Of a stretch of DNA of 64,000 nucleotides, positions 1-64,000 are shown piece by piece. The DNA is from Streptomyces sp. NBC_01231. Lineage in GTDB: Bacteria > Actinomycetota > Actinomycetes > Streptomycetales > Streptomycetaceae. The stretch's first letter is position 1; every line of letters begins with the position of its first letter. The translations under genes and the position numbers were made by a program. The notes beneath the pieces are model-generated. The model ran no database searches. It was given only the letters and a program-made list of their open reading frames with translations, and was not told the DNA's origin. The stretch is taken from positions 4,154,001-4,218,000 of the forward strand of contig CP108521.1 in the NCBI GenBank assembly GCA_035999765.1, given 5' to 3'.

Positions 1-307
1 TGCCTGTCACCGCCTAGGTCACCCCCGGTGGGGAGGGGGTGGGTGAGATGCCAGCGAAGGGGGCTGGGGGAACCGTGCCGATCCGTGCCCTCTAACAGTG
101 CCTGCCCGATCCGGTCGCCGGAACCCCTCGTACCGCCGGTACGCGGTGAGCGGGAGCGCGGTGCACCTGTGCGGGTTCGGACGCGTGTCCGGGCCGTGTT
201 CCGGCCCCGGCCGCTCTCAGCGACGACCGGGGCCACGTCCAAGTGGTGCGGGACATCGACGACTTGATCGCGAACCCGGAGTTCTCACCAAGACGCCGGG
301 TGCCGGC
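1..307. other. No gene recognised at the left edge
   Basis: I see no convincing gene here. It lies beyond the 3' end of the minus-strand gene that stops at 308. Short open frames exist on the plus strand, including one around 243 reading MVRDIDDLIANPEF. It runs on antisense into the next gene with arginine/proline-rich translation and has no good ribosome-binding site. A cut-off gene lying to the left of the window cannot be excluded. Confidence 0.4.
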
Positions 308-1459
308 TCACCCGTCCGAATACTTCGCGTCGGCGGCCGGGTCCAACGCCAGCCGGTACCCCCGCTTCACCACCGTCTGGATCAGCTTCGGCGCCCCCAG
401 CGACGTCCGCAGGCGAGCCATCGCCGTCTCCACGGCGTGCTCGTCGCGGCCGGAACCGGGCAACGCCCGCAGCAGGTCCGAGCGGGCCACCACCCATCCC
501 GGCCGTCGGGCCAGGGCCCGCAACAAGGACATTCCGGCCGGCGGCACCGGCTTCAGGTCCCCGTCCACCAGCACCGCGTGTCCGCGGATCTCCACCCGGT
601 GCCCGGCGATCGGCAGCGTCCGCGCCCGCCCCGGCAGTTCCTGGCACAGCAGTTGGACGAGCGGACCGAGCCGGAACCGCTCCGGCGAGACCGTGTCGAC
701 GCCCTGGGCCTGGAGCGGCAGCGCGGTGACCGGGCCGACACAGGCCGGCAGCACGTCGTGGTTGAGCGCGGCCAACAGCTCGGGCAGCAGGCCTCGTTCC
801 TCGGCCCGGGACAGCAGCGAGGCGGCGGCCGGCGCGCTGGTGAAGGTAAGCGCGTCCAGGCCGCGGGACACGGTGGCGTCCAGCAGCCGGTCCACCGGCC
901 CGATGTCCTCCGGCGGCATCCACCGGTAGACGGGCACCCCGAGCACCTCCGCTCCCCCGGCCCGCAGCGCCTCCACGAACCCGGGCAGCGGCTCACCGTG
1001 CAGCTGTACGGCGACACGGCGGCCTTCCACGCCCTCCTCCAGCAGCCGGTCGAGCACCTCGGCCATGGACTCGGACGACGGCGACCACTCCTCGGTCAGG
1101 CCGGCGGCACGTACCGCGCCCTTGACCTTGGGGCCGCGCGCCAGGAGCTCCACTCCCCGCAGCCGGGCCAGCAGGTCCTCGCCGAGGCCCCAGCCGTCGG
1201 CGGCCTCGACCCAGCCGCGGAAGCCGATCGCGGTGGTGGCGACCACGACGTCCGGCGCCTTGTCGATGACCTCCTTGGTCGCCGCGAGCAGCTCGCTGTC
1301 GTCGGCGAGCTGCACGATGCGCAGGGCGGGGGCGTGCAGGACCGCGGCTCCGCGCCGCTGGAGCAGTGCGCCCAGCTCGTCGGCCCGGCGCGCGGCGGTC
1401 ACCCCCACGGTGAAGCCCGCGAGGGGGCCGTGGTTCGGTAGCTGCTGTTCGTCGAACAT
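308..1459 (-). CDS. Uroporphyrinogen-III synthase-like protein fused to a C-terminal winged-helix DNA-binding domain
   Basis: 383 aa. Residues about 10-260 have the two-lobed HemD fold pattern: GFTVGVTAARRADEL near the N terminus, VVVATTAIGFRGW and LDALTFTSAPAAASLL in the middle. Residues about 285-375 form an OmpR/PhoB-type winged helix (IRGHAVLVDGDLKPVPP, then LRTSLGAPKLIQTVVKRGYRL). The family is known in actinobacteria as a HemD/response-regulator-type fusion. The true haem-pathway HemD is normally encoded elsewhere with hemC/hemB, so this copy is more likely a regulator. It sits directly downstream of narK on the same strand, which suggests a link to nitrate/nitrite assimilation; that link is inferred. 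The ATG at 1459 is weakly preceded by GAGAG. The domain assignment is firm and the role is not. Confidence 0.88.
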   Translation of the reverse strand: MFDEQQLPNHGPLAGFTVGVTAARRADELGALLQRRGAAVLHAPALRIVQLADDSELLAATKEVIDKAPDVVVATTAIGFRGWVEAADGWGLGEDLLARLRGVELLARGPKVKGAVRAAGLTEEWSPSSESMAEVLDRLLEEGVEGRRVAVQLHGEPLPGFVEALRAGGAEVLGVPVYRWMPPEDIGPVDRLLDATVSRGLDALTFTSAPAAASLLSRAEERGLLPELLAALNHDVLPACVGPVTALPLQAQGVDTVSPERFRLGPLVQLLCQELPGRARTLPIAGHRVEIRGHAVLVDGDLKPVPPAGMSLLRALARRPGWVVARSDLLRALPGSGRDEHAVETAMARLRTSLGAPKLIQTVVKRGYRLALDPAADAKYSDG

Positions 1460-1539
1460 AACTCTCGTCCCGCACTCGAGTCGGCACCTGCGTGAGGTGG
1501 TCGCACCCAGGTATGGGGTGCTCGCACCCGCATGCCGAT

Positions 1540-1569
1540 CGAGCCTGTCAACGGTGCGTGACAGGCTCG
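1540..1569. terminator. 11-bp perfect hairpin between narK and the HemD-like gene
   Basis: The arms CGAGCCTGTCA and TGACAGGCTCG pair perfectly around an 8-nt loop. The hairpin lies 28 nt beyond the narK stop codon and 80 nt before the next start. There is no T-tract, as is common for Streptomyces terminators. It could act as a terminator or attenuator for narK, or as an operator for the downstream gene. Confidence 0.5.
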
Positions 1570-1596
1570 GTTCGGCTGGATGTCAGCAGTGTTACG

Positions 1597-2979
1597 TCAC
1601 ACTTCCGCGTAGTTGAGCTGCGGCTTCGTGTCTGTGGCAGCCGTCGCCGTGGCCTGGCGGGCCGGACGGCGAAGGTATACGGCCCAGGTGACCACGAAGC
1701 AGGCACCGTAGAAGGCGAGGAAGGCGACGAAGGCGCCGGTGCCGGAGCCGTAGGAGAGGAAGGACTGCCGGAAGGCGAGGTTGATGCCCACGCCGCCGAG
1801 CGCGCCGACCGCGCCGATCAGACCCATGGAGGCACCGGAGAGGCGACGCCCGTACGCGGCGGCCTCTTCGCCCTCCAGCCCCTTGGCCAGGGCCTTCGTC
1901 TGGAAGATGCCCGGGATCATCTTGAACGTCGAGCCGTTGCCGAGGCCGCTGAGGACGAACAGCACCACGAAGGCGCAGGTGAACAGGGTCAGCGACTTCT
2001 GCATGCTGGCGACGATGAGGACCGCGGTCGCCGCGCCCATTCCGATGTAGTTGTACAGCGTGATCTTCGAGCCGCCGTACTTGTCGGCCAGCCACCCGCC
2101 CAGGGGGCGGATCAGGGAGCCGAGCAGCGGGCCGATGAAGGTGACGTACGCCGCCTCCAGCGGGGTCCGGCCGAACTGGTTGGTCAGCACCTGCCCGAAG
2201 GCGAAGCTGTATCCGATGAACGAACCGAACGTCCCGATGTAGAGGAAGGACATGATCCAGGTGTGCGGGTCCCTCGCGGCGTCCTTCGCGGCGCCGGTGT
2301 CGTTCTTCACGGACGCGATGTTGTCCATGAAGAGCGCGGCGAGGACGGCCGCGATGACGATCAGCGGGATGTAGATCCCCAGCAGCACCCGGGGGCCGCC
2401 GCTGGCACCGATGATCGCGAGCGCCACCAGCTGGATGACCGGCACGCCGATGTTGCCGCCGCCCGCGTTCAGGCCGAGCGCCCAGCCCTTCTTACGCAGA
2501 GGGAAGAAGGCGTTGATGTTGGTCATCGAGGAGGCGAAGTTGCCGCCGCCGATGCCGGCCAGCAGGCCGATCAGCAGGAGGGTGTTGAAGGAGGTCCCGG
2601 GCTCCATCACCGTGAACGCGGCGACGGTCGGGATGAGCAGGAGGGCTGCGGAGACGATGGTCCAGTTCCGGCCGCCGAAGATCGCGATGGCGAAGGTGTA
2701 CGGGACCCGGACGACGGCTCCGACCAGCGTCACCAACGACGTCAGCAGGAACTTGTCCGCCGGGGTGAGCCCGTACTCCGGGCCCATGAAGAGCACCAGC
2801 ACGGACCACATGGTCCAGATCGAGAACCCGATGTGCTCGGAGAGGACCGAGAAGAGGAGGTTGCGCTTGGCGACCTTCTCTCCGGTCTCCTTCCAGAAGG
2901 TCTCGTCCTCCGGATCCCACTGCTGGATCCATCGGCCGCCCCTGTTAGGGGGTGCGGGGGCTGTGCTCGGGGCTGTCAT
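1597..2979 (-). CDS. narK: Nitrate/nitrite transporter, major facilitator superfamily (NarK type)
   Basis: 460 aa with about 12 hydrophobic helices. Both nitrate-signature segments of the NNP family are present: GIGGGNFASSMTNINAFFP in the first half, followed by GWALGLNAGGGNIGVPV. The N terminus (WDPEDETFWKETGEK) matches actinobacterial NarK proteins. The protein should sit in the cytoplasmic membrane and move nitrate in, nitrite out, or exchange them. The ATG at 2979 has a GGAGG six bases upstream. No nitrate reductase genes are nearby, so direction of transport cannot be told from context. The 227-bp gap upstream (2980-3206) should hold its promoter. Confidence 0.95.
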   Translation of the reverse strand: MTAPSTAPAPPNRGGRWIQQWDPEDETFWKETGEKVAKRNLLFSVLSEHIGFSIWTMWSVLVLFMGPEYGLTPADKFLLTSLVTLVGAVVRVPYTFAIAIFGGRNWTIVSAALLLIPTVAAFTVMEPGTSFNTLLLIGLLAGIGGGNFASSMTNINAFFPLRKKGWALGLNAGGGNIGVPVIQLVALAIIGASGGPRVLLGIYIPLIVIAAVLAALFMDNIASVKNDTGAAKDAARDPHTWIMSFLYIGTFGSFIGYSFAFGQVLTNQFGRTPLEAAYVTFIGPLLGSLIRPLGGWLADKYGGSKITLYNYIGMGAATAVLIVASMQKSLTLFTCAFVVLFVLSGLGNGSTFKMIPGIFQTKALAKGLEGEEAAAYGRRLSGASMGLIGAVGALGGVGINLAFRQSFLSYGSGTGAFVAFLAFYGACFVVTWAVYLRRPARQATATAATDTKPQLNYAEV

Positions 2980-3153
2980 GACGCCTCCACGGTGTACCGG
3001 GGCTCGGGTGGTTCGAGGGAGTGGCTGAGTCCCGACGGTAGGGAGGGCGCGTTTCCGGTCTGTGGCACTGGGTGACCGGAAGGGAACTTTGCTCTCACCG
3101 AGCGTGCAGTGGGGATGAGAGGTCTCGGAACGTTATGTGACCTGGCCCGCGGA

Positions 3154-3233
3154 GGCCACGACGTCAGCGGTGTCTGCCGTCGCGGCCGCTCGTCCAGGTC
3201 ACGACATCAGCGGTGTCTGGCGTTACGGCCGCC
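3154..3233. repeat. Imperfect 37-bp direct repeat at the 3' end of the acyltransferase gene
   Basis: Two copies (3154-3190 and 3197-3233, 43 bp apart) share about 30 of 37 bases, with core CAGCGGTGTCTG. The second copy overlaps the last codons and stop of the acyltransferase gene at 3207; the first lies outside it. It looks like a local duplication of the gene's 3' end within the narK upstream region. Confidence 0.6.
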
Positions 3234-4412
3234 TCCCGACCCGTCCGGCCACAGCCTCGGCCGCCTCTTGGCCGCCACGTCCTCCATCCAGCCGAAGGCC
3301 AGGATGCAGCAGGCGGTGAGGGCCCAGACGACGACCAGCAGGGGCCAGGAGCTCTCCAGCAGCCAGGGGGCGTGCTCCTCCAGCAGCGGAACGTTCCACA
3401 GGTGGTCCCACAGCGACTCCGCGACCACGATGCACACGTTGTGCCACAGGTAGATGGTCACCGCCCGGGAGTTGAACAGGGTGACCAGCCGGTCCCAGCG
3501 GCGCAGCGGGCGCGGCCACTCGGACCAGGAGGGGCTGAAGTGCAGGAGCAGCAGCACGGTGGCGAAGGACCACAGGGACTGGGCGAAGGGGATGTCGTCG
3601 AGGTCGTGGTTCGGTCTGAAGCCGTGCGTGAGCATGTACCAGAGGCCGATGCAGGCGACCACGGGCGCGAGCGAGGGCACGACGTAGCGCGGCAGACGTT
3701 GCAGGATGCCTTCCTGGTGGGCCATGCCGAGGAGCCAGCAGGCGCCGAACGCGCCGAAGTCGACGAGGTTGGAGTCGAGCCGCCAGCTGGGCACGTTGAG
3801 CCAGCCGAACTCCAGGGCCGCGGACAGGGCGATCGGCGACAGGATCGTCGGCCAGGGCAGCGCGCGCAGGGCCTTCAGCAGGAACGGCGACAGCAGGACG
3901 AACCACAGGTAGGCGCGGATGTACCACAGCGGTACGGCCAGTTGTTCGGACCATTCGCTGCTGATCAGCCCGTGAATACCGGGCACACCCTCGCCGTACG
4001 GCGGGTCGCTCAGCGGCAGGATCCAGAAGGAGAGGTGGATCCACCACCAGGCCGGATGGCCCTCGGAGTCCGGCCCCCAGCCGCCGAGCAGCATGCCGGA
4101 CACCCCGATGGTGCCCAGCAGCCACAGCGGCGGCAGCAGTCGGCGCATACGGCCGCGGACGACCTGCACCGCGGGGCGCTTGCCGAGGGAGCGGGCCATG
4201 AGGTTGCCGGCCAGGGCGAACATCACACCCATGGACGGGAACACCACCGGGAGCCAGGCCCAGCCGAACAGGTGGTAGAAGACGACCCTGCCGAGGGCGA
4301 TGGCCCGCAGCAGGTCGAAGTAGCGGTCGCGGCCCGGAGCGGCGGCCGACCGCTGCTCGGGCACTTCGCCGGGCTGTTCCTGGAGGGCGGGCTGTGTGGG
4401 TGCCGTACTCAT
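3207..4412 (-). CDS. Integral-membrane acyltransferase family 3 protein
   Basis: 401 aa. After a 35-residue Pro/Gln-rich start comes the acyltransferase-3 opening DRYFDLLRAIALGRVVFYH, then about ten membrane helices. A later block reads NSRAVTIYLWHN, typical of the family. Such proteins O-acylate (often acetylate or succinylate) extracytoplasmic sugars. The ATG at 4412 overlaps the stop of the upstream MatB-like gene (ATGA) and has GGAGG eight bases upstream, so the two are translationally coupled. The likely job is acyl modification of the polysaccharide made by that neighbour; the substrate is inferred. Confidence 0.88.
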   Translation of the reverse strand: MSTAPTQPALQEQPGEVPEQRSAAAPGRDRYFDLLRAIALGRVVFYHLFGWAWLPVVFPSMGVMFALAGNLMARSLGKRPAVQVVRGRMRRLLPPLWLLGTIGVSGMLLGGWGPDSEGHPAWWWIHLSFWILPLSDPPYGEGVPGIHGLISSEWSEQLAVPLWYIRAYLWFVLLSPFLLKALRALPWPTILSPIALSAALEFGWLNVPSWRLDSNLVDFGAFGACWLLGMAHQEGILQRLPRYVVPSLAPVVACIGLWYMLTHGFRPNHDLDDIPFAQSLWSFATVLLLLHFSPSWSEWPRPLRRWDRLVTLFNSRAVTIYLWHNVCIVVAESLWDHLWNVPLLEEHAPWLLESSWPLLVVVWALTACCILAFGWMEDVAAKRRPRLWPDGSGGGRNARHR

Positions 4413-6601
4413 CCCACCGGCCTCCTTTCCGCGACCTTCCTGCCCTGCACGGGCACGTTCGGCGGCGCCGACACCCCGCCCATGCGCCGCAGCTTCTGCC
4501 AGCGCAGCCGGCCGCCGGTGAGGGCGGTGATCCAGGACTGGAGCAGGACGACGTACATCAACTGGCGGTAGAGGATCTGTTGCAGGGGCAGTGAGATGAG
4601 CGGGGTCAGCCGCTCGCGGTCCAGGACGAAGGAGTACATGGCGCAGGCAGCCTGGATGGCGAGGACGCCGAACCAGGCCACGATCGTCTTCTCGGTGGGG
4701 CCGAAGACCAGGCCGTAGATGAGGAACACGTCGATCAGCGGGGCCAGCAGCGGCGCCAGGACCATGAAGAGGGACACCAGCGGCAGTCCGACCCGGCCGA
4801 AACGGCCCGACGGGCCCCGGTCGAAGAGGGCGCCGCGGTGTTTCCAGATCGCCTGCATGGTGCCGTACGACCAGCGGTAGCGCTGGGACCACAGCTGCTG
4901 GACGGACTCCGGGGCCTCGGTCCAGGCGCGGGCGTTCTCGGCGTAGACGACGCGCCAGCCGTCGCGGTGGATGGCCATGGTGATGTCGGTGTCCTCGGCG
5001 AGCGTGTCGTCGCTCATGCCGCCGACCCGTTCCAGGGCCGTGCGCCGGAAGGCTCCGACGGCGCCCGGGATGGTGGGCATGCACTGCAGGACGTCGTACA
5101 TCCGGCGGTCCAGGTTGAAGCCCATCACGTACTCGATGTGCTGCCAGGCGCCGATGAGGGTGTCCTTGTTGCCGACCTTCGCGTTGCCGGCGACCGCGCC
5201 GACCCGGCGGTCCCCGAAGGGCTGCACGAGTTCGCGGACCGTGGACGGTTCGAAGACGGTGTCGCCGTCCATCATCACGACGAGGTCGTACCGGGCGTTC
5301 GCCACACCCCGGTTGAGGGCGGCGGGCTTGCCCGCGTTGAGCTGGCGGACGACACGGACGCCCGGCAGGGCGAGTTCCTCCACGATCCGGGCGGTGCCGT
5401 CGCTCGACCCGTCGTCGATGACGACGACCTCGATCGGATGGTCGCTCTGCATCAGTGAACGCACGGTGCTCTCGATGCACTTGGCCTCGTTGTACGCCGG
5501 GACCAGCACCGACACCGGTTCGGTGACCGGCGCTCCCCAGCGGAAGCCGCGGCGGCGGACCCGACGGACGTGGATGCCGGAGAGCACGAACATCAGGCCG
5601 AAGCGCGTGATGACCAGGAAGCCGATGCCGGCGAGGCAGACCACCAGGACGGCGGCGATGTTGTCCGAGGCCTGCACGAGGAAGATCCAGGCCTTGCCCT
5701 TCCACAGGTCGACGCCGGTGACCGGGGTGGCGGCGCTGGGCGCGTCGAGGGCCTCGGTGAGGTTGTCGAACTCGTAGCCCTTGGCCTGCATGTCGGGCAG
5801 GAAGCGGTCGAGTGCCTGCACGGTCTGGTGGCGGTCACCGCCGGAGTCGTGCATCAGGACGATGGCGCCCTTGCCGCCCTTGGGCGTGGCGTTGCGGATG
5901 ATCTGCGCGACGCCCGGCTTGCGCCAGTCCTCGCTGTCGGTGTTGTTGACGACGGTGATGTAGCCGCGGGTGCCGATGTATTCGGTGACCGGCCAGGACT
6001 TGTTGTCCATGGCGTCGGCGAAGGAGGAGTACGGCGGCCGGAAGAGCGAGGTGCGGATGCCGGCGGCGCCGGTGATCGCGAGCTGTGTCTGGGACAGCTC
6101 CCAGTCGATGCGCTTCTGCGACTGGTAGGAGAGGTCGGGGTGGTCGAACGTGTGCAGGCCGATCTCGTGGCCCTCGTCGACCATGCGCTTGACCAGGTCC
6201 GGATAGCGCGAGGTCATGGTGCCGGTGACGAAGAAGACGGCGTGCGCGTGGTGCTTCTTGAGCACGTCCAGGACCTTGGGGGTCCAGGTCGGGTCGGGGC
6301 CGTCGTCGAAGGTGAGGACCATCCGGTGGTCGGGCACCTTCAGGGTGGTGGTGCGGCCGCCGCGGGTGTCGATGACCGGGCCCCCGTCGAGTATCTTCTC
6401 GGGCACCTTGTCGGTGGAGGCCTCGGGCTGGATCCGGTGGTCGGCGAGGATCTCGCTGTGGACGTAGCCGCGCAGCATCAGCATCGCCATCAGCGCGACG
6501 AGGACGAGCAGCGGCAGCAACAGACGCATGGGCAGGCGGCGGCGCCGGGAGCCGTCGGGGGCTCCGGTCGCGGCCCCGGGACGGCGGGTACGGGATGCCA
6601 T
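4409..6601 (-). CDS. matB: Bifunctional polysaccharide deacetylase / family 2 glycosyltransferase (MatB-like)
   Basis: 730 aa. Membrane helix at about 25-45, then an extracytoplasmic NodB-type deacetylase with motifs FDDGPD (98-103), HTFDHPDLS, RPPYSS and HDSGGD. A second membrane region (about 280-320) precedes a processive GT2 domain with VPAYNEA, DDGSSDGT, MDGDTVF, EDTDITM and QRYRW, followed by C-terminal helices. This layout combines the PgaC and PgaB activities needed for poly-beta-1,6-N-acetylglucosamine. From memory, the Streptomyces MatB protein (mycelial aggregation, PNAG-like polymer) has this architecture. The ATG at 6601 starts MASRTRRP before a basic stretch and first helix; no strong ribosome-binding site is seen. 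The first copy of a 32-bp tandem repeat overlaps this start. Confidence 0.92.
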   Translation of the reverse strand: MASRTRRPGAATGAPDGSRRRRLPMRLLLPLLVLVALMAMLMLRGYVHSEILADHRIQPEASTDKVPEKILDGGPVIDTRGGRTTTLKVPDHRMVLTFDDGPDPTWTPKVLDVLKKHHAHAVFFVTGTMTSRYPDLVKRMVDEGHEIGLHTFDHPDLSYQSQKRIDWELSQTQLAITGAAGIRTSLFRPPYSSFADAMDNKSWPVTEYIGTRGYITVVNNTDSEDWRKPGVAQIIRNATPKGGKGAIVLMHDSGGDRHQTVQALDRFLPDMQAKGYEFDNLTEALDAPSAATPVTGVDLWKGKAWIFLVQASDNIAAVLVVCLAGIGFLVITRFGLMFVLSGIHVRRVRRRGFRWGAPVTEPVSVLVPAYNEAKCIESTVRSLMQSDHPIEVVVIDDGSSDGTARIVEELALPGVRVVRQLNAGKPAALNRGVANARYDLVVMMDGDTVFEPSTVRELVQPFGDRRVGAVAGNAKVGNKDTLIGAWQHIEYVMGFNLDRRMYDVLQCMPTIPGAVGAFRRTALERVGGMSDDTLAEDTDITMAIHRDGWRVVYAENARAWTEAPESVQQLWSQRYRWSYGTMQAIWKHRGALFDRGPSGRFGRVGLPLVSLFMVLAPLLAPLIDVFLIYGLVFGPTEKTIVAWFGVLAIQAACAMYSFVLDRERLTPLISLPLQQILYRQLMYVVLLQSWITALTGGRLRWQKLRRMGGVSAPPNVPVQGRKVAERRPVG

Positions 6602-6697
6602 CAGAGGTTGTGCTCCGGGGACGGGGATGCCATCGGACGATGGACACCGGGGACGGGGGTGCCACCAGACGATGAACACCGGAATCGGGGTGCGTCC
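6583..6697. repeat. About 32-bp imperfect tandem repeat, roughly 3.5 copies, spanning the matB start
   Basis: Units at 6583-6614, 6615-6646 and 6647-6678, plus a partial unit from 6679. The best pair is CCGGGGACGGGGATGCCATC and CCGGGGACGGGGGTGCCACC, continuing with (G/A)GACGATG(G/A)ACA. The matB start codon lies within the first unit. Because 32 is not a multiple of three, changes in copy number would alter leader length but not a conserved frame. Confidence 0.7.
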
Positions 6698-6869
6698 ACG
6701 GGGAGCACCGGTTCGACGGACGGCCACCCGCGACCGCGCCCGGCCGACCGGCGCACACCGCGACGCGCGGCCCCCGCACGACGTACGCGGACGCGCGCGG
6801 GGTCGTTGTGCGGTGGGCGTTCGGAGCGGGGGCGCCGTTCGGTCGAGGACGTCGGGCGCGGTGGGGTCA

Positions 6870-8033
6870 TCAGGTGACGGGAACTGCGGTCGACGCCGGA
6901 GCCGGCGCGGGGTCGGCGTGCGACTCCGTGGCGATGGGCGTCGGGTCGCTCGGGCCCTCGGCCACCGGGCCGGTGCCGGGGGCCGGGCTGTCGCTGGGGC
7001 CCGCGGTCTCGGACGGCGTGGGCGTGGGCGTTGTTCCGGGATCGGTCGGCGTCGGGGTGGCCGCCGGGCCCGTGGCCGCCGACGAGGTCCCCGTCGGCGT
7101 CGGGGTGGACACCGTCGGACCGGCGACCGGCCCCTTCGGGGTGCCGGTCGGGCTCGTCTTCGGGTCCGCCGAGGTGCCCGGCTTGGCGGGGCTGGTGGTG
7201 GCACCGGACGCGCCGGCGCCGGGTGTCGGAGCGGTCGCGCTGCCCTGACCGGTCGACGGGATGGTGGAGCCGGGTGAGCTGCCGCCCTTGCCGGCGCGCG
7301 TCGCCGAGTCGGTGGGCGGCTTCGTGCTCTCCACCTTGCCGGCGGGCTTTCCCACCTCCTGGCCCGGCACGGGCAGCCAGGGCGCGTTGGAGTTGCCGGA
7401 CAGCAGGGTGGCGACGATGACGACGGCGTACACCCCACAGGCCACGCCGACGGCGATGCCTATCCGGCGGTACAAGCGGCTGCGGCGACCCGACTCGTCC
7501 ACGAAGACGGGACCGTCGGAAATGTCCTGACCACCGCCCGGCCCGTCGGCGCTCTTGGCCTGCTGTACGAGCAGGTCCTCCAACTGCTGGCCGATGCCGT
7601 CGAGTTGCACCGTCACCTCATACGGATCATGGGCGGGGTCGCTGTCATCGCGTCCATTCCCGCCATACGCGTCATGGCTGGAAGCCGACCCACCGGGCTC
7701 CTCCCACGGGTCCCGCACGGCGGCGGGCCGCCCAGCGGGCTCGAGGCGGCCCTTGGGCGTGCCGGGCGACGCGAGGACATCGGCGCCGCCGGTCCGGCCC
7801 GGGTCCGGGACCCCCCTGGCATGTCGGCCGAGTCTCTTCGTCCTGCCGCTCAACGAGGCAGAGCGGACGCTCTGGCTCGGGATTCCGTTTTCGCCCATCA
7901 CGGGGCCCTCGGCCCCTCTGGTCTCCGGAAAGGCCTGGGTACGGCCCCCTGAAGCAGAAGGCTCCTGGGCCGACGCGACCTCGGGCCATTCCGGTTGGGC
8001 TTCTTCTTGCCAGTTCTTCACTTGCACGCACAT
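6870..8033 (-). CDS. matA: Single-pass membrane protein with Ser/Thr/Pro-rich extracytoplasmic tail (MatA-like)
   Basis: About 387 aa. A hydrophilic cytoplasmic N-terminal part of about 188 residues is followed by one membrane helix (IGIAVGVACGVYAVVIVATLL, written here as about 190-210). Then comes a roughly 175-residue tail made almost entirely of Pro, Thr, Ser, Gly and Ala with repeated TPTPT/SPTGT units, probably disordered and perhaps glycosylated. It lies 268 bp upstream of the deacetylase/GT2 gene on the same strand, the position of matA in the Streptomyces mat locus as I recall it. No catalytic motif is visible. The start is uncertain: ATG at 8033, or GTG at 8027 with a better-spaced GGGGGG. 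An upstream in-frame GTG/ATG extension to 8099 is less likely. Confidence 0.72.
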   Translation of the reverse strand: MCVQVKNWQEEAQPEWPEVASAQEPSASGGRTQAFPETRGAEGPVMGENGIPSQSVRSASLSGRTKRLGRHARGVPDPGRTGGADVLASPGTPKGRLEPAGRPAAVRDPWEEPGGSASSHDAYGGNGRDDSDPAHDPYEVTVQLDGIGQQLEDLLVQQAKSADGPGGGQDISDGPVFVDESGRRSRLYRRIGIAVGVACGVYAVVIVATLLSGNSNAPWLPVPGQEVGKPAGKVESTKPPTDSATRAGKGGSSPGSTIPSTGQGSATAPTPGAGASGATTSPAKPGTSADPKTSPTGTPKGPVAGPTVSTPTPTGTSSAATGPAATPTPTDPGTTPTPTPSETAGPSDSPAPGTGPVAEGPSDPTPIATESHADPAPAPASTAVPVT

Positions 8034-8178
8034 CCCCCCACGGGACAGGTCCAGGCGCACGTTCGACCTCAGCACCCGTCGGTCGAGCCGAGCCCCCACC
8101 CGGTTCGAGCGCCCCGTTTATCACACTGTGCTCAGGTGTCGAATGTAGCGCACGCGGAGGTTCTGTGTTGGCATCGTG

Positions 8179-8803
8179 TCAATAACGAGTGTTCATCAGG
8201 GCCAAATCAATGGCTGAAATCCGCCCCTCGACCATTCGTTCAAGCCAACGCTTCTCGACCGGCAGTTCGACCGCCGCCCGGCGTGGCGCGGCAAGCCCTG
8301 GATGCACCAGCCCCTTACGCCACACCAGTGACACGAGTGACCACGGAACGGGATCGATCAGTGGTCGCGTCACCGTCGCGGGCATGGCCGGAAAATCCAC
8401 CACGCCGAGGACCGGCGTCCGGACCTTCGTCATGATCCGCTGGAACTCCTCGTCCCCCCACGGCGAGCGGAGCGGGGGGCGCGACTTCCACGCCCCGCCC
8501 CTCGAACAGCGCTCGGGCCAGGCCGGTCCACTCCGGCGTGCGCGGATTCCCGGCGCCCGCGTACAGGACCTCACCGGCGAGGGCGCCGACCGGCACCGCC
8601 TCCGACTCCGCCGGCGGATGGTCCTCGGGCAGCACGACCGCCATCGCCTCGAAGCGCACGGGCCGGTGCTCTAGGCCCGCCCGCCCGCAGCACCGGATCA
8701 AGGCGAGTCGGCCGACCGTCGCCCCGTCCAGCCGTCGAACCGCTTCCCTCCCCCGTCCCCCCAATTCCGACGCACCCCATTGACGCCGCAACAGCCGCAA
8801 CAT
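8179..8803 (-). pseudogene. Truncated, frameshifted LysR-family regulator remnant
   Basis: Two overlapping minus-strand frames together give the LysR effector-binding domain. One reads HRPVRFEAMAVVLPEDHP through EWTGLARALFEGRG. The other picks up at GDEEFQRIMTKVRTPVLGVV and runs to LVWRKGLVHPGL and the stop at 8179. They join at a run of six C (8454-8459); five would restore the frame. No N-terminal helix-turn-helix is found upstream, where the promoter of the divergent sugar operon now lies. A sequencing error could explain the frameshift but not the missing DNA-binding domain. Confidence 0.8.
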
Positions 8804-8808
8804 ACGTT
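8780..8808 (+). promoter_or_regulatory. Probable vegetative-type promoter of the alpha-xyloside operon
   Basis: TTGACG at 8780-8785 and TACGTT at 8803-8808 are separated by 17 bp, a good match to Streptomyces HrdB-type promoters. The first operator palindrome begins 5 bp downstream, placing it over the expected transcription start near 8815. Confidence 0.6.
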
Positions 8809-8812
8809 CGCC

Positions 8813-8868
8813 CGTCGAAGCGCTTCGACGTCACGCATCGAATCGATTCGATCGACGCTGCGTGACGT
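8813..8868. promoter_or_regulatory. Cluster of palindromic operators, probably for the operon's LacI regulator
   Basis: Two perfect palindromes lie side by side: CGTCGAAGCGCTTCGACG at 8813-8830 and ATCGAATCGATTCGAT at 8837-8852, centres 23 bp apart. A third inverted repeat, ACGTCACGCA (8828-8837) with TGCGTGACGT (8859-8868), encloses the second. The central CG dyad and TCGAA arms are typical of LacI-family sites. The only LacI gene here closes the operon (14242-15255), so negative autoregulation relieved by a sugar is inferred. Confidence 0.72.
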
Positions 8869-8902
8869 ACCGATACCCATCCGGCTCCCCTGGAGGCACA
8901 GG

Positions 8903-10198
8903 ATGTCAACGGCACGAAGGCGTAGGACGGCGGTCATGGCGGCGATGCTCGGCGGGGCGCTGCTTCTGACCTCCTGCGGCGGCTCGGACAGCGGGTCCGG
9001 GGACGGCGGGACGCTGAGACTGTGGCACTACGAGGCTCCGAACAGCGCGATGGGGCAGGCCTGGAACGCGGCCGTCAAGGAGTTCGAGGCCACGCACCCG
9101 GGCGTGAAGGTGGAGTTCGAGGCCAAGGGATTCGAGCAGATCCAGAAGACCGCGCAGATGGTCCTCAACTCCTCCGACGCGCCCGACCTCATGGAATACA
9201 ACAAGGGCAACGCGACGGCGGGCCTGCTCTCCAAGCAAGGGCTGCTGACCGACCTGACCCCCGAGGCGACGAAACGCGGCTGGGACAAGAAGATCGGCGA
9301 GGGCGTCCGCACCACCAGCGTCTATGACACCGAGGGCGTCATGGGCTCCGGCAAGTGGTTCGGCGTGCCCAACTACGCCGAGTACACGATGGTCTTCTAC
9401 AACAAGGACCTCTTCGCCAAGTACAAGATCCCCGAGCCGAAGACCTTCGACGAACTGACCGCCGCGATGGACAGGTTCGTGGCCGAGGACATCACCCCGC
9501 TCGCCAACGCGGGCGCCGAATACCCCGCCCACCAGTACCTCTACCAGCTCGCTTTGTCGAAGGCCGACCGCGCATGGGTCGACGCCTACGAGCTGTACAA
9601 GGGCAAGCCCGACTTCCACGACGCTGCCTGGACCTACGCGGCGGACACCTTCGCCGAGTGGGTGAAGAAGGGCTACCTGAGCGAGAACTCCACCAGCGCG
9701 AAGGCGGAGGACGCCGGAGTCTCCTTCCTCCAGGGCAAGTCGCCGATCCTGTTCTCCGGCAGCTGGTGGTACGGCCGCTTCCAGGACGAGGCGACGTTCG
9801 ACTGGGGCACCTTCCTGTGGCCCGACTCGAAGCTCACCCTCGGCTCCGGCGGCAACCTCTGGGTCGTCCCCAAGGGTGCCAAGAACAAGGACCTCGCCTA
9901 CGACTTCATCGACATCACCCTGTCGAAGAAGATCCAGAACCTGCTCGGCAACAAGGGCGGCGTCCCGGTCGCGGCGGACGCGAGCGCCGTCACCGACCCC
10001 CGGTCCAAGACCCTCATCGACCACTTCAACACCCTCTCCCGCCGCGACGGCCTGGCCTTCTACCCGGACTGGCCGATCGCCGGCTTCTACGACGTCCTCG
10101 TCTCGGAGACCCAGAAGCTGCTGACCGGCAGCGAGAAACCTGACGGCTACCTGGACGCGTTGCAGGAGGCGTACGACAAGAACGCGCCCAAGCGATGA
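8903..10198 (+). CDS. Sugar ABC transporter, solute-binding lipoprotein
   Basis: 431 aa. The basic N terminus is followed by a hydrophobic stretch and lipobox LLLTSC, with Cys25 as the lipidation site. The mature protein is a family-1 extracellular binding protein (LRLWHYEAPNSAMGQAW, GVPNYAEYTMVFYNKDLF, ILFSGSWWYGRFQDE). It should bind an oligosaccharide on the outer face of the membrane. The ATG at 8903 has GGAGG seven bases upstream. It is the first gene of a five-gene operon; its stop overlaps the next start by ATGA. The partner alpha-xylosidase suggests an alpha-xyloside such as isoprimeverose or a xyloglucan fragment, which is inferred. Confidence 0.93.
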   Translation: MSTARRRRTAVMAAMLGGALLLTSCGGSDSGSGDGGTLRLWHYEAPNSAMGQAWNAAVKEFEATHPGVKVEFEAKGFEQIQKTAQMVLNSSDAPDLMEYNKGNATAGLLSKQGLLTDLTPEATKRGWDKKIGEGVRTTSVYDTEGVMGSGKWFGVPNYAEYTMVFYNKDLFAKYKIPEPKTFDELTAAMDRFVAEDITPLANAGAEYPAHQYLYQLALSKADRAWVDAYELYKGKPDFHDAAWTYAADTFAEWVKKGYLSENSTSAKAEDAGVSFLQGKSPILFSGSWWYGRFQDEATFDWGTFLWPDSKLTLGSGGNLWVVPKGAKNKDLAYDFIDITLSKKIQNLLGNKGGVPVAADASAVTDPRSKTLIDHFNTLSRRDGLAFYPDWPIAGFYDVLVSETQKLLTGSEKPDGYLDALQEAYDKNAPKR

Positions 10199-11163
10199 CG
10201 GTCACCGTCGAACGGCGCGGGCGGGTGGCCGGCAAGCAGGACCGCACCGACTCCTCGCGCCGCCGCCCCCGCGATTCGTACGCCCTGTTCCTTCTCCCCG
10301 GGATCCTCGCCTTCCTGGTCGTGATCGTCGTCCCGTTCCTGATGAACACGGGCGTGAGTTTCACCGACTGGCAGGGCGTGGGCTCCCCCGGCTGGTCCGG
10401 GCTCGCCAACTACCGGGCGCTGCTGGACGATTCCGAGTTCTGGGCGTCCTTCCGGCACAGCCTCTTCATGGTCGTCGCGATGGCGGCCGTACCGACGGCG
10501 ATCGGGCTGGTCCTGGCGGCCGCGCTGTTCGACTACGTCGGCAAGCACTTCGGCGACAGGATCACGGCTGTCCTGCGCGCCTGCTTCTACCTCCCCCAAG
10601 TGCTGCCGATCGCCGTGGCCGGCATCGTCTGGAGCTGGATCCTCGCCCCGGACAACGGCTCCCTCAACGAACTCCTCAAGGCCGTGGGTCTCACCAGTTG
10701 GCAGCAGGACTGGCTCGGCGACCCGGACCTCGCGCTCTACAGCGTCATGGGCGTGATGGTCTGGGTCCAGCTCGGCTTCCCGCTGGTCGTCTTCATGGCG
10801 GGCCTGCAACGCGTCGACCCGCAGCTGTACGAGGCGGCCGAGCTGGACGGCGCCGGCTGGTGGCGCCGTTTCCGGCACATCACGCTGCCGCAGATCCGCC
10901 CGGAGATCTACGTCGTGCTGACCTGGTGCACGATCGCCGCGCTCAAGGTGTTCGGCGCGGTGTACGTCCTCACGAAGGGCGGCCCGGGCGGGGCGACGAA
11001 CGTCCCCTCCTACTTCTCCTTCACCACGTTCTTCGAGAAGACGCAGGTCGGCTACGGCGCCGCGATCTCCACCGTACTCACCGTGATCATCCTGCTGTTC
11101 TCCCTGATCGGCCTGAAGCTCCAGACCCGCGCGGAGGACGCCGAGGAAGGGGTTCGTGCATGA
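10195..11163 (+). CDS. Sugar ABC transporter permease (MalF type)
   Basis: 322 aa with six membrane helices. The cytoplasmic EAA loop that contacts the ATPase reads EAAELDGAGWWRRF, and an FTDWQGVG segment follows the first helix, as usual in CUT1 permeases. It overlaps the binding-protein gene and the next permease by 4 nt each, so all three are translationally coupled. No ATPase gene is present in the operon. Confidence 0.93.
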   Translation: MTVTVERRGRVAGKQDRTDSSRRRPRDSYALFLLPGILAFLVVIVVPFLMNTGVSFTDWQGVGSPGWSGLANYRALLDDSEFWASFRHSLFMVVAMAAVPTAIGLVLAAALFDYVGKHFGDRITAVLRACFYLPQVLPIAVAGIVWSWILAPDNGSLNELLKAVGLTSWQQDWLGDPDLALYSVMGVMVWVQLGFPLVVFMAGLQRVDPQLYEAAELDGAGWWRRFRHITLPQIRPEIYVVLTWCTIAALKVFGAVYVLTKGGPGGATNVPSYFSFTTFFEKTQVGYGAAISTVLTVIILLFSLIGLKLQTRAEDAEEGVRA

Positions 11164-11984
11164 CGACCGCGCTCCGCCGCTACCCGGTCCTGGTGGCCCT
11201 GTGTCTCGCGGCGCTCTTCATGGTGATCCCGTTCGCGATCGTCGCCGTCAACGCGGTCAAGTCCCCCACGGAGTACGCCCAGAACGGCCCGCTCAGCCTG
11301 CCCGAGGGCCTCTACCTGGACGGCGTCAAGGACTTCTGGGAACGCGTCGACTTCGGCCAGAAGCTGGTCAACTCGGCGCTGATCAGCGGCGCGGTGGCGG
11401 TGCTGGCGGTCGTCCTGTCGGTCCTCAACGCCTACGCGATCGGCATCGGCCGGATCAAGGGCCGCACCTGGGTGCTCGCCTTCTTCGTGCTCGCGAACAT
11501 GCTGCCGCAGGAGGCGCTGGTCTACCCGATCTACTACCTGAGCAAGGAGGCCGGTCTCTACGACACCCGGCTGAGCGTGATCATCGTGTTCACGGTGATC
11601 CAGGCGGCCTTCGGCACGTATCTCCTCTCCTCCGTCCTCGGCCAGTTCCCCCGGGAGATCATCGAGGCCGCCCGGATCGACGGGGCGAACAAGTGGCAGG
11701 TGCTGTGGCGGATCGTGGTCCCCGTCAGCCGCCCCACCCTCGGCGTGCTCCTGGTCTTCTTCTTCATCTGGACCTGGAACGAGTTCCTGCTCCCCCTGGT
11801 CATGCTGATCTCCAACGACAACCAGACCGTGTCGGTGGCCCTCGGCGTCCTCCAGGGCCAGCGTCTGATGGACGCCACGATGACCAACGCGGCAGCCCTC
11901 CTGGGCGTCCTGCCCGCCCTCGTGTTCTTCCTCGTCTTCCAGCGAACCCTCACCCGCGGCATCGCCGTTGGTGCCGTGAAGTAA
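11160..11984 (+). CDS. Sugar ABC transporter permease (MalG type)
   Basis: 274 aa. The sequence opens with a first helix after MTTALRRYPV and carries the EAA loop EAARIDGANKWQVLW and the helix FFIWTWNEFLLPL typical of CUT1 MalG-type subunits. The ATG at 11160 overlaps the preceding stop (ATGA). It should form the channel with the product of 10195-11163 and be powered by an ATPase from elsewhere, probably MsiK. Confidence 0.93.
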   Translation: MTTALRRYPVLVALCLAALFMVIPFAIVAVNAVKSPTEYAQNGPLSLPEGLYLDGVKDFWERVDFGQKLVNSALISGAVAVLAVVLSVLNAYAIGIGRIKGRTWVLAFFVLANMLPQEALVYPIYYLSKEAGLYDTRLSVIIVFTVIQAAFGTYLLSSVLGQFPREIIEAARIDGANKWQVLWRIVVPVSRPTLGVLLVFFFIWTWNEFLLPLVMLISNDNQTVSVALGVLQGQRLMDATMTNAAALLGVLPALVFFLVFQRTLTRGIAVGAVK

Positions 11985-11995
11985 GGAACCCCCAC

Positions 11996-14242
11996 ATGAA
12001 GTTCACCGACGGCTACTGGCTGCTGCGCGAGGGTGTCACCGCGGCCTATCCGGTCGAGGTGCTCGACGTCACCGCGCAGGACGGCGCGCTGGAGATCCAC
12101 GCGCCGACCCAGCCCATCCGCCACCGCGGCGACCTGCTGAAGGGACCGGTCGTGACGATCAGCGCCCACGCCCCGATGCCCGACGTCATCGGCGTCACCT
12201 TCACCCACTTCGACGGCGAGCAGCCGCGCGGCCCGGAGTTCGAGGTCACCCACGAAGACGTCCCTCCGCAGGTGGCGTACGACGACGAGCACGCGACTCT
12301 GACCTCCGGCGCGCTGTCGGTCCGGGTGGCCCGCACCGGCTCCTGGCACGTCGACTTCCTCGCCCACGGCCGCACCCTCACCTCCAGCTCCACCAAGGGC
12401 ATGGGCATCATGCGGGACGCCTCGGGGCACTACCTGCGCGAACAGCTCAACCTCGGTGTGGGGACCTCGGTCTACGGCCTCGGTGAACGCTTCGGCCCCC
12501 TGGTGAAGAACGGCCAGGTCGTCGACATCTGGAACGCCGACGGCGGCACGGCGACCGAGCAGGCGTACAAGAACGTCCCCTTCTATCTGACGGACGCGGG
12601 CTACGGCGTCTTCGTCGACCACCCGGGCAAGGTGGCCTTCGAGGTCGGCTCCGAGGTCGTCTCCCGGGTGCAGTTCAGCGCCGAGACGCAGCAGTTGACG
12701 TACTACGTCATCTACGGCCCGACCCCGAAGGACATCCTGCGCACGTACACCGCCCTCACCGGCCGCCCCGCCCTCCCGCCGCCCTGGTCGTTCGGCCTGT
12801 GGCTGTCGACGTCCTTCACCACGTCGTACGACGAGGAGACCGTCACCTCGTTCATCGAGGGCATGCGCGAGCGGGAACTGCCGCTGTCCGTCTTCCACTT
12901 CGACTGCTTCTGGATGCGCGAGTTCAACTGGTGCGACTTCCAGTGGGACCCACGGGTGTTCCCGGACCCGGAGGGGATGCTCGCGCGGCTGCACGCGCGG
13001 GGCCTGCGGGTGTCCGCGTGGATCAACCCGTACATCGCCCAGCGCTCCCCGCTGTTCGCGGAGGGCAAGGCGCTGGGGCACCTGCTGAAGCGGCCGGACG
13101 GCAGCGTCTGGCAGTGGGACCTGTGGCAGCCCGGCATGGCGCTGGTCGACTTCACCAGTGCGGCGGCCCGCGAGTGGTACGCGTCCAAGCTGGAGGCGCT
13201 GCTCGCACAGGGTGTCGACTGCTTCAAGACGGATTTCGGGGAGCGGGTGCCCCTCGACGTGGTCTGGTCCGACGGCTCCGACCCGGAGCGGATGCACAAC
13301 TACTACACGTACCTCTACAACCGCACGGTCTTCGACGTGCTGCGCAAGCACCGGGGCGAGGAGGAGGCGGTCGTCTTCGCCCGCTCGGCGACGGCCGGGA
13401 GCCAGAAGTTCCCCGTCCACTGGGGCGGCGACTGCGAGGCGACGTACGAGTCGATGGCCGAGTCCCTGCGCGGAGGCCTCTCCCTCGGGCTCTCCGGCTT
13501 CGGCTTCTGGAGCCACGACATCGGCGGCTTCGAGGGCACCCCGACCCCGTCCCTGTTCAAGCGCTGGGTGGCCTTCGGACTGCTGTCCTCCCACAGCCGC
13601 CTGCACGGCAGCTCCTCCTACCGCGTGCCGTGGCTGTTCGACGAGGAATCGGTCGGCGTACTGCGGCACTTCACCCGGCTGAAGCTGCGGCTCATGCCGT
13701 ATCTGTACGAGGCCGCGCGCACCGCCCACACCGAGGGCGTGCCGGTGATGCGGGCGATGGTGCTGGAGTTCCCGGACGACCCCGGGTGCGCGCACCTGGA
13801 ACGGCAGTACATGCTCGGCCCGGACCTTCTGGTCGCGCCGGTGTTCAGCGACGAGGGCGACGTCTCGTACTACGTCCCCGAGGGCACCTGGACCCACTTC
13901 GTGACCGGGAAGACGGTGACGGGGCCGCGCTGGGTGCGCGAGCGGCACGACTTCCTGAGCGTGCCGCTGCTGGTGCGGCCCGGGGCGGTGATCCCGGTGG
14001 GCGCGGTGGCCGACCGGCCCGACTACGACCACGCCGACGGGGTCACGCTGCGGGCGTACGGCCTGGAACGGGGCGACCAGGTGACGGTACGGGTCGGGGA
14101 CGTGACCTTCACCGTCGTACGCGAGGGGGATCTGTTGCGGGCGTCGTGCGGTGACCCGGCGGCGCCGTGGGGGCTGGCCGTCGGTGAGCGCGAGGTGCGG
14201 GCGCGGGCCGGGACCGGGTTCCTCACGGTGGAGTGCGCCTGA
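11996..14242 (+). CDS. yicI: Alpha-xylosidase, glycoside hydrolase family 31 (YicI type)
   Basis: 748 aa, close to E. coli YicI (772 aa). The nucleophile motif CFKTDFGER places Asp413. The acid/base motif HWGGDCEATYESM places Asp479. Both positions match the family, as do the neighbouring DGSDPERMHN and GFGFWSHDIGGFE blocks. The conserved KTDFGE context and N-terminal domain favour alpha-xylosidase over alpha-glucosidase. No signal peptide is seen, so it should act in the cytoplasm on the imported oligosaccharide, releasing xylose from the non-reducing end. The start is the ATG at 11996, 11 bp after the permease stop. Its stop overlaps the LacI start (TGATG). Confidence 0.93.
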   Translation: MKFTDGYWLLREGVTAAYPVEVLDVTAQDGALEIHAPTQPIRHRGDLLKGPVVTISAHAPMPDVIGVTFTHFDGEQPRGPEFEVTHEDVPPQVAYDDEHATLTSGALSVRVARTGSWHVDFLAHGRTLTSSSTKGMGIMRDASGHYLREQLNLGVGTSVYGLGERFGPLVKNGQVVDIWNADGGTATEQAYKNVPFYLTDAGYGVFVDHPGKVAFEVGSEVVSRVQFSAETQQLTYYVIYGPTPKDILRTYTALTGRPALPPPWSFGLWLSTSFTTSYDEETVTSFIEGMRERELPLSVFHFDCFWMREFNWCDFQWDPRVFPDPEGMLARLHARGLRVSAWINPYIAQRSPLFAEGKALGHLLKRPDGSVWQWDLWQPGMALVDFTSAAAREWYASKLEALLAQGVDCFKTDFGERVPLDVVWSDGSDPERMHNYYTYLYNRTVFDVLRKHRGEEEAVVFARSATAGSQKFPVHWGGDCEATYESMAESLRGGLSLGLSGFGFWSHDIGGFEGTPTPSLFKRWVAFGLLSSHSRLHGSSSYRVPWLFDEESVGVLRHFTRLKLRLMPYLYEAARTAHTEGVPVMRAMVLEFPDDPGCAHLERQYMLGPDLLVAPVFSDEGDVSYYVPEGTWTHFVTGKTVTGPRWVRERHDFLSVPLLVRPGAVIPVGAVADRPDYDHADGVTLRAYGLERGDQVTVRVGDVTFTVVREGDLLRASCGDPAAPWGLAVGEREVRARAGTGFLTVECA

Positions 14243-15255
14243 TGGTGAAGATCACCGACGTGGCGCGGCGCGCCGGGGTGTCCCCGAGCACCGTGTCCTA
14301 CGCGCTCAGCGGCAAGCGCCCCATCTCCGAGGAGACCCGGCAGCGGGTGGAGGCCGCCATCCGCGAACTGGGCTACCGGCCCCACGCGGGCGCCCGGGCG
14401 CTGGCGAGCAGCAAGTCGAACGTGCTGGCGCTGGTGGCGCCGCTGCGGGCCGGCATCCATGTGCCGGTGATGATGGAGTTCGCGGTCTCGGTCGTCACCA
14501 CGGCCCGGCGCTACGACCATGACGTGCTCCTCCTCACCCAGGAGGAGGGCGAGGAGGGCCTCCACCGGGTCGCCGACACGGCACTCGTGGACGCGCTGAT
14601 CCTGATGGACGTACAGCTGCACGACCCTCGGCTGCCGCTGCTGCGAGCCCTGGAACGGCCGTCGGTGGTGATCGGGTTCCCCGCCTCCTCCACGGACCTG
14701 ACCTGCATCGACCTCGACTTCAAGGCGGCCGGCGAGGCGTGCGTGGAGCATCTGGCGGGCCTCGGACACCGGGTGGTGTCGCTGGTCGGGTCGCCGCCGG
14801 AGGTGTACGTCCGGCAGACCGCGTTCGCCCAGCACGTGGTCCAGGGTTTCACCGCCGCCGCCGACCGGCACGGGCTCGCCTCCTCGGTCCACCCGTGCGA
14901 GGCGGTCCCCGGTGGCGCCGGCGCGGTCGCCGAGCAACTCCTGCGCGAACAGCCCGCGCTGACGGGAGTCGTCGTCCACAACGAACCCTTGCTGGAGCCC
15001 CTGATCGACGCCTTCGAGAGACTCGGCCTACGCGTCCCCGGCGACCTCTCCGTCACCGCCATCTGCCCCGACGAACTCGCCGAGTCCGTCCGCGTACCCG
15101 TCACCTCGGTCGCCCTGCCGTCGGCGGAGGTGGGCACGCGCGCGGTGGAGCTGCTGATGCGGAAACTTGACGGCGACACGGACGTACCGGAGGCGACCCT
15201 GCTGGCACCGCGGCTGACGGAACGGGCGAGCACGGCGCGGCGGACGATCGCGTGA
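14242..15255 (+). CDS. LacI-family transcriptional repressor of the alpha-xyloside operon
   Basis: 337 aa. The N-terminal LacI helix-turn-helix reads ITDVARRAGVSPSTVSYALS, and the hinge segment ALASSKSNVLALV leads into a periplasmic-binding-protein-like sensor domain. The ATG at 14242 overlaps the alpha-xylosidase stop by one base (TGATG); a GTG at 14233 is possible but would add only three residues. Being the last gene of the operon, it probably represses its own promoter through the palindromes at 8813-8852. The inducer is unknown. Confidence 0.92.
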   Translation: MVKITDVARRAGVSPSTVSYALSGKRPISEETRQRVEAAIRELGYRPHAGARALASSKSNVLALVAPLRAGIHVPVMMEFAVSVVTTARRYDHDVLLLTQEEGEEGLHRVADTALVDALILMDVQLHDPRLPLLRALERPSVVIGFPASSTDLTCIDLDFKAAGEACVEHLAGLGHRVVSLVGSPPEVYVRQTAFAQHVVQGFTAAADRHGLASSVHPCEAVPGGAGAVAEQLLREQPALTGVVVHNEPLLEPLIDAFERLGLRVPGDLSVTAICPDELAESVRVPVTSVALPSAEVGTRAVELLMRKLDGDTDVPEATLLAPRLTERASTARRTIA

Positions 15256-15374
15256 ACAGACCTTCACATTCTGTGCCGCCCAACTCCCCTGGTCGTACTG
15301 GTCATCCACGGCGAATCTCGGCGGAGAATCGCTAGCATGGCCACGGATGATGAACGCGGTGACGGGGGTGGGGC

Positions 15375-15683
15375 ATGGCACGCGACGAGCGTGACGATGA
15401 CTGGCTGGATCTGGCGGACGCCATCGAGGTACTGCGGTCCCAGTTGTCGGAGGCCCAGCGCCGCGGTCAGGACTCCTCCTTGCGCTTCGTGCTGGGTGAG
15501 ATCACGGCGGAGTTCGAGATCGAGCTGGTCCGGGCGAAGAACGGCGGCGGAAAGCTGCGGTTCGGTGTCGTGGAGGCGGACGCCCGAGGCGAACGCTCGG
15601 CACGGTCCACCCAGCGCGTGACCCTGCGCCTGAACCCGGAGCGGCGCGGTGGCGGAGAGGTGGCTGTGGGCGACGTCGAATAG
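15375..15683 (+). CDS. Trypsin-co-occurring domain 2 (Trypco2) family protein
   Basis: 102 aa, cytoplasmic, no signal peptide. The order is an acidic start, a helix (DLADAIEVLRSQLSEAQ), then beta strands (LRFVLGEITAEFEIELV, LRFGVVEADA, TQRVTLRLNP). This is the pattern of the small domain found beside trypsin-like proteases in actinobacterial conflict systems. It precedes such a protease gene by 15 bp. The ATG at 15375 follows a G-rich ribosome-binding site. A possible -10 hexamer TAGCAT lies at 15333. Its biochemical role is unknown; a partner, substrate or regulator of the protease is plausible. Confidence 0.82.
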   Translation: MARDERDDDWLDLADAIEVLRSQLSEAQRRGQDSSLRFVLGEITAEFEIELVRAKNGGGKLRFGVVEADARGERSARSTQRVTLRLNPERRGGGEVAVGDVE

Positions 15684-15698
15684 TCCGGGGACGGGTTC

Positions 15699-18600
15699 AT
15701 GGAGCAGGAACAGGTCGTCAAGGTCCGCAGCAGAACCGTCGGCACAACCCTGAGTACCAGCTTCGGCAGTGGCTACCTGATCGCGCCTCGGCTCGTCCTG
15801 ACCGCCGCGCATCTGCTGCCACCGGACGAACACGGCGAGATCACGGTGTCCCTCCCGGACTCCACCGATCGGTTCCCCGCACAAGTGGTGTGGCGACGGC
15901 ACGACGAGACCGTGGACGCCGCCCTGTTGGAGATCCCCGTGGCCGCCCGGGACTGGCCGACGCCGAGAACCCTGCGCGGCGCTCCGTACCGCCACCCCCA
16001 ACGCTGGGCCCGGTGCGTGACGGGCGGCACCGAGCTGCGGGCCATCGCGACAGGATTCCCCCGGCAGGAGCGCACCACGGACCGCCGGAACCAGACGGCA
16101 CTGGCCGGCCGGGTCAGGCCGCACGGTGGCGCGACCTTCGAGATCCTCGACGACATCGGGCTGTTGGAGGCCGACGTCTCGGAGCTCGACGCCGAAACCG
16201 CCGCGAGGACCACCCCATGGTCCGGGATGTCGGGCGCTGCCGTCTTCCTGCTCGGCGAGAAACTGCTGCTGGGCGTGGTGCGAGCAGACCGCCGACCGCG
16301 TCAGGGCACGCGGCTGCGGTACACCCGCAGCGACGACCTGCTGGCCTGTCCGGACTTCCGCGCGGCCGTCCGCGCGGCGACCGGCGCCGACCCGCAGCTC
16401 GAAGCGGCCGAGTTCACCGGCCTGCTGGAGCCGGCGCCGCCCAGACGGGACATGCTGTCCCCCATCGCGCTGCTGCGGGCCGACGCCGAGGTCGTCTCGT
16501 TCCACGGCAGGCAGGACACACTCTCCGACCTGGAGGAGTGGTGCCGGACGGATCCGTACGGTCCCCTCGCCGTCCGGGTACTCACCGCTCCGGGCGGGCA
16601 GGGCAAGACCCGGCTGGCGCGGCAGCTGATGGCGCGGATGCGGGAGCAGGGCTGGGTGGTCGGACAGCTGTCCCACGAGCCCCGTGACCTGCACGTCCTG
16701 GGCGCGGTCCAGTATCCGTTGCTGCTGGTCATCGACTACGCCGAGACCCGGCCCGAACTGGTCAGGAAGCTGCGGGAGCAAACCCGTCAGGCCCGCCATC
16801 CGGTGCGCCTGCTGCTGCTCGCCCGCTCGCTCGGCTCCTGGCAGACCAGGGCCACCGGCGCCCTGCCCGAGACCAGACTGCATGCGCTCAGCCCCGGCGC
16901 CGCCGACCGGGAGGAGGCGTTCCGGACGGCGGTCCGGGACATCTCCCGCCACCTGGCGGAGGTGATCAGCGGGACGGACGTCGACTGGCCCGCTCTCGCC
17001 GACGCCCTGACGGCCGCCCGCCCCGCGGCGGGCCCCGGGGCGCAGACGGCGCTGACGGTGCAGATGGAGGCGCTGGCCGCGCTGCTGCGCCGTGTTCGGC
17101 CACCCCAGCGGGACGCGAGGACGCTGGAGGACGAACTCCTGGACCACGAGAGGACGTACTGGCAGGAGACCGCCGACGGGTGGGGCATGGGGACCCGGGG
17201 AAACAAGCTCCTCGAACCGGCGGTGGCGGCGGCCGTGCTGTGTCCCACACAGGACGAGCACGAGGCCCGGGCGACCATCGAACGGCTGCTGCCCGGTGAA
17301 CTGCCGGGACACATCACGGACATCACCGCCTGGCTGCGCGACCTTTATCCGCCGCCCGAGGGCCGTTACTGGGGCCAGCTGGAGCCGGACCGGCTGGCGG
17401 AGTACCACGCCTCGGACCAGGTCGTCGCCGACAGGGGGCTGCTCAGGAGACTGTTCGGCCGAGCCACGGACCACCAGCGGGTGCAGACCCTCACCGTGCT
17501 GGCCCGCTCTGCCGTGGCCCACACCAACCAGGGCCGTGCGGCCACGGCGCACACCGTCATCGACCTGCTGCGCGAGGCGCTCCGCTCCGTCCCCGCCTAC
17601 GCACCGCTGACCGCCACCGTGCTGCGCGCACACTCGGACGCACTGCCGGAGCAGTCCCACGTCCTGCGCGACCACGCGCTCGATGTCGCCCGCGAACTGA
17701 GCCGCCTGTGCCATGCCACGGGGAACGCCCCGCAGGCACGACGGGACCGCGCCTGGGCGCTGCACAACCTGGCCGAGCGGCACCAGGCGATCGGCGACTG
17801 GGAGGACGCCCGGGAGGCCGCCGTCGCAGCCGCGGCGCTCCGCGAGGAGATGGCGGACGACGGGTCGCTGACGCTCCGCACGGAGTGGGCCGACACGCTG
17901 CTGGTGCTGTCGCAGGCCTGCGACATGACCGGGCGCCTGATGGAGGCCTACGACGCCGGCGACCAGGCGTTGAGCCTCTTCCGCGCCCTGGCGGAGGAGG
18001 ACGGCGAGGAGTGGGAGAAGCGCGAGCGCGGACTGGTGCGGGCACTGATCAACCAGTCACAGGCGGTCTGGCAGCTCGACCCGAGCGCGATTCCCTTCGA
18101 CCAGATCGCCCGGTCCGACGATCACACCGAGGAGGCCGTCCGGCGGGCCCGCGCACTGGTGTCCCGGCACCCCGAACTGGACCCGCTCCTGCTCGTCAGG
18201 GCGCTGACGGAGCGAGGCACGAACCTCTGGCGCCTGCAACGGCATCCGGAGGCACTGGCGCTGGGCGAGGAGGCGGTGAAGGCCTCTCGCCGGTTGGCGG
18301 CGGAGAACCCGGACGCGTACACCGCCGACCTCGCGCGCGCTCTGATGGGCCTCGCCGTCGACTACAGCGCCGCCTCGCGGCCCCGCGGCGAGACCATGGC
18401 ACTGGAACGGGAAGCGATCGAACTGGTGCGCCCGCTGGTCGGGGAACTTCCCGGAGTCCACCGCTCCACCCTGGCGCAGACACTGCACAACCTCGCCCTG
18501 GGACAGTCCCAGGAAGGGGACGCCGCGGCGGCGCGGGAGTCCATCCGAGAGGCCATCGAGCACCGCAGGGCCCTGGCCCGCGACCCGCACGGCGTCGCGG

Positions 18601-19682
18601 TGCCAGGCCTCGCCCGTTCGGTCAGTGTGCTCGCCGGTTTCCATGAGCGCACAGGCGACAACGCGGCGGCGGCCGAGGGCTTCGAGGAGGCCCTCGAGAT
18701 CTACGCGCACGCCCCTCTGCCGCTCAACGCGAGCAATCTGAACGCTCAATCCGGAACCGCTCTGGATCTCGCCCGCGCCTACGACGCCCTCGGCCGCCCG
18801 ACGGAGGCGGCCGCTCCCCTGAGTCAAGCCCTTGCCATCCGGCGGCGCCTCAGCGAGTACGCCCCGAGCCTCTACACGGAGGGGTATGCCAGCAGCCTCC
18901 ACGACGGTTCCTACCTGTACTGGAAGCACGGCCGTCCCGTCGCGGAGCGCATCCTGCTGCGCCAGGCCCTGCCGCACCACCGCCGCATGGCCCGCGACAG
19001 CGAGGAGGGGCGCGAGTGGCTGGCCATCTGCCTGCATGACCTCGGCGCCAGCTACGCGAGGTCCTCGGTGACGGTCCACCGGGCGGTTCCCGCACTGCGG
19101 GAGGCGTACGAGCTGCGTGTGGAACTGGCGGCCAGGGATGCGCGGTACGAGGCGGGCCTGGCCGCCACCTGCACGGAACTGGCAGGAGCGTTCCTGTGGA
19201 CGAGCCGCTTCCGCGACTGCGTCCCGATCGCGGAACACTCGGTACGCCTTCGCCGCAAGCTGCTCATCGCGGACCCCGACAGCCAGGAACAGCCTCTCTG
19301 CTACGCCCTCCTGCGGCTGGCCCAGGCGCAGGCGATGGCGGGGCACGCCTTGGCGGCCTGGCGCACCGTACTCGAGGCCGAGGAGCTCTCCCGGGCGCTG
19401 ACCGATCGTCCCGGCCGGTCACCGGAGCAGAACGCCTTCCTCCTCCGGCAACTGGCCCAGGCGTTGAGCCTGTGCGGCCGGCACGACTTTCGCCGGGCCG
19501 TCCGGGCGGTGGAACCGGCCCGGCGGGCCGCTCGGATCTTCCGGAACCTGGTGGATCAGGACCCGCACCAGGCCCAGGCCCAGGCCAACCTGAGAGGGGC
19601 CCTCACCCTGCTCGCCAGGGTTCTGGACCGCATCGGCCGTCACGACGAGGCCATCGAGGCGCAAATGCGCAGAGGAGCATGA
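15699..19682 (+). CDS. Trypsin-like protease / P-loop NTPase / TPR protein (STAND-like)
   Basis: 1327 aa. Residues 1-220 are a trypsin-like serine protease: LTAAHLL gives His38, ETVDAALLEI gives Asp73 and WSGMSGAAVF gives Ser178, a complete triad. After a linker, FHGRQDTLSDLEEW leads into a P-loop NTPase with Walker A APGGQGKT (Lys303) and Walker B LLVIDYAE (Asp346). From about 640 to the end is a long helical array with TPR-like pairs (WALHNLAERHQAIGDWEDA, TLAQTLHNLALGQSQEGD). No signal peptide. The plan of effector, NTPase switch and repeat sensor is that of STAND proteins: the repeats would detect a trigger, the NTPase oligomerise and the protease cut a target. That mechanism is inferred. 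It sits 15 bp after the Trypco2 gene and 4 bp before the DUF4913 gene. Confidence 0.87.
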   Translation: MEQEQVVKVRSRTVGTTLSTSFGSGYLIAPRLVLTAAHLLPPDEHGEITVSLPDSTDRFPAQVVWRRHDETVDAALLEIPVAARDWPTPRTLRGAPYRHPQRWARCVTGGTELRAIATGFPRQERTTDRRNQTALAGRVRPHGGATFEILDDIGLLEADVSELDAETAARTTPWSGMSGAAVFLLGEKLLLGVVRADRRPRQGTRLRYTRSDDLLACPDFRAAVRAATGADPQLEAAEFTGLLEPAPPRRDMLSPIALLRADAEVVSFHGRQDTLSDLEEWCRTDPYGPLAVRVLTAPGGQGKTRLARQLMARMREQGWVVGQLSHEPRDLHVLGAVQYPLLLVIDYAETRPELVRKLREQTRQARHPVRLLLLARSLGSWQTRATGALPETRLHALSPGAADREEAFRTAVRDISRHLAEVISGTDVDWPALADALTAARPAAGPGAQTALTVQMEALAALLRRVRPPQRDARTLEDELLDHERTYWQETADGWGMGTRGNKLLEPAVAAAVLCPTQDEHEARATIERLLPGELPGHITDITAWLRDLYPPPEGRYWGQLEPDRLAEYHASDQVVADRGLLRRLFGRATDHQRVQTLTVLARSAVAHTNQGRAATAHTVIDLLREALRSVPAYAPLTATVLRAHSDALPEQSHVLRDHALDVARELSRLCHATGNAPQARRDRAWALHNLAERHQAIGDWEDAREAAVAAAALREEMADDGSLTLRTEWADTLLVLSQACDMTGRLMEAYDAGDQALSLFRALAEEDGEEWEKRERGLVRALINQSQAVWQLDPSAIPFDQIARSDDHTEEAVRRARALVSRHPELDPLLLVRALTERGTNLWRLQRHPEALALGEEAVKASRRLAAENPDAYTADLARALMGLAVDYSAASRPRGETMALEREAIELVRPLVGELPGVHRSTLAQTLHNLALGQSQEGDAAAARESIREAIEHRRALARDPHGVAVPGLARSVSVLAGFHERTGDNAAAAEGFEEALEIYAHAPLPLNASNLNAQSGTALDLARAYDALGRPTEAAAPLSQALAIRRRLSEYAPSLYTEGYASSLHDGSYLYWKHGRPVAERILLRQALPHHRRMARDSEEGREWLAICLHDLGASYARSSVTVHRAVPALREAYELRVELAARDARYEAGLAATCTELAGAFLWTSRFRDCVPIAEHSVRLRRKLLIADPDSQEQPLCYALLRLAQAQAMAGHALAAWRTVLEAEELSRALTDRPGRSPEQNAFLLRQLAQALSLCGRHDFRRAVRAVEPARRAARIFRNLVDQDPHQAQAQANLRGALTLLARVLDRIGRHDEAIEAQMRRGA

Positions 19683-19686
19683 CGCC

Positions 19687-20142
19687 ATGACAGCACCACG
19701 TGAAGAGGGGCAGGACGAGTCGCTGGATGACATCCGGCGCGACGAGGAGAACGCCGCTCGCCCGGCAGAGCTCTTCTACGGGAACGTCAATGAATTCGTC
19801 ACCGAGCGGCTCATCTACTTCGTTCCCTCTCCCGCTCCTGGCTCGGGACGGGTCTGGTGCTCGGAGTGGTACCGGCATGCCGCGGCGCTGTCCCGGCTGG
19901 ACTCGGTCTGGCGGGCCTGGGAACACCTGCGCTTCGACCCTGCCACGGGCATGTCGAACTGGTGGCTCCACCACGCGGACCCGAATCTGCGTGCCTTGAT
20001 GGACCCGGTCACAGGACCGTTCGGCGGGTGCGTCGACGGCCACCGGAGCCAGGAGCCGCTGCCGGTCGAGACCCCGCCGGACAGTCTGTTCACGGACCAG
20101 AGGGGGCAGCTGGGCGCAAACGATCCGTTCGCCCTCGGCTGA
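19687..20142 (+). CDS. DUF4913 family protein
   Basis: 151 aa, soluble. The core (FVTERLIYFV, WCSEWYRHAAALSRLD, VWRAWEHLRFDPATGMSNWW, HHADPNLRALMDP) is the DUF4913 pattern found widely in actinobacteria, often in integrative plasmids and accessory islands. Function unknown. It starts 4 bp after the protease/NTPase stop, with GAGGAG in the end of that gene as ribosome-binding site, so it is the third gene of the cassette. Its link to the protease rests only on this spacing. Confidence 0.82.
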   Translation: MTAPREEGQDESLDDIRRDEENAARPAELFYGNVNEFVTERLIYFVPSPAPGSGRVWCSEWYRHAAALSRLDSVWRAWEHLRFDPATGMSNWWLHHADPNLRALMDPVTGPFGGCVDGHRSQEPLPVETPPDSLFTDQRGQLGANDPFALG

Positions 20143-20223
20143 GCCGTCCTCGAGCAGGGCGAAGGCCCGGTCCGCGCGGTGGCGGGCGTCGGCAGGTCGG
20201 CGCCCCGGCCCAGGAGACGAGGT

Positions 20224-21210
20224 TCAGCCGAGCCCCCAGGCCCGTCCGAGCCGGTACGCGGCACACAGGTTCACGTCGAGGAGGTACGCCCCCGACGTCC
20301 CGCACTGCTCGCTCCCGCTCCCGGGATCGACGGGCTGCCCGTGTCCCATCCCGGTGACGCTGTACGTCTCCACGACGGGGTGCCCGCCCGTGTCCTGGAA
20401 GACCTGGTGGGGATACCCGGCCACGGTGTCGCTGACGTCGGCGGTCCGGTCGACCCCGTGGACGTCGGTCCACTGACCCGTCAGGTCGGTCATGTTGACG
20501 GGCTTCACGGTGTGGTCGGCGGTGCCCTGGAAGACGGTGAGCGTGGGCCAGGGGCCGCCGTACCCGGGGCGGGCGGCCCGCACCCGGTCGCCCCACTGCC
20601 GCGGGGTCTGGGTGGCGCCGACGTACATGCAGACGTACGGCGACCCGGCGGCCTGCGCGCATCCGTACGGCAGTCCGGCGACGACGCCTCCGCCGGCGAA
20701 CTTCTCCGGGTACGCCGCCATCATCACGGCGCTCATGCCACCGCCGGCGGACAGCCCGGTGACGTAGACCCGCGAGGCGTTGCCGGAGACGTCGGCGACT
20801 TGCCGGTCGACCATCTGCGCGACGGACGCGGCCTCTCCCCGACCCCGCTCGATGTCGCCGCTCTGGAACCAGTCGAAGCAGCTCGACGCGTTGTTGGCGG
20901 TCTGCTGCTGCGGCAGCACGACGGAGAAACCCCAGCGGTCGGCGAGCTGGAGCCATCCGCTGCCGGTGCCGTAGCCGGAGGCGTTCTGCGTGCATCCGTG
21001 CAGCGCGACGACGACGGGCCGGCCGGCGGGCAGCCCGTCGGGGACGTACCGGAACATGCGGAGGGCACCGGGGTTGGTCCCGAACCCGGCGACCTCCTGG
21101 AGGGAGGCGGCCTCGGCCCGGCCAGGAGTGAGAAGGGCGGTGAGAAGGGCGATTAAGAGGGCCGCCAGATGGAGAGGGCGGCGTGCGGCTCTGGTGTCTG
21201 TGTCTGTCAT
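20224..21210 (-). CDS. Secreted PHB-depolymerase-family esterase
   Basis: 328 aa. A signal peptide (MTDTDTRAARRPLHL, hydrophobic core, cleavage near AEA-A, about residue 35) precedes an alpha/beta hydrolase of the extracellular poly(3-hydroxybutyrate) depolymerase/feruloyl-esterase family. Visible are the oxyanion segment VVALHGCTQN, the nucleophile elbow GLSAGGGMS and the C-terminal His in GMGHGQPVDPGS. It should act outside the cell on a polyester or an esterified plant polymer; the substrate cannot be told. The start at 21210 is set by the signal peptide; no good ribosome-binding site precedes it. It is convergent with the DUF4913 gene. Confidence 0.9.
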   Translation of the reverse strand: MTDTDTRAARRPLHLAALLIALLTALLTPGRAEAASLQEVAGFGTNPGALRMFRYVPDGLPAGRPVVVALHGCTQNASGYGTGSGWLQLADRWGFSVVLPQQQTANNASSCFDWFQSGDIERGRGEAASVAQMVDRQVADVSGNASRVYVTGLSAGGGMSAVMMAAYPEKFAGGGVVAGLPYGCAQAAGSPYVCMYVGATQTPRQWGDRVRAARPGYGGPWPTLTVFQGTADHTVKPVNMTDLTGQWTDVHGVDRTADVSDTVAGYPHQVFQDTGGHPVVETYSVTGMGHGQPVDPGSGSEQCGTSGAYLLDVNLCAAYRLGRAWGLG

Positions 21211-21344
21211 GAGGAGGGACCGTAGAGGCGTGAACGGCCCGTCGACATGGGTCGACACACCACAACGAGCGGGGCGCGCGTGTTCGCGCATGACACAGGC
21301 CCCGCCGCTCGGAAGCGACGGGGCCTGTGCCCACATGGGATGAG

Positions 21345-21747
21345 TGGAGATGGCGGGAATCGAACCCGCGTCCAACGGTGCGGAATCAGGGCTTCTCCGT
21401 GTGCAGTTCGCTGTGATTTTCTCAGCCCCGGCGATCACGCGAACAAGTCGCCGACGGGCTCAGTCACTGTTTGGTTTCCCTCTTCACCCCGTGACCGGGA
21501 TCAAGGTTTAGTCCCCTAGCTGATGCCAGGATCCGGGTCGGGAACAGCCCCGGGCTGACACTCCGTTACGTGCGGAGCAGTAGCCTAGTTACCTGAGATC
21601 AGGCAGCGATGGCGTACTGCGACTGCACGGGAGAATCGCTCTTGATAGTGGCGATTATTTTTTGCGACATATGGTTTACGAGATCATTGCCGCTTCCTCG
21701 ACACGCTTCCCCTGCTTCGACATCCGCTGTCGAAACCGATCATCCCC
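21345..21747 (-). ncRNA. ssrA: Transfer-messenger RNA (tmRNA)
   Basis: On the minus strand the 5' end is GGGGATGATCGGTTTCGACA (from 21747) and the 3' end is the T-arm GGTTCGATTCCCGCC followed by acceptor bases and encoded CCA (21345), giving about 403 nt. An internal frame at 21599-21652 ends ...QYAIAA then TGA, as expected of a proteolysis tag; the likely resume codon is GCC at 21650-21652, giving a 17-residue tag starting ATIKSDS. It works with SmpB, encoded about 100 bp upstream on the same strand, to rescue stalled ribosomes. Confidence 0.95.
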
Positions 21748-21844
21748 ATGTTGATTTTTCAATGCGCACACCGGGCTCGCCGGTGTTGGTGCCATCGTAC
21801 GTGACCAACGCGGGACGATGCCACCGCATTCCCGGCGGTCCGCC

Positions 21845-22414
21845 CTACTGGGCGGCGCGCTGCTTCCGCTTCGCCGCCGCGATCGCCCGGTCCGACTCCC
21901 GCCGGTCCTGCTTCTCGCGAAGGGTCTGGCGCTTGTCGTACTCCTTCTTGCCTCGCGCGAGGGCGATCTCCGCCTTCGCGCGGCCGTCCCTGAAGTACAG
22001 GGCGAGGGGCACGATCGTGTGACCCGTCTCCTGGGACTTGGCCTCCAGCTTGTCGATCTCCTCGCGGTGCAGCAGCAGCTTGCGTTTGCGGCGCGCGGAG
22101 TGGTTGGTCCAGCTGCCCTGGTGGTACTCGGGGATGTGGGCGTTGTGCAGCCACGCCTCCCCCCTGTCGATCTGGACGAAGCCGTCGGTCAGCGACGTCC
22201 GTCCCTCGCGCAGCGACTTGACCTCGGTGCCTGTGAGGACGATGCCGGCCTCGTAGGTGTCGACGATCGCGTAGTCGTGCCGGGCCTTCTTGTTCTGGGC
22301 GACGATCTTGCGCTTGCCGCCCTTCTCGCCTTCTCTGGCCTTCGCGGCCGTCCCGCCCTGCTTGGCCTGGGACTCCTTCGGTACGTACATTCCCTTGCTC
22401 ATAGTGCGGCCCAT
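21845..22414 (-). CDS. smpB: SsrA-binding protein SmpB
   Basis: 189 aa. The core is canonical Smp[53 protein letters not shown], and the basic tail [18 protein letters not shown] that enters the decoding centre. An extra Lys/Gly-rich N-terminal segment of about 35 residues precedes the core; the usual family length is about 160. Starts at 22414, 22402 (MSKGMYV) or 22390 are possible, none with a clear ribosome-binding site. It lies just upstream of ssrA, its RNA partner. Confidence 0.95.
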
Positions 22415-22481
22415 TTTCGCACTACGGAGGGGGTTTACGCGAAGCCCATTTACAGGGGGGGGTGGGCGAGGAGGAGGCCCG

Positions 22482-23651
22482 CTACCGCCCCAGTCCGCTC
22501 AGCACCGTCCCGGCCCGCTCCAGGACGTTCCGCTCGACGTCCAGGTCGGGCGTGATGCCGTGGCCGTCGACCCCGCGGCCCGCCGGGGTGCGGTAGTGCC
22601 CGACGGTCAGCTCCGCGACGGAGCCGTCGGGCAGCCGGGTCGGCATCTGGACCGAGCCCTTGCCGAAGGTGCGCGAGCCCACCACGACCGCGCGACCTCG
22701 GTCCTGCAGGGCGCCGGTGAGCAGCTCGGCCGCGCTCATCGTGCCGCCGTCGACGAGCACGACCAGGGGTCTGGTGGTGTCGCCGTTTGTGTGGGCGTGC
22801 AGGGCGCGCTGGTCGCCCTCGACGTCGTACGTGGCCACCAGGCCGCCGTCGAGGAAGGCGGAGGCGGCGGTGACGGCCTCGGTGACCAGGCCGCCGGAGT
22901 TGCCGCGCAGGTCGAGGATGATCCCGGCGCCGGCCGGAGCCTGCCGTACGGCGGCGCGGACCCGGTCGCCCGAGCCCTTGGTGAAGGCGGAGATCTTGAT
23001 GACGGTGGTGTTCTCGGCGGGCGTGCGCACGGTCACGTCGTCCGTGGACAGGCGGGCCCGGCGCAGGGTCTCGCTCCACGCGCGCGTGCCGCGCTCCAGA
23101 CCGAGGCGGACGGTCGTACCGGCGGCGGCCGTGGTGTCACCGCGCAGCAGTGAGACGACGTCGGTGACGGGGCGCCCGTCGACCTTCCTCCCGTCGACGC
23201 TGCGCAGTCGGTCGCCGCGGTGGATCCCGGCGGCGGCCGCGGGCGAGTCCGACAGGACCTTGGTCACCTCGATACGGCCGTCCCGCTCGCGCCGCGTCCA
23301 CAGGCCGACTCCGGTGTACTGGCCGTCGAGGGCCTCCTCGAACTCCTCGTACTCCCCCTGGGAGTAGACGGCACCCCAGCGGTCCCCGCTGCGGCTGACC
23401 GCGCGTTCGGCGGCCTCCATGGGGGACTCGCCGTCGGCCATGGCCTTCTCGGCGGCCTTCGCCACCTGCTCGTGGCGGCTCGCGGAGGCGGCCGACAAGG
23501 TGGGGTCGGAAGCGGGTTTCCGGTCGCGGACCTCGGAGTTCGGGAAGGAGCCGGTCGCGGCTCCGGCGACGAGAACACTCGCGAAGACCAATGTCAGGGC
23601 GGCCCCGCGGCCGATGCGGCGGGGCTGACAGAACAGGTGTCGGCCTGACAT
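22482..23651 (-). CDS. Carboxy-terminal processing protease, S41 family, with PDZ domain
   Basis: 389 aa. One N-terminal membrane anchor ([17 protein letters not shown], about 18-35). A PDZ domain spans about 115-205 ([30 protein letters not shown]). The S41 peptidase core includes [11 protein letters not shown], the catalytic serine in GGTMSAAEL (Ser306) and the general-base lysine in TFGKGSVQ (Lys331), 25 residues apart as in CtpA. It should act extracytoplasmically, trimming C termini of envelope proteins. It lies downstream of ftsX on the same strand, separated by a hairpin. Confidence 0.93.
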
Positions 23652-23674
23652 GCCGGTGAGTCTAGGACAACGCG

Positions 23675-23709
23675 AAGGGCCGTACGGTCCGTTGACCGGA
23701 CGGCCCTCT
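23675..23709. terminator. Hairpin between ftsX and the S41 protease gene
   Basis: Arms AGGGCCGT (23676-23683) and ACGGCCCT (23700-23707) pair around a GC-rich loop just downstream of the ftsX stop. It probably ends or attenuates ftsEX transcription. Confidence 0.5.
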
Positions 23710-23718
23710 TGGCATGCG

Positions 23719-24636
23719 TCACACCTTCAGGTACTTGCGCAACGCGAAGAACGCGGCCAGCGCGGGCATCAGCAGACTCGTCGCCAGGATGAGCGGCAAC
23801 TTCGTCAGGACCGCGTCCCAGCCGATGAAGTTGATCAGGTTCAGCTTCTCGGACAGGGCGAGGCCGTGGTCGATGAGGAAATATCTGGCGATCACCAGGA
23901 ACCCGCACGCGACCGTGCCGCCGATGAGCCCGGCGACGGCGGCCTCCATGATGAACGGCGCCTGGATGTAGAAGCCCGAGGCACCGACCAGGCGCATGAT
24001 CCCGGTCTCGCGCCGCCGGCTGAACGCCGAGACGCGCACGGTGTTGACGATCAGCATCAGCGCGACGACCAGCATCAGCGCCATCACCGCCCGCGCCGCC
24101 CAGTTCATACCGTTGAGCAGCCCGAAGAGGTTGTCGAGGATCCCCTTCTGGTCCTGCACCGACTGCACGCCGTCCCGCCCGTCGAAGGCGGTCGCGATGA
24201 CCTGGTACTTCTCCGGGTCCTTCAGCTTGATGCGGTACGACTCCTGCATCTGGTCCGGCGTGAGGGAGCTGGCCAGCGGGGAGTCGCCGAACTGCTCCTT
24301 GTAGTGCTTGTACGCCGCGTCCTGCGACTCGTACGTCACCGTCTGGACGACCGACATCTTGCCGAGGTCGGACTTGATCTCGGTCTTCTGCTCGTCGGTG
24401 ACAGCGCCCTTGGCGCAGTTGGGGTCCGACTCGGCGTCGCTCTTGTTGCAGAGGAAGATCGAGACGTTGACCTTGTCGTACCAGTAGCCCTTCATCGTGC
24501 TGACCTGGTCACTCATCAGGAGTGACCCGCCGAACAGGGCAAGTGACAAGGCGACGGAGACGATGACGGCGAAGGTCATCGTCAGGTTGCGGCGGAGACC
24601 GACACCGATCTCCGACAGAACGAACTGGGCGCGCAT
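23719..24636 (-). CDS. ftsX: Cell-division ABC transporter permease FtsX
   Basis: 305 aa. A short cytoplasmic start (MRAQFVLSEIGVGLRRN) precedes helix 1 (about 20-42). A large extracytoplasmic loop (about 43-175) carries two cysteines in CNKSDAESDPNCAKG that could form a disulfide. Three further helices follow, and the protein ends ALRKYLKV. With FtsE it forms the complex that transmits ATP hydrolysis to a peptidoglycan hydrolase outside the membrane. It lies 45 bp downstream of ftsE. Actinobacterial partners are NlpC/P60 hydrolases; none is encoded next to it. Confidence 0.96.
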   Translation of the reverse strand: MRAQFVLSEIGVGLRRNLTMTFAVIVSVALSLALFGGSLLMSDQVSTMKGYWYDKVNVSIFLCNKSDAESDPNCAKGAVTDEQKTEIKSDLGKMSVVQTVTYESQDAAYKHYKEQFGDSPLASSLTPDQMQESYRIKLKDPEKYQVIATAFDGRDGVQSVQDQKGILDNLFGLLNGMNWAARAVMALMLVVALMLIVNTVRVSAFSRRRETGIMRLVGASGFYIQAPFIMEAAVAGLIGGTVACGFLVIARYFLIDHGLALSEKLNLINFIGWDAVLTKLPLILATSLLMPALAAFFALRKYLKV

Positions 24637-24681
24637 GGCGGCTTCTTCAGGCCTTTCCGTGAACGTCTGCGGGGCGGGCGG

Positions 24682-25371
24682 TCAGTGCTGGTAGCCGTAG
24701 ACGCCGCGTGCCTGGTCGCGGACGAGACGGCCCTTCTCCAGCTCGATGACGCGCTTGCGCATCTGGTCCACGATGTTCTGGTCGTGCGTGGCCATCAGCA
24801 CGGTGGTGCCCGTCCGGTTGATCCGGTCGAGCAGCTTCATGATGCCGACGGAGGTCTGCGGGTCGAGGTTGCCGGTGGGCTCGTCCGCGATCAGCAGCTT
24901 GGGCCGGTTGACGAACGCGCGCGCGATGGCGACGCGCTGCTGCTCGCCACCGGACAGCTCACCGGGCATCCGGTCCTCCTTGCCGCCGAGCCCGACGAGG
25001 TCGAGCACCTGCGGCACGGACTTGCGGATCTCGCCTTTCGACTTGCCGATGACCTCCTGCGCGAAGGCGACGTTCTCCGCCACCGTCTTGTTCGGCAGCA
25101 GCCGGAAGTCCTGGAAGACCGTCCCCAGCTGGCGACGCATCTGCGGCACCTTCCAGTTGGAGAGGCGCGCGAGATCCTTGCCCAGGACGTGCACCTGACC
25201 ATGGCTGCTGCGCTCCTCGCGGAGGACCAGCCGCAGGAAAGTGGACTTTCCGGAGCCGGAGGACCCCACGAGGAACACGAACTCGCCCTTCTCCACTTCC
25301 AGGGAGACATCCCTGAGTGCGGGGCGGGTCTGCTTGGGGTAGACCTTGGATACGTTGTCGAATCGGATCAC
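24682..25371 (-). CDS. ftsE: Cell-division ATP-binding protein FtsE
   Basis: 229 aa ABC ATPase. Walker A is GSSGSGKST (36-44, Lys42), the signature is [14 protein letters not shown] and Walker B is [12 protein letters not shown], followed by an H-loop in VLMATHD. The block [15 protein letters not shown] and overall length fit FtsE. It acts on the cytoplasmic face with FtsX. The ATG at 25371 opens [11 protein letters not shown]. It is the first gene of the ftsEX pair and is divergent from the small zinc-ribbon gene. Confidence 0.96.
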
Positions 25372-25534
25372 GGATGCACCACGGGTCGCCGGGGGTAGAT
25401 GAGCGTGACCCTACGCGAATCGGGTAGCGGACCGCAGTCACCGGTCTGGGTTACGTAAGAGATGTGCGTTTTGTGCATGCCCCGGCTCCATGGGACCCCG
25501 CGCTGAATCCCCGGGAACCTGGCACAGTGGAGGG

Positions 25535-25550
25535 GGAACGTTCGCGTTCC
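25535..25550. promoter_or_regulatory. Inverted repeat upstream of the zinc-ribbon gene
   Basis: GGAACG and CGTTCC pair around TTCG, 45 bp before the start at 25595 in the ftsE divergent region. It could be an operator. GGAAC also resembles the -35 element of sigma-E-type promoters, but no convincing -10 at the usual spacing is seen. Confidence 0.3.
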
Positions 25551-25594
25551 TGTAGGCGTTGTGTACATGGAACCGGTGCAAGGAGGGCGAGCGC

Positions 25595-25786
25595 ATGACG
25601 TACGACCGGCTGGTGTGCGCTAACTGCGCGGCGCCTGTGAGCGAGGGTCGGTGCCCCGTGTGCCGTGCGAACCGCGAGCGGCTGCAGCAGGACAACCTTT
25701 TCGCGGGCGTGAACCCCATGGCACTGATCGCGCTGCTCGCGGTCCTGATCGCGGCGGTCGCGCTGCTGGCACACCAGACCGCGTAG
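25595..25786 (+). CDS. Small zinc-ribbon membrane protein, function unknown
   Basis: 63 aa. Two CxxC pairs (CANCAAPVSEGRCPVC) form a probable zinc ribbon at residues about 7-22. A C-terminal membrane helix (MALIALLAVLIAAVALLA) follows. The ATG at 25595 has AGGAGG eight to ten bases upstream, a strong site. The gene is divergent from ftsE and followed by a strong hairpin. The cytoplasmic zinc ribbon plus single anchor suggests a membrane adaptor; nothing else can be said. Confidence 0.85.
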   Translation: MTYDRLVCANCAAPVSEGRCPVCRANRERLQQDNLFAGVNPMALIALLAVLIAAVALLAHQTA

Positions 25787-25843
25787 GACGCGCTCCGAGG
25801 ATGCGCTTGCCCTGAGGCACCCGGAAAGCGACGGAAGACACAC

Positions 25844-25878
25844 GAAGGGCCCGGAGCGTCCCCCGCTCCGGGCCCTTC
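25844..25878. terminator. Strong bidirectional hairpin terminator
   Basis: A perfect 15-bp stem (GAAGGGCCCGGAGCG with CGCTCCGGGCCCTTC) and 5-nt loop lie between the convergent zinc-ribbon and surface-protein genes. Confidence 0.88.
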
Positions 25879-25923
25879 ACCGTACTCAGTGCGTACGGTC
25901 AGCGATCAGTCGGCCACCTGGTG

Positions 25924-26595
25924 TCAGGCGGCCGCGCCGCCCCGGCCGCCCATGAGGCGCGGCAGGATGCGGAAGCCGATGCCACCGGCGATCATTGTGG
26001 CGGCACCGATCACCAGGAAGCCGGTCTGCGCGGCGCCGGTCTCGGCGAGCTGCGCGCCACCGCCCTGGGCCTGGGCCGACCTGTCGGCCGGGGTGGTGTC
26101 CGAGCCGGTCTCGGTGAGGGCCGAGGAGCCCTCCTCCTGCGGGGAGGTGCCGGAGCCGCCGTCGGGGTCGGCGTTGTTACCGCCGCTGGCACCGTTTCCG
26201 TTGCCGTTCCCGTTTCCGTTGCCATTCCCGTTGCCGTTCCCGTTCCCGTTCCCGGGCTCGGTCGGGTCCTCGGTGGGCTCGGTGGGCTCGTCGGTGGGCT
26301 CCGTCGGGTCGTCGGTGACCGGCGGCTGGGGCTCGGTGGGGATGCCCGGGTCGGTGGGGATACCCGGGTCGGTCGGGATGCCCGGGTCGGTCGGCTCGTT
26401 GGGCTCGGTGGGGATGCCCGGGTCGGTCGGCTCGCCGCCGAGGCCGGTGTCGACGTTCACGCCGACCCCGCTCGAGTCCACGTTCACGCCGATTTCCAGC
26501 GCGGACGCCGCACCGGCGGCGGTCAGCGAGGCACCGGCCGCGATCACGGCACCGGCGGCTATGCGCGCGATCCGGATCCGCGTCTTCTTCGTCAT
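25924..26595 (-). CDS. Cell-wall-anchored low-complexity surface protein with LAETG sortase motif
   Basis: 223 aa. Signal peptide (MTKKTRIRIARIAAGAVIAAG, cleavage near ASA-L, residue about 32). A short conserved stretch (EIGVNVDSSGVGVNVDTG) is followed by PTDPGIP-type repeats (about 55-85), acidic PTEP repeats, then eleven consecutive Gly-Asn pairs. The C terminus is a cell-wall sorting signal: LAETG at 183-187, a hydrophobic helix and a basic end (GGRGGAAA after FRILPRLM). LAxTG is the motif used by actinobacterial class E sortases. The protein should be covalently attached to peptidoglycan. Function unknown. GGGGG lies eight bases before the ATG. Confidence 0.88.
   Translation of the reverse strand: MTKKTRIRIARIAAGAVIAAGASLTAAGAASALEIGVNVDSSGVGVNVDTGLGGEPTDPGIPTEPNEPTDPGIPTDPGIPTDPGIPTEPQPPVTDDPTEPTDEPTEPTEDPTEPGNGNGNGNGNGNGNGNGNGNGASGGNNADPDGGSGTSPQEEGSSALTETGSDTTPADRSAQAQGGGAQLAETGAAQTGFLVIGAATMIAGGIGFRILPRLMGGRGGAAA
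26191..26253 (-). repeat. (Gly-Asn)n coding repeat
   Basis: Tandem hexanucleotide-like repeat of GGN AAY codons inside the surface-protein gene, encoding about ten to eleven Gly-Asn pairs. Such tracts can vary in length between strains by slippage. Confidence 0.8.
26331..26436 (-). repeat. PTDPGIPT coding repeat
   Basis: Several near-identical 18-21-bp units (GTCGGGATGCCCGGGTCG on the plus strand) encode PGIPTDPGIPTDPGIPTEP in the surface protein. Confidence 0.75.
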
Positions 26596-26917
26596 ATGGT
26601 TGCTACCCCCAGTAGCTCATCGTCAGTGAGGCGGCGCTCGGGGCTGTGATCGACGGAGGAGGTAGCTGCAACTCAGGCCCCCCGGTTCACATGCGCCCCA
26701 GAGATACGCATGCCGAGCCTCACCTTTTCCGTTTTTCAAAGCAACGTCAAGGCCGTTGCGCGCGCAATGTCCAACTAAGGGATTTTTGCCGGAGATTGAA
26801 GCGTGTGAGTGTGATGTAAAACCCAGACATCAGGCATGCAACCGGGCAGAAGAAAAGGCAACTGCCGCCGGATGGACGGCAGTTGCCTTGTCGACAAAGC
26901 GCTGTGCGATTCTGACG
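26596..26917. other. Leader of the surface-protein gene and 3' region of prfB
   Basis: 322 bp without a gene. It should contain the promoter and a long leader for the LAETG surface protein (minus strand from about 26750 downward) and, at 26855-26889, the prfB terminator. Local AT content is higher than the surroundings around 26720-26830. I did not identify a riboswitch. Confidence 0.5.
26855..26889 (-). terminator. Intrinsic terminator of prfB
   Basis: A perfect 13-bp stem (AAGGCAACTGCCG with CGGCAGTTGCCTT) is followed on the minus strand by a T-rich run (TTTTCTTC), about 30 nt past the prfB stop. Confidence 0.9.
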
Positions 26918-28024
26918 CTACTTCTCCTGCTGCTTGCGCCAGCGAATCCCGGCCTCCAGGAACCCGTCGATCTCGCCGTTGAACACGGCCTCCGGGTTTC
27001 CGACTTCGAACTCGGTGCGCAGGTCCTTGACCATCTGGTACGGGTGCAGGACGTACGAACGCATCTGGTTGCCCCAGGAGTTGCCGCCGTCGCCCTTGAG
27101 CGCGTCCATCTTGGCCTGCTCCTCCTGGCGGCGCCGGTCGAGGAGCTTGGCCTGGAGGACGTTCATCGCGCTCGCCTTGTTCTGGATCTGCGACCGCTCG
27201 TTCTGGCAGGAGACGACGATGCCGGTGGGCAGGTGGGTGAGGCGCACCGCGGAGTCGGTGGTGTTGACGCCCTGGCCGCCGGGTCCGGACGAGCGGTAGA
27301 CGTCCACGCGCAGTTCGGACTCGTCGATCTCGATGTGGTCGGTCTGCTCGACCACCGGAAGGATCTCGACGCCCGCGAAGGAGGTCTGGCGGCGCCCCTG
27401 GTTGTCGAACGGCGAGATGCGCACCAGCCGGTGCGTGCCCTGCTCCACGGAGAGCGTCCCGTAGGCGTAAGGGATCTGCACGGCGAAGGTGGTCGACTTG
27501 ATGCCGGCCTCTTCCGCGTACGACGTCTCGTAGATCTCGGTCTTGTATCCGTGCTGCTCCGCCCAGCGCAGGTACATGCGCTGGAGCTTCTCGGCGAAGT
27601 CGGCCGCGTCGACACCACCGGCCTCGGCGCGGATGTTGACGAGCGCCTCGCGCGAGTCGTACTCGCCGGACAGCAGCGTCCGCACCTCCATCTCGTCCAG
27701 CGCCTTCTTGACGGCGGTGAGCTCGGACTCGGCCTCGGCGCGGGTGTCCGGGTCGTCCTCCTCCTCCGCCATCTCGAACAGCACGGAGAGATCGTCGATC
27801 CGTCCGCGCAGCGTCTCCGCCTTCCTGACCTCGGCCTGGAGGTGGGAGAGCTTGCTGGTGATCTTCTGCGCCTCGTCCGGGTTGTCCCACAGGGACGGCG
27901 CGGCCGCCTGCTCCTCGAGCACGGCGATGTCTGCCCTCAGCTTCTCGAGGTCCAGAACGGCCTCGATCGACTCCATGGTCGAGGAGAGGGACTTGAGCTC
28001 TTCGGATACATCGACGACTGCCAC
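26918..28024 (-). CDS. prfB: Peptide chain release factor 2
   Basis: 368 aa. Codon-recognition motif SPF (in [11 protein letters not shown]) identifies RF2, which reads UGA and UAA. The catalytic GGQ lies in [12 protein letters not shown]. The helical N-terminal domain opens [19 protein letters not shown]. The GTG start at 28024 gives exactly the 368 residues usual in Streptomyces; GGAGG lies immediately upstream. The E. coli type in-frame UGA frameshift site is absent: the gene reads straight through, so autoregulation by frameshifting is not expected. Confidence 0.96.
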
Positions 28025-28136
28025 GCCTCCAGCGTAACGGCTCCGCCAAGCGGGGAAGGCCGGTGCCCGTCCCCGGGCCGGGACGCCGCTCGGGCCGCGC
28101 CCTCCGGCGGGCCCGAGGGGGCGAAGCCCCTGGCGG

Positions 28137-29375
28137 TCACGGGGACGCCGGGGCCGAGTTCTTCGTGTCCTGGGGGGTCGCCCCCGCGTCGTCGCCCGAG
28201 GTCGCCGCCCACGTGCCGACGCCGGCCGCGACCAGCAGGACCAGCGTGGCGACGCCCAGCACCGCCCGCCGGCGCCGCGTGGCCGCCCGGTGCCGTGCGG
28301 AGCCCGGTCGCGGCGCACCCGCTGCCCGCGGCGCCCGGGCCGTCCCGCGCGCACCCCCGGCCAGTTCGTCGGGCGCCGGCACCCTCATCGAGGTGTGCGT
28401 GTCCCGGTTGGAGTCCGCCGGCTTCGCCCCCGGCACCAGCGGCACCGCCCCGCGGCGTACCCGCGAGGAGGACTGGGGTTGCTGAGGCGGCTCCTCCCGC
28501 TCGTCCTCCTCCGCCTCCGTCTCCGGCTCGTCGACGTCCAGCGGCGGCATCCCGACCAGCATCGGCAGCAGCTCCCGCAGCCGTGCGCCGAGTTCCGAGG
28601 CCCGCAGCCGCGAGGCCGGCGCCTTGGCCAGGCACTGCACCATCAGCTGCCAGAGCTCGTCCGGGATGCCCGGGAGCGGGACGACCGTCTCGGTGACGTG
28701 CCGGCGCAGCACCGCGCCCGGGTGTCCCCCGCCGAACGGGGTGAAGCCCGCCAGCAGCTCGTACAGGACGGTCGCGAGGGCGTAGATGTCCACCGAGGCC
28801 CGCGGCGGCAGGCCCTCGACGATCTCCGGCGCCAGATAGTCCGGCGTGCCGATAATCTTCGTGGCGCGGGTCCGCCGCGGCGAGTCGATCAGCTTGGCGA
28901 CGCCGAAGTCGGTCAGCAGCGCCGGATGGGAGCCGCCCGGACCGAGCGGGCCCTGCATGTCCAGCAGCACGTTCTCCGGCTTGACGTCGCGGTGCACGAC
29001 CCCGGCCGCGTGTGCCGCCGCCAGCCCGTCGGCCACGTCCGCGACGATGGCGGCCGCCGCCTCGGGCGAGAGCCGCTTGTCCCGGTCGAGCCGGGTGCGC
29101 AGGTCCGTGCCCCGGACCAGGTCCATGACGAGCGCGAGGTCGTTGCCGTCGACCACCAGGTCCCGCACCGAGACCACGTTCGGGTGCTCCAGGCCGAGCA
29201 GCGCCGTGCGCTCCTGGACGAAGCGTCCGACGAGCTCCTGGTCGGACGCGAGGTCCTCGCGCAGCAGCTTGATGGCGACGGGCCCGTCGGGTCCCTCGCC
29301 CAGCCACACCGTGCCGGCGCTGCCCCGCCCCAGGATCTGGTGGGCGGAGTACCGGCTGCCGATCTTCCGTGTCAA
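28137..29375 (-). CDS. pkaB: Membrane Ser/Thr protein kinase (PkaB type)
   Basis: 412 aa. Hanks-type kinase domain about 8-265: glycine loop [16 protein letters not shown] (Lys36), [20 protein letters not shown] and [10 protein letters not shown]. An acidic/Gln linker and a basic segment lead to one membrane helix ([17 protein letters not shown], about 368-386) with a short external tail. No PASTA or other sensor domain. From memory S. coelicolor has two adjacent kinases, PkaB and PkaA, in this position. It follows the second kinase gene by 122 bp on the same strand, and the divergent FHA protein is a candidate phospho-target or reader. Confidence 0.92.
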
Positions 29376-29497
29376 GGCTGCTCCTACGGACGCGTGTTGC
29401 CGACAAAACTACGCGCCGGAAGAGCCAACCTTCACCGCGGAGACAGAAATCACCCGCCAGGTGTCGACAAATCCCCAAGCTCACCGCCAGGAGCGTC

Positions 29498-31213
29498 CTA
29501 CTTGGAGGAGCCCCCACCCACATCCTCGATGAATCCGGTCACCTTGCCGAACCAGTCGCTGAGCTGCTCCCAGTAGCCCTTGCCCGTCCCGATCCAGTCC
29601 TGGAGCGGGCTGAACTCCCAGACCAGCCAGCTGGCGACGAACAGGATGAGGATCGTGAACAGACAGCCCTTCAGGCAGCCCAGGCCGGGGATCTTCATCG
29701 GGTTGGCGCCGCGCTGCCGGGGCTCGCGCGGGGCCCGCCGCGGTTCCTGCTGCGCGGGCGGCGGCGCCTGCCGCTGGGGCCGCGGCTGCTGCCGGGGCTG
29801 CTGCTGCGGGGCGTACTGCTGGGGCTGCTGCTGTTGCGGATGGCCGTAACCGGACTGCGGCTGCCCGTATCCGGCCTGCGGAGGCCGCTGCTGCTGGGGC
29901 TGCTGCTGAGGGGGCCGCTGCTGCGGCCGGGCGACCTGCCGCTGGGGGCGGCGGCGCAGCGGGTCCTCGTTCGGGTCGAGGTACTGGACCTGCGTCTGTT
30001 CGTTGCGGTCGCGGGCGGCGCGCAGCTGGTTCTGCCAGGGGTGCGGATCCTCGGGCCCACCGGACTGGCCGGGCTGCTGTCCCTGCTGTCCCGGCTGCCC
30101 GGGCGGCACCGGCGGCATGACGGCGGTCGGGTCGGCCGCGCCCCGGTTCGGGAGGACGGCGGTGGGGTCGGCGGCGCCCGCCGGGTTGCCGGAGGTGTGC
30201 GGCAGCACGCTGGTCGCACCGTTCGGGTCGTACGCGCCCGCGCCGTGCGGCAGCACCTGTGTCGGGTCGGCGGCGCCGGGCATGCCCGGGACGGCCGCCG
30301 GGGCCGGGTCGGGTGCCAGCAGCGCGCCGACCCCCTCCGCCGCGGCGATCTGCGCCGAGTTCGCGTGCACGCCGATGCCCTCGGCGACGGCGCGCAGGCC
30401 GCGGGCGAGGTTCTCGGCGCTGGGCCGTTCGTCCGGGTTCTTGCGCAGACAGCGCTCGATGACCGTCCACAACGGGTCGGGGACCGTGGAGGGGCGGCGC
30501 GGTTCGGCGCTCAGGTGCTGGTGCAGGACCTCGAGGGCCGAGCCGCCGGAGAACGGCGGACGGCCGGTGACCAGCTCGTACAGCAGGATTCCGGCGCCGT
30601 AGATGTCGACGGCGGAGGTCTGCGGGCGGCCCTCGGCGGACTCGGGTGCGACGTACGCGGGCGTGCCGACGAACTCGTGCGTGCGGGTCAGCCCGGGCGA
30701 GTCGGCGAGGCGCGCGATGCCGAAGTCGGTCAGCATCGGGTGCATCTGGTCGCCGAACTGCTGAAGCAGGACGTTGGCCGGTTTCAGGTCCCGGTGGACC
30801 ACGCCGTCGGCGTGGCTGGCGGCGAGCGCGTCGGCGATCTGGGCCGTCACCAGCGCGGCGCCGACGGGGCTGAAGGGGCCGTTCTCGCGCAGATAGCGGT
30901 GCAGGTCGGGGCCGTCGACGAGGTCCATGACCAGGGCGAGAAGATCGCCCTCGACCACCAGGTCGCGCACCCGCACGATGTTCGGGTGGGTCAGGCGCAA
31001 CAGGACGGAGCGCTCCCGCAGGAACCGCATCACGATGTCGGGGTCGCTCGCGAGCTCCTCCTTGAGGACCTTGATCGCGACGGTCTCCCCCGGCCGGCCC
31101 TGCACGGCGGCTTCACTGCCCGCCGCCTCGCGCTGGCGGGCCCGCCAGACGGTCCCCGTGGCACCGCGTCCCAGCGGCTCCTCGAGGAAGTACTTGCTGC
31201 CTACCGGCCGCAC
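29498..31213 (-). CDS. pkaA: Membrane Ser/Thr protein kinase (PkaA type)
   Basis: 571 aa. Kinase domain about 8-280: LGRGATGTVW, VAIKVLKEEL (Lys48), HRDLKPANVLL, LTDFGIARL, GTPAYVAPE. The glycine-loop to lysine gap holds an extra Ala/Glu/Gln loop (28-42). A 200-residue Pro/Gln/Gly-rich linker with QQPQQQ and VLPHG/ADPTAV repeats follows. Near the C terminus comes one membrane helix (LFTILILFVASWLVW, about 522-537) and a 35-residue external tail. First gene of the kinase pair. The upstream leader contains a 20-bp tandem repeat. Confidence 0.92.
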   Translation of the reverse strand: MRPVGSKYFLEEPLGRGATGTVWRARQREAAGSEAAVQGRPGETVAIKVLKEELASDPDIVMRFLRERSVLLRLTHPNIVRVRDLVVEGDLLALVMDLVDGPDLHRYLRENGPFSPVGAALVTAQIADALAASHADGVVHRDLKPANVLLQQFGDQMHPMLTDFGIARLADSPGLTRTHEFVGTPAYVAPESAEGRPQTSAVDIYGAGILLYELVTGRPPFSGGSALEVLHQHLSAEPRRPSTVPDPLWTVIERCLRKNPDERPSAENLARGLRAVAEGIGVHANSAQIAAAEGVGALLAPDPAPAAVPGMPGAADPTQVLPHGAGAYDPNGATSVLPHTSGNPAGAADPTAVLPNRGAADPTAVMPPVPPGQPGQQGQQPGQSGGPEDPHPWQNQLRAARDRNEQTQVQYLDPNEDPLRRRPQRQVARPQQRPPQQQPQQQRPPQAGYGQPQSGYGHPQQQQPQQYAPQQQPRQQPRPQRQAPPPAQQEPRRAPREPRQRGANPMKIPGLGCLKGCLFTILILFVASWLVWEFSPLQDWIGTGKGYWEQLSDWFGKVTGFIEDVGGGSSK

Positions 31214-31628
31214 GTCATGCGCTCCCTGCTGCTTGCCTGTGATCCGAGCTGCTTGCCTGTGTTCCGACCTACTGTAGTGCCGCCGTGCTCGACGGCAGGT
31301 TGTCGTCTTTCTGTGCGTCTTACGTACCGCTTGCCTTACTTGTTCGAAGGAAGGACGCTCTGCTCGGTCGGCTGGTTGCCGGACCCGGACGTGACCGATC
31401 TCAAGCGGTCAGGTCCGGAGTACCGGTCAGGCACTTTTACGGGCAGAGCCGACCAATCAAGATCATTTGCCGTTGGGAGGCGGGCGCGTTGTCAGTGGCA
31501 GGTGCGAGGATGCCTCCTGTTACTGGCCGACGTGCTCGTGGTGGTGGGGGAAGTCCGCGGTGGGGGACCGTGTGCGGCTTCGTCCCCGTTGTCCGCGGGT
31601 GCCCGCGCGGAAGGGACCGCTGACGGCG
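31214..31628. other. Divergent intergenic region between the kinase and FHA/ATPase genes
   Basis: 415 bp with no gene I can support. It must carry the promoters for the kinase pair (minus) and the FHA/FtsK-like gene (plus). AT content is raised around 31300-31350 and 31435-31470. Apart from the 20-bp duplication at 31228-31267 I see no clear regulatory site. Confidence 0.5.
31228..31267. repeat. 20-bp tandem duplication in the pkaA leader
   Basis: GCTGCTTGCCTGTGATCCGA (31228-31247) is followed at once by the same 20 bases with one change (GATCC to GTTCC, 31248-31267). It begins 15 bp upstream of the kinase start codon. Confidence 0.85.
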
Positions 31629-34600
31629 ATGCAGATCCGGCTGACCGTCATAGACCCGCTGGGCCCGTCCGATCAGGCGCGGGGCCGCGCCACGAGCTGC
31701 GACGTCCTGGTCACGGCGCCGGCGGGCACCGCCCTCGCCGCGGTGGCCTCGGCGCTCGCCGCGTCGGTCTCCGCGGACGGGGTCCCCTCGCGCGCGGGCG
31801 ACGAGCGCGGCGGAGGCCCGACCGTGCTGTACGCCGGCGCGGAGCGGCTCGACGCCCAGCGCTGCACCCTGGGCGAGCCCCCTCTGATCGACGGGGCCGT
31901 GCTGTTCCTGGGCGCCCCCGGCGAACCGGAGGCCCACCCCGAACTGGACGACGCCCCGACCCAGCTCCATGTGATCGCCGGTCCGGACGCGGGCGGGGTC
32001 CACCTGTTGCACGGCGGCCGGATCGACATCGGCCGCTCGGCCGACGCCGACGTCCCGCTGGACGACCCGGATGTCTCCCGGCTGCACTGCGCGGTGACGG
32101 TCGCCACCGACGGCCGCGTCTCGGTCGCCGACCTCACGTCCACCAACGGCACCACGCTGGACGGCACGCGCGTGGGCACCCGCCCGGTCCGCTTCGCCCC
32201 GGGCGCCCTGCTGAGGCTGGGCGAGTCGGCGCTGCGGCTGACTCCGGCCGGCGGGCCGGGGGCCCGGGTGCGGACGGCTCCGGACGGTGAGGGCCATGTG
32301 AGAGTGGCGACCGGCGGCGCTCTTGAGGCCGGACCGGACCGACCCCCCGCGAACGGCGACGGCTCAAGCCCCGCCTGTCCTGCCGGTCCCGCGGGTCCTG
32401 CCGGTGGGGCCCCTCACACATACGGCTCGGCGGGCTGGGGAGCCTCGGCCGGCACCCCGGGCGGGCAGGGGCACCGATCGGGTGAACCTCCCGTGGTGCC
32501 CGGCCAGGGAACGGCCCCCCTGATCGAGTCGCAGGGGGCGCGGCACTACGACCGGCGCAGGACCGTCCCTCGCCAGGGATCCGCCGCGGGCCCCGAGGCC
32601 GGCGGCTCGGGGGCGGGGACCGGTCGCAGTGGGGAGGCGCACACAGGCCGGACCGGCGCGGACGCACACGGCGGCTCCCCCGGTGCCGTCCCGGGTGCCC
32701 CCTCCGCAGAGACTCACGGAGACGTCGGAGCAACGCACGGGGGCCGGTTCGGAGCGCTCGGGCGCGGCGGTGCCTTCGACGACGCGGGTGCGGGCCCGGG
32801 TGCGGGAGGCGACCGTGACTCCGCCGCCGACCCCCTCGCGGGAACCGACGGCCCGGGCAGCGGCCGCCGCAAAGGAACCCCCCTCCGCGGCACCGACGTA
32901 CCGCAGGGCCTGCGCAAACGCGGGGGCCTCTCCGCGTGGGCGCGTCGGCTGACCGGCGGACGCGGCGAGCAGGACCAGGCCGCACACGATCCGTACGAGG
33001 GCACCGAGGACACCGAGGACCCCGCCTTCGCCGCGCCGGAGACCTTCCCGGCCCCGCTCTCCCAGGCCCCCGAGACCTGGCCGGACCCGGCGTCCCTGCT
33101 GCTGACCGCGCTGGGCCCCGGACCGCGTCTGTGGGAGCGCGGCCCGGGCCACCCGGAGACGCTCACGGTACGGCTGGGCACCGCCGACCGAGCGGCGCCC
33201 GACGGCTCCGGGCTGCTGCCCGCGGTGCCGGTGACCGCGGATCTGCGCGAGGTCGGCGCGCTGGGCCTGGCGGGCCCGCGCACGCGGCTCGCCGGGCTGG
33301 CCCGCGCGGTCGTCGCCCAGCTCACCGCGCTGCACTCTCCCGACACCCTGGAAATCGTCCTGATCAGCACGGACCGCTCCCGCCCCGTCGAGGAGCGGTC
33401 CGCCGAGTGGTCCTGGTTGGGCTGGCTCCCCCATGTGCGCCCGGGCCACGGCCAGGACTGCCGCCTCCTCCTCGCCTACGACCGCGAACAGGCCGCGGCC
33501 CGCACCGACGAGCTCCTCCGCCGGCTGGAGGACCACCTGGCGGAGGCGGGAGCGGGAACACGGTCGGCGCTCACGGACTGCGCGGCCGACTCCGGCCCGG
33601 CGGGCGGCGCCCGTACGGGCAGGCGTCCGTCCTGGGCCAGGGACGACGAGGCGGACCAACGGGACGCGACCGGCTTCCCGGGCCCCTACACCGTGCTGGT
33701 CGTGGACGGCGACACCGGCGGCGCGACCGTGCGGGAGGCGGTGGCACGCCTGGCGCTGGAGGGGCCCCGGGCCGGCATCCACGTGGTGTGCCTCGCCGAG
33801 ACGGCCCCCGCCTCGCCGGCGTCCCCGGTGACGGAGACGTACGAGGCGGCCTGCGCGGCGGCCCCGGCCTTCCGGGACTGCGGCGCCGTCGCCCTGCTCA
33901 GCGGTGACGTGGCGACGGCCCTGCGGCTGATGCGCGTGGCCCGCACCGGCACGGAGCCCGCCGCGGGCAGGGACACCTCCCGGGCGGCGACCGCACCGGA
34001 CATTCCCGGTGCCCCCACAGGACACGGCCCCACAGAACCGGGCCGCACCGGACACGGCTCGACCGGCGACGGTCCCATGAGCCACGGCCCCGTGGGCCAC
34101 GGCACCGTCGCCGTCGTGGACGCCGTCTCCCCCGCGTGGGCCGAGCGGTTCGCGCGGGCCCTGGCGCCGCTCCGGGCCGAGGGCCCCGCCGGTGACCGGC
34201 ACCCCCGGGTGTCGGCGCCGCTGCCCCAGTCGGCCCGGCTGCTGGACGAGTTGGGGCTGGCCCGGGCCACCCCGGCGTCCCTGATGGCACGGTGGGCGGA
34301 CGCGGCCGACGACAAGGAGTCGCTCGGCGGACGGGCCTGGGCGGTGCTCGGTGCCGGACCGCGCGGCCCGGTCTGCGCGGACCTCGCGGCCGAGGGCCCG
34401 CACCTGCTGATCGAGGGACCGCCGGGCAGCGGACGTACGGAGCTGCTGCGGGCGGTGGTCGCCTCCCTGGCCGCCGCCGAGCGCCCCGACCGGCTGAGCG
34501 TGGTCCTGCTGGACGGCCGGGACAGCGTGGGCACCGACGGCGGCGGCCACGGCGAAGGCCTGCGCGTCTGCACCGACGTACCGCATGTCACCACCCATCT

Positions 34601-35414
34601 CACCGCCAACGACCCCGTGCGCATGCGGGAGTTCGCCCAGTCCCTGAGCGCCGAGCTGAAGCGGCGCGCGGAGTTGCTCGGGCGGTCCGAGTTCGCCGAG
34701 TGGCACACCGGTCGTGAGGTGTCGGGCCGTCTGGTCACCCAGCGCACCCCGACGGCACGCGGCGCGTCCGCCGCCGGTACGAGCGCCAGGGCGGGCGTCG
34801 AGTCCTCCTCCGGCGATCTCGACGGCGACCTGGACAGTCCGCCCAGCTCGACCCTCCGGTTGCGCCCGGCGGCGGCCCGCAACCGGACGCAGGCGACCCC
34901 GCCGTTGCCCCGGCTCGTGGTCGTCGTCGACGACCTGGACCTGCTGGTCTCCCCCGCCCTGGGCTCTCCGGGTCGGCCCGCGGCCGGGTCGGTGATACGC
35001 GCGCTGGAGGCCGTGGCCCGGGAGGGCGAGCGGCTCGGCGTGCACCTGGTGGCCGCGTCCGGCGTCGGCGGCCGTACGGCCCAGTCGGAGTCGGCCAGAA
35101 GGGCCACTCTGCGGATCACTCTCGACGCCCCGGCCTCCGGCCCGGACGAACCGGCCCCCGGGCGTGGCCGCCTGGCCCGGCCGGACGGACGGGTGACCCC
35201 CTTCCAGGCCGGCCGCGTCACCGGCCGCATCCCCCGCACGGCGACCCTGCGCCCCACGGTCGTCCCCCTGGAGTGGGCCCGCATGGGAGACCCCCCGACC
35301 CGCCGCCCCGTACGCGAACTGGGCAACGGCCCGACGGACCTCGCGCTGCTGGCCAGCGCGCTGGAGCGAGCGGCCCGCGAGGTGTCGGCGACCGAAGTGC
35401 CGTCACTCCTGTAG
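31629..35414 (+). CDS. FHA-domain FtsK/SpoIIIE-like ATPase (EssC/EccC-like)
   Basis: 1261 aa. Residues 1-100 form an N-terminal beta-rich domain as in EssC. An FHA domain follows at about 118-195 (IDIGRSADADVPLDDPDVSRLHC and LTSTNGTTLDGTRV; Arg, Ser, Asn-Gly residues for phosphothreonine are kept). About 220-480 is Gly/Ser/Pro low complexity. From about 490 come two FtsK-type modules: the first with a degenerate nucleotide loop (LGLAGPRTRLAGL, no Gly-Lys-Ser), the second with EGPPGSGRTELL (Arg replaces the Walker A Lys, about 925-935) and Walker B LVVVVDDLDLLV (about 1095). No membrane helix is evident, unlike EssC. It is divergent from two Ser/Thr kinases, so its FHA domain may read their phosphorylation. 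Confidence 0.82.
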   Translation: MQIRLTVIDPLGPSDQARGRATSCDVLVTAPAGTALAAVASALAASVSADGVPSRAGDERGGGPTVLYAGAERLDAQRCTLGEPPLIDGAVLFLGAPGEPEAHPELDDAPTQLHVIAGPDAGGVHLLHGGRIDIGRSADADVPLDDPDVSRLHCAVTVATDGRVSVADLTSTNGTTLDGTRVGTRPVRFAPGALLRLGESALRLTPAGGPGARVRTAPDGEGHVRVATGGALEAGPDRPPANGDGSSPACPAGPAGPAGGAPHTYGSAGWGASAGTPGGQGHRSGEPPVVPGQGTAPLIESQGARHYDRRRTVPRQGSAAGPEAGGSGAGTGRSGEAHTGRTGADAHGGSPGAVPGAPSAETHGDVGATHGGRFGALGRGGAFDDAGAGPGAGGDRDSAADPLAGTDGPGSGRRKGTPLRGTDVPQGLRKRGGLSAWARRLTGGRGEQDQAAHDPYEGTEDTEDPAFAAPETFPAPLSQAPETWPDPASLLLTALGPGPRLWERGPGHPETLTVRLGTADRAAPDGSGLLPAVPVTADLREVGALGLAGPRTRLAGLARAVVAQLTALHSPDTLEIVLISTDRSRPVEERSAEWSWLGWLPHVRPGHGQDCRLLLAYDREQAAARTDELLRRLEDHLAEAGAGTRSALTDCAADSGPAGGARTGRRPSWARDDEADQRDATGFPGPYTVLVVDGDTGGATVREAVARLALEGPRAGIHVVCLAETAPASPASPVTETYEAACAAAPAFRDCGAVALLSGDVATALRLMRVARTGTEPAAGRDTSRAATAPDIPGAPTGHGPTEPGRTGHGSTGDGPMSHGPVGHGTVAVVDAVSPAWAERFARALAPLRAEGPAGDRHPRVSAPLPQSARLLDELGLARATPASLMARWADAADDKESLGGRAWAVLGAGPRGPVCADLAAEGPHLLIEGPPGSGRTELLRAVVASLAAAERPDRLSVVLLDGRDSVGTDGGGHGEGLRVCTDVPHVTTHLTANDPVRMREFAQSLSAELKRRAELLGRSEFAEWHTGREVSGRLVTQRTPTARGASAAGTSARAGVESSSGDLDGDLDSPPSSTLRLRPAAARNRTQATPPLPRLVVVVDDLDLLVSPALGSPGRPAAGSVIRALEAVAREGERLGVHLVAASGVGGRTAQSESARRATLRITLDAPASGPDEPAPGRGRLARPDGRVTPFQAGRVTGRIPRTATLRPTVVPLEWARMGDPPTRRPVRELGNGPTDLALLASALERAAREVSATEVPSLL

Positions 35415-35461
35415 CGGTTGAGGTGCCGTCACTCCCGTAACGGCCGAAGTGCCGCATTTTT
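35394..35461. repeat. 26-bp tandem repeat overlapping the FHA/ATPase stop codon
   Basis: GAAGTGCCGTCACTCCTGTA (unit 1 from 35394) and GAGGTGCCGTCACTCCCGTA (unit 2 from 35420) differ at few positions; a third partial unit starts at 35446. The gene's TAG stop is inside unit 1. Confidence 0.75.
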
Positions 35462-35688
35462 TCAGCCCGTTCGCCGCTGACGACAAGGCCGTTCAGGCCG
35501 ATCCCGGGAGTCTGGGGGCAGCCGCCCCCAGCAGGGGTCGCCCCGACGCGCCCGCCCCTGGTCACGACGGCATCACGATCCCCCGCTTGACAGCCGACGC
35601 GCTCTTGCCGACCCCACTGCACGGGCGTAGACCAGATCGCACGGGACAGCGCTCGCACGTTCGACGAGGCACGAAGAACGGGGCAGTG

Positions 35689-37071
35689 ATGCACAGCACG
35701 AGCAGCAAGCACCGGACACCCAGGGCCGCCAAGACCGCCGCCGCGCTCCTCGCGGGAGCCTTATCCCTGGCGCTCACCGGTTGCGGCGGCGACGACGACA
35801 AGAAGGACAGCGGAGGATCGAGCGGCGCCACGGAGAGCGGCAGCTCACTCCAACTCCCCAAGCTCGACGGCCAGACCCTGGAGGTCGCCGCCGTCTGGAC
35901 CGGACCCGAGCAGGAAAACTTCACGAAAGTCCTGAACGAGTTCGAGAAACGCACCGGCGCCAAGGTCGACTTCGTACCGACCGGCAACAACACCTCCACC
36001 TTCCTCGGTACCAAGATCCAGGGCGGCCAGCCTCCGGACGTCGCGTTCCTGCCGCAGGTCGGCGTGCTCCACCAGTTCGCGCAGAAGGGCTGGCTCAAGC
36101 CCCTCGGCGCGCAGGCGAAGGCCCAGTTGGACAAGAACTTCTCCAAGGGCTGGAGGGAGCTGGGCGCTTACCAGGGCAAGCAGTACGGCATCTACGCGAA
36201 GGCCGCCAACAAGTCTCTGGTCTGGTACAACACGGCCGCGTTCGAGGCCGCGGGGATCACGGACCCGCCGAAGACGTGGAAGGACTTCTTGTCCACCGCG
36301 CAGACACTGTCCGACGCGGGCACCCCGGCCGTCTCCGTCGGCGGCGCGGACGGCTGGACGCTGACGGACTGGTTCGAGAACGTCTATCTCTCGCAGGCCG
36401 GCCCGGAGAAGTACGACCAGTTGGCCCAGCACAAGATCAAGTGGACGGATCCGTCCGTGAAGCAGGCGCTCACCACGCTCGCCGAGTTGTGGGGCAAGGA
36501 CGACCTGCTCGCGGGCGGCCGCAAGGGCGCGCTGGGGACGGAGTTCCCGAAGTCGGTCACCCAGACCTTCTCCGGTGACACCCCGGCCGGGATGGTCTTC
36601 GAGGGCGACTTCGTGGCCGCGAACATCAACGCCGACACCAAGGCCAAGATGGGCACGGACGCCAAGGTGTTCCCATTCCCGGCGGTCGGCGCCGACTCCC
36701 CGGTGGTCAGCGGCGGTGACGTGGCCGTGGCCCTGAAGGGCGGCGAGGGCGCCCAGGCGCTGCTGACGTTCCTGGGCTCGACCGACGCGGCCGAGATCTG
36801 GACGGCGCAGGGCGGCGTCATCTCCCCGAACAAGGAGATGGACCAGAGCAAGTACAAGGACCAGGTGGCCCGGGACATCGCCAAGGCGCTGATCGAAGCG
36901 GGTGACGACTTCCGGTTCGACATGTCCGACCAGGCGCCGGCGGCCTTCGGCGGCACGCAGGGCATCGGCGAGTGGAAGGACTTGCAGGACTTCCTGAAGA
37001 ACCCGAGCGACGTGGCCGGCGCCCAGCGGAAGCTGGAGGCCGACGCGGCCAAGGCCTACCAGAACGGCTGA
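35689..37071 (+). CDS. Sugar ABC transporter, solute-binding lipoprotein
   Basis: 460 aa. Signal peptide with lipobox LALTGC (Cys32), then the family-1 binding-protein fold: LEVAAVWTGPEQENFTKVL, PTGNNTSTFLGTKI, QYGIYAKAANKSLVWYN and VVSGGDVAVALK. It should capture a carbohydrate outside the membrane. The ATG at 35689 fits the signal peptide; an adjacent GTG at 35686 is possible. First gene of a three-gene import operon without an ATPase, and no regulator or hydrolase is linked, so the sugar is unknown. Confidence 0.92.
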   Translation: MHSTSSKHRTPRAAKTAAALLAGALSLALTGCGGDDDKKDSGGSSGATESGSSLQLPKLDGQTLEVAAVWTGPEQENFTKVLNEFEKRTGAKVDFVPTGNNTSTFLGTKIQGGQPPDVAFLPQVGVLHQFAQKGWLKPLGAQAKAQLDKNFSKGWRELGAYQGKQYGIYAKAANKSLVWYNTAAFEAAGITDPPKTWKDFLSTAQTLSDAGTPAVSVGGADGWTLTDWFENVYLSQAGPEKYDQLAQHKIKWTDPSVKQALTTLAELWGKDDLLAGGRKGALGTEFPKSVTQTFSGDTPAGMVFEGDFVAANINADTKAKMGTDAKVFPFPAVGADSPVVSGGDVAVALKGGEGAQALLTFLGSTDAAEIWTAQGGVISPNKEMDQSKYKDQVARDIAKALIEAGDDFRFDMSDQAPAAFGGTQGIGEWKDLQDFLKNPSDVAGAQRKLEADAAKAYQNG

Positions 37072-37079
37072 CGACTCAC

Positions 37080-38435
37080 ATGTCGTCCGCCGTGGCGAAG
37101 TCGTCGGAGGGCGCCGGTGCACTGCCGACGCCCTCCGGCGCACCGCGCAAGAGCGTGACGGGGACCCGGTGGCGGATGGCGGTGCTGTTCCTGCTGCCCG
37201 CTCTGGTCCTCCTCGGCGCGCTCGTGGTCTACCCGATCGGGTACTCGATCTGGCGCAGCCTCTACGACGCCGACGGTTCCGGGTTCGTCGGCCTGGACAA
37301 CTACGTCGACATCTTCACCAACGAATCGACGCTCACCGCGGTCCGCAACACCGCGATCTGGGTCGCGGTCGCCCCGGCTCTGGTCACCGCGCTGGGTCTG
37401 ATCTTCGCGGTGCTGACCGAACGGGTGCGCTGGGGAACGGCGTTCAAGCTGGTCGTCTTCATGCCGATGGCGATCTCCATGCTGGCCGCCGGCATCATCT
37501 TCCGGCTGGTGTACGAGCAGGACCCGAGCCAGGGCGCGGCGAACGCGGTCGCCAAGTCGATCCACGACACGTTCGTCTCGTCGTCGGTGTATCCGAAGGC
37601 CAGGCCGAACGCCACCGCAAGCGATCTCAAGCCGTCCGGCGGCGGTTCGTTCACCACGACCGGCACCGTGAAGGCGGGCACGCCCGCCCTGCTGCCCCTG
37701 GTGGGCATCGCCCCGAACAAACTCCCGGGCAGCCCCGAGAACGCGAAGGCGGCGAGCGGTTCCGGTGTCACCGGCACCGTCTGGCTGGACTTCAAGCTGG
37801 GCGGCGGCGGGACGAAGGGGCAGGTCGACGCGGGTGAGAAGGCGCTGAAGGACGTCAAGGTGGAGGCCGTGAAGGACGGCAAGGTGGTCGCCTCCGCGAA
37901 GAGCGGCGCCGACGGCACCTTCAGCCTCCCGCAGGAGGCCGACGGGGCCCGGCTCCGCCTGCCGGGCTCGAACTTCGCGGCGCCGTACAACGGCATCGAC
38001 TGGCTCGGCCCGACGCTGGTCACCCCGGCCATCATCGGCAGCTACGTGTGGATGTGGGCGGGCTTCGCGATGGTGCTGATCGCCGCCGGTCTCGCCGGCG
38101 TGGACCGCCATCTGCTGGAGGCCGCCCGGGTGGACGGCGCCAACGAGTGGCAGGTGTTCAGAAGGGTCACCGTGCCGATGCTCGCGCCGGTCCTGGTCGT
38201 CGTCCTCGTCACGCTGATGATCAACGTGATGAAGGTCTTCGACCTGGTCTACATCATCGCCCCGCAGCCGAGTCAGGACGACGCCAACGTGCTGGCGTTG
38301 CAGCTGTTCCTGTCGTCGTTCGGCGGGGGCGGCAACTACGGCGCGGGCAGTGCGATCGGTGTGATCCTGCTGCTGCTCGTCCTTCCGGTGATGTACGTGA
38401 ACATCCGCCGGCTGCGGAAGGAGCGTGAGCGGTGA
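37080..38435 (+). CDS. Sugar ABC transporter permease with a large extracytoplasmic insertion
   Basis: 451 aa against the usual 300 or so. It begins as a MalF-type permease (MAVLFLLPALVLLGALVVYPIGYSIW) and ends normally with EAA loop EAARVDGANEWQVF. Between helices, residues about 147-305 carry about 155 extra residues. Within them a segment reads VTGTVWLDF, EKALKDVKVEAV, DGKVVASAKSGADGTFSLP, the pattern of a prealbumin-like/carboxypeptidase-regulatory-like beta sandwich. The insertion stays in frame and has no signs of decay. By position it should face outside, like the unrelated P2 domain of E. coli MalF. The ATG at 37080 follows the binding-protein stop by 8 bp. Confidence 0.9.
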   Translation: MSSAVAKSSEGAGALPTPSGAPRKSVTGTRWRMAVLFLLPALVLLGALVVYPIGYSIWRSLYDADGSGFVGLDNYVDIFTNESTLTAVRNTAIWVAVAPALVTALGLIFAVLTERVRWGTAFKLVVFMPMAISMLAAGIIFRLVYEQDPSQGAANAVAKSIHDTFVSSSVYPKARPNATASDLKPSGGGSFTTTGTVKAGTPALLPLVGIAPNKLPGSPENAKAASGSGVTGTVWLDFKLGGGGTKGQVDAGEKALKDVKVEAVKDGKVVASAKSGADGTFSLPQEADGARLRLPGSNFAAPYNGIDWLGPTLVTPAIIGSYVWMWAGFAMVLIAAGLAGVDRHLLEAARVDGANEWQVFRRVTVPMLAPVLVVVLVTLMINVMKVFDLVYIIAPQPSQDDANVLALQLFLSSFGGGGNYGAGSAIGVILLLLVLPVMYVNIRRLRKERER

Positions 38436-39313
38436 CCCCCTACGACACGACCGTGCGCGCGAAGCGCTCCGTCGCCGCCCGGGTCGCGGGCGGCGCGGCG
38501 GGCGGGGTGATGCGGGTCTTCCTGATTCTCGTCGCCGTGTTCTGGCTGGTGCCGACGTTCGGCCTGCTGGTGTCGTCGTTCCGGGAGCCGACCGACATCG
38601 CCTCCTCGGGCTGGTGGAAGGTGTTCACCGCTCCGAGTCAGCTGACCGCCAAGAGCTATCAGACGCTGCTGGAGAACGACGCGATCACCAGTTCGCTGTT
38701 CAACACCGTCTGGATCACGGTGCCGGCGACCCTGCTGGTGGTGCTGATCGGCGCGATGGGCGGATACGCCTTCGCGTGGATGGACTTCAAGGGCCGCGAC
38801 TGGTGGTTCCTGGTGGTCGTGGCGCTGCTCGTGGTGCCGGTGCAGGTGGCGCTGATCCCGCTGTCGGACCTGTTCGGCAAGATCGGGATCTTCGGCGAGA
38901 TCATCGGTGTGGTGCTCTTCCACGTCGGTTTCGGACTGCCGTTCGCGATCTTCCTGTTGCGCAACTTCTTCGCGGAGATCCCCCGGGAACTCCTGGAGGC
39001 GGCGCGGCTGGACGGGGCGGGCGAGGTCAGGCTGTTCGCCACGGTGGTGCTGCCGCTGGCGGCTCCCGCGCTGGCGTCCCTGGGGATCTTCCAGTTCCTG
39101 TGGGTGTGGAACGACATGCTGGTGGCGCTGGTGTTCTCCAACTCGGAGTCGCAGCCGCTGACGGTCGCGCTCCAGCAGCAGGTACGGCAGTTCGGCAGCA
39201 ACATCGAGGTCCTGGCGCCCGGCGCGTTCATCTCGATGGTGATCCCGCTGGCCGTGTTCTTCGCGTTCCAGCGGCAGTTCGTGTCCGGTGTGATGGCGGG
39301 CGCGGTCAAGTAG
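38432..39313 (+). CDS. Sugar ABC transporter permease (MalG type)
   Basis: 293 aa with six helices, EAA loop EAARLDGAGEVRLF and the conserved FQFLWVWNDMLVAL segment. The GTG start at 38432 overlaps the upstream stop (GTGA). It pairs with the unusual MalF-type permease; a strong hairpin terminator follows. Confidence 0.93.
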   Translation: MTPYDTTVRAKRSVAARVAGGAAGGVMRVFLILVAVFWLVPTFGLLVSSFREPTDIASSGWWKVFTAPSQLTAKSYQTLLENDAITSSLFNTVWITVPATLLVVLIGAMGGYAFAWMDFKGRDWWFLVVVALLVVPVQVALIPLSDLFGKIGIFGEIIGVVLFHVGFGLPFAIFLLRNFFAEIPRELLEAARLDGAGEVRLFATVVLPLAAPALASLGIFQFLWVWNDMLVALVFSNSESQPLTVALQQQVRQFGSNIEVLAPGAFISMVIPLAVFFAFQRQFVSGVMAGAVK

Positions 39314-39338
39314 CCCGTACGACAGGCACATTGAGCGA

Positions 39339-39364
39339 GGGGCGGGCCGTCACCGGCCCGCCCC
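39339..39364 (+). terminator. Terminator of the second sugar ABC operon
   Basis: A perfect 11-bp stem (GGGGCGGGCCG with CGGCCCGCCCC) and 4-nt loop begin 25 nt after the permease stop. Confidence 0.85.
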
Positions 39365-39472
39365 TTCACGTACACCGACAATCCCCCGTATGCCGCACAC
39401 ACCGTAACCAAGTCACTCCATTGGCCGTTCCCGGGCAAAACGCCCGCGCCCGCGTCGACCCATGGATGTGCC

Positions 39473-41749
39473 GTGCCCAGGTTCAGTGTCATCGTCTCCG
39501 CGTACAAGGTTCAGGCGTACCTGCACGACTGCCTGGAATCGGTGCTCACCCAGTCGTATCCGGATCTGGAGCTGATCGCGGTCGACGACCGTTCACCGGA
39601 CGCGTGCGGCGCGATCATCGACGAGTTCGCGGCCCGTGATCCGCGCGTACGACCGGTGCACCTGCCGGAGAACCAGGGCCTGGGCGGTGCCCGCAACGCG
39701 GGGATGCGCGAAGCGCACGGCGACTACCTGCTCTTCCTGGACGGAGACGACACCCTCACCCCCCACGCCGTGCGGGCTATCGCCGACCGGTTGAAGGAGA
39801 CGGGCGAGCCGGACATCCTGGTGCACGACTACGCGCGCACCTACTGGGACGGCCGGACCGTCCGCAACCAGGCCGCCCTCGAGCTCACCGAGCGGGGTCC
39901 GGCGCCGTTCCGCCTGGAGGACCGCCCGGGACTGCTGCACCTGCTGATGGTGGCCTGGAACAAGGCGTACCGCCGGGAGTTCGTCGAGCAGGCGGGCTTC
40001 GCCTTCCCGCCCGGCTCCTACGAGGACACCCCGTGGACGTACCCGGTGCTGATGGCGGCCGAGACGATCGCGACCCTGGACCGGGTGTGCGTGCACCACC
40101 GGCAGCGCCGGCAGGGCAGCGTCCTCGGCACCACCAGCCGCCGCCACTTCGACATCTTCGAGCAGTACGACCGGGTCTTCGCGTATGTCGAGAAGCACGC
40201 GGAACTGGCGTGCTGGCGGCCGGTGTTGTTCCGCCGCATGGTCGATCACCTGGCGACGGTGTTCGCCCGCCGTGACCGGCTGCCGCGCCAGTACCGTGCC
40301 GAGTTCCTGCGCGCCGCGCGTGCCCACTGCCGCCGGTACCGTGCCCCCGGACACCCGGCGCCCCCCGGTTCCCGCCTGCGGCACGCCCTCGTCCGCCTGG
40401 GTCTGCACCGCGCGTTCCAGGCGCTGCGGCTCGCGTCGGCCGTGCGCCGCCGGAGCGTCAAGGCGGCCGGCCGCCTGCTGAGGGGCCTGCGTCGCGTCGC
40501 CCTCCGGCTGCACTACCGCGTCCAGCTGCGTCTGCCCGTGTGCGCCGACCGTGCCGTGTTCGCCGCCCACGGGGGCCGCGGCCACGGCTGGGACCCGGGC
40601 GCCCTGGAGACCGCGTTCCGCACCCACGCACCGCACATCGCCACGGCGTGGATCGCCCGCCCCGAGCACCACCACACGATCCCGACCGCGACCCGTCGGG
40701 TCACCCCGGACACGGCCGCCTACTGGACGGCACTCGCCCGTTCCAAGTACCTGGTGCACAACGCCGACTTCGACCGGCGCCTGGTCAAGCGTCCCGACCA
40801 GGTCTTCGTGCAGACCCAGCAGGGAACCCCCCTCAAGCACATGGGCCTCGACCTCCAGGAACGCCCGGCGGCCGCCCGGGACACGGACTTCGCCGAGCTT
40901 CTGCGGGGCGTCGACCAGTGGGACTACGTCCTGTCCGGCAACCGCCACTCCACGCTCACCTGGGAGCGGGTCTTCCCCGGCCGCTACACCACGCTCGCCC
41001 ACGGCCGCCCCCGCAACGACGTCCTGCTGCGGGCCACCTCCGCGGACGTGGCCCGGCTGCGCGAGTCCCTCGGCATCCCGAAGGGCACGGTCGCGATCCT
41101 GTACGCGCCCACCCACCGCGACTACCGGCGCACCCAGCGCCCGCCGCTGGACCTGGACCGCCTGCTGCGGCGCCTCGGACCCCGCTTCACCGTCCTGGCC
41201 CGCGCCCACCCCACCCACGGTGGTTCGCCGGCCGAGGACGCCGGAACCTCGCCCGGGATCTTCGACGTCACCGACCATCCCAGCATCGAGCAACTCTGTC
41301 TCGCCTCGGACGCCCTGGTCACCGACTACTCGTCGATCATGTTCGACTACGCCAACCTGGACCGCCCGATCGTGATCCACACCCCGGACCGGGAGGCGTA
41401 CGAGGCGGCCCGCGGCACCTACTTCGACCTGCGGTCCTTCCCGCCGGGCGCGGTGGCGGACAGCGAGGACGAGCTGATCGACATCTTCGCCACCGGCCAC
41501 TGGCGCGGCTCCCGCTCCGCCCAGTTGCGCGCCGCGTTCCGCGAACGCTTCTGCCCGTGGGACGACGGACACGCCGCCGAACGGGTCGTACGGCAGGTGG
41601 TCCTGGGCGAGAGCGAGGCCGCTCTGCCGCCGGTCGTGCCGCTCGCCGAGCGCCACCCCGTGCCGTCCGCCGCCGCGGCCTTCGCACGCTCCGCGCTCAC
41701 CACCGTGCCGCAGCACGCCGGTACCCGGACCGTCACCGACCTCGTCTGA
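39473..41749 (+). CDS. GT2 glycosyltransferase fused to CDP-glycerol glycerophosphotransferase (paralogue 1)
   Basis: 758 aa, no membrane helix. Residues 1-210 are a GT-A glycosyltransferase (MPRFSVIVSAYKVQAYL, DDRSPDACG, GGARNAGMR, LLFLDGDDTLTP). Residues about 350-740 form the TagB/TagF-like domain (DQVFVQTQ, LYAPTHRDYR, LARAHP, ALVTDYSSIMFDYANLDRPIV, ERFCPWDDGHAAER). The motif usually written HGTPLK is QQGTPLK here (Gln450 in place of the catalytic-base His). The family builds glycerol- or polyol-phosphate teichoic acid chains at the membrane surface. GTG start at 39473. It is the first of three tandem paralogues. Confidence 0.92.
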   Translation: MPRFSVIVSAYKVQAYLHDCLESVLTQSYPDLELIAVDDRSPDACGAIIDEFAARDPRVRPVHLPENQGLGGARNAGMREAHGDYLLFLDGDDTLTPHAVRAIADRLKETGEPDILVHDYARTYWDGRTVRNQAALELTERGPAPFRLEDRPGLLHLLMVAWNKAYRREFVEQAGFAFPPGSYEDTPWTYPVLMAAETIATLDRVCVHHRQRRQGSVLGTTSRRHFDIFEQYDRVFAYVEKHAELACWRPVLFRRMVDHLATVFARRDRLPRQYRAEFLRAARAHCRRYRAPGHPAPPGSRLRHALVRLGLHRAFQALRLASAVRRRSVKAAGRLLRGLRRVALRLHYRVQLRLPVCADRAVFAAHGGRGHGWDPGALETAFRTHAPHIATAWIARPEHHHTIPTATRRVTPDTAAYWTALARSKYLVHNADFDRRLVKRPDQVFVQTQQGTPLKHMGLDLQERPAAARDTDFAELLRGVDQWDYVLSGNRHSTLTWERVFPGRYTTLAHGRPRNDVLLRATSADVARLRESLGIPKGTVAILYAPTHRDYRRTQRPPLDLDRLLRRLGPRFTVLARAHPTHGGSPAEDAGTSPGIFDVTDHPSIEQLCLASDALVTDYSSIMFDYANLDRPIVIHTPDREAYEAARGTYFDLRSFPPGAVADSEDELIDIFATGHWRGSRSAQLRAAFRERFCPWDDGHAAERVVRQVVLGESEAALPPVVPLAERHPVPSAAAAFARSALTTVPQHAGTRTVTDLV

Positions 41750-41776
41750 ACGTCGTCCTCACACCGGGGAGTCCCG

Positions 41777-41860
41777 ATGCCCTCCAGCCCCTCGCGGCCC
41801 ACCCCGACGCGGCCGCCCACCTGGCGTCCGACGGGCCGGCCGGGCCGCGGCGGTAGGTGA
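41777..41860 (+). CDS. Possible 27-residue Pro/Arg-rich peptide
   Basis: An ATG at 41777 with GGGGAG five bases upstream opens a short frame (MPSSPSRPTPTRPPTW...) ending in TGA at 41858, in the 227-bp gap between paralogues 1 and 2. Composition is plain GC-rich. It might be a leader peptide, a remnant or chance. Confidence 0.2.
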   Translation: MPSSPSRPTPTRPPTWRPTGRPGRGGR

Positions 41861-41976
41861 GCCGCCCGCGCAGCCCACGCCTCTCGCGCCTCTCGCGAAC
41901 CGGGAACGGCCCGACAACCGCCCGACAACGACCTGCGACCTGCGACCGATCCGGGAACCTCGACAGAAAGAGCAGA

Positions 41977-44178
41977 ATGCCCCGCTTCAGCATCATCGTC
42001 CCGTCCCATGGGGTCGCGGGCCGGCTGTCCCAGGCACTGGACTCGGTCCTCGCCCAGTCCTTCGGCGACTTCGAGCTGATCCCGGTCTGCGACGCGCCCG
42101 GCTCCCCCGCGGCGAAGGTCGTCGCCGGGTACGCCCGCCGGGACTGCCGGGTGGCCCCGGTGCACTCACCGCCGTCGGCGGGCCTCGGCGGGGCGCGCAA
42201 CGCGGGGGTCCGGGCGGCGACCGGCGGGTATCTGCTGTTCCTCGACGGCGACGACGTCCTGGTCCCCGGTGCCCTGGCCCGGCTGGACGCCCGGCTCACC
42301 CAGACCGGTGACGTGGACGTCCTGCACTTCGAGCACGAGCGGACCCCGTGGTGGGAGGGCGAGCCGACCAACCCGGCCGCGCTGGTGCTGGCGAGGACTC
42401 CGCGGGGCGCCTTCTCGCCGGAGGAGGCGCCACAGCTGACCGGCGTACGGCTCCCGGCGTGGAGCGCCGCCCACCGCCGTGCCTTCGTCACCGGGCACCG
42501 GCTCTCGTTTCCCGACGGCCACTTCACCGACGTCGGCTTCTGTGCCCTGGTCGCTCTGCACGCCGAGCGGGTGGCGGTGCTGCACTCGGTCGTCGTACGG
42601 CATCTGGTGCGCCGGCAGGGCAGCCGGCTGAGCCTTCCCGGCGAGCACCACGTCGAACTGCTCGGCCAGGCCGACCTGGCGCTCACCCGCGCGGCCGAAC
42701 GGGGCCTGGCCGGCGCGCGGTTGGACGAGCTCTTCGGGCAGCTCTTCGCCGCCGTGCTGAAGACGGCCGCCCATCCCCACCGGCTGCCCGCTCGGCGTCG
42801 CGCCTACTTCCGCCGGGCGAGCGGGCTGTACCGGCGTCACCGCCCCTCCGGGTTCCGGACGCCGGGCGGCAGCCTGGGCGTCCAGCACCGGCTGCTGGCG
42901 GCCGGGGCGTACGCCGCGTTCCGCGCGCTGCGGGGCGCCAACCAGCAGGCGTCGAGGAGGGTCCTGAGCGTGGCGCGTCCCCGCGGGCTGCGCACCCGTC
43001 TGCGGTACCGGCGCCACCTGCGCCGCCCCCTCGATCCGAACCTCGCCGTGTACTGCGCCTACTGGGGCCGCGGCTACGCCTGCAACCCGGCCGCGATCCA
43101 CGCCAAGGCCCGCGCACTCGCCCCGCGGATCCGCTCGGTGTTCCTGGTCGAGCCGGACCAGGCGCACACCGTGCCCGCGGGCGTCGACCACGCCGTCATC
43201 GGCAGCGACCGCTACTGGGAGGTGCTGGCCCGCGCCACGTACCTGGTGAACAACGCCAACTTCGCGGAAGGAGTGGTCAAGCGCCCCGGCAGCGTGCACC
43301 TCCAGACCCAGCACGGCACCCCGCTGAAGACGATGGGCGTCGACCAGTCGACCTACCCGGTGGTGGCCGCCGCGACCGGCAGCTTCGCGGCGCTCCTCGG
43401 CCGGGTGGACCGCTGGGACTACAACCTGTCCGCCAACCGCCACTCCACCCAGATGTGGGAGCGGGCCTTCCCGGGCTCCTACGAGCATCTGGAGTACGGC
43501 TATCCGCGCAACGACGTCTACTACACGGCGACCGCCGACGACGTGGCCCGGGTCAGGAAGGAACTGGGCGTCCCGGAGGGCACGACGGCCGTCCTGTACG
43601 CACCGACCCACCGCGACCACCACACCGGCTTCGAGACCCGACTGGATCTGGAGGCCTTCTGCGAGGCGGCCGGCGAGGACGTGGTCGTCCTCCTGCGCGC
43701 CCACTACTTCTACGACCGGGGCGGCCACGGCGGCAGCGGCCGGATCATCGACGTGACCGCCCACCGCTCCTCCGAGGACGTCTGCCTGGCCGCCGACGCG
43801 CTGGTCACCGACTACTCGTCGATCATGTTCGACTACGCCAACCTGGACCGCCCGATCGTCGTGTACGCCGACGACTGGGACGTCTACCGGGAGACCCGCG
43901 GCGTCTACTTCGATCTCCTTCAGGCCCCGCCGGGCCCGGTGGCGAGGACGCCGGAGGAGTTGGCCCGGGTGTTCCGCGACGGCTCGTACGCGCGAGCCGG
44001 ATCGGATGCGCTGCGGGCCCGCTTCCGGGAGCGCTTCTGCCAGTTCGACGACGGACGCGCCGCCGAGCGGGTCGTACGCCGGGTGTTCCTCGGCGAGCCG
44101 CCCGAGGCGATCCCGCCCGTGCTCCCGCTCGCGGAGCGCGTCCCGGTCCCCGCTGCCGCCGCCCTCGTGAGGAGCTGA
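41977..44178 (+). CDS. GT2 glycosyltransferase fused to CDP-glycerol glycerophosphotransferase (paralogue 2)
   Basis: 733 aa. GT-A domain (MPRFSIIVPSHGVAGRL, GGARNAGVR, LLFLDGDDVLV) then a TagB/TagF-like domain. This copy keeps the canonical motif QHGTPLKTMG (His446) and LLRAHYFYD, ALVTDYSSIMFDYANLDRPIV, ERFCQFDDGRAAER. The ATG at 41977 follows CGACAGAAAGAGCAGA. The GT2 part is less like the other two after the DGDD motif. As the only copy with the His motif it may be the genuine polymerase or primase of the three, which is inferred. Confidence 0.92.
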   Translation: MPRFSIIVPSHGVAGRLSQALDSVLAQSFGDFELIPVCDAPGSPAAKVVAGYARRDCRVAPVHSPPSAGLGGARNAGVRAATGGYLLFLDGDDVLVPGALARLDARLTQTGDVDVLHFEHERTPWWEGEPTNPAALVLARTPRGAFSPEEAPQLTGVRLPAWSAAHRRAFVTGHRLSFPDGHFTDVGFCALVALHAERVAVLHSVVVRHLVRRQGSRLSLPGEHHVELLGQADLALTRAAERGLAGARLDELFGQLFAAVLKTAAHPHRLPARRRAYFRRASGLYRRHRPSGFRTPGGSLGVQHRLLAAGAYAAFRALRGANQQASRRVLSVARPRGLRTRLRYRRHLRRPLDPNLAVYCAYWGRGYACNPAAIHAKARALAPRIRSVFLVEPDQAHTVPAGVDHAVIGSDRYWEVLARATYLVNNANFAEGVVKRPGSVHLQTQHGTPLKTMGVDQSTYPVVAAATGSFAALLGRVDRWDYNLSANRHSTQMWERAFPGSYEHLEYGYPRNDVYYTATADDVARVRKELGVPEGTTAVLYAPTHRDHHTGFETRLDLEAFCEAAGEDVVVLLRAHYFYDRGGHGGSGRIIDVTAHRSSEDVCLAADALVTDYSSIMFDYANLDRPIVVYADDWDVYRETRGVYFDLLQAPPGPVARTPEELARVFRDGSYARAGSDALRARFRERFCQFDDGRAAERVVRRVFLGEPPEAIPPVLPLAERVPVPAAAALVRS

Positions 44179-44185
44179 CCCCGCA

Positions 44186-46453
44186 GTGCCCCGCTTCAGC
44201 GTCATCGTGCCCGTCTTCCAGGTGCAGGGCTTCCTGCGCGAGTGCCTCGACTCGGTCCTGGAGCAGTCCTACCGGGACATCGAGGTCATCGCCGTCGACG
44301 ACTGTTCTCCGGACGGCTGCGGCGCGATCCTCGACGAGTACGCGGACCGGGACGGGCGCGTCCGGGTACTGCACCTGCCGGAGAACGTCGGCCTCGGCCG
44401 CGCGCGCAACGCCGGAATGCCGCACGCCACCGGCGACTTCCTGTTCTTCCTCGACAGCGACGACACCCTCACGCCGGGTGCGTTGCGCGCGATGGCCGAC
44501 CGGCTGGCCGAGACGTCCGACCCGGACGTGCTGGTCTTCGACTACGCGCGCACCTACTGGTGGGGCGGCACCCGAAGGAACGTCCTCGCGCACGTGCTCG
44601 CCGACGCCTGCGACGGCACCCCTTCCGCCGGCACCGCTTCCGACGGCACGCATTCCGACGGCACCTTCACCGCGTCCGAACGCCCGGAGATCCTCGACCT
44701 GCTGATGGTCGTGTGGAACAAGCTCTACCGCCGTGACTTCGTCGAGCGCGAGGGCTTCGTCTTCCCGCCCGGGTACTACGAGGACACGCCGTGGACCTTC
44801 CCGGTCCTGCTGAGCGCCTCACGGATCGCCACGCTGGACCGGATCTGCCTGAACTACCGGCAGCGCCGCCAGGGCAACATCCTGTCCACCACCAGCCGCA
44901 GGCACTTCGACATCCACGACCAGTACGAGCGGGTCTTCGCGTTCGTCGACTCCCGCCCCGCGCTGGGCAGTTGGCGTGGCCGTCTGCACGCCAAGATGGG
45001 CGAGCACTGCCTGGACATCCTCGCCAAGCCGGACCGGCTGCCGCCGTCCGCCAAGCGCGAGTTCTTCCGCCGTACCGCGGAGCTGTTCCGTAAGCACCGG
45101 CCGGCCGGCACGTCCGTCGTCCCCGAACTCCGAGTTCTGGAGGGCGGGTACGCGGGGTACGTGGCCAAGCGGCAGGCGGTGCGCGCGGGTCGGGAGCTCG
45201 CGCGGCGCACGCGGGCGGCGGACGCCCGGCTGGTGCGCTGCCGTTCCACGCTGGGCGCCCGCCGTACGCCGGACCCGGACCTCGTTCTCTACTCGGCCTT
45301 CTCGCACCAGGGGATGCTCGGCGACCCGGCGGCGATCTATCACAAGGCCCGGGAGATCGCCCCGCACCTGCGCGGGGTGTGGGTGGTGCGGGACGAGGAG
45401 ACGGCCAGGGCCGCGTTGCTGCCGCCGGACGTCGAGTACGTCCTGCTCGACTCCCCGCGCTGGCACCGGCTCGCCGCACGGGCCGCGTACCTCGTCAACA
45501 ACACCAACTGGCCCGGCAGTCCGCCCAAGCGCCCCGGCAGCGTGCACGTCCACACCCACCAGGGCACCCCGCTCAAGTACATGGGCGTCGACCTGCTGGA
45601 CAAGCCCGGTGCCCGGTACGGCCTCGACGTGCCGCAGATGCTGCGCCGCGCCGACCGCTGGGACTACAGCCTGGTCGCCAACCCGCACTCCGAGCTGGTG
45701 TGGGAGCGGGCGTACCCGTGTCACTTCACCTCGCTGCGCACGGGCAGCCCCCGCAACGACGCCCTCGTCCGCGCCGATCCGGCGCACGCCGCGGCCGTCC
45801 GCGCCCGGCTCGGCGTCCCATCCGGCCACCGGGTCGTGCTGTACGCGCCGACCCGCCGCGACTACCGGCGGGGCGGCCACGTGGACCGGATCGACCTGGC
45901 CCGGTTCGCCGAGGACCTCGGCGCCGGCCACACCCTCGTCGTCCGTCTGCACCCGGCACTGGCCGACGGCCCGGCCCGCGGTCTGGGCCTCGCCGAGCTG
46001 CACCGGCGCGGTGTGGTGGTCGACGCGACCGACGAACCCCACGTCGAGGACCTCATGCTCGCCGCCGACGTGCTGGTCACCGACTACTCGTCCCTGATGT
46101 TCGACTACGCCCTCCTGGACCGCCCGATCGTCGTCCACGCCGACGACTGGGGTGCGTACCGGGCGAGCCGGGGCGCCTACTTCGACATCACCGCCGAACC
46201 ACCGGGCCATGTCTCGCGCTCCTACCTCGAACTGGCGTGGCTGTTCGCCTCCGGGACCTGGCGGGACGAGGAGTCGGCGCGGCTGCGGTCCGGCTTCCGG
46301 GAGCGGTTCTGCGGGTACGACGACGGACACGCCGCCGAGCGGGTCGTACGGACGGTGCTGCTCGGCGAGAGCGGGTGGGTGCCGGGGCCCTCGACGACCG
46401 GCGGGCCTCCTGCCGCCCGCTCCGCCTACCGTGACGTGCTGACCTCCTCGTGA
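44186..46453 (+). CDS. GT2 glycosyltransferase fused to CDP-glycerol glycerophosphotransferase (paralogue 3)
   Basis: 755 aa. GT-A domain (MPRFSVIVPVFQVQGFL, DDCSPDGCG, LGRARNAGM, FFLDSDDTLTP) and TagB/TagF-like domain (LYAPTRRDYR, VVRLHPALADG, VLVTDYSSLMFDYALLDRPIV, ERFCGYDDGHAAER). The usual HGT motif is HTHQGTPLK: Gln459 replaces the His, with His one residue before. A short repeat of DGT/SDGT (about 148-165) is inserted in the GT2 part. GTG start at 44186, 7 bp after paralogue 2. Closest in sequence to paralogue 1. Confidence 0.92.
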   Translation: MPRFSVIVPVFQVQGFLRECLDSVLEQSYRDIEVIAVDDCSPDGCGAILDEYADRDGRVRVLHLPENVGLGRARNAGMPHATGDFLFFLDSDDTLTPGALRAMADRLAETSDPDVLVFDYARTYWWGGTRRNVLAHVLADACDGTPSAGTASDGTHSDGTFTASERPEILDLLMVVWNKLYRRDFVEREGFVFPPGYYEDTPWTFPVLLSASRIATLDRICLNYRQRRQGNILSTTSRRHFDIHDQYERVFAFVDSRPALGSWRGRLHAKMGEHCLDILAKPDRLPPSAKREFFRRTAELFRKHRPAGTSVVPELRVLEGGYAGYVAKRQAVRAGRELARRTRAADARLVRCRSTLGARRTPDPDLVLYSAFSHQGMLGDPAAIYHKAREIAPHLRGVWVVRDEETARAALLPPDVEYVLLDSPRWHRLAARAAYLVNNTNWPGSPPKRPGSVHVHTHQGTPLKYMGVDLLDKPGARYGLDVPQMLRRADRWDYSLVANPHSELVWERAYPCHFTSLRTGSPRNDALVRADPAHAAAVRARLGVPSGHRVVLYAPTRRDYRRGGHVDRIDLARFAEDLGAGHTLVVRLHPALADGPARGLGLAELHRRGVVVDATDEPHVEDLMLAADVLVTDYSSLMFDYALLDRPIVVHADDWGAYRASRGAYFDITAEPPGHVSRSYLELAWLFASGTWRDEESARLRSGFRERFCGYDDGHAAERVVRTVLLGESGWVPGPSTTGGPPAARSAYRDVLTSS

Positions 46454-47727
46454 GGCCACGCGCCTGGGTGCTGGTCCTGGCCGCCGTGTTCGCCGTGCTC
46501 CAGCTCGCTAACGTCACCGGCCGGGACACTCCCGACAGCAAGAACTACCTGTCGTACGCGCTGAGTCTGCGCGGTGACGGCAAGTGGGAGGCGGCGGCCG
46601 CCACCATCGACTACGCGTGTGCGGGCAGGGCGGCGATCGCGCGCCGCAACCAGAAGGTCGACGTGGCCCGTTTCCACGCCCCGAGCCCCGCCTCGCAGGT
46701 CATGGCCGAGTGCCGGGCCGCGGAATGGCGGGGTGTGGGCGCGCGGCTGCGGGCGGGACGGACGGGCGGGCACACCGTGCCGTTCATGCCCGAGCGCTTC
46801 ATGCGGATCTTCGAGTCGCGGCCCGGCTATCCGGTGTTCCTGGTGCCGTTCCTCACCCTGTTCGGTGTGACGTGGGGCGTGTGGGCCGCGGGTGTCGTCG
46901 TGACGGTCACGGGCGGGGTGCTGGCCTTCCTGATCCTGCGCACCCTGCCGGTGCCGATGCCGCTGGCGCTGACCGGCCAGGCGCTGTTCTACGTCCTGCC
47001 GTGCGGGACGACCGCCATGCGGCCCATGACGGAGGGGCTGCTGCTGACCCTGACCCTGGCGGCGCTGTGGGGGTGCGCGCTGGTCCTGCACGGGCGGCGG
47101 GAGCGGGCCGGCCTGTGGTGGGTGGGCGGCTCGCTGCTGGCCCTGTTCACGGTGAAGCACTCCCAGTCGCTGTTCCTCGGGCTGTGCCTGGCCGGGGCGG
47201 GCGCGGTGATCGCCGTACGACGGTGGCGGTGTGGGCGGGCACCGGGACGCGGGGTCGTCGCGATCGCGGTGGTGGGCTGTTGCGGGACGGCCGGGACGCT
47301 GCTGCTGGCGAAGGTGCTGCACTACCCGTCCGAGGCGGAGAGTCTCCAGGACCTGCTCACCGCGCACTTCGTCCGGGCCGACCGGACCCGGCCGTGGCCG
47401 GAGTTCCTGCACCTCCAGGTCAACTTCTGGGTGGAGTGGCTGCGCCGGCAGCTGTGGCAGCCGCTGTTCCTTGCGGCGCTGGCGGCGGGCGCGTGGGGGG
47501 CGCTGCGCAGGCGGCGGGCGTTCGGCGGGTTCCTGTTGGCGGCCGCGTTCACCGGCGTTCTCACCCAGGCCGGGCATCCCGACATCACCATCTGGGGCGA
47601 CCGGCTGATCGTGCTGGTGTGGCTGCTGCCCGTGGTGGGGGTGCCGTTGCTGCTGGAGTGGATCGGCCGGAGGCCCGTTGCGATGCCCGCCCAGAAGCGT
47701 GGCGAACGGGCTCACTCGATGCGGTGA
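46450..47727 (+). CDS. Polytopic membrane protein, probable GT-C-like enzyme, function unknown
   Basis: 425 aa with about eight to nine membrane helices. The first helix (VLVLAAVFAVLQLA) is followed by a long outside loop containing GRDTPDSKNYLSYALSLRG, where an acidic pair after the first helix is reminiscent of GT-C glycosyltransferases; later NHS-like HSQSLFLGL and GDRLIVLVWLLP segments. The GTG start at 46450 overlaps paralogue 3's stop (GTGA), so it is coupled to teichoic-acid genes. A role in glycosylating or assembling the polymer is inferred. Confidence 0.75.
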   Translation: MRPRAWVLVLAAVFAVLQLANVTGRDTPDSKNYLSYALSLRGDGKWEAAAATIDYACAGRAAIARRNQKVDVARFHAPSPASQVMAECRAAEWRGVGARLRAGRTGGHTVPFMPERFMRIFESRPGYPVFLVPFLTLFGVTWGVWAAGVVVTVTGGVLAFLILRTLPVPMPLALTGQALFYVLPCGTTAMRPMTEGLLLTLTLAALWGCALVLHGRRERAGLWWVGGSLLALFTVKHSQSLFLGLCLAGAGAVIAVRRWRCGRAPGRGVVAIAVVGCCGTAGTLLLAKVLHYPSEAESLQDLLTAHFVRADRTRPWPEFLHLQVNFWVEWLRRQLWQPLFLAALAAGAWGALRRRRAFGGFLLAAAFTGVLTQAGHPDITIWGDRLIVLVWLLPVVGVPLLLEWIGRRPVAMPAQKRGERAHSMR

Positions 47728-47800
47728 CGTCCCGCTAAGCCACTGACGCCGGCGGGAACATACGGGCAATGCCCCAGCCCCCGCGCGTTCCCTCCGTCCG

Positions 47801-49396
47801 ATGACCGCCGGCGTCCTGGTCCGGCGGACCGTGCGCGGCGCGACCGCGCTGCGCGGCGGCCGGATCCGGCGTCCGACGCCGTACCAGGTCTTCGGTTTCC
47901 TGTTCTGGCTGGTGATGTCGCTGGCGTACTGGCGGGTGCCGCTGTGCTGCGACGCCGGCCAGCACGCGGCGGTCGTCGAACGCCTGAAGAGCCATCTGCT
48001 CCAGCCACGCCATCCGATGGCGGACCTGCCGGGCGCGGGCAGCCCCTACTACTCGCCGTACGCGGTGGCGCAGGGCGCGTTCGCGCGGCTGACGGGGCTG
48101 GGTGGCTGGGAGGTGGTGAAGCTCGCCGGGCCGCTGAACCTGCTCGTCCTGCTGACCGGCATCGGCCGCTTCGTGCGGGTACTGACACCCCGGCAGTGGG
48201 CGCCGGTGCTGGCGCTGGCCGCGATGACGCTGCTGTGGGGGACCGAACGGGCCTGGTGGAGCGGGTACCTCGGGCTGATGTCGATGACGGGGAACCTGGG
48301 GTATCCGTCGACGTTCGCCATCGGCTTGGCGTTCTGGGCCTGGGGGCTGACGGGCTCGCGGGCGCGGGGCGGGGCGCTGATGCCGGGGGACGGTCCGCCG
48401 CGGGGTGCGGGGCGGACGGTGCGGTACGTCGGGCCGAGCGGGCTGCCGGGGGCCGGCGGGTACGTGGGGCTCGGCGCGCTGTACGGGCTGATCCTGCTGA
48501 GCCATCCGATCACGGCGGTGGCGGCGGTGCTCGGGGCGGTCGCGTTCGTGGCCGGGTGGCAGCGGAGCTGGTCCGCGGCCCTCGCCGGGCGCTGGGCCCT
48601 GGCAGGCGGCACGGCTGTGCTGGTCGCCGTCTGCTGGCCGTACTTCGACGTGTTCGCGCTGGCCGGGGACGGCCGGGTCGACGCCCTGCACCGGACGCTG
48701 TACCTGGGCCTCGGCGGCCACTTCTGGCTGGCGCTGCTGGGGGTGCCGGCGCTGTGGCTGCGGGCGCGGCGGGGCTCTTGGCGGGATCCGCTGGTGCTGC
48801 TGTTCGCGCTCGACTGCCTGGTCGTGGCGTACGGCTGGGTCAGCGGGCACTACACGTATGGCCGGATCATCGGGCTGACCCTGGTGCCGCCGCAGTTCGC
48901 GCTCGCGGTGGAGCTGGCGGCGCCCCGGCCGTGGGGGGTGTGGCGGCGGGTGCTGGGCGGCGCCGCGGCGGCGGGGGCGTGCGTGGGCTTCCTCGCCGTG
49001 CAGGCGGGGGCGGTCGTGCCGCGCACGCTGGACCCGGTCGGCTTCGCGCAGCCGCCGCGCTGGCCGACGTACGAGTGGGCCGCGCGGCACATCGGGCCCG
49101 GCGAGGTCGTGATCACCGACGGCTACTACGCCGTACACGCGATCGCGGGCTACGGCCCGAACCTCGCCGCGCCCGCCTGGCCGGACGCGGCCCTGGACGA
49201 ACACGAGCGGCTGCGCCGCCTCGCGGACGTCCGCGCCTACCTCGCCCCGACCTCGACCCGCGCCGAACGCGCCGCCGTCGCCCACCGCTATCACGTGCGC
49301 TGGCTGCTGCTGACGCGCTGGCACCCGGTACCCGAGGAGGCCGTGGTGGTGGCGTGGAGCGGGCGGACGGGGGAGGTGCTGGCGCGGGTCGGGTGA
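47801..49396 (+). CDS. Polytopic membrane protein, probable GT-C-like enzyme, function unknown
   Basis: 531 aa with about ten membrane helices. The first outside loop after FGFLFWLVMSLAYW contains CCDAGQHAAVVERL and later YYSPYAVAQ, a layout like lipid-linked-sugar glycosyltransferases. A soluble C-terminal part (WPTYEWAARHIGPGEVVITDGYYAVH) follows the last helix. ATG at 47801, 73 bp after the previous membrane-protein gene and on the same strand, so probably the last gene of the surface-polymer group. I do not recognise a named family. Confidence 0.75.
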   Translation: MTAGVLVRRTVRGATALRGGRIRRPTPYQVFGFLFWLVMSLAYWRVPLCCDAGQHAAVVERLKSHLLQPRHPMADLPGAGSPYYSPYAVAQGAFARLTGLGGWEVVKLAGPLNLLVLLTGIGRFVRVLTPRQWAPVLALAAMTLLWGTERAWWSGYLGLMSMTGNLGYPSTFAIGLAFWAWGLTGSRARGGALMPGDGPPRGAGRTVRYVGPSGLPGAGGYVGLGALYGLILLSHPITAVAAVLGAVAFVAGWQRSWSAALAGRWALAGGTAVLVAVCWPYFDVFALAGDGRVDALHRTLYLGLGGHFWLALLGVPALWLRARRGSWRDPLVLLFALDCLVVAYGWVSGHYTYGRIIGLTLVPPQFALAVELAAPRPWGVWRRVLGGAAAAGACVGFLAVQAGAVVPRTLDPVGFAQPPRWPTYEWAARHIGPGEVVITDGYYAVHAIAGYGPNLAAPAWPDAALDEHERLRRLADVRAYLAPTSTRAERAAVAHRYHVRWLLLTRWHPVPEEAVVVAWSGRTGEVLARVG

Positions 49397-49431
49397 GGCT
49401 CTCCGGGGTTACGGAGCCGGGGTTGCCAGAG

Positions 49432-49845
49432 TCACTCGATGACGAGATCGACTTCGATGTTGCCGCGGGTGGCGTTGGAGTAGGGGCAGACCTGGTGGGC
49501 CTGCTCGACCAGCTTGCGGCCGGCCGCCTCGTCCACGGAGTCGGGCAGCTCGACGCGGAGGGTGACCTTGAGGCCGAAGCCCTCGCCCTGCTTGCCTATG
49601 CCCACCTCGGCGGTCACGGCGGCGTCGCTCACGTCGACCTTGGCCTGCCGGCCGACCAGGCCGAGGGCGCTGCCGAAGCAGGCGGCGTAACCGGCGGCGA
49701 ACAGCTGCTCCGGGTTGGTGCCCTGCCCGTTGCCGCCCATCTCCGGCGGCATGGCCAGCGCGAGGTCGATCTTGCCGTCGGAGGAAACCGCACGGCCCTC
49801 ACGGCCGTGAGTGGCGGTGGCGACTGCGGTGTAGAGCGCGTCCAT
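49432..49845 (-). CDS. ohr: Organic hydroperoxide resistance protein, Ohr family
   Basis: 137 aa OsmC/Ohr fold. The two catalytic cysteines are Cys56 (GYAACFGSAL) and Cys120 (QVCPYSNATRGN), with NPEQLFAAGYAACF typical of Ohr. It reduces fatty-acid and organic hydroperoxides in the cytoplasm using a lipoyl-thiol reductant. It is divergent from the OhrR-type regulator, whose operators lie between them. Confidence 0.95.
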   Translation of the reverse strand: MDALYTAVATATHGREGRAVSSDGKIDLALAMPPEMGGNGQGTNPEQLFAAGYAACFGSALGLVGRQAKVDVSDAAVTAEVGIGKQGEGFGLKVTLRVELPDSVDEAAGRKLVEQAHQVCPYSNATRGNIEVDLVIE

Positions 49846-49913
49846 GGATAACCATCCCTCTCAAGTCATGGTGCGGTGGCCCGTCAGGCCGCCTCACGAC
49901 GACAAGTAGAGCA

Positions 49914-49935
49914 CACAATTAAGTTGTGCACAACT
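49914..49935. promoter_or_regulatory. Probable OhrR operator(s)
   Basis: In the ohr/ohrR intergenic gap lie AGTTGTGCACAACT (49922-49935, perfect palindrome) and the overlapping imperfect repeat CACAATTAAGTTGTG (49914-49928). Short AT-rich CACAA/TTGTG arms are what OhrR-type MarR proteins bind. Both promoters would be covered. Confidence 0.65.
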
Positions 49936-49964
49936 AAGTGGCTCGCAAGAGCTACCCTGGAGAC

Positions 49965-50594
49965 ATGACAGGCATGACCCCGACCCCGACCCCGCCCGCC
50001 GCCGCAGCCTCCACCGCAGCCGCCGCGGAGAACTGGCTGCGCCTGGACTCCCAGATCTGCTTCTCCCTGCACGCCGCCTCACGCGCCTTCAACGGCGTCT
50101 ACCGCGTACTCCTCAAGGACCTCGGGCTCACCTACCCGCAGTACCTGGTGATGCTGGTGCTGTGGGAACAGGGCGAGCTGCCGGTCAAGAAGCTCGGCGA
50201 GCACCTGCGCCTCGACTCCGGCACACTGTCCCCGCTGCTCAAGCGGCTGGAGACGGCCGGACTCGTACGACGGGAGCGCAGCGCCCGTGACGAACGGTCG
50301 GTGGAGGTACGGCTGACCGAGGAGGGCGCGGCGCTGCGCGACCGCGCGGTCCGCGTCCCACCCCGGATCGCCGCCGCGACCGGCTTCGACCTCGACGAGA
50401 TCCGCGCACTGCGCGACCGCCTCGACCAGCTCACCTCGACGCTGGACGCGGCGGCGTTGGGGGAGGCCCCGGAGTGTGAGCAGGAAGTCGTCGCACCGGC
50501 CGCCTCGGACGCCGCCGCCTGCTTGACTGAGGACGGAACAGGAGCCCATCCGCTCCACACAGAAGCCAACGGACAAGGGGACGGCCGCAGATGA
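49965..50594 (+). CDS. ohrR: Organic-peroxide-sensing MarR-family repressor, OhrR type
   Basis: 209 aa. The winged helix contains [39 protein letters not shown] and the wing [17 protein letters not shown]. The peroxide-sensing cysteine is Cys32 in DSQICFSLH. The ATG at 49965 has GGAG seven bases upstream. Oxidation of Cys32 should release it from the operators and induce ohr. It has a C-terminal extension of about 45 residues beyond the usual domain ([10 protein letters not shown]...) with two further cysteines. Its stop overlaps galE (ATGA). Confidence 0.93.
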
Positions 50595-51583
50595 CCTGGC
50601 TGATCACCGGCGGCGCCGGCTACATCGGGGCGCATGTCGTACGCGCGATGACCGACGCGGGCGAACAGACGGTGGTGTACGACGACCTGTCCACCGGCAT
50701 CGCCGACCGCGTCCCCGAGGACGTACCGCTGGTGACCGGATCGACCCTGGACGCCGAGCGGGTGGCGCGCACCCTCGCCGACCACGAGGTCACCGGTGTC
50801 GTCCATCTGGCGGCGAAGAAGCAGGTGGGCGAGTCGGTGGACCTGCCCCTGCACTACTACCGGGAGAACGTCGAGGGCCTGCGGGTCCTGCTGGAGGCGG
50901 TGACCGCGGCGGACGTGCCGTCCTTCGTGTTCTCGTCCTCCGCCGCGGTGTACGGCATGCCGGACGTGACCCTGGTGACGGAGGAGACCCCCTGCGTCCC
51001 GATGTCTCCGTACGGCGAGACGAAGCTGGCCGGCGAGTGGCTGGTCAGGGCGACCGGGCGGGCCACGGGTCTGGCCACGGCGTCCCTGCGCTACTTCAAC
51101 GTGGCGGGCGCGGCGAGCCCCGAGCTCGCCGACGTGGGCGTCTTCAACCTCATCCCGATGGTCTTCGAGAAGCTGACCGAGCACGCGCCCCCGCGGATCT
51201 TCGGCGACGACTACGACACGGCGGACGGGACGTGCGTCCGCGACTACATCCACGTGGTCGACCTGGCCGAGGCCCATGTCGCCGCCGCCCGCGCCCTCCG
51301 GTCGTCCCCCGGCCGCGACCTCACCCTCAACATCGGCCGCGGTGAGGGCGTCTCGGTGCGCGAGATGATCGACCGCGTCAACGCCCTCACCGGGTACGAC
51401 CGCCCCCCGACCGTTGCCCCGCGCCGCCCGGGCGACCCGGCCAGCGTCGTCGCCTCCGCCGACCGGGCCGCCACCGAACTCGGCTGGACGGCCAAGCACG
51501 ACATCCAGGACATGATCACGTCGGCCTGGAACGGCTGGCTGCGCCTCCACCCGGAAGCGGCCCGCGGCTCAGTGCTGTCGTAG
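50591..51583 (+). CDS. galE: UDP-glucose 4-epimerase
   Basis: 330 aa short-chain-dehydrogenase fold. NAD-binding [10 protein letters not shown] at the N terminus, [22 protein letters not shown], the catalytic YxxxK in SPYGETK (Tyr141, Lys145), and [21 protein letters not shown]. It interconverts UDP-glucose and UDP-galactose (or the N-acetyl forms). The ATG at 50591 overlaps the regulator's stop. Surrounding genes suggest it supplies UDP-galactose for surface polymers. Confidence 0.93.
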
Positions 51584-51660
51584 GGCGCCCACGATCGCCG
51601 TCCACTCCCTGCCGGGCGTCATGCGGGCGACGGTGAACCACGACCTGGCCCGGCGCACGC

Positions 51661-52326
51661 CTACGCCTTCCCGCCCGCGCTGTTCAGGTACGCCAGGACG
51701 GCCAGTACGCGGCGGTGTCCGCTGTCGCTCGGTGGCAGGCCCAGCTTCAGGAAGACGTTGCCGATGTGCTTGTGGACCGCGCGCTCGGTGACCACCAGCA
51801 TCCCCGCGATGGTGGCGTTGCCGTGCCCCTCCGCCATCAGCTTCAGCACCTCCCGCTCCCTCGGCGTCAGCGAGTCCAGCGGCGAGTCCCGGCGGCGCGT
51901 GAGCAGTTCGGTCACCACCTCGGGGTCAAGGGCCGTACCGCCGGCCGCGACCCGCTCCAGCGCGTCCAGGAACTCGTCGACCCGGCCCACCCGGTCCTTG
52001 AGCAGGTAGCCGAGGCCACCCGCTCCCCCGGCCAGCAACTCGGCGGCGTACGACTCCTCGACGTACTGCGAGAGCACCAGCACCGGAAGACTCGGCAGTT
52101 CCCGGCGCGCCGCGAGGGCGGCGCGCAGTCCCTCGTCGCGGAAGTCGGGCGGCATGCGCACGTCCAGGACGGCCACGTCCGGGCGGTGCTCCAACAGCGC
52201 GGGCAGGATCTCGGGGCCGGTGCCGACCACGGCCACCGGGTCGTGTCCGGCCGAGGTCAGCAGGAGGACGAGCCCTTCGCGCAACAGGGCGTTGTCCTCG
52301 GCGATCACCACTCTCATGGCACCCAT
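51661..52326 (-). CDS. NarL/LuxR-family response regulator (orphan)
   Basis: 221 aa. Receiver domain with acidic pocket in VVIAEDN, phosphoacceptor Asp55 in VAVLDVRMPP and a conserved Lys in YLLKDRVG. A LuxR-type helix-turn-helix follows (LTPREREVLKLMAEGHGNATIAG, AVHKHIGNVFLKL). An ATG at 52317 is an alternative start. No histidine kinase is adjacent: the gene behind it is galE in the opposite direction and the gene before it is a TetR regulator. The controlling kinase and targets are unknown. Confidence 0.92.
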   Translation of the reverse strand: MGAMRVVIAEDNALLREGLVLLLTSAGHDPVAVVGTGPEILPALLEHRPDVAVLDVRMPPDFRDEGLRAALAARRELPSLPVLVLSQYVEESYAAELLAGGAGGLGYLLKDRVGRVDEFLDALERVAAGGTALDPEVVTELLTRRRDSPLDSLTPREREVLKLMAEGHGNATIAGMLVVTERAVHKHIGNVFLKLGLPPSDSGHRRVLAVLAYLNSAGGKA

Positions 52327-52406
52327 GGTCCTACGGGGCCCTCGGGCACGCTCCGGCGCGGTCGGCCCAGACGCTCACAGCGTCTCGAGCCCCACCGCGC
52401 AGGCGT

Positions 52407-53033
52407 TCACAGCGCCTTGAGCGCCTCCGCGGTGGCCCGTGCCAGGGACGCCAGGTACCCCTTCGGGAGCTTGGGGCTGCGGATCACCACCGAGCGCCAG
52501 TACAGGGGTCCCGAGATCAGGTCCAGCGCCAGGTCCGCGTCGAAGCCGTTCCGGATCTCGCCACGTCCCTCCGCCGCCACCACGATCTTGCTGGCGACGC
52601 CCTCCTGCCCCTCCCGCAGGGCCTTCTGCAGGGCCTCGGCGATCTCGGGGTTGCGGGCCGCCTCGGCCTGGAGATCGGGGATGACCTGCGAGGCCACGGG
52701 GTGCCGCAGGGCCCGGGAGGTCACCTCGTACAGCAGCCGCAGGTCGCCCTCCAGCGACCCGGTGTCCGGTACGGGCAGGCCCTGCACGGCGAGCGCGGAG
52801 ACCAGGTCGAGGACGAGGTGCAGCTTGGAGCGCCAGCGGCGGTACACCGCGGTCTTGCCGACGCCCGCGCGGCGCGCGATCCCCTCAATGGACATCCGCG
52901 CGTAGCCGACGGCCGCGAGCTCCTCGAAGACGGCTCCCCGGATGGCCTCCGTCACATCCTCGCGCAGCACGGCGGCCCCTGCGGGGGCCCGGCGACGCGG
53001 ACGGGTCTGCGGCTCCTCGGCGTTGGTCGTCAT
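52407..53033 (-). CDS. TetR-family transcriptional regulator
   Basis: 208 aa. The N-terminal helix-turn-helix reads AAVGYARMSIEGIARRAGVGKTAVYRRW and is followed by a helical ligand-binding domain with the C-terminal DLISGPLYWRSV block typical of the AcrR/TetR_C class. The start is MTTNAEEP at 53033; an in-frame ATG at 53045 is possible. The gene is divergent from the TagGH-type exporter, and the duplicated sites between them (53051-53127) are likely its operators, so it probably represses the exporter and itself. Confidence 0.9.
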   Translation of the reverse strand: MTTNAEEPQTRPRRRAPAGAAVLREDVTEAIRGAVFEELAAVGYARMSIEGIARRAGVGKTAVYRRWRSKLHLVLDLVSALAVQGLPVPDTGSLEGDLRLLYEVTSRALRHPVASQVIPDLQAEAARNPEIAEALQKALREGQEGVASKIVVAAEGRGEIRNGFDADLALDLISGPLYWRSVVIRSPKLPKGYLASLARATAEALKAL

Positions 53034-53050
53034 ACGGGCCAGCATAGGGC

Positions 53051-53127
53051 GTTACGACGAAACGGTTGCGTTCCGACGTCACATCGGCCTACGCTCACGT
53101 TGCGACGATACGGTCCCGTTCCGACGT
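53051..53127. promoter_or_regulatory. Duplicated 29-bp site, probable TetR operators
   Basis: Two direct copies (53051-53079 and 53099-53127, 48 bp apart) differ at about four of 29 bases: GTTACGACGAAACGGTTGCG... and GTTGCGACGATACGGTCCCG..., both ending CGTTCCGACGT. Within each, CGAAACG or CGATACG faces CGTTCCG as an imperfect inverted repeat, the form expected for TetR dimers. They sit between the divergent TetR gene and exporter genes. Confidence 0.72.
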
Positions 53128-53273
53128 AAGAAAACGTGAAGAGAACCGTAAGGAAACGCCGGGCAACGGATACGTCGGCCGCGCCACCTGTCACGCGGCA
53201 CAACTTCATACGCACCACACCCCCCGCACCACAGCCCCACGCACCACCCACCCCCCGAACGAAAGCAGCGGAT

Positions 53274-54191
53274 GTGAGCCAGGTCCTCCACACACCGCCC
53301 CCGACGACGGCACCCGCGACCGACGACCTCGCGGCCCTCGCCGCCCGCCACGGCCTCACGGTCAGCGGCGCCCGCCCCACGCTGCGCGAGTACGTCAGCC
53401 AGCTGTGGGCGCGGCGTCACTTCATCACCGCCTTCTCGACCGCCAAGCTCACCTCGCAGTACAGCCAGGCGAAGCTGGGTCAGCTCTGGCAGGTGATGAC
53501 CCCGCTGCTGAACGCGGCGGTCTACTACTTCATCTTCGGCGTGCTGATGGGCACCAAGAGGGGCGTGCCGGACTACGTCCCGTTCCTGGTGACGGGCGTG
53601 TTCGTCTGGACGTTCACGCAGAGCTCGATCATGGCGGGCACCCGGGCAATCTCCGGCAACCTGGGCCTCGTACGGGCACTGCACTTCCCTCGGGCCGCGC
53701 TGCCGATCTCGTTCGCGCTCCAGCAGCTCCAGCAGCTGCTGTTCTCGATGGCGGCCCTGGTCGTGATCCTGCTCTTCTTCGGTGTGCCGGTGGCCGCGTC
53801 CTGGCTGCTGGCGATCCCGGCGCTGGTGCTGCAGTTCACCTTCAACGCGGGCGTCGCGATGATCCTGGCGCGGATGGGCGCGAAGACACCGGACATCGCC
53901 CAGCTGATGCCGTTCGTCCTGCGCACGTGGATGTACGTCTCCGGCGTGATGTGGAGCCTCGACCGCCTGCTCAGCAACCACAGCGACCTGCCGTCCTGGG
54001 TGGCGCCCGTGCTGCGGGCCAACCCGGCCGCCGTCTACATCGACCTGATGCGCTTCGCCCTGATCGACAGCTTCCACTCGAGCCAGCTGCCGCCCCACGT
54101 GTGGCCGGTCGCGACCGGCTGGGCCCTGCTCGTCGGTGTCGGCGGCTTCATCTACTTCTGGAAGGCTGAGGAGACGTACGGCCGTGGCTGA
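53274..54191 (+). CDS. tagG: ABC-2 type permease, teichoic-acid/polysaccharide exporter (TagG-like)
   Basis: 305 aa. After a hydrophilic N terminus, the ABC-2 motif KLTSQYSQAKLGQLWQVMTPLLNA precedes six membrane helices; NLGLVRALHFPRAALP is the usual cytoplasmic loop and ANPAAVYIDLMRFALI lies near the end. It forms the membrane part of a lipid-linked polymer exporter with the ATPase downstream. I chose the GTG at 53274 (VSQVLHTPPP). An upstream frame open to an ATG at 53136 would add 46 Pro/Thr-rich residues without similarity to the family. Confidence 0.9.
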   Translation: MSQVLHTPPPTTAPATDDLAALAARHGLTVSGARPTLREYVSQLWARRHFITAFSTAKLTSQYSQAKLGQLWQVMTPLLNAAVYYFIFGVLMGTKRGVPDYVPFLVTGVFVWTFTQSSIMAGTRAISGNLGLVRALHFPRAALPISFALQQLQQLLFSMAALVVILLFFGVPVAASWLLAIPALVLQFTFNAGVAMILARMGAKTPDIAQLMPFVLRTWMYVSGVMWSLDRLLSNHSDLPSWVAPVLRANPAAVYIDLMRFALIDSFHSSQLPPHVWPVATGWALLVGVGGFIYFWKAEETYGRG

Positions 54192-55089
54192 CAACACGCA
54201 ACTCCCGCAGGAACAGGTCCCCACCGTCGTCGTCGACGGCGTCGACATCGTCTACCGGGTCAACGGCACCGGCGCCGGCCGGGGTTCCGCCACCGCCGCC
54301 CTCAACCGCATGCTGCGTCGCAGGCAGACCGAGCAGGCGGCCGGTGTGCGCAAGGTGCACGCCGTCAAGAACGTGTCCTTCGTCGCCTACCGGGGCGAGG
54401 CGATCGGGCTGATCGGCACCAACGGCTCCGGCAAGTCGACCCTGCTCAAGGCGGTCGCGGGCCTGCTCCCGGTGGAGAACGGCCATATCTACACCGACGG
54501 CCAGCCCTCCCTCCTGGGCGTCAACGCGGCCCTCATGAGCGACCTGACCGGCGAGCGCAACGTCTACCTCGGCGGCCTCGCCATGGGGATGTCCCGCGAG
54601 CAGGTCAAGGACCGCTACGACGGCATCGTCGACTTCTCCGGCATCAACGAGAAGGGCGACTTCATCACCCTCCCGATGCGGACGTACTCCTCCGGCATGG
54701 CTGCCCGCCTGCGCTTCTCCATCGCCGCGGCCAAGGACCACGACGTCCTGCTCATCGACGAGGCGCTGGCGACGGGCGACCGTTCCTTCCAGAAGCGTTC
54801 CGAGGCCCGGATCCGCGAGCTGCGCAAGCACGCGGGCACGGTGTTCCTGGTCAGCCACAGCAACAAGTCGATCCGCGACACCTGCGACCGGGTGCTGTGG
54901 CTGGAGCGCGGCGAACTGCGCATGGACGGGCCGACGGAGGAGGTGCTGGAGGCGTACGAGGCGTTCACCGGCGGCCCGGACAAGGCGAAGACCAAGCCCG
55001 AGCCGCAGGCCGCGCCGCAGTCCAAGCCTCAGTCCGAGTCGCAGCCACAGTCGCAGCCCGAGCCCGCCAAGGTGCCGCTTCCTTCCTGA
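54184..55089 (+). CDS. tagH: ABC transporter ATPase, teichoic-acid/polysaccharide exporter (TagH-like)
   Basis: 301 aa. Walker A is GTNGSGKST (about 80-88), Walker B is VLLIDEALATGD, and the signature is the family's YSSGMAARLRFSI rather than LSGGQ, as in TagH/Wzt exporters. PSLLGVNAALMSDLTGERNVYLG is characteristic. A Pro/Gln/Ser-rich tail (PQSKPQSESQPQSQP) replaces the extracytoplasmic domain of Bacillus TagH. The GTG at 54184 overlaps the permease gene by 8 nt. Together they export the surface polymer made by the 39.5-47.7 kb genes or another locus. Confidence 0.92.
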   Translation: MADNTQLPQEQVPTVVVDGVDIVYRVNGTGAGRGSATAALNRMLRRRQTEQAAGVRKVHAVKNVSFVAYRGEAIGLIGTNGSGKSTLLKAVAGLLPVENGHIYTDGQPSLLGVNAALMSDLTGERNVYLGGLAMGMSREQVKDRYDGIVDFSGINEKGDFITLPMRTYSSGMAARLRFSIAAAKDHDVLLIDEALATGDRSFQKRSEARIRELRKHAGTVFLVSHSNKSIRDTCDRVLWLERGELRMDGPTEEVLEAYEAFTGGPDKAKTKPEPQAAPQSKPQSESQPQSQPEPAKVPLPS

Positions 55090-55090
55090 G

Positions 55091-55124
55091 ACCTGCGGGA
55101 CCTGCGAAACCTGCGGGACCTGCG
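55091..55124. repeat. 9-bp tandem repeat after tagH
   Basis: Four near-identical units ACCTGCGGG, ACCTGCGAA, ACCTGCGGG, ACCTGCGCT between the tagH stop and its terminator. Confidence 0.8.
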
Positions 55125-55138
55125 CTTTCCGAAGACAG

Positions 55139-55178
55139 AAAGGGCGCCCCGAGCCGCAACGGCCCGGGGCGCCCTTTT
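55139..55178. terminator. Strong terminator between tagH and gdh
   Basis: A stem of about 17 bp with one mismatch (AAAGGGCGCCCCGAGCCG with CGGCCCGGGGCGCCCTTT) and a 3-nt loop ends in TTTT on the plus strand. It lies between convergent genes. Confidence 0.9.
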
Positions 55179-55248
55179 GATGGTCGTACGGCTACCAATC
55201 CGTGCGACTACGAACCCGTACGTCTACGAACCCGTAGGGCAACCAGCG

Positions 55249-58200
55249 TCACGCATGCGCCCGCAGCAGCGTCCGCATCGTCCGCATCGCCACCGACAGG
55301 TTCGCCAGATCGAACGAGTCCGAGCTCTGGATCTCCTCCAGAGTCGTCCGCGCCCGGCCCAGGATCGGCGCGTTCTTCTCCTCCCACGCCTTGAAGCGCT
55401 GCTCGGGGGTCGAGGTGCCGTTGCCGACCGCGAGAACGTCCGCGGTCAGCGCCGCATGGGCCGCGTACAGGTCCTCGCGAATGGACGCGCGGGCCATGGA
55501 CTGCCAGCGGTCGGCGCGCGGCAGCTCGATGATGCGGTCCATCAGCTGGGTGATGCGCAGACGGTCGGCGAGGTCGTAGTAGACGTCGGCGACGTCCATC
55601 GGGTCCCGGCCCATCCGGTCGGCCACCGAGACGATGTCGAGCGTCGGGAAGGCCGAGGAGAACCCGGCCACCCGGGTGGCGACGTCGCCCGGGACACCCA
55701 CGCCCGTCAGCTCGTCGTAGATCTTCTGGTACCACTCCAGGTCAGCGCCCCGCAGCAGCTTCGGCAGCTGCGACCACACCTGCTCGACACGGTCGGCGAA
55801 GAACTCGGCGGTCTCGGCGAGCTGGAGCGGCTGCGGCCGGTTGTTGAGCAGCCAGCGCGTGCCGCGCTCGACGAGGCGACGCGAGTGCAGCCGGATGCGG
55901 GTCTGCACGGCGGCTTCGACCTTGTTGTCGAGGGCCTCCACCGCGTCCCACACGACCCCGGAGCGGAAGATCGCGCGGGCCACGGTCTGCGCCCTGACGA
56001 TCTCCTCCAGCGAGGCACCGGTCTCCTCGCGCAGCCGGTGCAGATACGTCGTACCGCCCGTGTTGACCGTGTCGTTGACCAGCACGGTCGTGGTGATCTC
56101 GCGGTGCAGCGGGTGGTTGTCGATGCGGTCGGCGAACTTCTCGCGCAGCGCGCTCGGGAAGTACGCGTGCAGCAGGACGCTCAGGTACGGGTCGTCCGGC
56201 AACGAGGTGTGCAGCAGCTCCTCGGCGACGGTGATCTTCGTGTACGCCAGCAGCACGGCCGTCTCCGGGCTGGTCAGGCCCTGCCCGGTGTTCAGCCGCT
56301 CGCGAATCTGACGGTCGGTGGGCAGGAACTCCAGCCCCCGGTCCAGCAGGCCCTCACGCACCAGGTGGCGCAGGTACCGCTGCTGGGCGTGGAGCATGTC
56401 CTTGGACTGGGCGAGCGCATTGGCGATGGCCGTGTTCTGCGCGTAGTTGTTGCGCAGGACGAGCCGGCCGACCTCGTCGGTCATCTCGGCGAGCTGCTTG
56501 TTGCGCTGCTTGACGGTCATGTCGCCGTCCGCGACCAGGCCGTTGAGCAGGATCTTGATGTTCACCTCGTGGTCGGAGGTGTCCACGCCCGCGCTGTTGT
56601 CGATGGCATCCGTGTTGATCTTGCCGCCGAGCCGCGCGAACTCGATCCTGCCGAGCTGGGTCAGGCCCAGGTTGCCGCCCTCGCCGACCACCTTGACCCG
56701 CAGGTCGGCGCCGTCGACGCGGATCGGGTCGTTGGCCTTGTCGCCGACGTCCGCGTGCGTCTCGGTGCTCGCCTTCACGTACGTCCCGATGCCGCCGTTC
56801 CACAGCAGGTCCACCGGCGCCTTGAGGATGGCCTTCATCAGGTCGGCCGGCGTCATCTTGGAGACCTTCTCCTCGATGCCGAGGGCCTCCCGGATGTGCG
56901 CGTTGACCGGGATCGCCTTGGCGGTACGGGGGAACACGCCGCCGCCCCCGGAGATCAACTCGGTGTTGTAGTCGGCCCAGCTGGAGCGCGGCAGCTCGAA
57001 GACGCGGCGGCGCTCGGCGTAGGAGGTGGCCGCGTCCGGGTTCGGGTCGATGAAGATGTGCCGGTGGTCGAAGGCGGCCACCAGCCGGATGTGTTCGCTC
57101 AGCAGCATGCCGTTGCCGAACACGTCACCGGACATGTCACCGATGCCGACGACCGTGAAGTCCTCGGCCTGCGTGTCCACGTCCAGCTCGCGGAAGTGCC
57201 GCTTCACGGACTCCCAGGCGCCGCGGGCGGTGATGCCCATGCCCTTGTGGTCGTAGCCGGCCGAGCCGCCGGAGGCGAAGGCGTCACCGAGCCAGAAGTT
57301 GTACTGCTCGGCGACCCCGTTGGCGATGTCCGAGAAGGTCGCGGTGCCCTTGTCGGCCGCGACGACGAGATAGGTGTCGTCCTCGTCGTGCCGGACGACG
57401 TCGGCGGGCGGGACGACTTCACCGGCGACCATGTTGTCGGTGATGTCGAGCAGCGCCGAGATGAAGGTCTTGTAGCTGGCGATGCCCTCCGCCAGCCAGG
57501 CGTCCCGGTCCTCGCTCGGGTCCGGCAGCTGCTTGGCTACGAAACCGCCCTTGGCGCCGACCGGCACGATGACGGTGTTCTTCACCATCTGCGCCTTGAC
57601 CAGGCCGAGGATCTCGGTCCGGAAGTCCTCACGCCGGTCGGACCAGCGCAGCCCGCCGCGCGCGACCTTCCCGAACCTGAGGTGCACGCCCTCCACCCGC
57701 GGCGAGTACACCCAGATCTCGAACGCCGGGCGCGGGGCCGGCAGATCGGGGATGGCCCGCGGGTCGAACTTCATGGAGACGTACGTGTGCGGCTGACCGC
57801 CCGCCGCCTCCTGGAAGAAGTTCGTGCGCAGGGTCGCCTTGATGACGGTGAGGAAGGACCGCAGGATCCGGTCCTCGTCGAGCGACGCCACCTGGTCGAG
57901 AGCCGCGTCGACCTCTTCGAGGAGCGCGTCGACGATCTCGAGCCCCGCCCGCTGCCGCTCCGGCGACATCCGCGCCTCGAACAGCGAGACGAGCAGCCGG
58001 GTGGTGTGGACGTTGTTGCGGAGGGTGTCCTCCATGTAGTCCTGGCTGAACGTCGAACCCGCCTGCCGCAGGTACTTCGCGTACGCCCGCAGCACCATCG
58101 CCTGACGCCAGTTCAGCCCGGCGCTCAGCACGAGGGAGTTGAAGCCGTCGTTCTCCGCCTTGCCGGTCCAGGTGGCGGCGAAGGCGTCCTGGAACCGCTC

Positions 58201-60180
58201 GCGCCCGTCGTCACCGAGGTAGTCGCCGCTGCCGCTCCTCGGCCGGGGCATGCGCAGCCCGAAGTCGTAGATCCACGCCACGCTCCGGTCCGAGCAGCGC
58301 AGTTCGTACGGCCGCTCGTCCATGACCTCGACGCCGAGCCGGTTGAGGACCGGCAGCACGGCCGACAGGGTGATGGAGTCGCCCTTGCGGTAGATCTTGA
58401 ACCGGCGCTCCTCGGGGGCGGCGCCCACGGGCTCGTAGAGGCTGAGCGCGAAGCCCGTCTCCTCGGTGAGCTTTTCGATCTGCGCCAGGTCGGCGACCGC
58501 GGAGCGCGGGCTGTGGTCGGCCTTGTAGCCCTCGGGGATGGCGTTGCCGTAGCGGCGCAGCAGCTCGGCGGCGCGTTCCTCGCCGAACTCGGCGTTCAGT
58601 GCCTCGGCGAACCCGTCGGCCCACGACCTCGCGGCCGCCACCAGCCGTGCCTCGATGCGGTCCTTGTCGCTGTCGCTGAGCTGCGGCAGCTCGGTGCCCT
58701 GCGGGACACGGACGACGAAGTGCAGCCGGGAGAGGATCGACTCGGTGTTCCAGGCCGTGAAGTCGACGCTGGTGCCGCCGAGTTCCTCCTTGAGGATGTC
58801 GATGATCCGCAGCCGGACACCCGTGGTGTACCGGTCGCGCGGAAGGTAGACGAGGGCGGAGTAGTAGCGCCCGTACTCGTCCTGCCGCAGGTAGAGCCGC
58901 AGCCGCCGCCGCTCCTGGAGGTAGAGAACGGACGTGACGATGGACTGCAGCTCGTCGGGCGGGGTCTGGAAGAGCTCGTCGCGCGGGTACGTCTCCAGGA
59001 TCTGGAGCAGATCGCGCCCGTCGTGGCTGTTGGGCGAGAACCCGGCCCGCTCCAGCACCTCTTCGACCTTGCGCCGGATGACGGGCACGCGCCGCACGGA
59101 CTCGGTGTAGGCGGCGGACGAGAACAGTCCGAGGAACCGCCGCTCACCCACCACGTTCCCATCCGCGTCGAACCTCTTGACGCCGATGTAGTCGAGGTAC
59201 GACGGCCGGTGCACGGTCGACCGGCTGTTCGCCTTGGTCAGCACCAGCAGCTTGTGCTCGCGCGCCTTGACCCGGGCATCGGCCGGCAGCCGCTCGAAGG
59301 AGGGGCTGACGGGGTGGCTGTCGCCTTCGGCGTGATGCGGGTCGGACCGCAGAATGCCGAGCCCGGTCCCGGGCACGGCCGCCAGCGAGTCGTCCTCCCG
59401 CAGCTGGTACTCCCGGTACCCGAGGAAGGTGAAGTGGTCCGTGGCCAGCCAGCGCAGCAGCTCGCGGGCCTCCTCGACGTCCTGCTCCCGCAGGTCGGAG
59501 GCGATGGGCTCCTTGGGCAGCTCGTCGGCCATGCGCAGTGCCGCGTCCCGCATCTTCTCCCAGTCCTCGACGGCCTCACGGGCGTCGGACAGGACACGCA
59601 GCAGGTCGGCGGTGATCTGCTTGAGGTCGCCGCGGTCGGTCTCGCGGTCGATCTCCACGTGGATCCAGGACTCGGTGTGCGCGTCGTGCGGAAGCCCGCC
59701 GGTCAGGGGCGGGGTGAGCACCTCACTGAGCTTGCCGGCGACATCGCGCCGCACGATGACCTGCGGATGGATGACGACGTGGATCCCGCGTCCCTGGCGG
59801 GTCAGTTCGTTGGTGACGGAGTCGACAAGGAAGGGCATGTCGTCGGTGACCACCTCGACCACCGAATGACTGCACATCCACCCGTTCTCCTCCACGGTGG
59901 GCGTGTGGACCCGCACGTTGGCCGTCCCCTGCGGGCGGTTCTCGGCCAGCCGGTAGTGCGAGAGTGCGGCACCGTAGATGTCGACCGGGTCGCGGCCGGT
60001 GAGGTCCTCCGGTGCGGTGTGCAGGTAGTAGCGCTGGAGAAACGCGAGCAGGGTGTCCCGGTCAGGCGTGCTCGCGTCCGTCGTCCCGGTCGGTAGGTGC
60101 CCCCCGACCGGGCTGTTCTCAGCAACCCGGGCGGCCCTCTCGAGCAACTCGGCCTTGGCTTCGTCCAGCTTGGTCTGCAT
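55249..60180 (-). CDS. gdh: NAD-specific glutamate dehydrogenase, large (180 kDa) type
   Basis: 1643 aa, the size of the Streptomyces/Pseudomonas 180-kDa class. Large N-terminal ACT-like regulatory region (MVEV-type block GWMCSHSVVEVVTDDMPFLVDS near 100), then a catalytic core: FDPRAIPDLPAPRPAFEIWVYS, RGGLRWSDRREDFRTEI, GAKGGFVAKQLP (about 870) with the substrate lysine, and SGDVFGNGMLLS near 1000. A C-terminal helical domain of about 600 residues completes it. It oxidatively deaminates glutamate to 2-oxoglutarate and ammonium with NAD. ATG at 60180 preceded by AGGAGCCAGAGGACA. Monocistronic by appearance. Confidence 0.96.
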   Translation of the reverse strand: MQTKLDEAKAELLERAARVAENSPVGGHLPTGTTDASTPDRDTLLAFLQRYYLHTAPEDLTGRDPVDIYGAALSHYRLAENRPQGTANVRVHTPTVEENGWMCSHSVVEVVTDDMPFLVDSVTNELTRQGRGIHVVIHPQVIVRRDVAGKLSEVLTPPLTGGLPHDAHTESWIHVEIDRETDRGDLKQITADLLRVLSDAREAVEDWEKMRDAALRMADELPKEPIASDLREQDVEEARELLRWLATDHFTFLGYREYQLREDDSLAAVPGTGLGILRSDPHHAEGDSHPVSPSFERLPADARVKAREHKLLVLTKANSRSTVHRPSYLDYIGVKRFDADGNVVGERRFLGLFSSAAYTESVRRVPVIRRKVEEVLERAGFSPNSHDGRDLLQILETYPRDELFQTPPDELQSIVTSVLYLQERRRLRLYLRQDEYGRYYSALVYLPRDRYTTGVRLRIIDILKEELGGTSVDFTAWNTESILSRLHFVVRVPQGTELPQLSDSDKDRIEARLVAAARSWADGFAEALNAEFGEERAAELLRRYGNAIPEGYKADHSPRSAVADLAQIEKLTEETGFALSLYEPVGAAPEERRFKIYRKGDSITLSAVLPVLNRLGVEVMDERPYELRCSDRSVAWIYDFGLRMPRPRSGSGDYLGDDGRERFQDAFAATWTGKAENDGFNSLVLSAGLNWRQAMVLRAYAKYLRQAGSTFSQDYMEDTLRNNVHTTRLLVSLFEARMSPERQRAGLEIVDALLEEVDAALDQVASLDEDRILRSFLTVIKATLRTNFFQEAAGGQPHTYVSMKFDPRAIPDLPAPRPAFEIWVYSPRVEGVHLRFGKVARGGLRWSDRREDFRTEILGLVKAQMVKNTVIVPVGAKGGFVAKQLPDPSEDRDAWLAEGIASYKTFISALLDITDNMVAGEVVPPADVVRHDEDDTYLVVAADKGTATFSDIANGVAEQYNFWLGDAFASGGSAGYDHKGMGITARGAWESVKRHFRELDVDTQAEDFTVVGIGDMSGDVFGNGMLLSEHIRLVAAFDHRHIFIDPNPDAATSYAERRRVFELPRSSWADYNTELISGGGGVFPRTAKAIPVNAHIREALGIEEKVSKMTPADLMKAILKAPVDLLWNGGIGTYVKASTETHADVGDKANDPIRVDGADLRVKVVGEGGNLGLTQLGRIEFARLGGKINTDAIDNSAGVDTSDHEVNIKILLNGLVADGDMTVKQRNKQLAEMTDEVGRLVLRNNYAQNTAIANALAQSKDMLHAQQRYLRHLVREGLLDRGLEFLPTDRQIRERLNTGQGLTSPETAVLLAYTKITVAEELLHTSLPDDPYLSVLLHAYFPSALREKFADRIDNHPLHREITTTVLVNDTVNTGGTTYLHRLREETGASLEEIVRAQTVARAIFRSGVVWDAVEALDNKVEAAVQTRIRLHSRRLVERGTRWLLNNRPQPLQLAETAEFFADRVEQVWSQLPKLLRGADLEWYQKIYDELTGVGVPGDVATRVAGFSSAFPTLDIVSVADRMGRDPMDVADVYYDLADRLRITQLMDRIIELPRADRWQSMARASIREDLYAAHAALTADVLAVGNGTSTPEQRFKAWEEKNAPILGRARTTLEEIQSSDSFDLANLSVAMRTMRTLLRAHA

Positions 60181-60649
60181 TGTCCTCTGGCTCCTGTCGC
60201 GCGCCGTTGCGTGACGTAGAAGGAAGTACGGTCTCTTCCCCTGTGACGTGACGCCGCGACGCGGGGTGTCCGGTCTGCTCCGACGCTATGCCGCAAGGTG
60301 AGATGAGCGGGGGGATATCAGCCATTCTCGACACGCCCTCGGGGTGTGACGCTGCTCTCTGCGGCGCGTGCTTCCAAGGTGTGTACGGCGCCCTGGGGGC
60401 TCCTGCGCCCCCGTCCCGCCCGTGAAGACCAGCGACCGCCGCCCGGTCACGGAGGTACTCCGTGCTTCCCGGGCGCAAGGCAGGGGCGATGACGCCCCCG
60501 CGAACTATCGCGCTGATCACGCCACCAAGGCTATCGCTCCGCACAGGGGCCCCGTCATGAGCCGTATGTGTACAAAACTGGGGGTGGAAGTTTGACGTTT
60601 TGCACAGGGGCGGGAGTTCCGGCACGGGTGCAGACTCCGCCCCGCGCTC
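60181..60649. other. Intergenic region upstream of gdh
   Basis: 469 bp between gdh and the HAD gene, both on the minus strand. It should hold the gdh promoter. A minus-strand frame (60119-60625) with a stretch SAIVRGGVIAPALRPGSTEYL is open but overlaps gdh and lacks support. No repeat, RNA or operator recognised. Confidence 0.45.
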
Positions 60650-61315
60650 TCACGCGGCCAACCGCTCCGCCTCCACGACCGCCTCAGCCAGCGTGTCCAC
60701 CACGGGCACCCCGACCTCCTCCAGGCTGGCCCGCCCGTGGGATCCCCCGGTGTACAGCACGGCCCGCGCCCCCACATGCAACGCCGCCACCGCGTCGTCC
60801 GCCGCGTCCCCGATCACCACCGTCCGAGCCGGGTCCACCCCCGCGAGCGCCGCCAGATGCCGCACCATGTGCTCGGCCTTGCTCCCGCCGGACGGTCCGG
60901 TCCGCCCGTCCACGCGCAGGAAATGCGCCTCGATCCCGAACCCCCGCACCAACGGGACGAGTTCGTCATGGACGTACATGCTCAGGATCGACTGGCTGCG
61001 CCCAGCCGACCGCCACCCCGACAGCAGCTCCACCACCCCCGCCGTGAGTCCGCACCCCACCCGGTGCTCGGCGTAGTACCGGTGGAAGGTCACGTCCATG
61101 ACCTCCCACTCGGCATCGGTGGGCAGCCGCCCCATCAGCCGCTCGTAGAACTTCGGCACCGGCACGCAGTACAGCGCCCGGTACTGCTCCATCGTGAGCG
61201 GCGCCAGCCCCAGCTCGGCGAACGCCGCGTTCGTCGCCCCGATGATCGCGTCGTTGTCGTGGAACAGCGTGCCGTTCCAGTCCCAGACAATGTGTGCGCC
61301 TGTCTGCTTCCCCAT
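60650..61315 (-). CDS. HAD-superfamily phosphatase-like protein
   Basis: 221 aa. Motif I is VWDWNGTLFHD (nucleophile Asp12; the usual second Asp is Asn14), a helical cap follows, motif II is in SILSMYV, motif III is GGSKAEHM and motif IV is TVVIGDAADDAVAA. The fold matches phosphoglycolate-phosphatase-like HAD proteins. The second Asp of motif I normally acts as acid/base, so Asn14 may alter activity. The C-terminal YTGGSHGRASLEEVGVPVV is typical of these enzymes. Substrate unknown. ATG at 61315. Confidence 0.9.
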   Translation of the reverse strand: MGKQTGAHIVWDWNGTLFHDNDAIIGATNAAFAELGLAPLTMEQYRALYCVPVPKFYERLMGRLPTDAEWEVMDVTFHRYYAEHRVGCGLTAGVVELLSGWRSAGRSQSILSMYVHDELVPLVRGFGIEAHFLRVDGRTGPSGGSKAEHMVRHLAALAGVDPARTVVIGDAADDAVAALHVGARAVLYTGGSHGRASLEEVGVPVVDTLAEAVVEAERLAA

Positions 61316-61418
61316 GTCAGAAAACTACCCGCCCGCACTGACAATCAAGAGACCACAGGTCAGAACCCACCGAGAGGCTGTCGGGCCCGGCATCCGAGAG
61401 GCGCGTCGAGCCGCCCGC

Positions 61419-61937
61419 TCAGTCCTCCACCGACCCCACCAGGTTCGGAATCTCCTGTGTCGCGAACCACAGCAACTCGTGGTCCTCGGCCCCGTCCACG
61501 ACGAACTGCGCGTCGTCGTCCCCGCCGTCCGCCGCCGCGAGGGCCTCGGCCGCGGCGGCCACATCCTCCTCCGCGTCGTCCGAGTCGACGTGCACGGCGG
61601 CCGCCTTGGCCAGCCGTACGGTCCCGGTGACCCGCACCTCGCCGAGCACCGCCGGATCGAGCGCCCGGTCGGGATCGGCGGTCGCTGTCCCGTCGGGTAC
61701 GTCCACGGCGACCACGACCCGGCGTCGCGTCGCATCCGGGTCCGCCGCCAGCAGCCGCAGCGAGGCCAGGGCGGCGCGGTTCAGCGCCGCGTACTCCAAC
61801 TCCTCGATGTCGTCGGAGAGGTACCACTCGCGCAACGCCGGCGTGACCGCGTACGCGCCGAACGGCCCGCTCCCCAGCTCTCCCGTCTTGTACGCCTCGG
61901 CGAGACCGGGAAGGGTCAGGGGGACGTAGACGCGCAT
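61419..61937 (-). CDS. DUF6912 family protein
   Basis: 172 aa, soluble. Begins MRVYVPLTLPGLAEAYKTGE, contains EELEYAALNRAALASLRLL and RRRVVVAVDVPD, an acidic Ala/Asp/Glu stretch, and ends AEDHELLWFATQEIPNLV. This is the actinobacterial DUF6912 pattern, of unknown function. The ATG at 61937 opens the conserved MRVYVPLT; an upstream extension to 62063 lacks similarity. It lies 103 bp upstream of the HAD gene on the same strand. Confidence 0.85.
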   Translation of the reverse strand: MRVYVPLTLPGLAEAYKTGELGSGPFGAYAVTPALREWYLSDDIEELEYAALNRAALASLRLLAADPDATRRRVVVAVDVPDGTATADPDRALDPAVLGEVRVTGTVRLAKAAAVHVDSDDAEEDVAAAAEALAAADGGDDDAQFVVDGAEDHELLWFATQEIPNLVGSVED

Positions 61938-62276
61938 GACTGGCCGCTTTCGTGGTCGGTTCCGTGGTCGGAGGCTTCCGCACAGGTCCCGGAAGCGCGA
62001 ATCCGCATCCCCCGGACGGCCTTCAGGATACGTGCGGGCGTCCCCTTTCGAGTCCCTGCCCACACCCCCTCAGGCGTCAACCCATGACCTCGAAAGTCAC
62101 CCTCCGCACCCTCGCCACCTCTACCTTTCCCGCCTCGATCACCCGGATAAGTGAACATCCCGAGCGCCCCGACCCGAGCCTTGGTCGCCTTGCTTCCGCA
62201 CCCCGCGACCCCGTACAAGATCCCCAACCACGAAGTTACTGCCCGGTACTGCCGAGCCGATCGAACGGGGACGGAC
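61938..62276. other. Divergent intergenic region between DUF6912 and Rv3235-family genes
   Basis: 339 bp. It should hold divergent promoters for the genes starting at 61937 (minus) and 62277 (plus). I see no RNA gene, no strong palindrome and no further coding sequence; short frames here have no recognisable similarity. Confidence 0.45.
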
Positions 62277-62936
62277 ATGAACAAGGTCATGACCAGGGCG
62301 AGCCACCCCGGCACCCGCCCCACAAGCCGTCGCGACCAGCGCCGCCCCGGCGGCACGCCCCCTCGCACGCCGGGCGGTGGCGCCACCCGCACCACGGCCC
62401 CGGACGGCCGACCGCCGGGCTCACCGGGCGGCCGAGGCCCTGCCCTCCGTACCCGGCCCACCGACAACCGCCCACCGACCACCTCCCCCGCCGCCCTCAG
62501 GTCCCTCGCACCCACCCCGACGCCCGCTCCCACTCCCGTCGTCTCCGTCGCCCCCGTCGTTCCCGCCCAGGCCCCTGGCAGGCCGCTCCCGCAGCCTCGC
62601 CCCACCGACGTGTTCGCCGACCGCCTGCTCGCGGTCCTGAGCGGCCGACGGCCCGTCCACTGGATGCTCCGGCACACCGCGGGCCGCGCCTACGACGAAC
62701 TGGCCTGGCTCGCCGATCGCGGCCCCCTGCGCACCACCCGGGGCACCGCACCGGTCGTCCGGGACATCGGCTACTACGTCCCCCGCCCCGGCGCCATCGA
62801 GGCATTCGCCCGCATCGGAGCCGGCGACCAGCTGCGCGCCATGGCCTTCCGCCTGGAACAGGGCAGGGACCTGCGCTGGCGCTGTACGGCGGTGGAACTG
62901 GGCGGCCCACGCAGGCCGCACACGGACGACGACTGA
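62277..62936 (+). CDS. Rv3235 family protein
   Basis: 219 aa. A Pro/Arg/Thr-rich, probably disordered N-terminal half precedes a conserved C-terminal domain: RLLAVLSGRRPVHWMLRHTAG, AYDELAWLADRG, IEAFARIGAGDQLRAMAFRLEQ and WRCTAVELGGPR. This matches the actinobacterial family named after M. tuberculosis Rv3235, encoded near secA1 there as here. Function unknown. I chose ATG at 62277 (MNKVMTRAS) with GGGGA nine bases upstream; an in-frame upstream ATG at 62151 gives an unsupported extension. Confidence 0.85.
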   Translation: MNKVMTRASHPGTRPTSRRDQRRPGGTPPRTPGGGATRTTAPDGRPPGSPGGRGPALRTRPTDNRPPTTSPAALRSLAPTPTPAPTPVVSVAPVVPAQAPGRPLPQPRPTDVFADRLLAVLSGRRPVHWMLRHTAGRAYDELAWLADRGPLRTTRGTAPVVRDIGYYVPRPGAIEAFARIGAGDQLRAMAFRLEQGRDLRWRCTAVELGGPRRPHTDDD

Positions 62937-62940
62937 GGGC

Positions 62941-62972
62941 TGAGGACGGCTGAGGACGGCTGAGGACGGCTG
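62941..62972. repeat. 10-bp tandem repeat after the Rv3235-family gene
   Basis: TGAGGACGGC occurs three times in a row, with partial units on both sides; the gene's own TGA stop lies at its left edge. Confidence 0.85.
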
Positions 62973-63008
62973 ACACCAACCGGCCCCGTGCCGCCCGTCA
63001 CGACATGC

Positions 63009-63045
63009 CGAAGGGCCGGGCACCCAAAGGTGACCCGGCCCTTCG
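63009..63045. terminator. Bidirectional terminator between the Rv3235-family gene and secA
   Basis: A perfect 12-bp stem (CGAAGGGCCGGG with CCCGGCCCTTCG) and 13-nt loop separate the convergent genes. Confidence 0.88.
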
Positions 63046-63125
63046 CCCAGCGCTACAGCGCTACAGGCGACCGCACCGTCACTTCGACCGCACCATCGCT
63101 TCCCGCACCGCCGCTTCCTGCAATG

Positions 63126-64000
63126 TCACTTCTTGCGGCGTCGCCCGCCACGGGACTGCTTGCGCCGCTCCGCGCGGGTGAGGCCGTCGGCCTCGGAACG
63201 CACCGGCTCCTCGTCGTCGGCGAAGTCGCCCTCGATGACGCCGCCCTCCCCGTCCACGGTGGGCGCGGAGAAGTGCAGCTCCCGGCGCTGCGGGACGTCG
63301 AGCCCCTTGGCGCGGATCTCGGGACGCCCGCCCGCCTGCGCCGGCACCGCGTCCTGCTTCTCGAGGGACGGCTTCTCGTCCTCGACCGGGACCTCCTCGA
63401 CCTGCTGCTCGACCTGGACCTCCAGGTTGAACAGGTAGCCGACGGACTCCTCCTTGATGCCCTCCATCATGGCGGTGAACATGTCGAAGCCCTCGCGCTG
63501 GTACTCGACCAGCGGGTCCTTCTGAGCCATCGCCCGCAGGCCGATGCCCTCCTGGAGGTAGTCCATCTCGTAGAGGTGCTCGCGCCACTTGCGGTCCAGG
63601 ACCGACAGCACGACCCGGCGCTCCAGCTCACGCATGATCTCGGAGCCGAGCTGCTTCTCGCGCCCCTCGTACTGCTCGTGGATGTCGTCCTTGATGGACT
63701 CGGAGATGTACTCGGCGGTCAGTCCGGCCCGGTCGCCGGCTGCCTCCTCCAGCTCCTCGACGGTGACCTTCACCGGGTAGAGCTGCTTGAACGCGCCCCA
63801 CAGCCGGTCGAGGTCCCAGTCCTCGGGGAAGCCCTCGGCGGTCTCCGCGGAGATGTACGCGTCGATGGTGTCGTTCATGAAGTGCTGCACCTGCTCGTGC
63901 AGGTCCTCGCCCTCCAGGACGCGGCGCCGCTCGCCGTAGATGACCTCGCGCTGCCGGTTGAGGACCTCGTCGTACTTCAGGACGTTCTTACGGGTCTCGA
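63126..64000 (-). CDS. secA: Preprotein translocase ATPase SecA, C-terminal part
   Basis: Partial: the gene runs off the right edge, so its start is outside the window. Visible are the helical scaffold and wing region ([39 protein letters not shown]), [36 protein letters not shown] and [18 protein letters not shown]. The C-terminal tail is acidic then basic ([17 protein letters not shown]) and lacks the Cys/His zinc-binding motif of E. coli SecA, as in other actinobacterial SecA1 proteins. It drives export of unfolded proteins through SecYEG. Confidence 0.97.

What the first reader, a model, noticed from the sequence alone, without database searches (positions are those of the whole stretch)
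15375..20142. Three-gene Trypco2 / trypsin-NTPase-TPR / DUF4913 cassette: candidate conflict or defence system
Three tightly packed plus-strand genes (gaps 15 and 4 bp) sit between core metabolic and housekeeping genes. The central 1327-aa protein has an intact protease triad (His38, Asp73, Ser178), an intact Walker A/B pair (Lys303, Asp346) and a long TPR-like sensor array: the effector-switch-sensor plan of STAND proteins. Trypco2 domains are known from comparative genomics to travel with such proteases. DUF4913 as a third component of this unit is, as far as I know, not characterised. A trigger-activated protease that acts against phage or mediates programmed death is the working idea.
Basis: partly seen in the sequence, partly recalled or inferred. 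Interest (0 to 1): 0.78.

Follow-up and report, generated by a model that had tools for sequence, protein, structure and literature searches.

The report
Protease switch with captured conjugation protein
Three adjacent Streptomyces genes look like a mobile, immune-like protease switch that has picked up a relative of a protein normally found beside the DNA-transfer motor of conjugative plasmids, hinting that it may watch for incoming plasmids rather than, or as well as, phages.

Summary
In detail: Trypco2 (15375-15683), a 1327-aa trypsin-like protease/STAND-type NTPase/TPR protein (15699-19682) and DUF4913 (19687-20142), with all five quoted catalytic residues. It is a real unit: the same three genes in the same order occur in six loci read in full, central protein down to 39% identity, in five different neighbourhoods. 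At the window's site (LacI-tmRNA) seven of seven relatives opened have the flanks and no cassette. Trypco2 tracks the protease part (19 of 21 relatives with it, 0 of 9 without). DUF4913 is an addition, found only with the closest subfamily (5 of 30 places in 101 Streptomyces genomes). The new point is what DUF4913 is: on 14 of 15 actinobacterial plasmids opened it lies just after the type IV secretion coupling-protein gene or its remains, and in the tree cassette copies lie among such copies. So a Trypco2/protease/NTPase conflict module has taken up a predicted metal-binding conjugation-accessory protein. I propose that it is bait or sensor for incoming conjugative elements; the main rival is that it is the protease's substrate. 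Anti-phage action has no specific support, and no function was tested. A new variant of a known kind.

The parts
15375..15683 (+). Gene 1: Trypco2 protein, 102 aa, presumed adaptor of the protease
   Evidence: PF19631 83.9 bits; directly upstream of 19 of 21 P2 relatives that keep the protease part, 0 of 9 that lack it
15699..19682 (+). Gene 2 (P2): 1327-aa protease-NTPase-TPR protein
   Evidence: five catalytic residues kept in 117 of 120 listed proteins
15765..16268 (+). Trypsin_2 domain of P2 (residues 23-190; H38, D73, S178)
   Evidence: PF13365 36.2 bits; residues read
16545..16847 (+). NTPase match of P2 (residues 283-383; Walker A K303, Walker B D346)
   Evidence: nSTAND_NTPase5 30 bits, under cut-off 34; motif residues in 120 of 120
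17754..19667 (+). TPR stretch of P2 (matches between residues 686 and 1323)
   Evidence: TPR_12, TPR_2, TPR_8, TPR_10 matches
19687..20142 (+). Gene 3: DUF4913 protein, 151 aa, related to proteins encoded beside the conjugation coupling protein; predicted metal site C58, H64, C115, H119
   Evidence: PF16259 106.4 bits; plasmid contexts; residues; all-helical model, pLDDT 82.7
14233..15255 (+). Left flank: LacI-type regulator
   Evidence: Pfam LacI; flank kept without the cassette in 7 of 7 relatives opened
20224..21438 (-). Right neighbour: PHB-depolymerase-like esterase ORF (longest start overlaps tmRNA, so the real start is probably internal)
   Evidence: PF10503 102.1 bits; also in L034 and L190
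21344..21747 (-). Right flank: tmRNA gene, followed by smpB, S41 peptidase and ftsX
   Evidence: ARAGORN; Pfam; kept in 7 of 7 relatives opened

Best explanation
A mobile three-gene conflict module. Shown by sequence: a Trypco2 + trypsin-NTPase-TPR pair, which occurs more widely as a two-gene set, has gained a DUF4913 gene related to conjugation proteins. Inferred mechanism: P2, with Trypco2 as adaptor of its protease, is held inactive in complex with DUF4913 through its TPR array. DUF4913 imitates a small metal-binding accessory of the conjugation coupling protein (T4CP). When a conjugative element enters or expresses its transfer machinery, its T4CP or relaxosome binds or displaces this bait; the NTPase exchanges nucleotide and assembles, the protease is switched on, and cleavage of targets (perhaps DUF4913 itself or a host protein) arrests or kills the hyphal compartment, so that the element does not spread. 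My estimates: integrated conflict module with DUF4913 as a working component 0.75; DUF4913 there because of its conjugation identity (bait, sensor or interference) 0.4; the whole mechanism as written 0.3.
For: Trio conserved in order in six loci read in full, P2 91-39% identical; 4 ordered pairs in 101 genomes against about 0.02 expected. Trypco2 tracks the protease part. Protease and NTPase residues kept. DUF4913 follows the T4CP gene or its remains in 14 of 15 plasmids opened of 275, and all 6 larger non-cassette chromosomal loci opened hold type IV secretion genes while 0 of 7 cassette loci do. Cassette DUF4913 copies lie among the conjugation-linked ones in the tree and vary with P2 (r 0.65, n 21). 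The cassette is patchy and sits at different sites; the window site is empty in 7 of 7 relatives opened.
Against: No function was tested. No known defence gene found near other cassettes. P2-like proteins, though not of this subfamily, are themselves on 60 of 72,556 plasmids (best full-length hit 34.5% identity), and a Trypco2 + trypsin-NB-ARC-TPR pair lies in a T4CP-bearing region, so such modules may serve elements too. Of 22 short loci of more distant chromosomal DUF4913 (1.5-kb flanks) only 1 shows a T4CP. That DUF4913 binds a T4CP is not known.
Confidence: 0.3

Rival explanations
1. DUF4913 is the substrate and effector. The switch-activated protease cuts it in its cassette-specific extensions and frees an active or toxic core, as trypsin-fused Hachiman and AVAST proteins cut and unlock a partner nuclease.
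For: Protease kept intact. Cassette copies carry an acidic N-terminus and a conserved tail. Precedent: protease-activated pro-nucleases (PMC12799240, abstract and passages). P2 and DUF4913 co-vary.
Against: DUF4913 shows no recognised catalytic motif, and conjugative plasmids keep the same core without the protease beside it. Most P2 relatives in Streptomyces lack it: 25 of 30 places (one of these, G028, is cut by its contig end).
Confidence: 0.25
2. DUF4913 is a structural partner only. As it follows a coupling ATPase on plasmids, here it follows another P-loop ATPase and helps its assembly or localisation; the trigger is something else, for example a phage protein sensed by the TPRs.
For: Same slot, directly after an ATPase gene, in both settings. 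STAND-type proteins with repeat sensors are known phage sensors (recalled; passages of PMC10907252 say so for putative systems).
Against: The P2 NTPase is STAND-like by its best Pfam match, not a coupling ATPase. P2 relatives without DUF4913 keep all motifs.
Confidence: 0.2
3. Not defence of the host: a developmental or stress protease, or a module serving mobile elements (competition or maintenance), with DUF4913 left over from such an element.
For: Patchy spread, different sites, ordinary neighbours. P2-like proteins on 60 plasmids. A Trypco2 + trypsin-NB-ARC-TPR pair lies in a T4CP-bearing region in G067 (L074).
Against: A leftover would hardly stay adjacent and co-vary down to 39% P2 identity. 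No T4SS gene in 7 of 7 cassette loci, and no integrase or relaxase among the neighbours scanned.
Confidence: 0.15

Closest known systems
Trypco1/Trypco2-trypsin parts of MoxR-vWA-VMAP ternary conflict systems (Kaur et al. 2020, PMC7159879)
   Same: [quoted passage not shown] multicellular Actinobacteria
   Different: P2 is a STAND-type NTPase-TPR protein; no MoxR, vWA or VMAP match in the cassette or the neighbours scanned; DUF4913 is not mentioned in that paper's hits
Avs1 (AVAST type 1) and protease-nuclease pairs (PMC12799240)
   Same: Trypsin-like domain fused to a STAND-type protein with a small partner gene
   Different: Only about 95 residues of the protease match Avs1b (22.9 bits against a cut-off of 1500); no metallo-beta-lactamase nuclease beside it; partners are Trypco2 and DUF4913
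CARD-NLR systems, LypABC (PMC13236601)
   Same: Trypsin-like peptidase and TPR-ATPase working as an immune-like set
   Different: There the peptidase and the TPR-ATPase are separate proteins; here they are one; no CARD or endonuclease match
DUF4913 proteins of actinobacterial conjugation modules
   Same: Same domain, 39-50% identity among the 30 plasmid hits listed, same C/H/C/H set in 16 of 18 rows with context seen
   Different: Those opened follow the T4CP gene; the cassette copies follow a protease-NTPase gene and have extra conserved ends

Membership tests
Trypco2-coupled trypsin conflict proteins | Trypco2 gene next to a trypsin-like peptidase | tested here: met
   rule holds in 19 of 21 relatives with the protease part
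MoxR-vWA-VMAP ternary system | MoxR, vWA and VMAP components | tested here: not met
   No such Pfam match in the three proteins or the ten neighbours scanned; the rest of the genome was not searched for them
STAND NTPases / bacterial NLR-like proteins | N-terminal effector, central P-loop NTPase, C-terminal repeats | tested here: met
STAND NTPases / bacterial NLR-like proteins | Curated STAND profile reached | tested here: inconclusive
   30 bits against 34; listed as PF25199.2 in the precomputed set
STAND NTPases / bacterial NLR-like proteins | Ligand-triggered assembly | not testable with these tools
   Needs protein
Avs1 (AVAST type 1) | Full-length Avs1b profile | tested here: not met
   Residues 9-104 only, 22.9 bits against 1500; PADLOC Avs1b residues 9-83
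Avs1 (AVAST type 1) | Partner metallo-beta-lactamase-type nuclease gene | tested here: not met
   Gene upstream is Trypco2, then LacI and GH31
Conjugation-linked DUF4913 | DUF4913 domain | tested here: met
   106.4 bits
Conjugation-linked DUF4913 | Coupling-protein gene directly upstream | tested here: not met
   No T4CP, VirB4 or SCO6880 homologue in 7 of 7 cassette loci, including the 64-kb window

The most novel reading that the evidence does not exclude
An NLR-like protease in Streptomyces and its kin carries a stolen conjugation protein as an integrated bait: an innate immune system that detects conjugation machinery itself. The capture may have happened twice: in the tree the DUF4913 copies of the two most diverged cassettes (G081, G098) group with conjugation-linked copies (98/96) and not with the main cassette group, although a single cassette clade is not rejected (AU p 0.182).
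Probability: 0.25. Interest if true: 0.85.

Novelty: new variant of a known kind. Interest (0 to 1): 0.6.

Why it matters
The characterised NLR-like bacterial proteins I can recall answer to phage products. A protease switch tied to a T4CP-linked protein would make plasmid sensing by an NLR-like system directly testable, in a genus whose mycelium shares cytoplasm. It also gives a first lead for DUF4913, a family named in no paper of the library searched: a small, probably metal-binding partner of the conjugation coupling protein in Actinobacteria.

Tried and rejected
Rejected: chance adjacency (about 0.02 ordered pairs expected, 4 seen; rough estimate with an assumed mean genome of 8.7 Mb); Avs1 membership; a VMAP ternary system; phage cargo (0 of 50,697 phage records for DUF4913; one confirmed DUF4913 locus among viral contigs, L195, which carries T4CP, VirB4 and SCO6880 homologues; no Trypco2 relative there; P2 itself was not searched in phages); an att-type direct repeat at the tmRNA end (none stands out); a defence island (nine neighbours only).

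Against my reading and kept: two captures of DUF4913 are suggested, not proved (104 columns). The loose tail pattern also occurs in 3 of 18 conjugation-linked rows (L042-L044), there at the DPLPV that corresponds to EPLPV in the cassette core and not at the end. One search scored at most 6 candidates a genome and at most 4, so relatives of P2 may be undercounted. Rows P0122-P0201 were called cassette-type, and P0202-P0205 conjugation-linked, by similarity; their neighbourhoods were not seen except through 21 shared contig lengths.

Full report
What is there. Pfam finds Trypco2 in gene 1; Trypsin_2 (23-190), a below-cut-off nSTAND_NTPase5 match (283-383) and TPRs (between 686 and 1323) in gene 2; and DUF4913 in gene 3. 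His38, Asp73, Ser178, Lys303 and Asp346 are present. Of 773 proteins found with gene 2 the 120 listed, the window's own among them, were aligned: 117 keep all five residues, and Ser178, Lys303 and Asp346 are in 120 of 120. PADLOC and NCBIfam recognise only the protease part, weakly, as Avs1b-like; NCBIfam also gives weak MarP and YfiO matches far under their cut-offs.

It is a unit. Complete trios were read in six loci: the window, S. violaceoruber NRRL S-981 (L034), S. candidus (L035) and three unnamed Streptomyces genomes (L071, L072, L073), with P2 identities of 91, 87, 70, 61 and 39%; in a seventh (L078, 34%) a contig edge hides the Trypco2 side. The window and L034 share a site; the other four are each elsewhere. 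In 101 Streptomyces genomes Trypco2 occurs in 64 and DUF4913 in 41; ordered same-strand pairs at the cassette spacing occur in 4 (G000, G040, G057, G098), against about 0.02 expected (rough estimate). A fifth genome, G067, has the two domains in the reverse order in a region with a T4CP; that is a different arrangement. A class-wide draw found P2 relatives in 4 of 148 genomes: the own one, two with Trypco2 but no DUF4913, and one with neither.

Core and addition. P2 relatives were found at 30 places (31 rows, two of one protein) in 24 of those 101 genomes (at most 6 candidates scored a genome). Of 21 that keep the protease part, counting G081 at its contig edge, 19 have Trypco2 directly upstream; the other two are G081 and G041, which lies on a 6.3-kb contig. 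Of 9 without the protease part none has it (Fisher p 4e-6). DUF4913 follows only the five best-scoring; a sixth (G028) is cut by its contig end. A tblastn scan of 26 loci of P2 relatives (14 of the genome search, 12 longer stretches of some of the same places) finds DUF4913 in those five only. So Trypco2 + protease-NTPase-TPR is the core and DUF4913 an addition in one subfamily. P2 and DUF4913 distances correlate (r 0.65, n 21, 0 of 2000 permutations as high).

What DUF4913 is. tblastn of the cassette protein hits 275 of 72,556 plasmids, mostly Arthrobacter, Rhodococcus and Streptomyces, all under 60% identity, and 0 of 50,697 phages. I opened 15 of the 275: the 12 of an even spread (one of these had been opened from its first listing) plus 3 of my choice (the rest). 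In 11 the annotated coupling protein (type IV secretory conjugative transfer / TraM recognition / TraD-TraG) is the gene directly upstream; in 3 more (L094, L099, L101) a T4CP homologue lies within about 1 kb, broken, unannotated or one ORF away; in 1 (L100) the record ends there. Six larger chromosomal regions around non-cassette DUF4913 (three chosen for top score, one as the own genome's second copy, one as the G067 case, one further pick) all hold type IV secretion genes, T4CP in five and VirB4 and SCO6880 relatives in the sixth; seven cassette loci hold none. Twenty-two shorter loci (1.5-kb flanks) of more distant chromosomal copies show a T4CP in 1 only, so the link is less well tested for that group.

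Tree and features. In a careful tree of 55 rows and 104 columns the cassette-type copies sit in one branch (80/96) together with three conjugation-linked chromosomal copies, next to T4CP-linked plasmid copies. Copies from the two most diverged cassettes join those chromosomal copies (98/96), which suggests a second capture; one cassette clade is not rejected (p 0.182). Group labels of the P rows rest on similarity. C58, H64, C115 and H119 are kept in 82 of 83 main cassette-type rows and 2 of 2 diverged ones, and in 16 of 18 conjugation-linked rows whose context was seen; L087 and the related P0205 lack all four together. In 20 of 23 other rows the last His is shifted to C-x8-H. This looks like a metal site; geometry was not checked. 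Cassette-type copies have an acidic N-terminus and a tail with a [DNHT]-P-[FLMY]-x-[LIVF] pattern in the last 24 residues in 77 of 80; both diverged ones have it too, while most conjugation-linked ones stop earlier (tails printed). AlphaFold2 gives a mostly helical model (mean pLDDT 82.7, pTM 0.73) with no match among the nine PDB chains offered.

Site. In the window the cassette lies between LacI and an esterase ORF next to tmRNA-smpB-S41-ftsX. Of 40 relatives searched, nine have a LacI at least 70% identical; the seven with LacI beside tmRNA were opened, and all seven have LacI, tmRNA, smpB, S41 and ftsX and none the cassette. The LacI-tmRNA interval is about 60, 67, 123 and 235 bp in four and about 1.8, 3.0 and 4.9 kb in three, the last with the esterase. 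L034 has the same right side; its left side is cut by the contig end. In S. candidus the cassette lies elsewhere, without tmRNA, yet a 33-residue remnant of the LacI C-terminus (70% identity) precedes it, and DNA similarity stops two bases past the DUF4913 stop. The cassette therefore seems to move as a unit, at least once with donor flank; no att repeat was found, and no integrase among the neighbours scanned.

Reading. Trypco domains were defined as neighbours of trypsin-like peptidases in conflict systems (PMC7159879, 12 passages) and are called adapters in PMC10907252 (6 passages). Recent work shows trypsin-fused defence proteins unlocking a partner nuclease (PMC12799240, abstract and passages) and a peptidase + TPR-ATPase set controlling release of gene transfer agents (PMC13236601, passages). 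PMC8195603 was read in passages for STAND families. With DUF4913 identified as a conjugation-linked protein, the most economical idea is a bait or sensor for conjugative elements; the substrate idea is the main rival, and plasmids that carry P2-like proteins (60 of 72,556) keep an element-serving role open. Searches for Trypco2, DUF4913, trypsin-STAND systems and plasmid-sensing NLR systems showed no report of this combination in the listings seen (one search listed 10 of 47); subscription papers and preprints are mostly not in that library.

Noticed in passing
15256-21343: The LacI-tmRNA interval is a variable insertion spot: about 60-235 bp in four relatives, 1.8, 3.0 and 4.9 kb with other content in three, 6.1 kb here.
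   Followed up: partly
21344-21747: The tmRNA tag here ends AIAA (ATIKSDSPVQSQYAIAA); the eight related tmRNAs checked all end ALAA.
   Followed up: no
L035:9448-9543: S. candidus: a 33-residue LacI C-terminal remnant just upstream of the cassette, although LacI, smpB and tmRNA are not found at that locus.
   Followed up: partly
L074:11886-14883: G067: Trypco2 plus a 940-aa trypsin-NB-ARC-TPR protein in a region with a T4CP and a DUF4913 gene: such modules may also be cargo of conjugative elements.
   Followed up: no
L087:6001-6429, and protein P0205: Two related DUF4913 proteins lack all four C/H/C/H residues together, as expected for loss of a metal site.
   Followed up: no
L073:12933-14576 and L078:4571-6199: In the two most diverged cassettes the next gene downstream is a methionyl-tRNA synthetase.
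   Followed up: no
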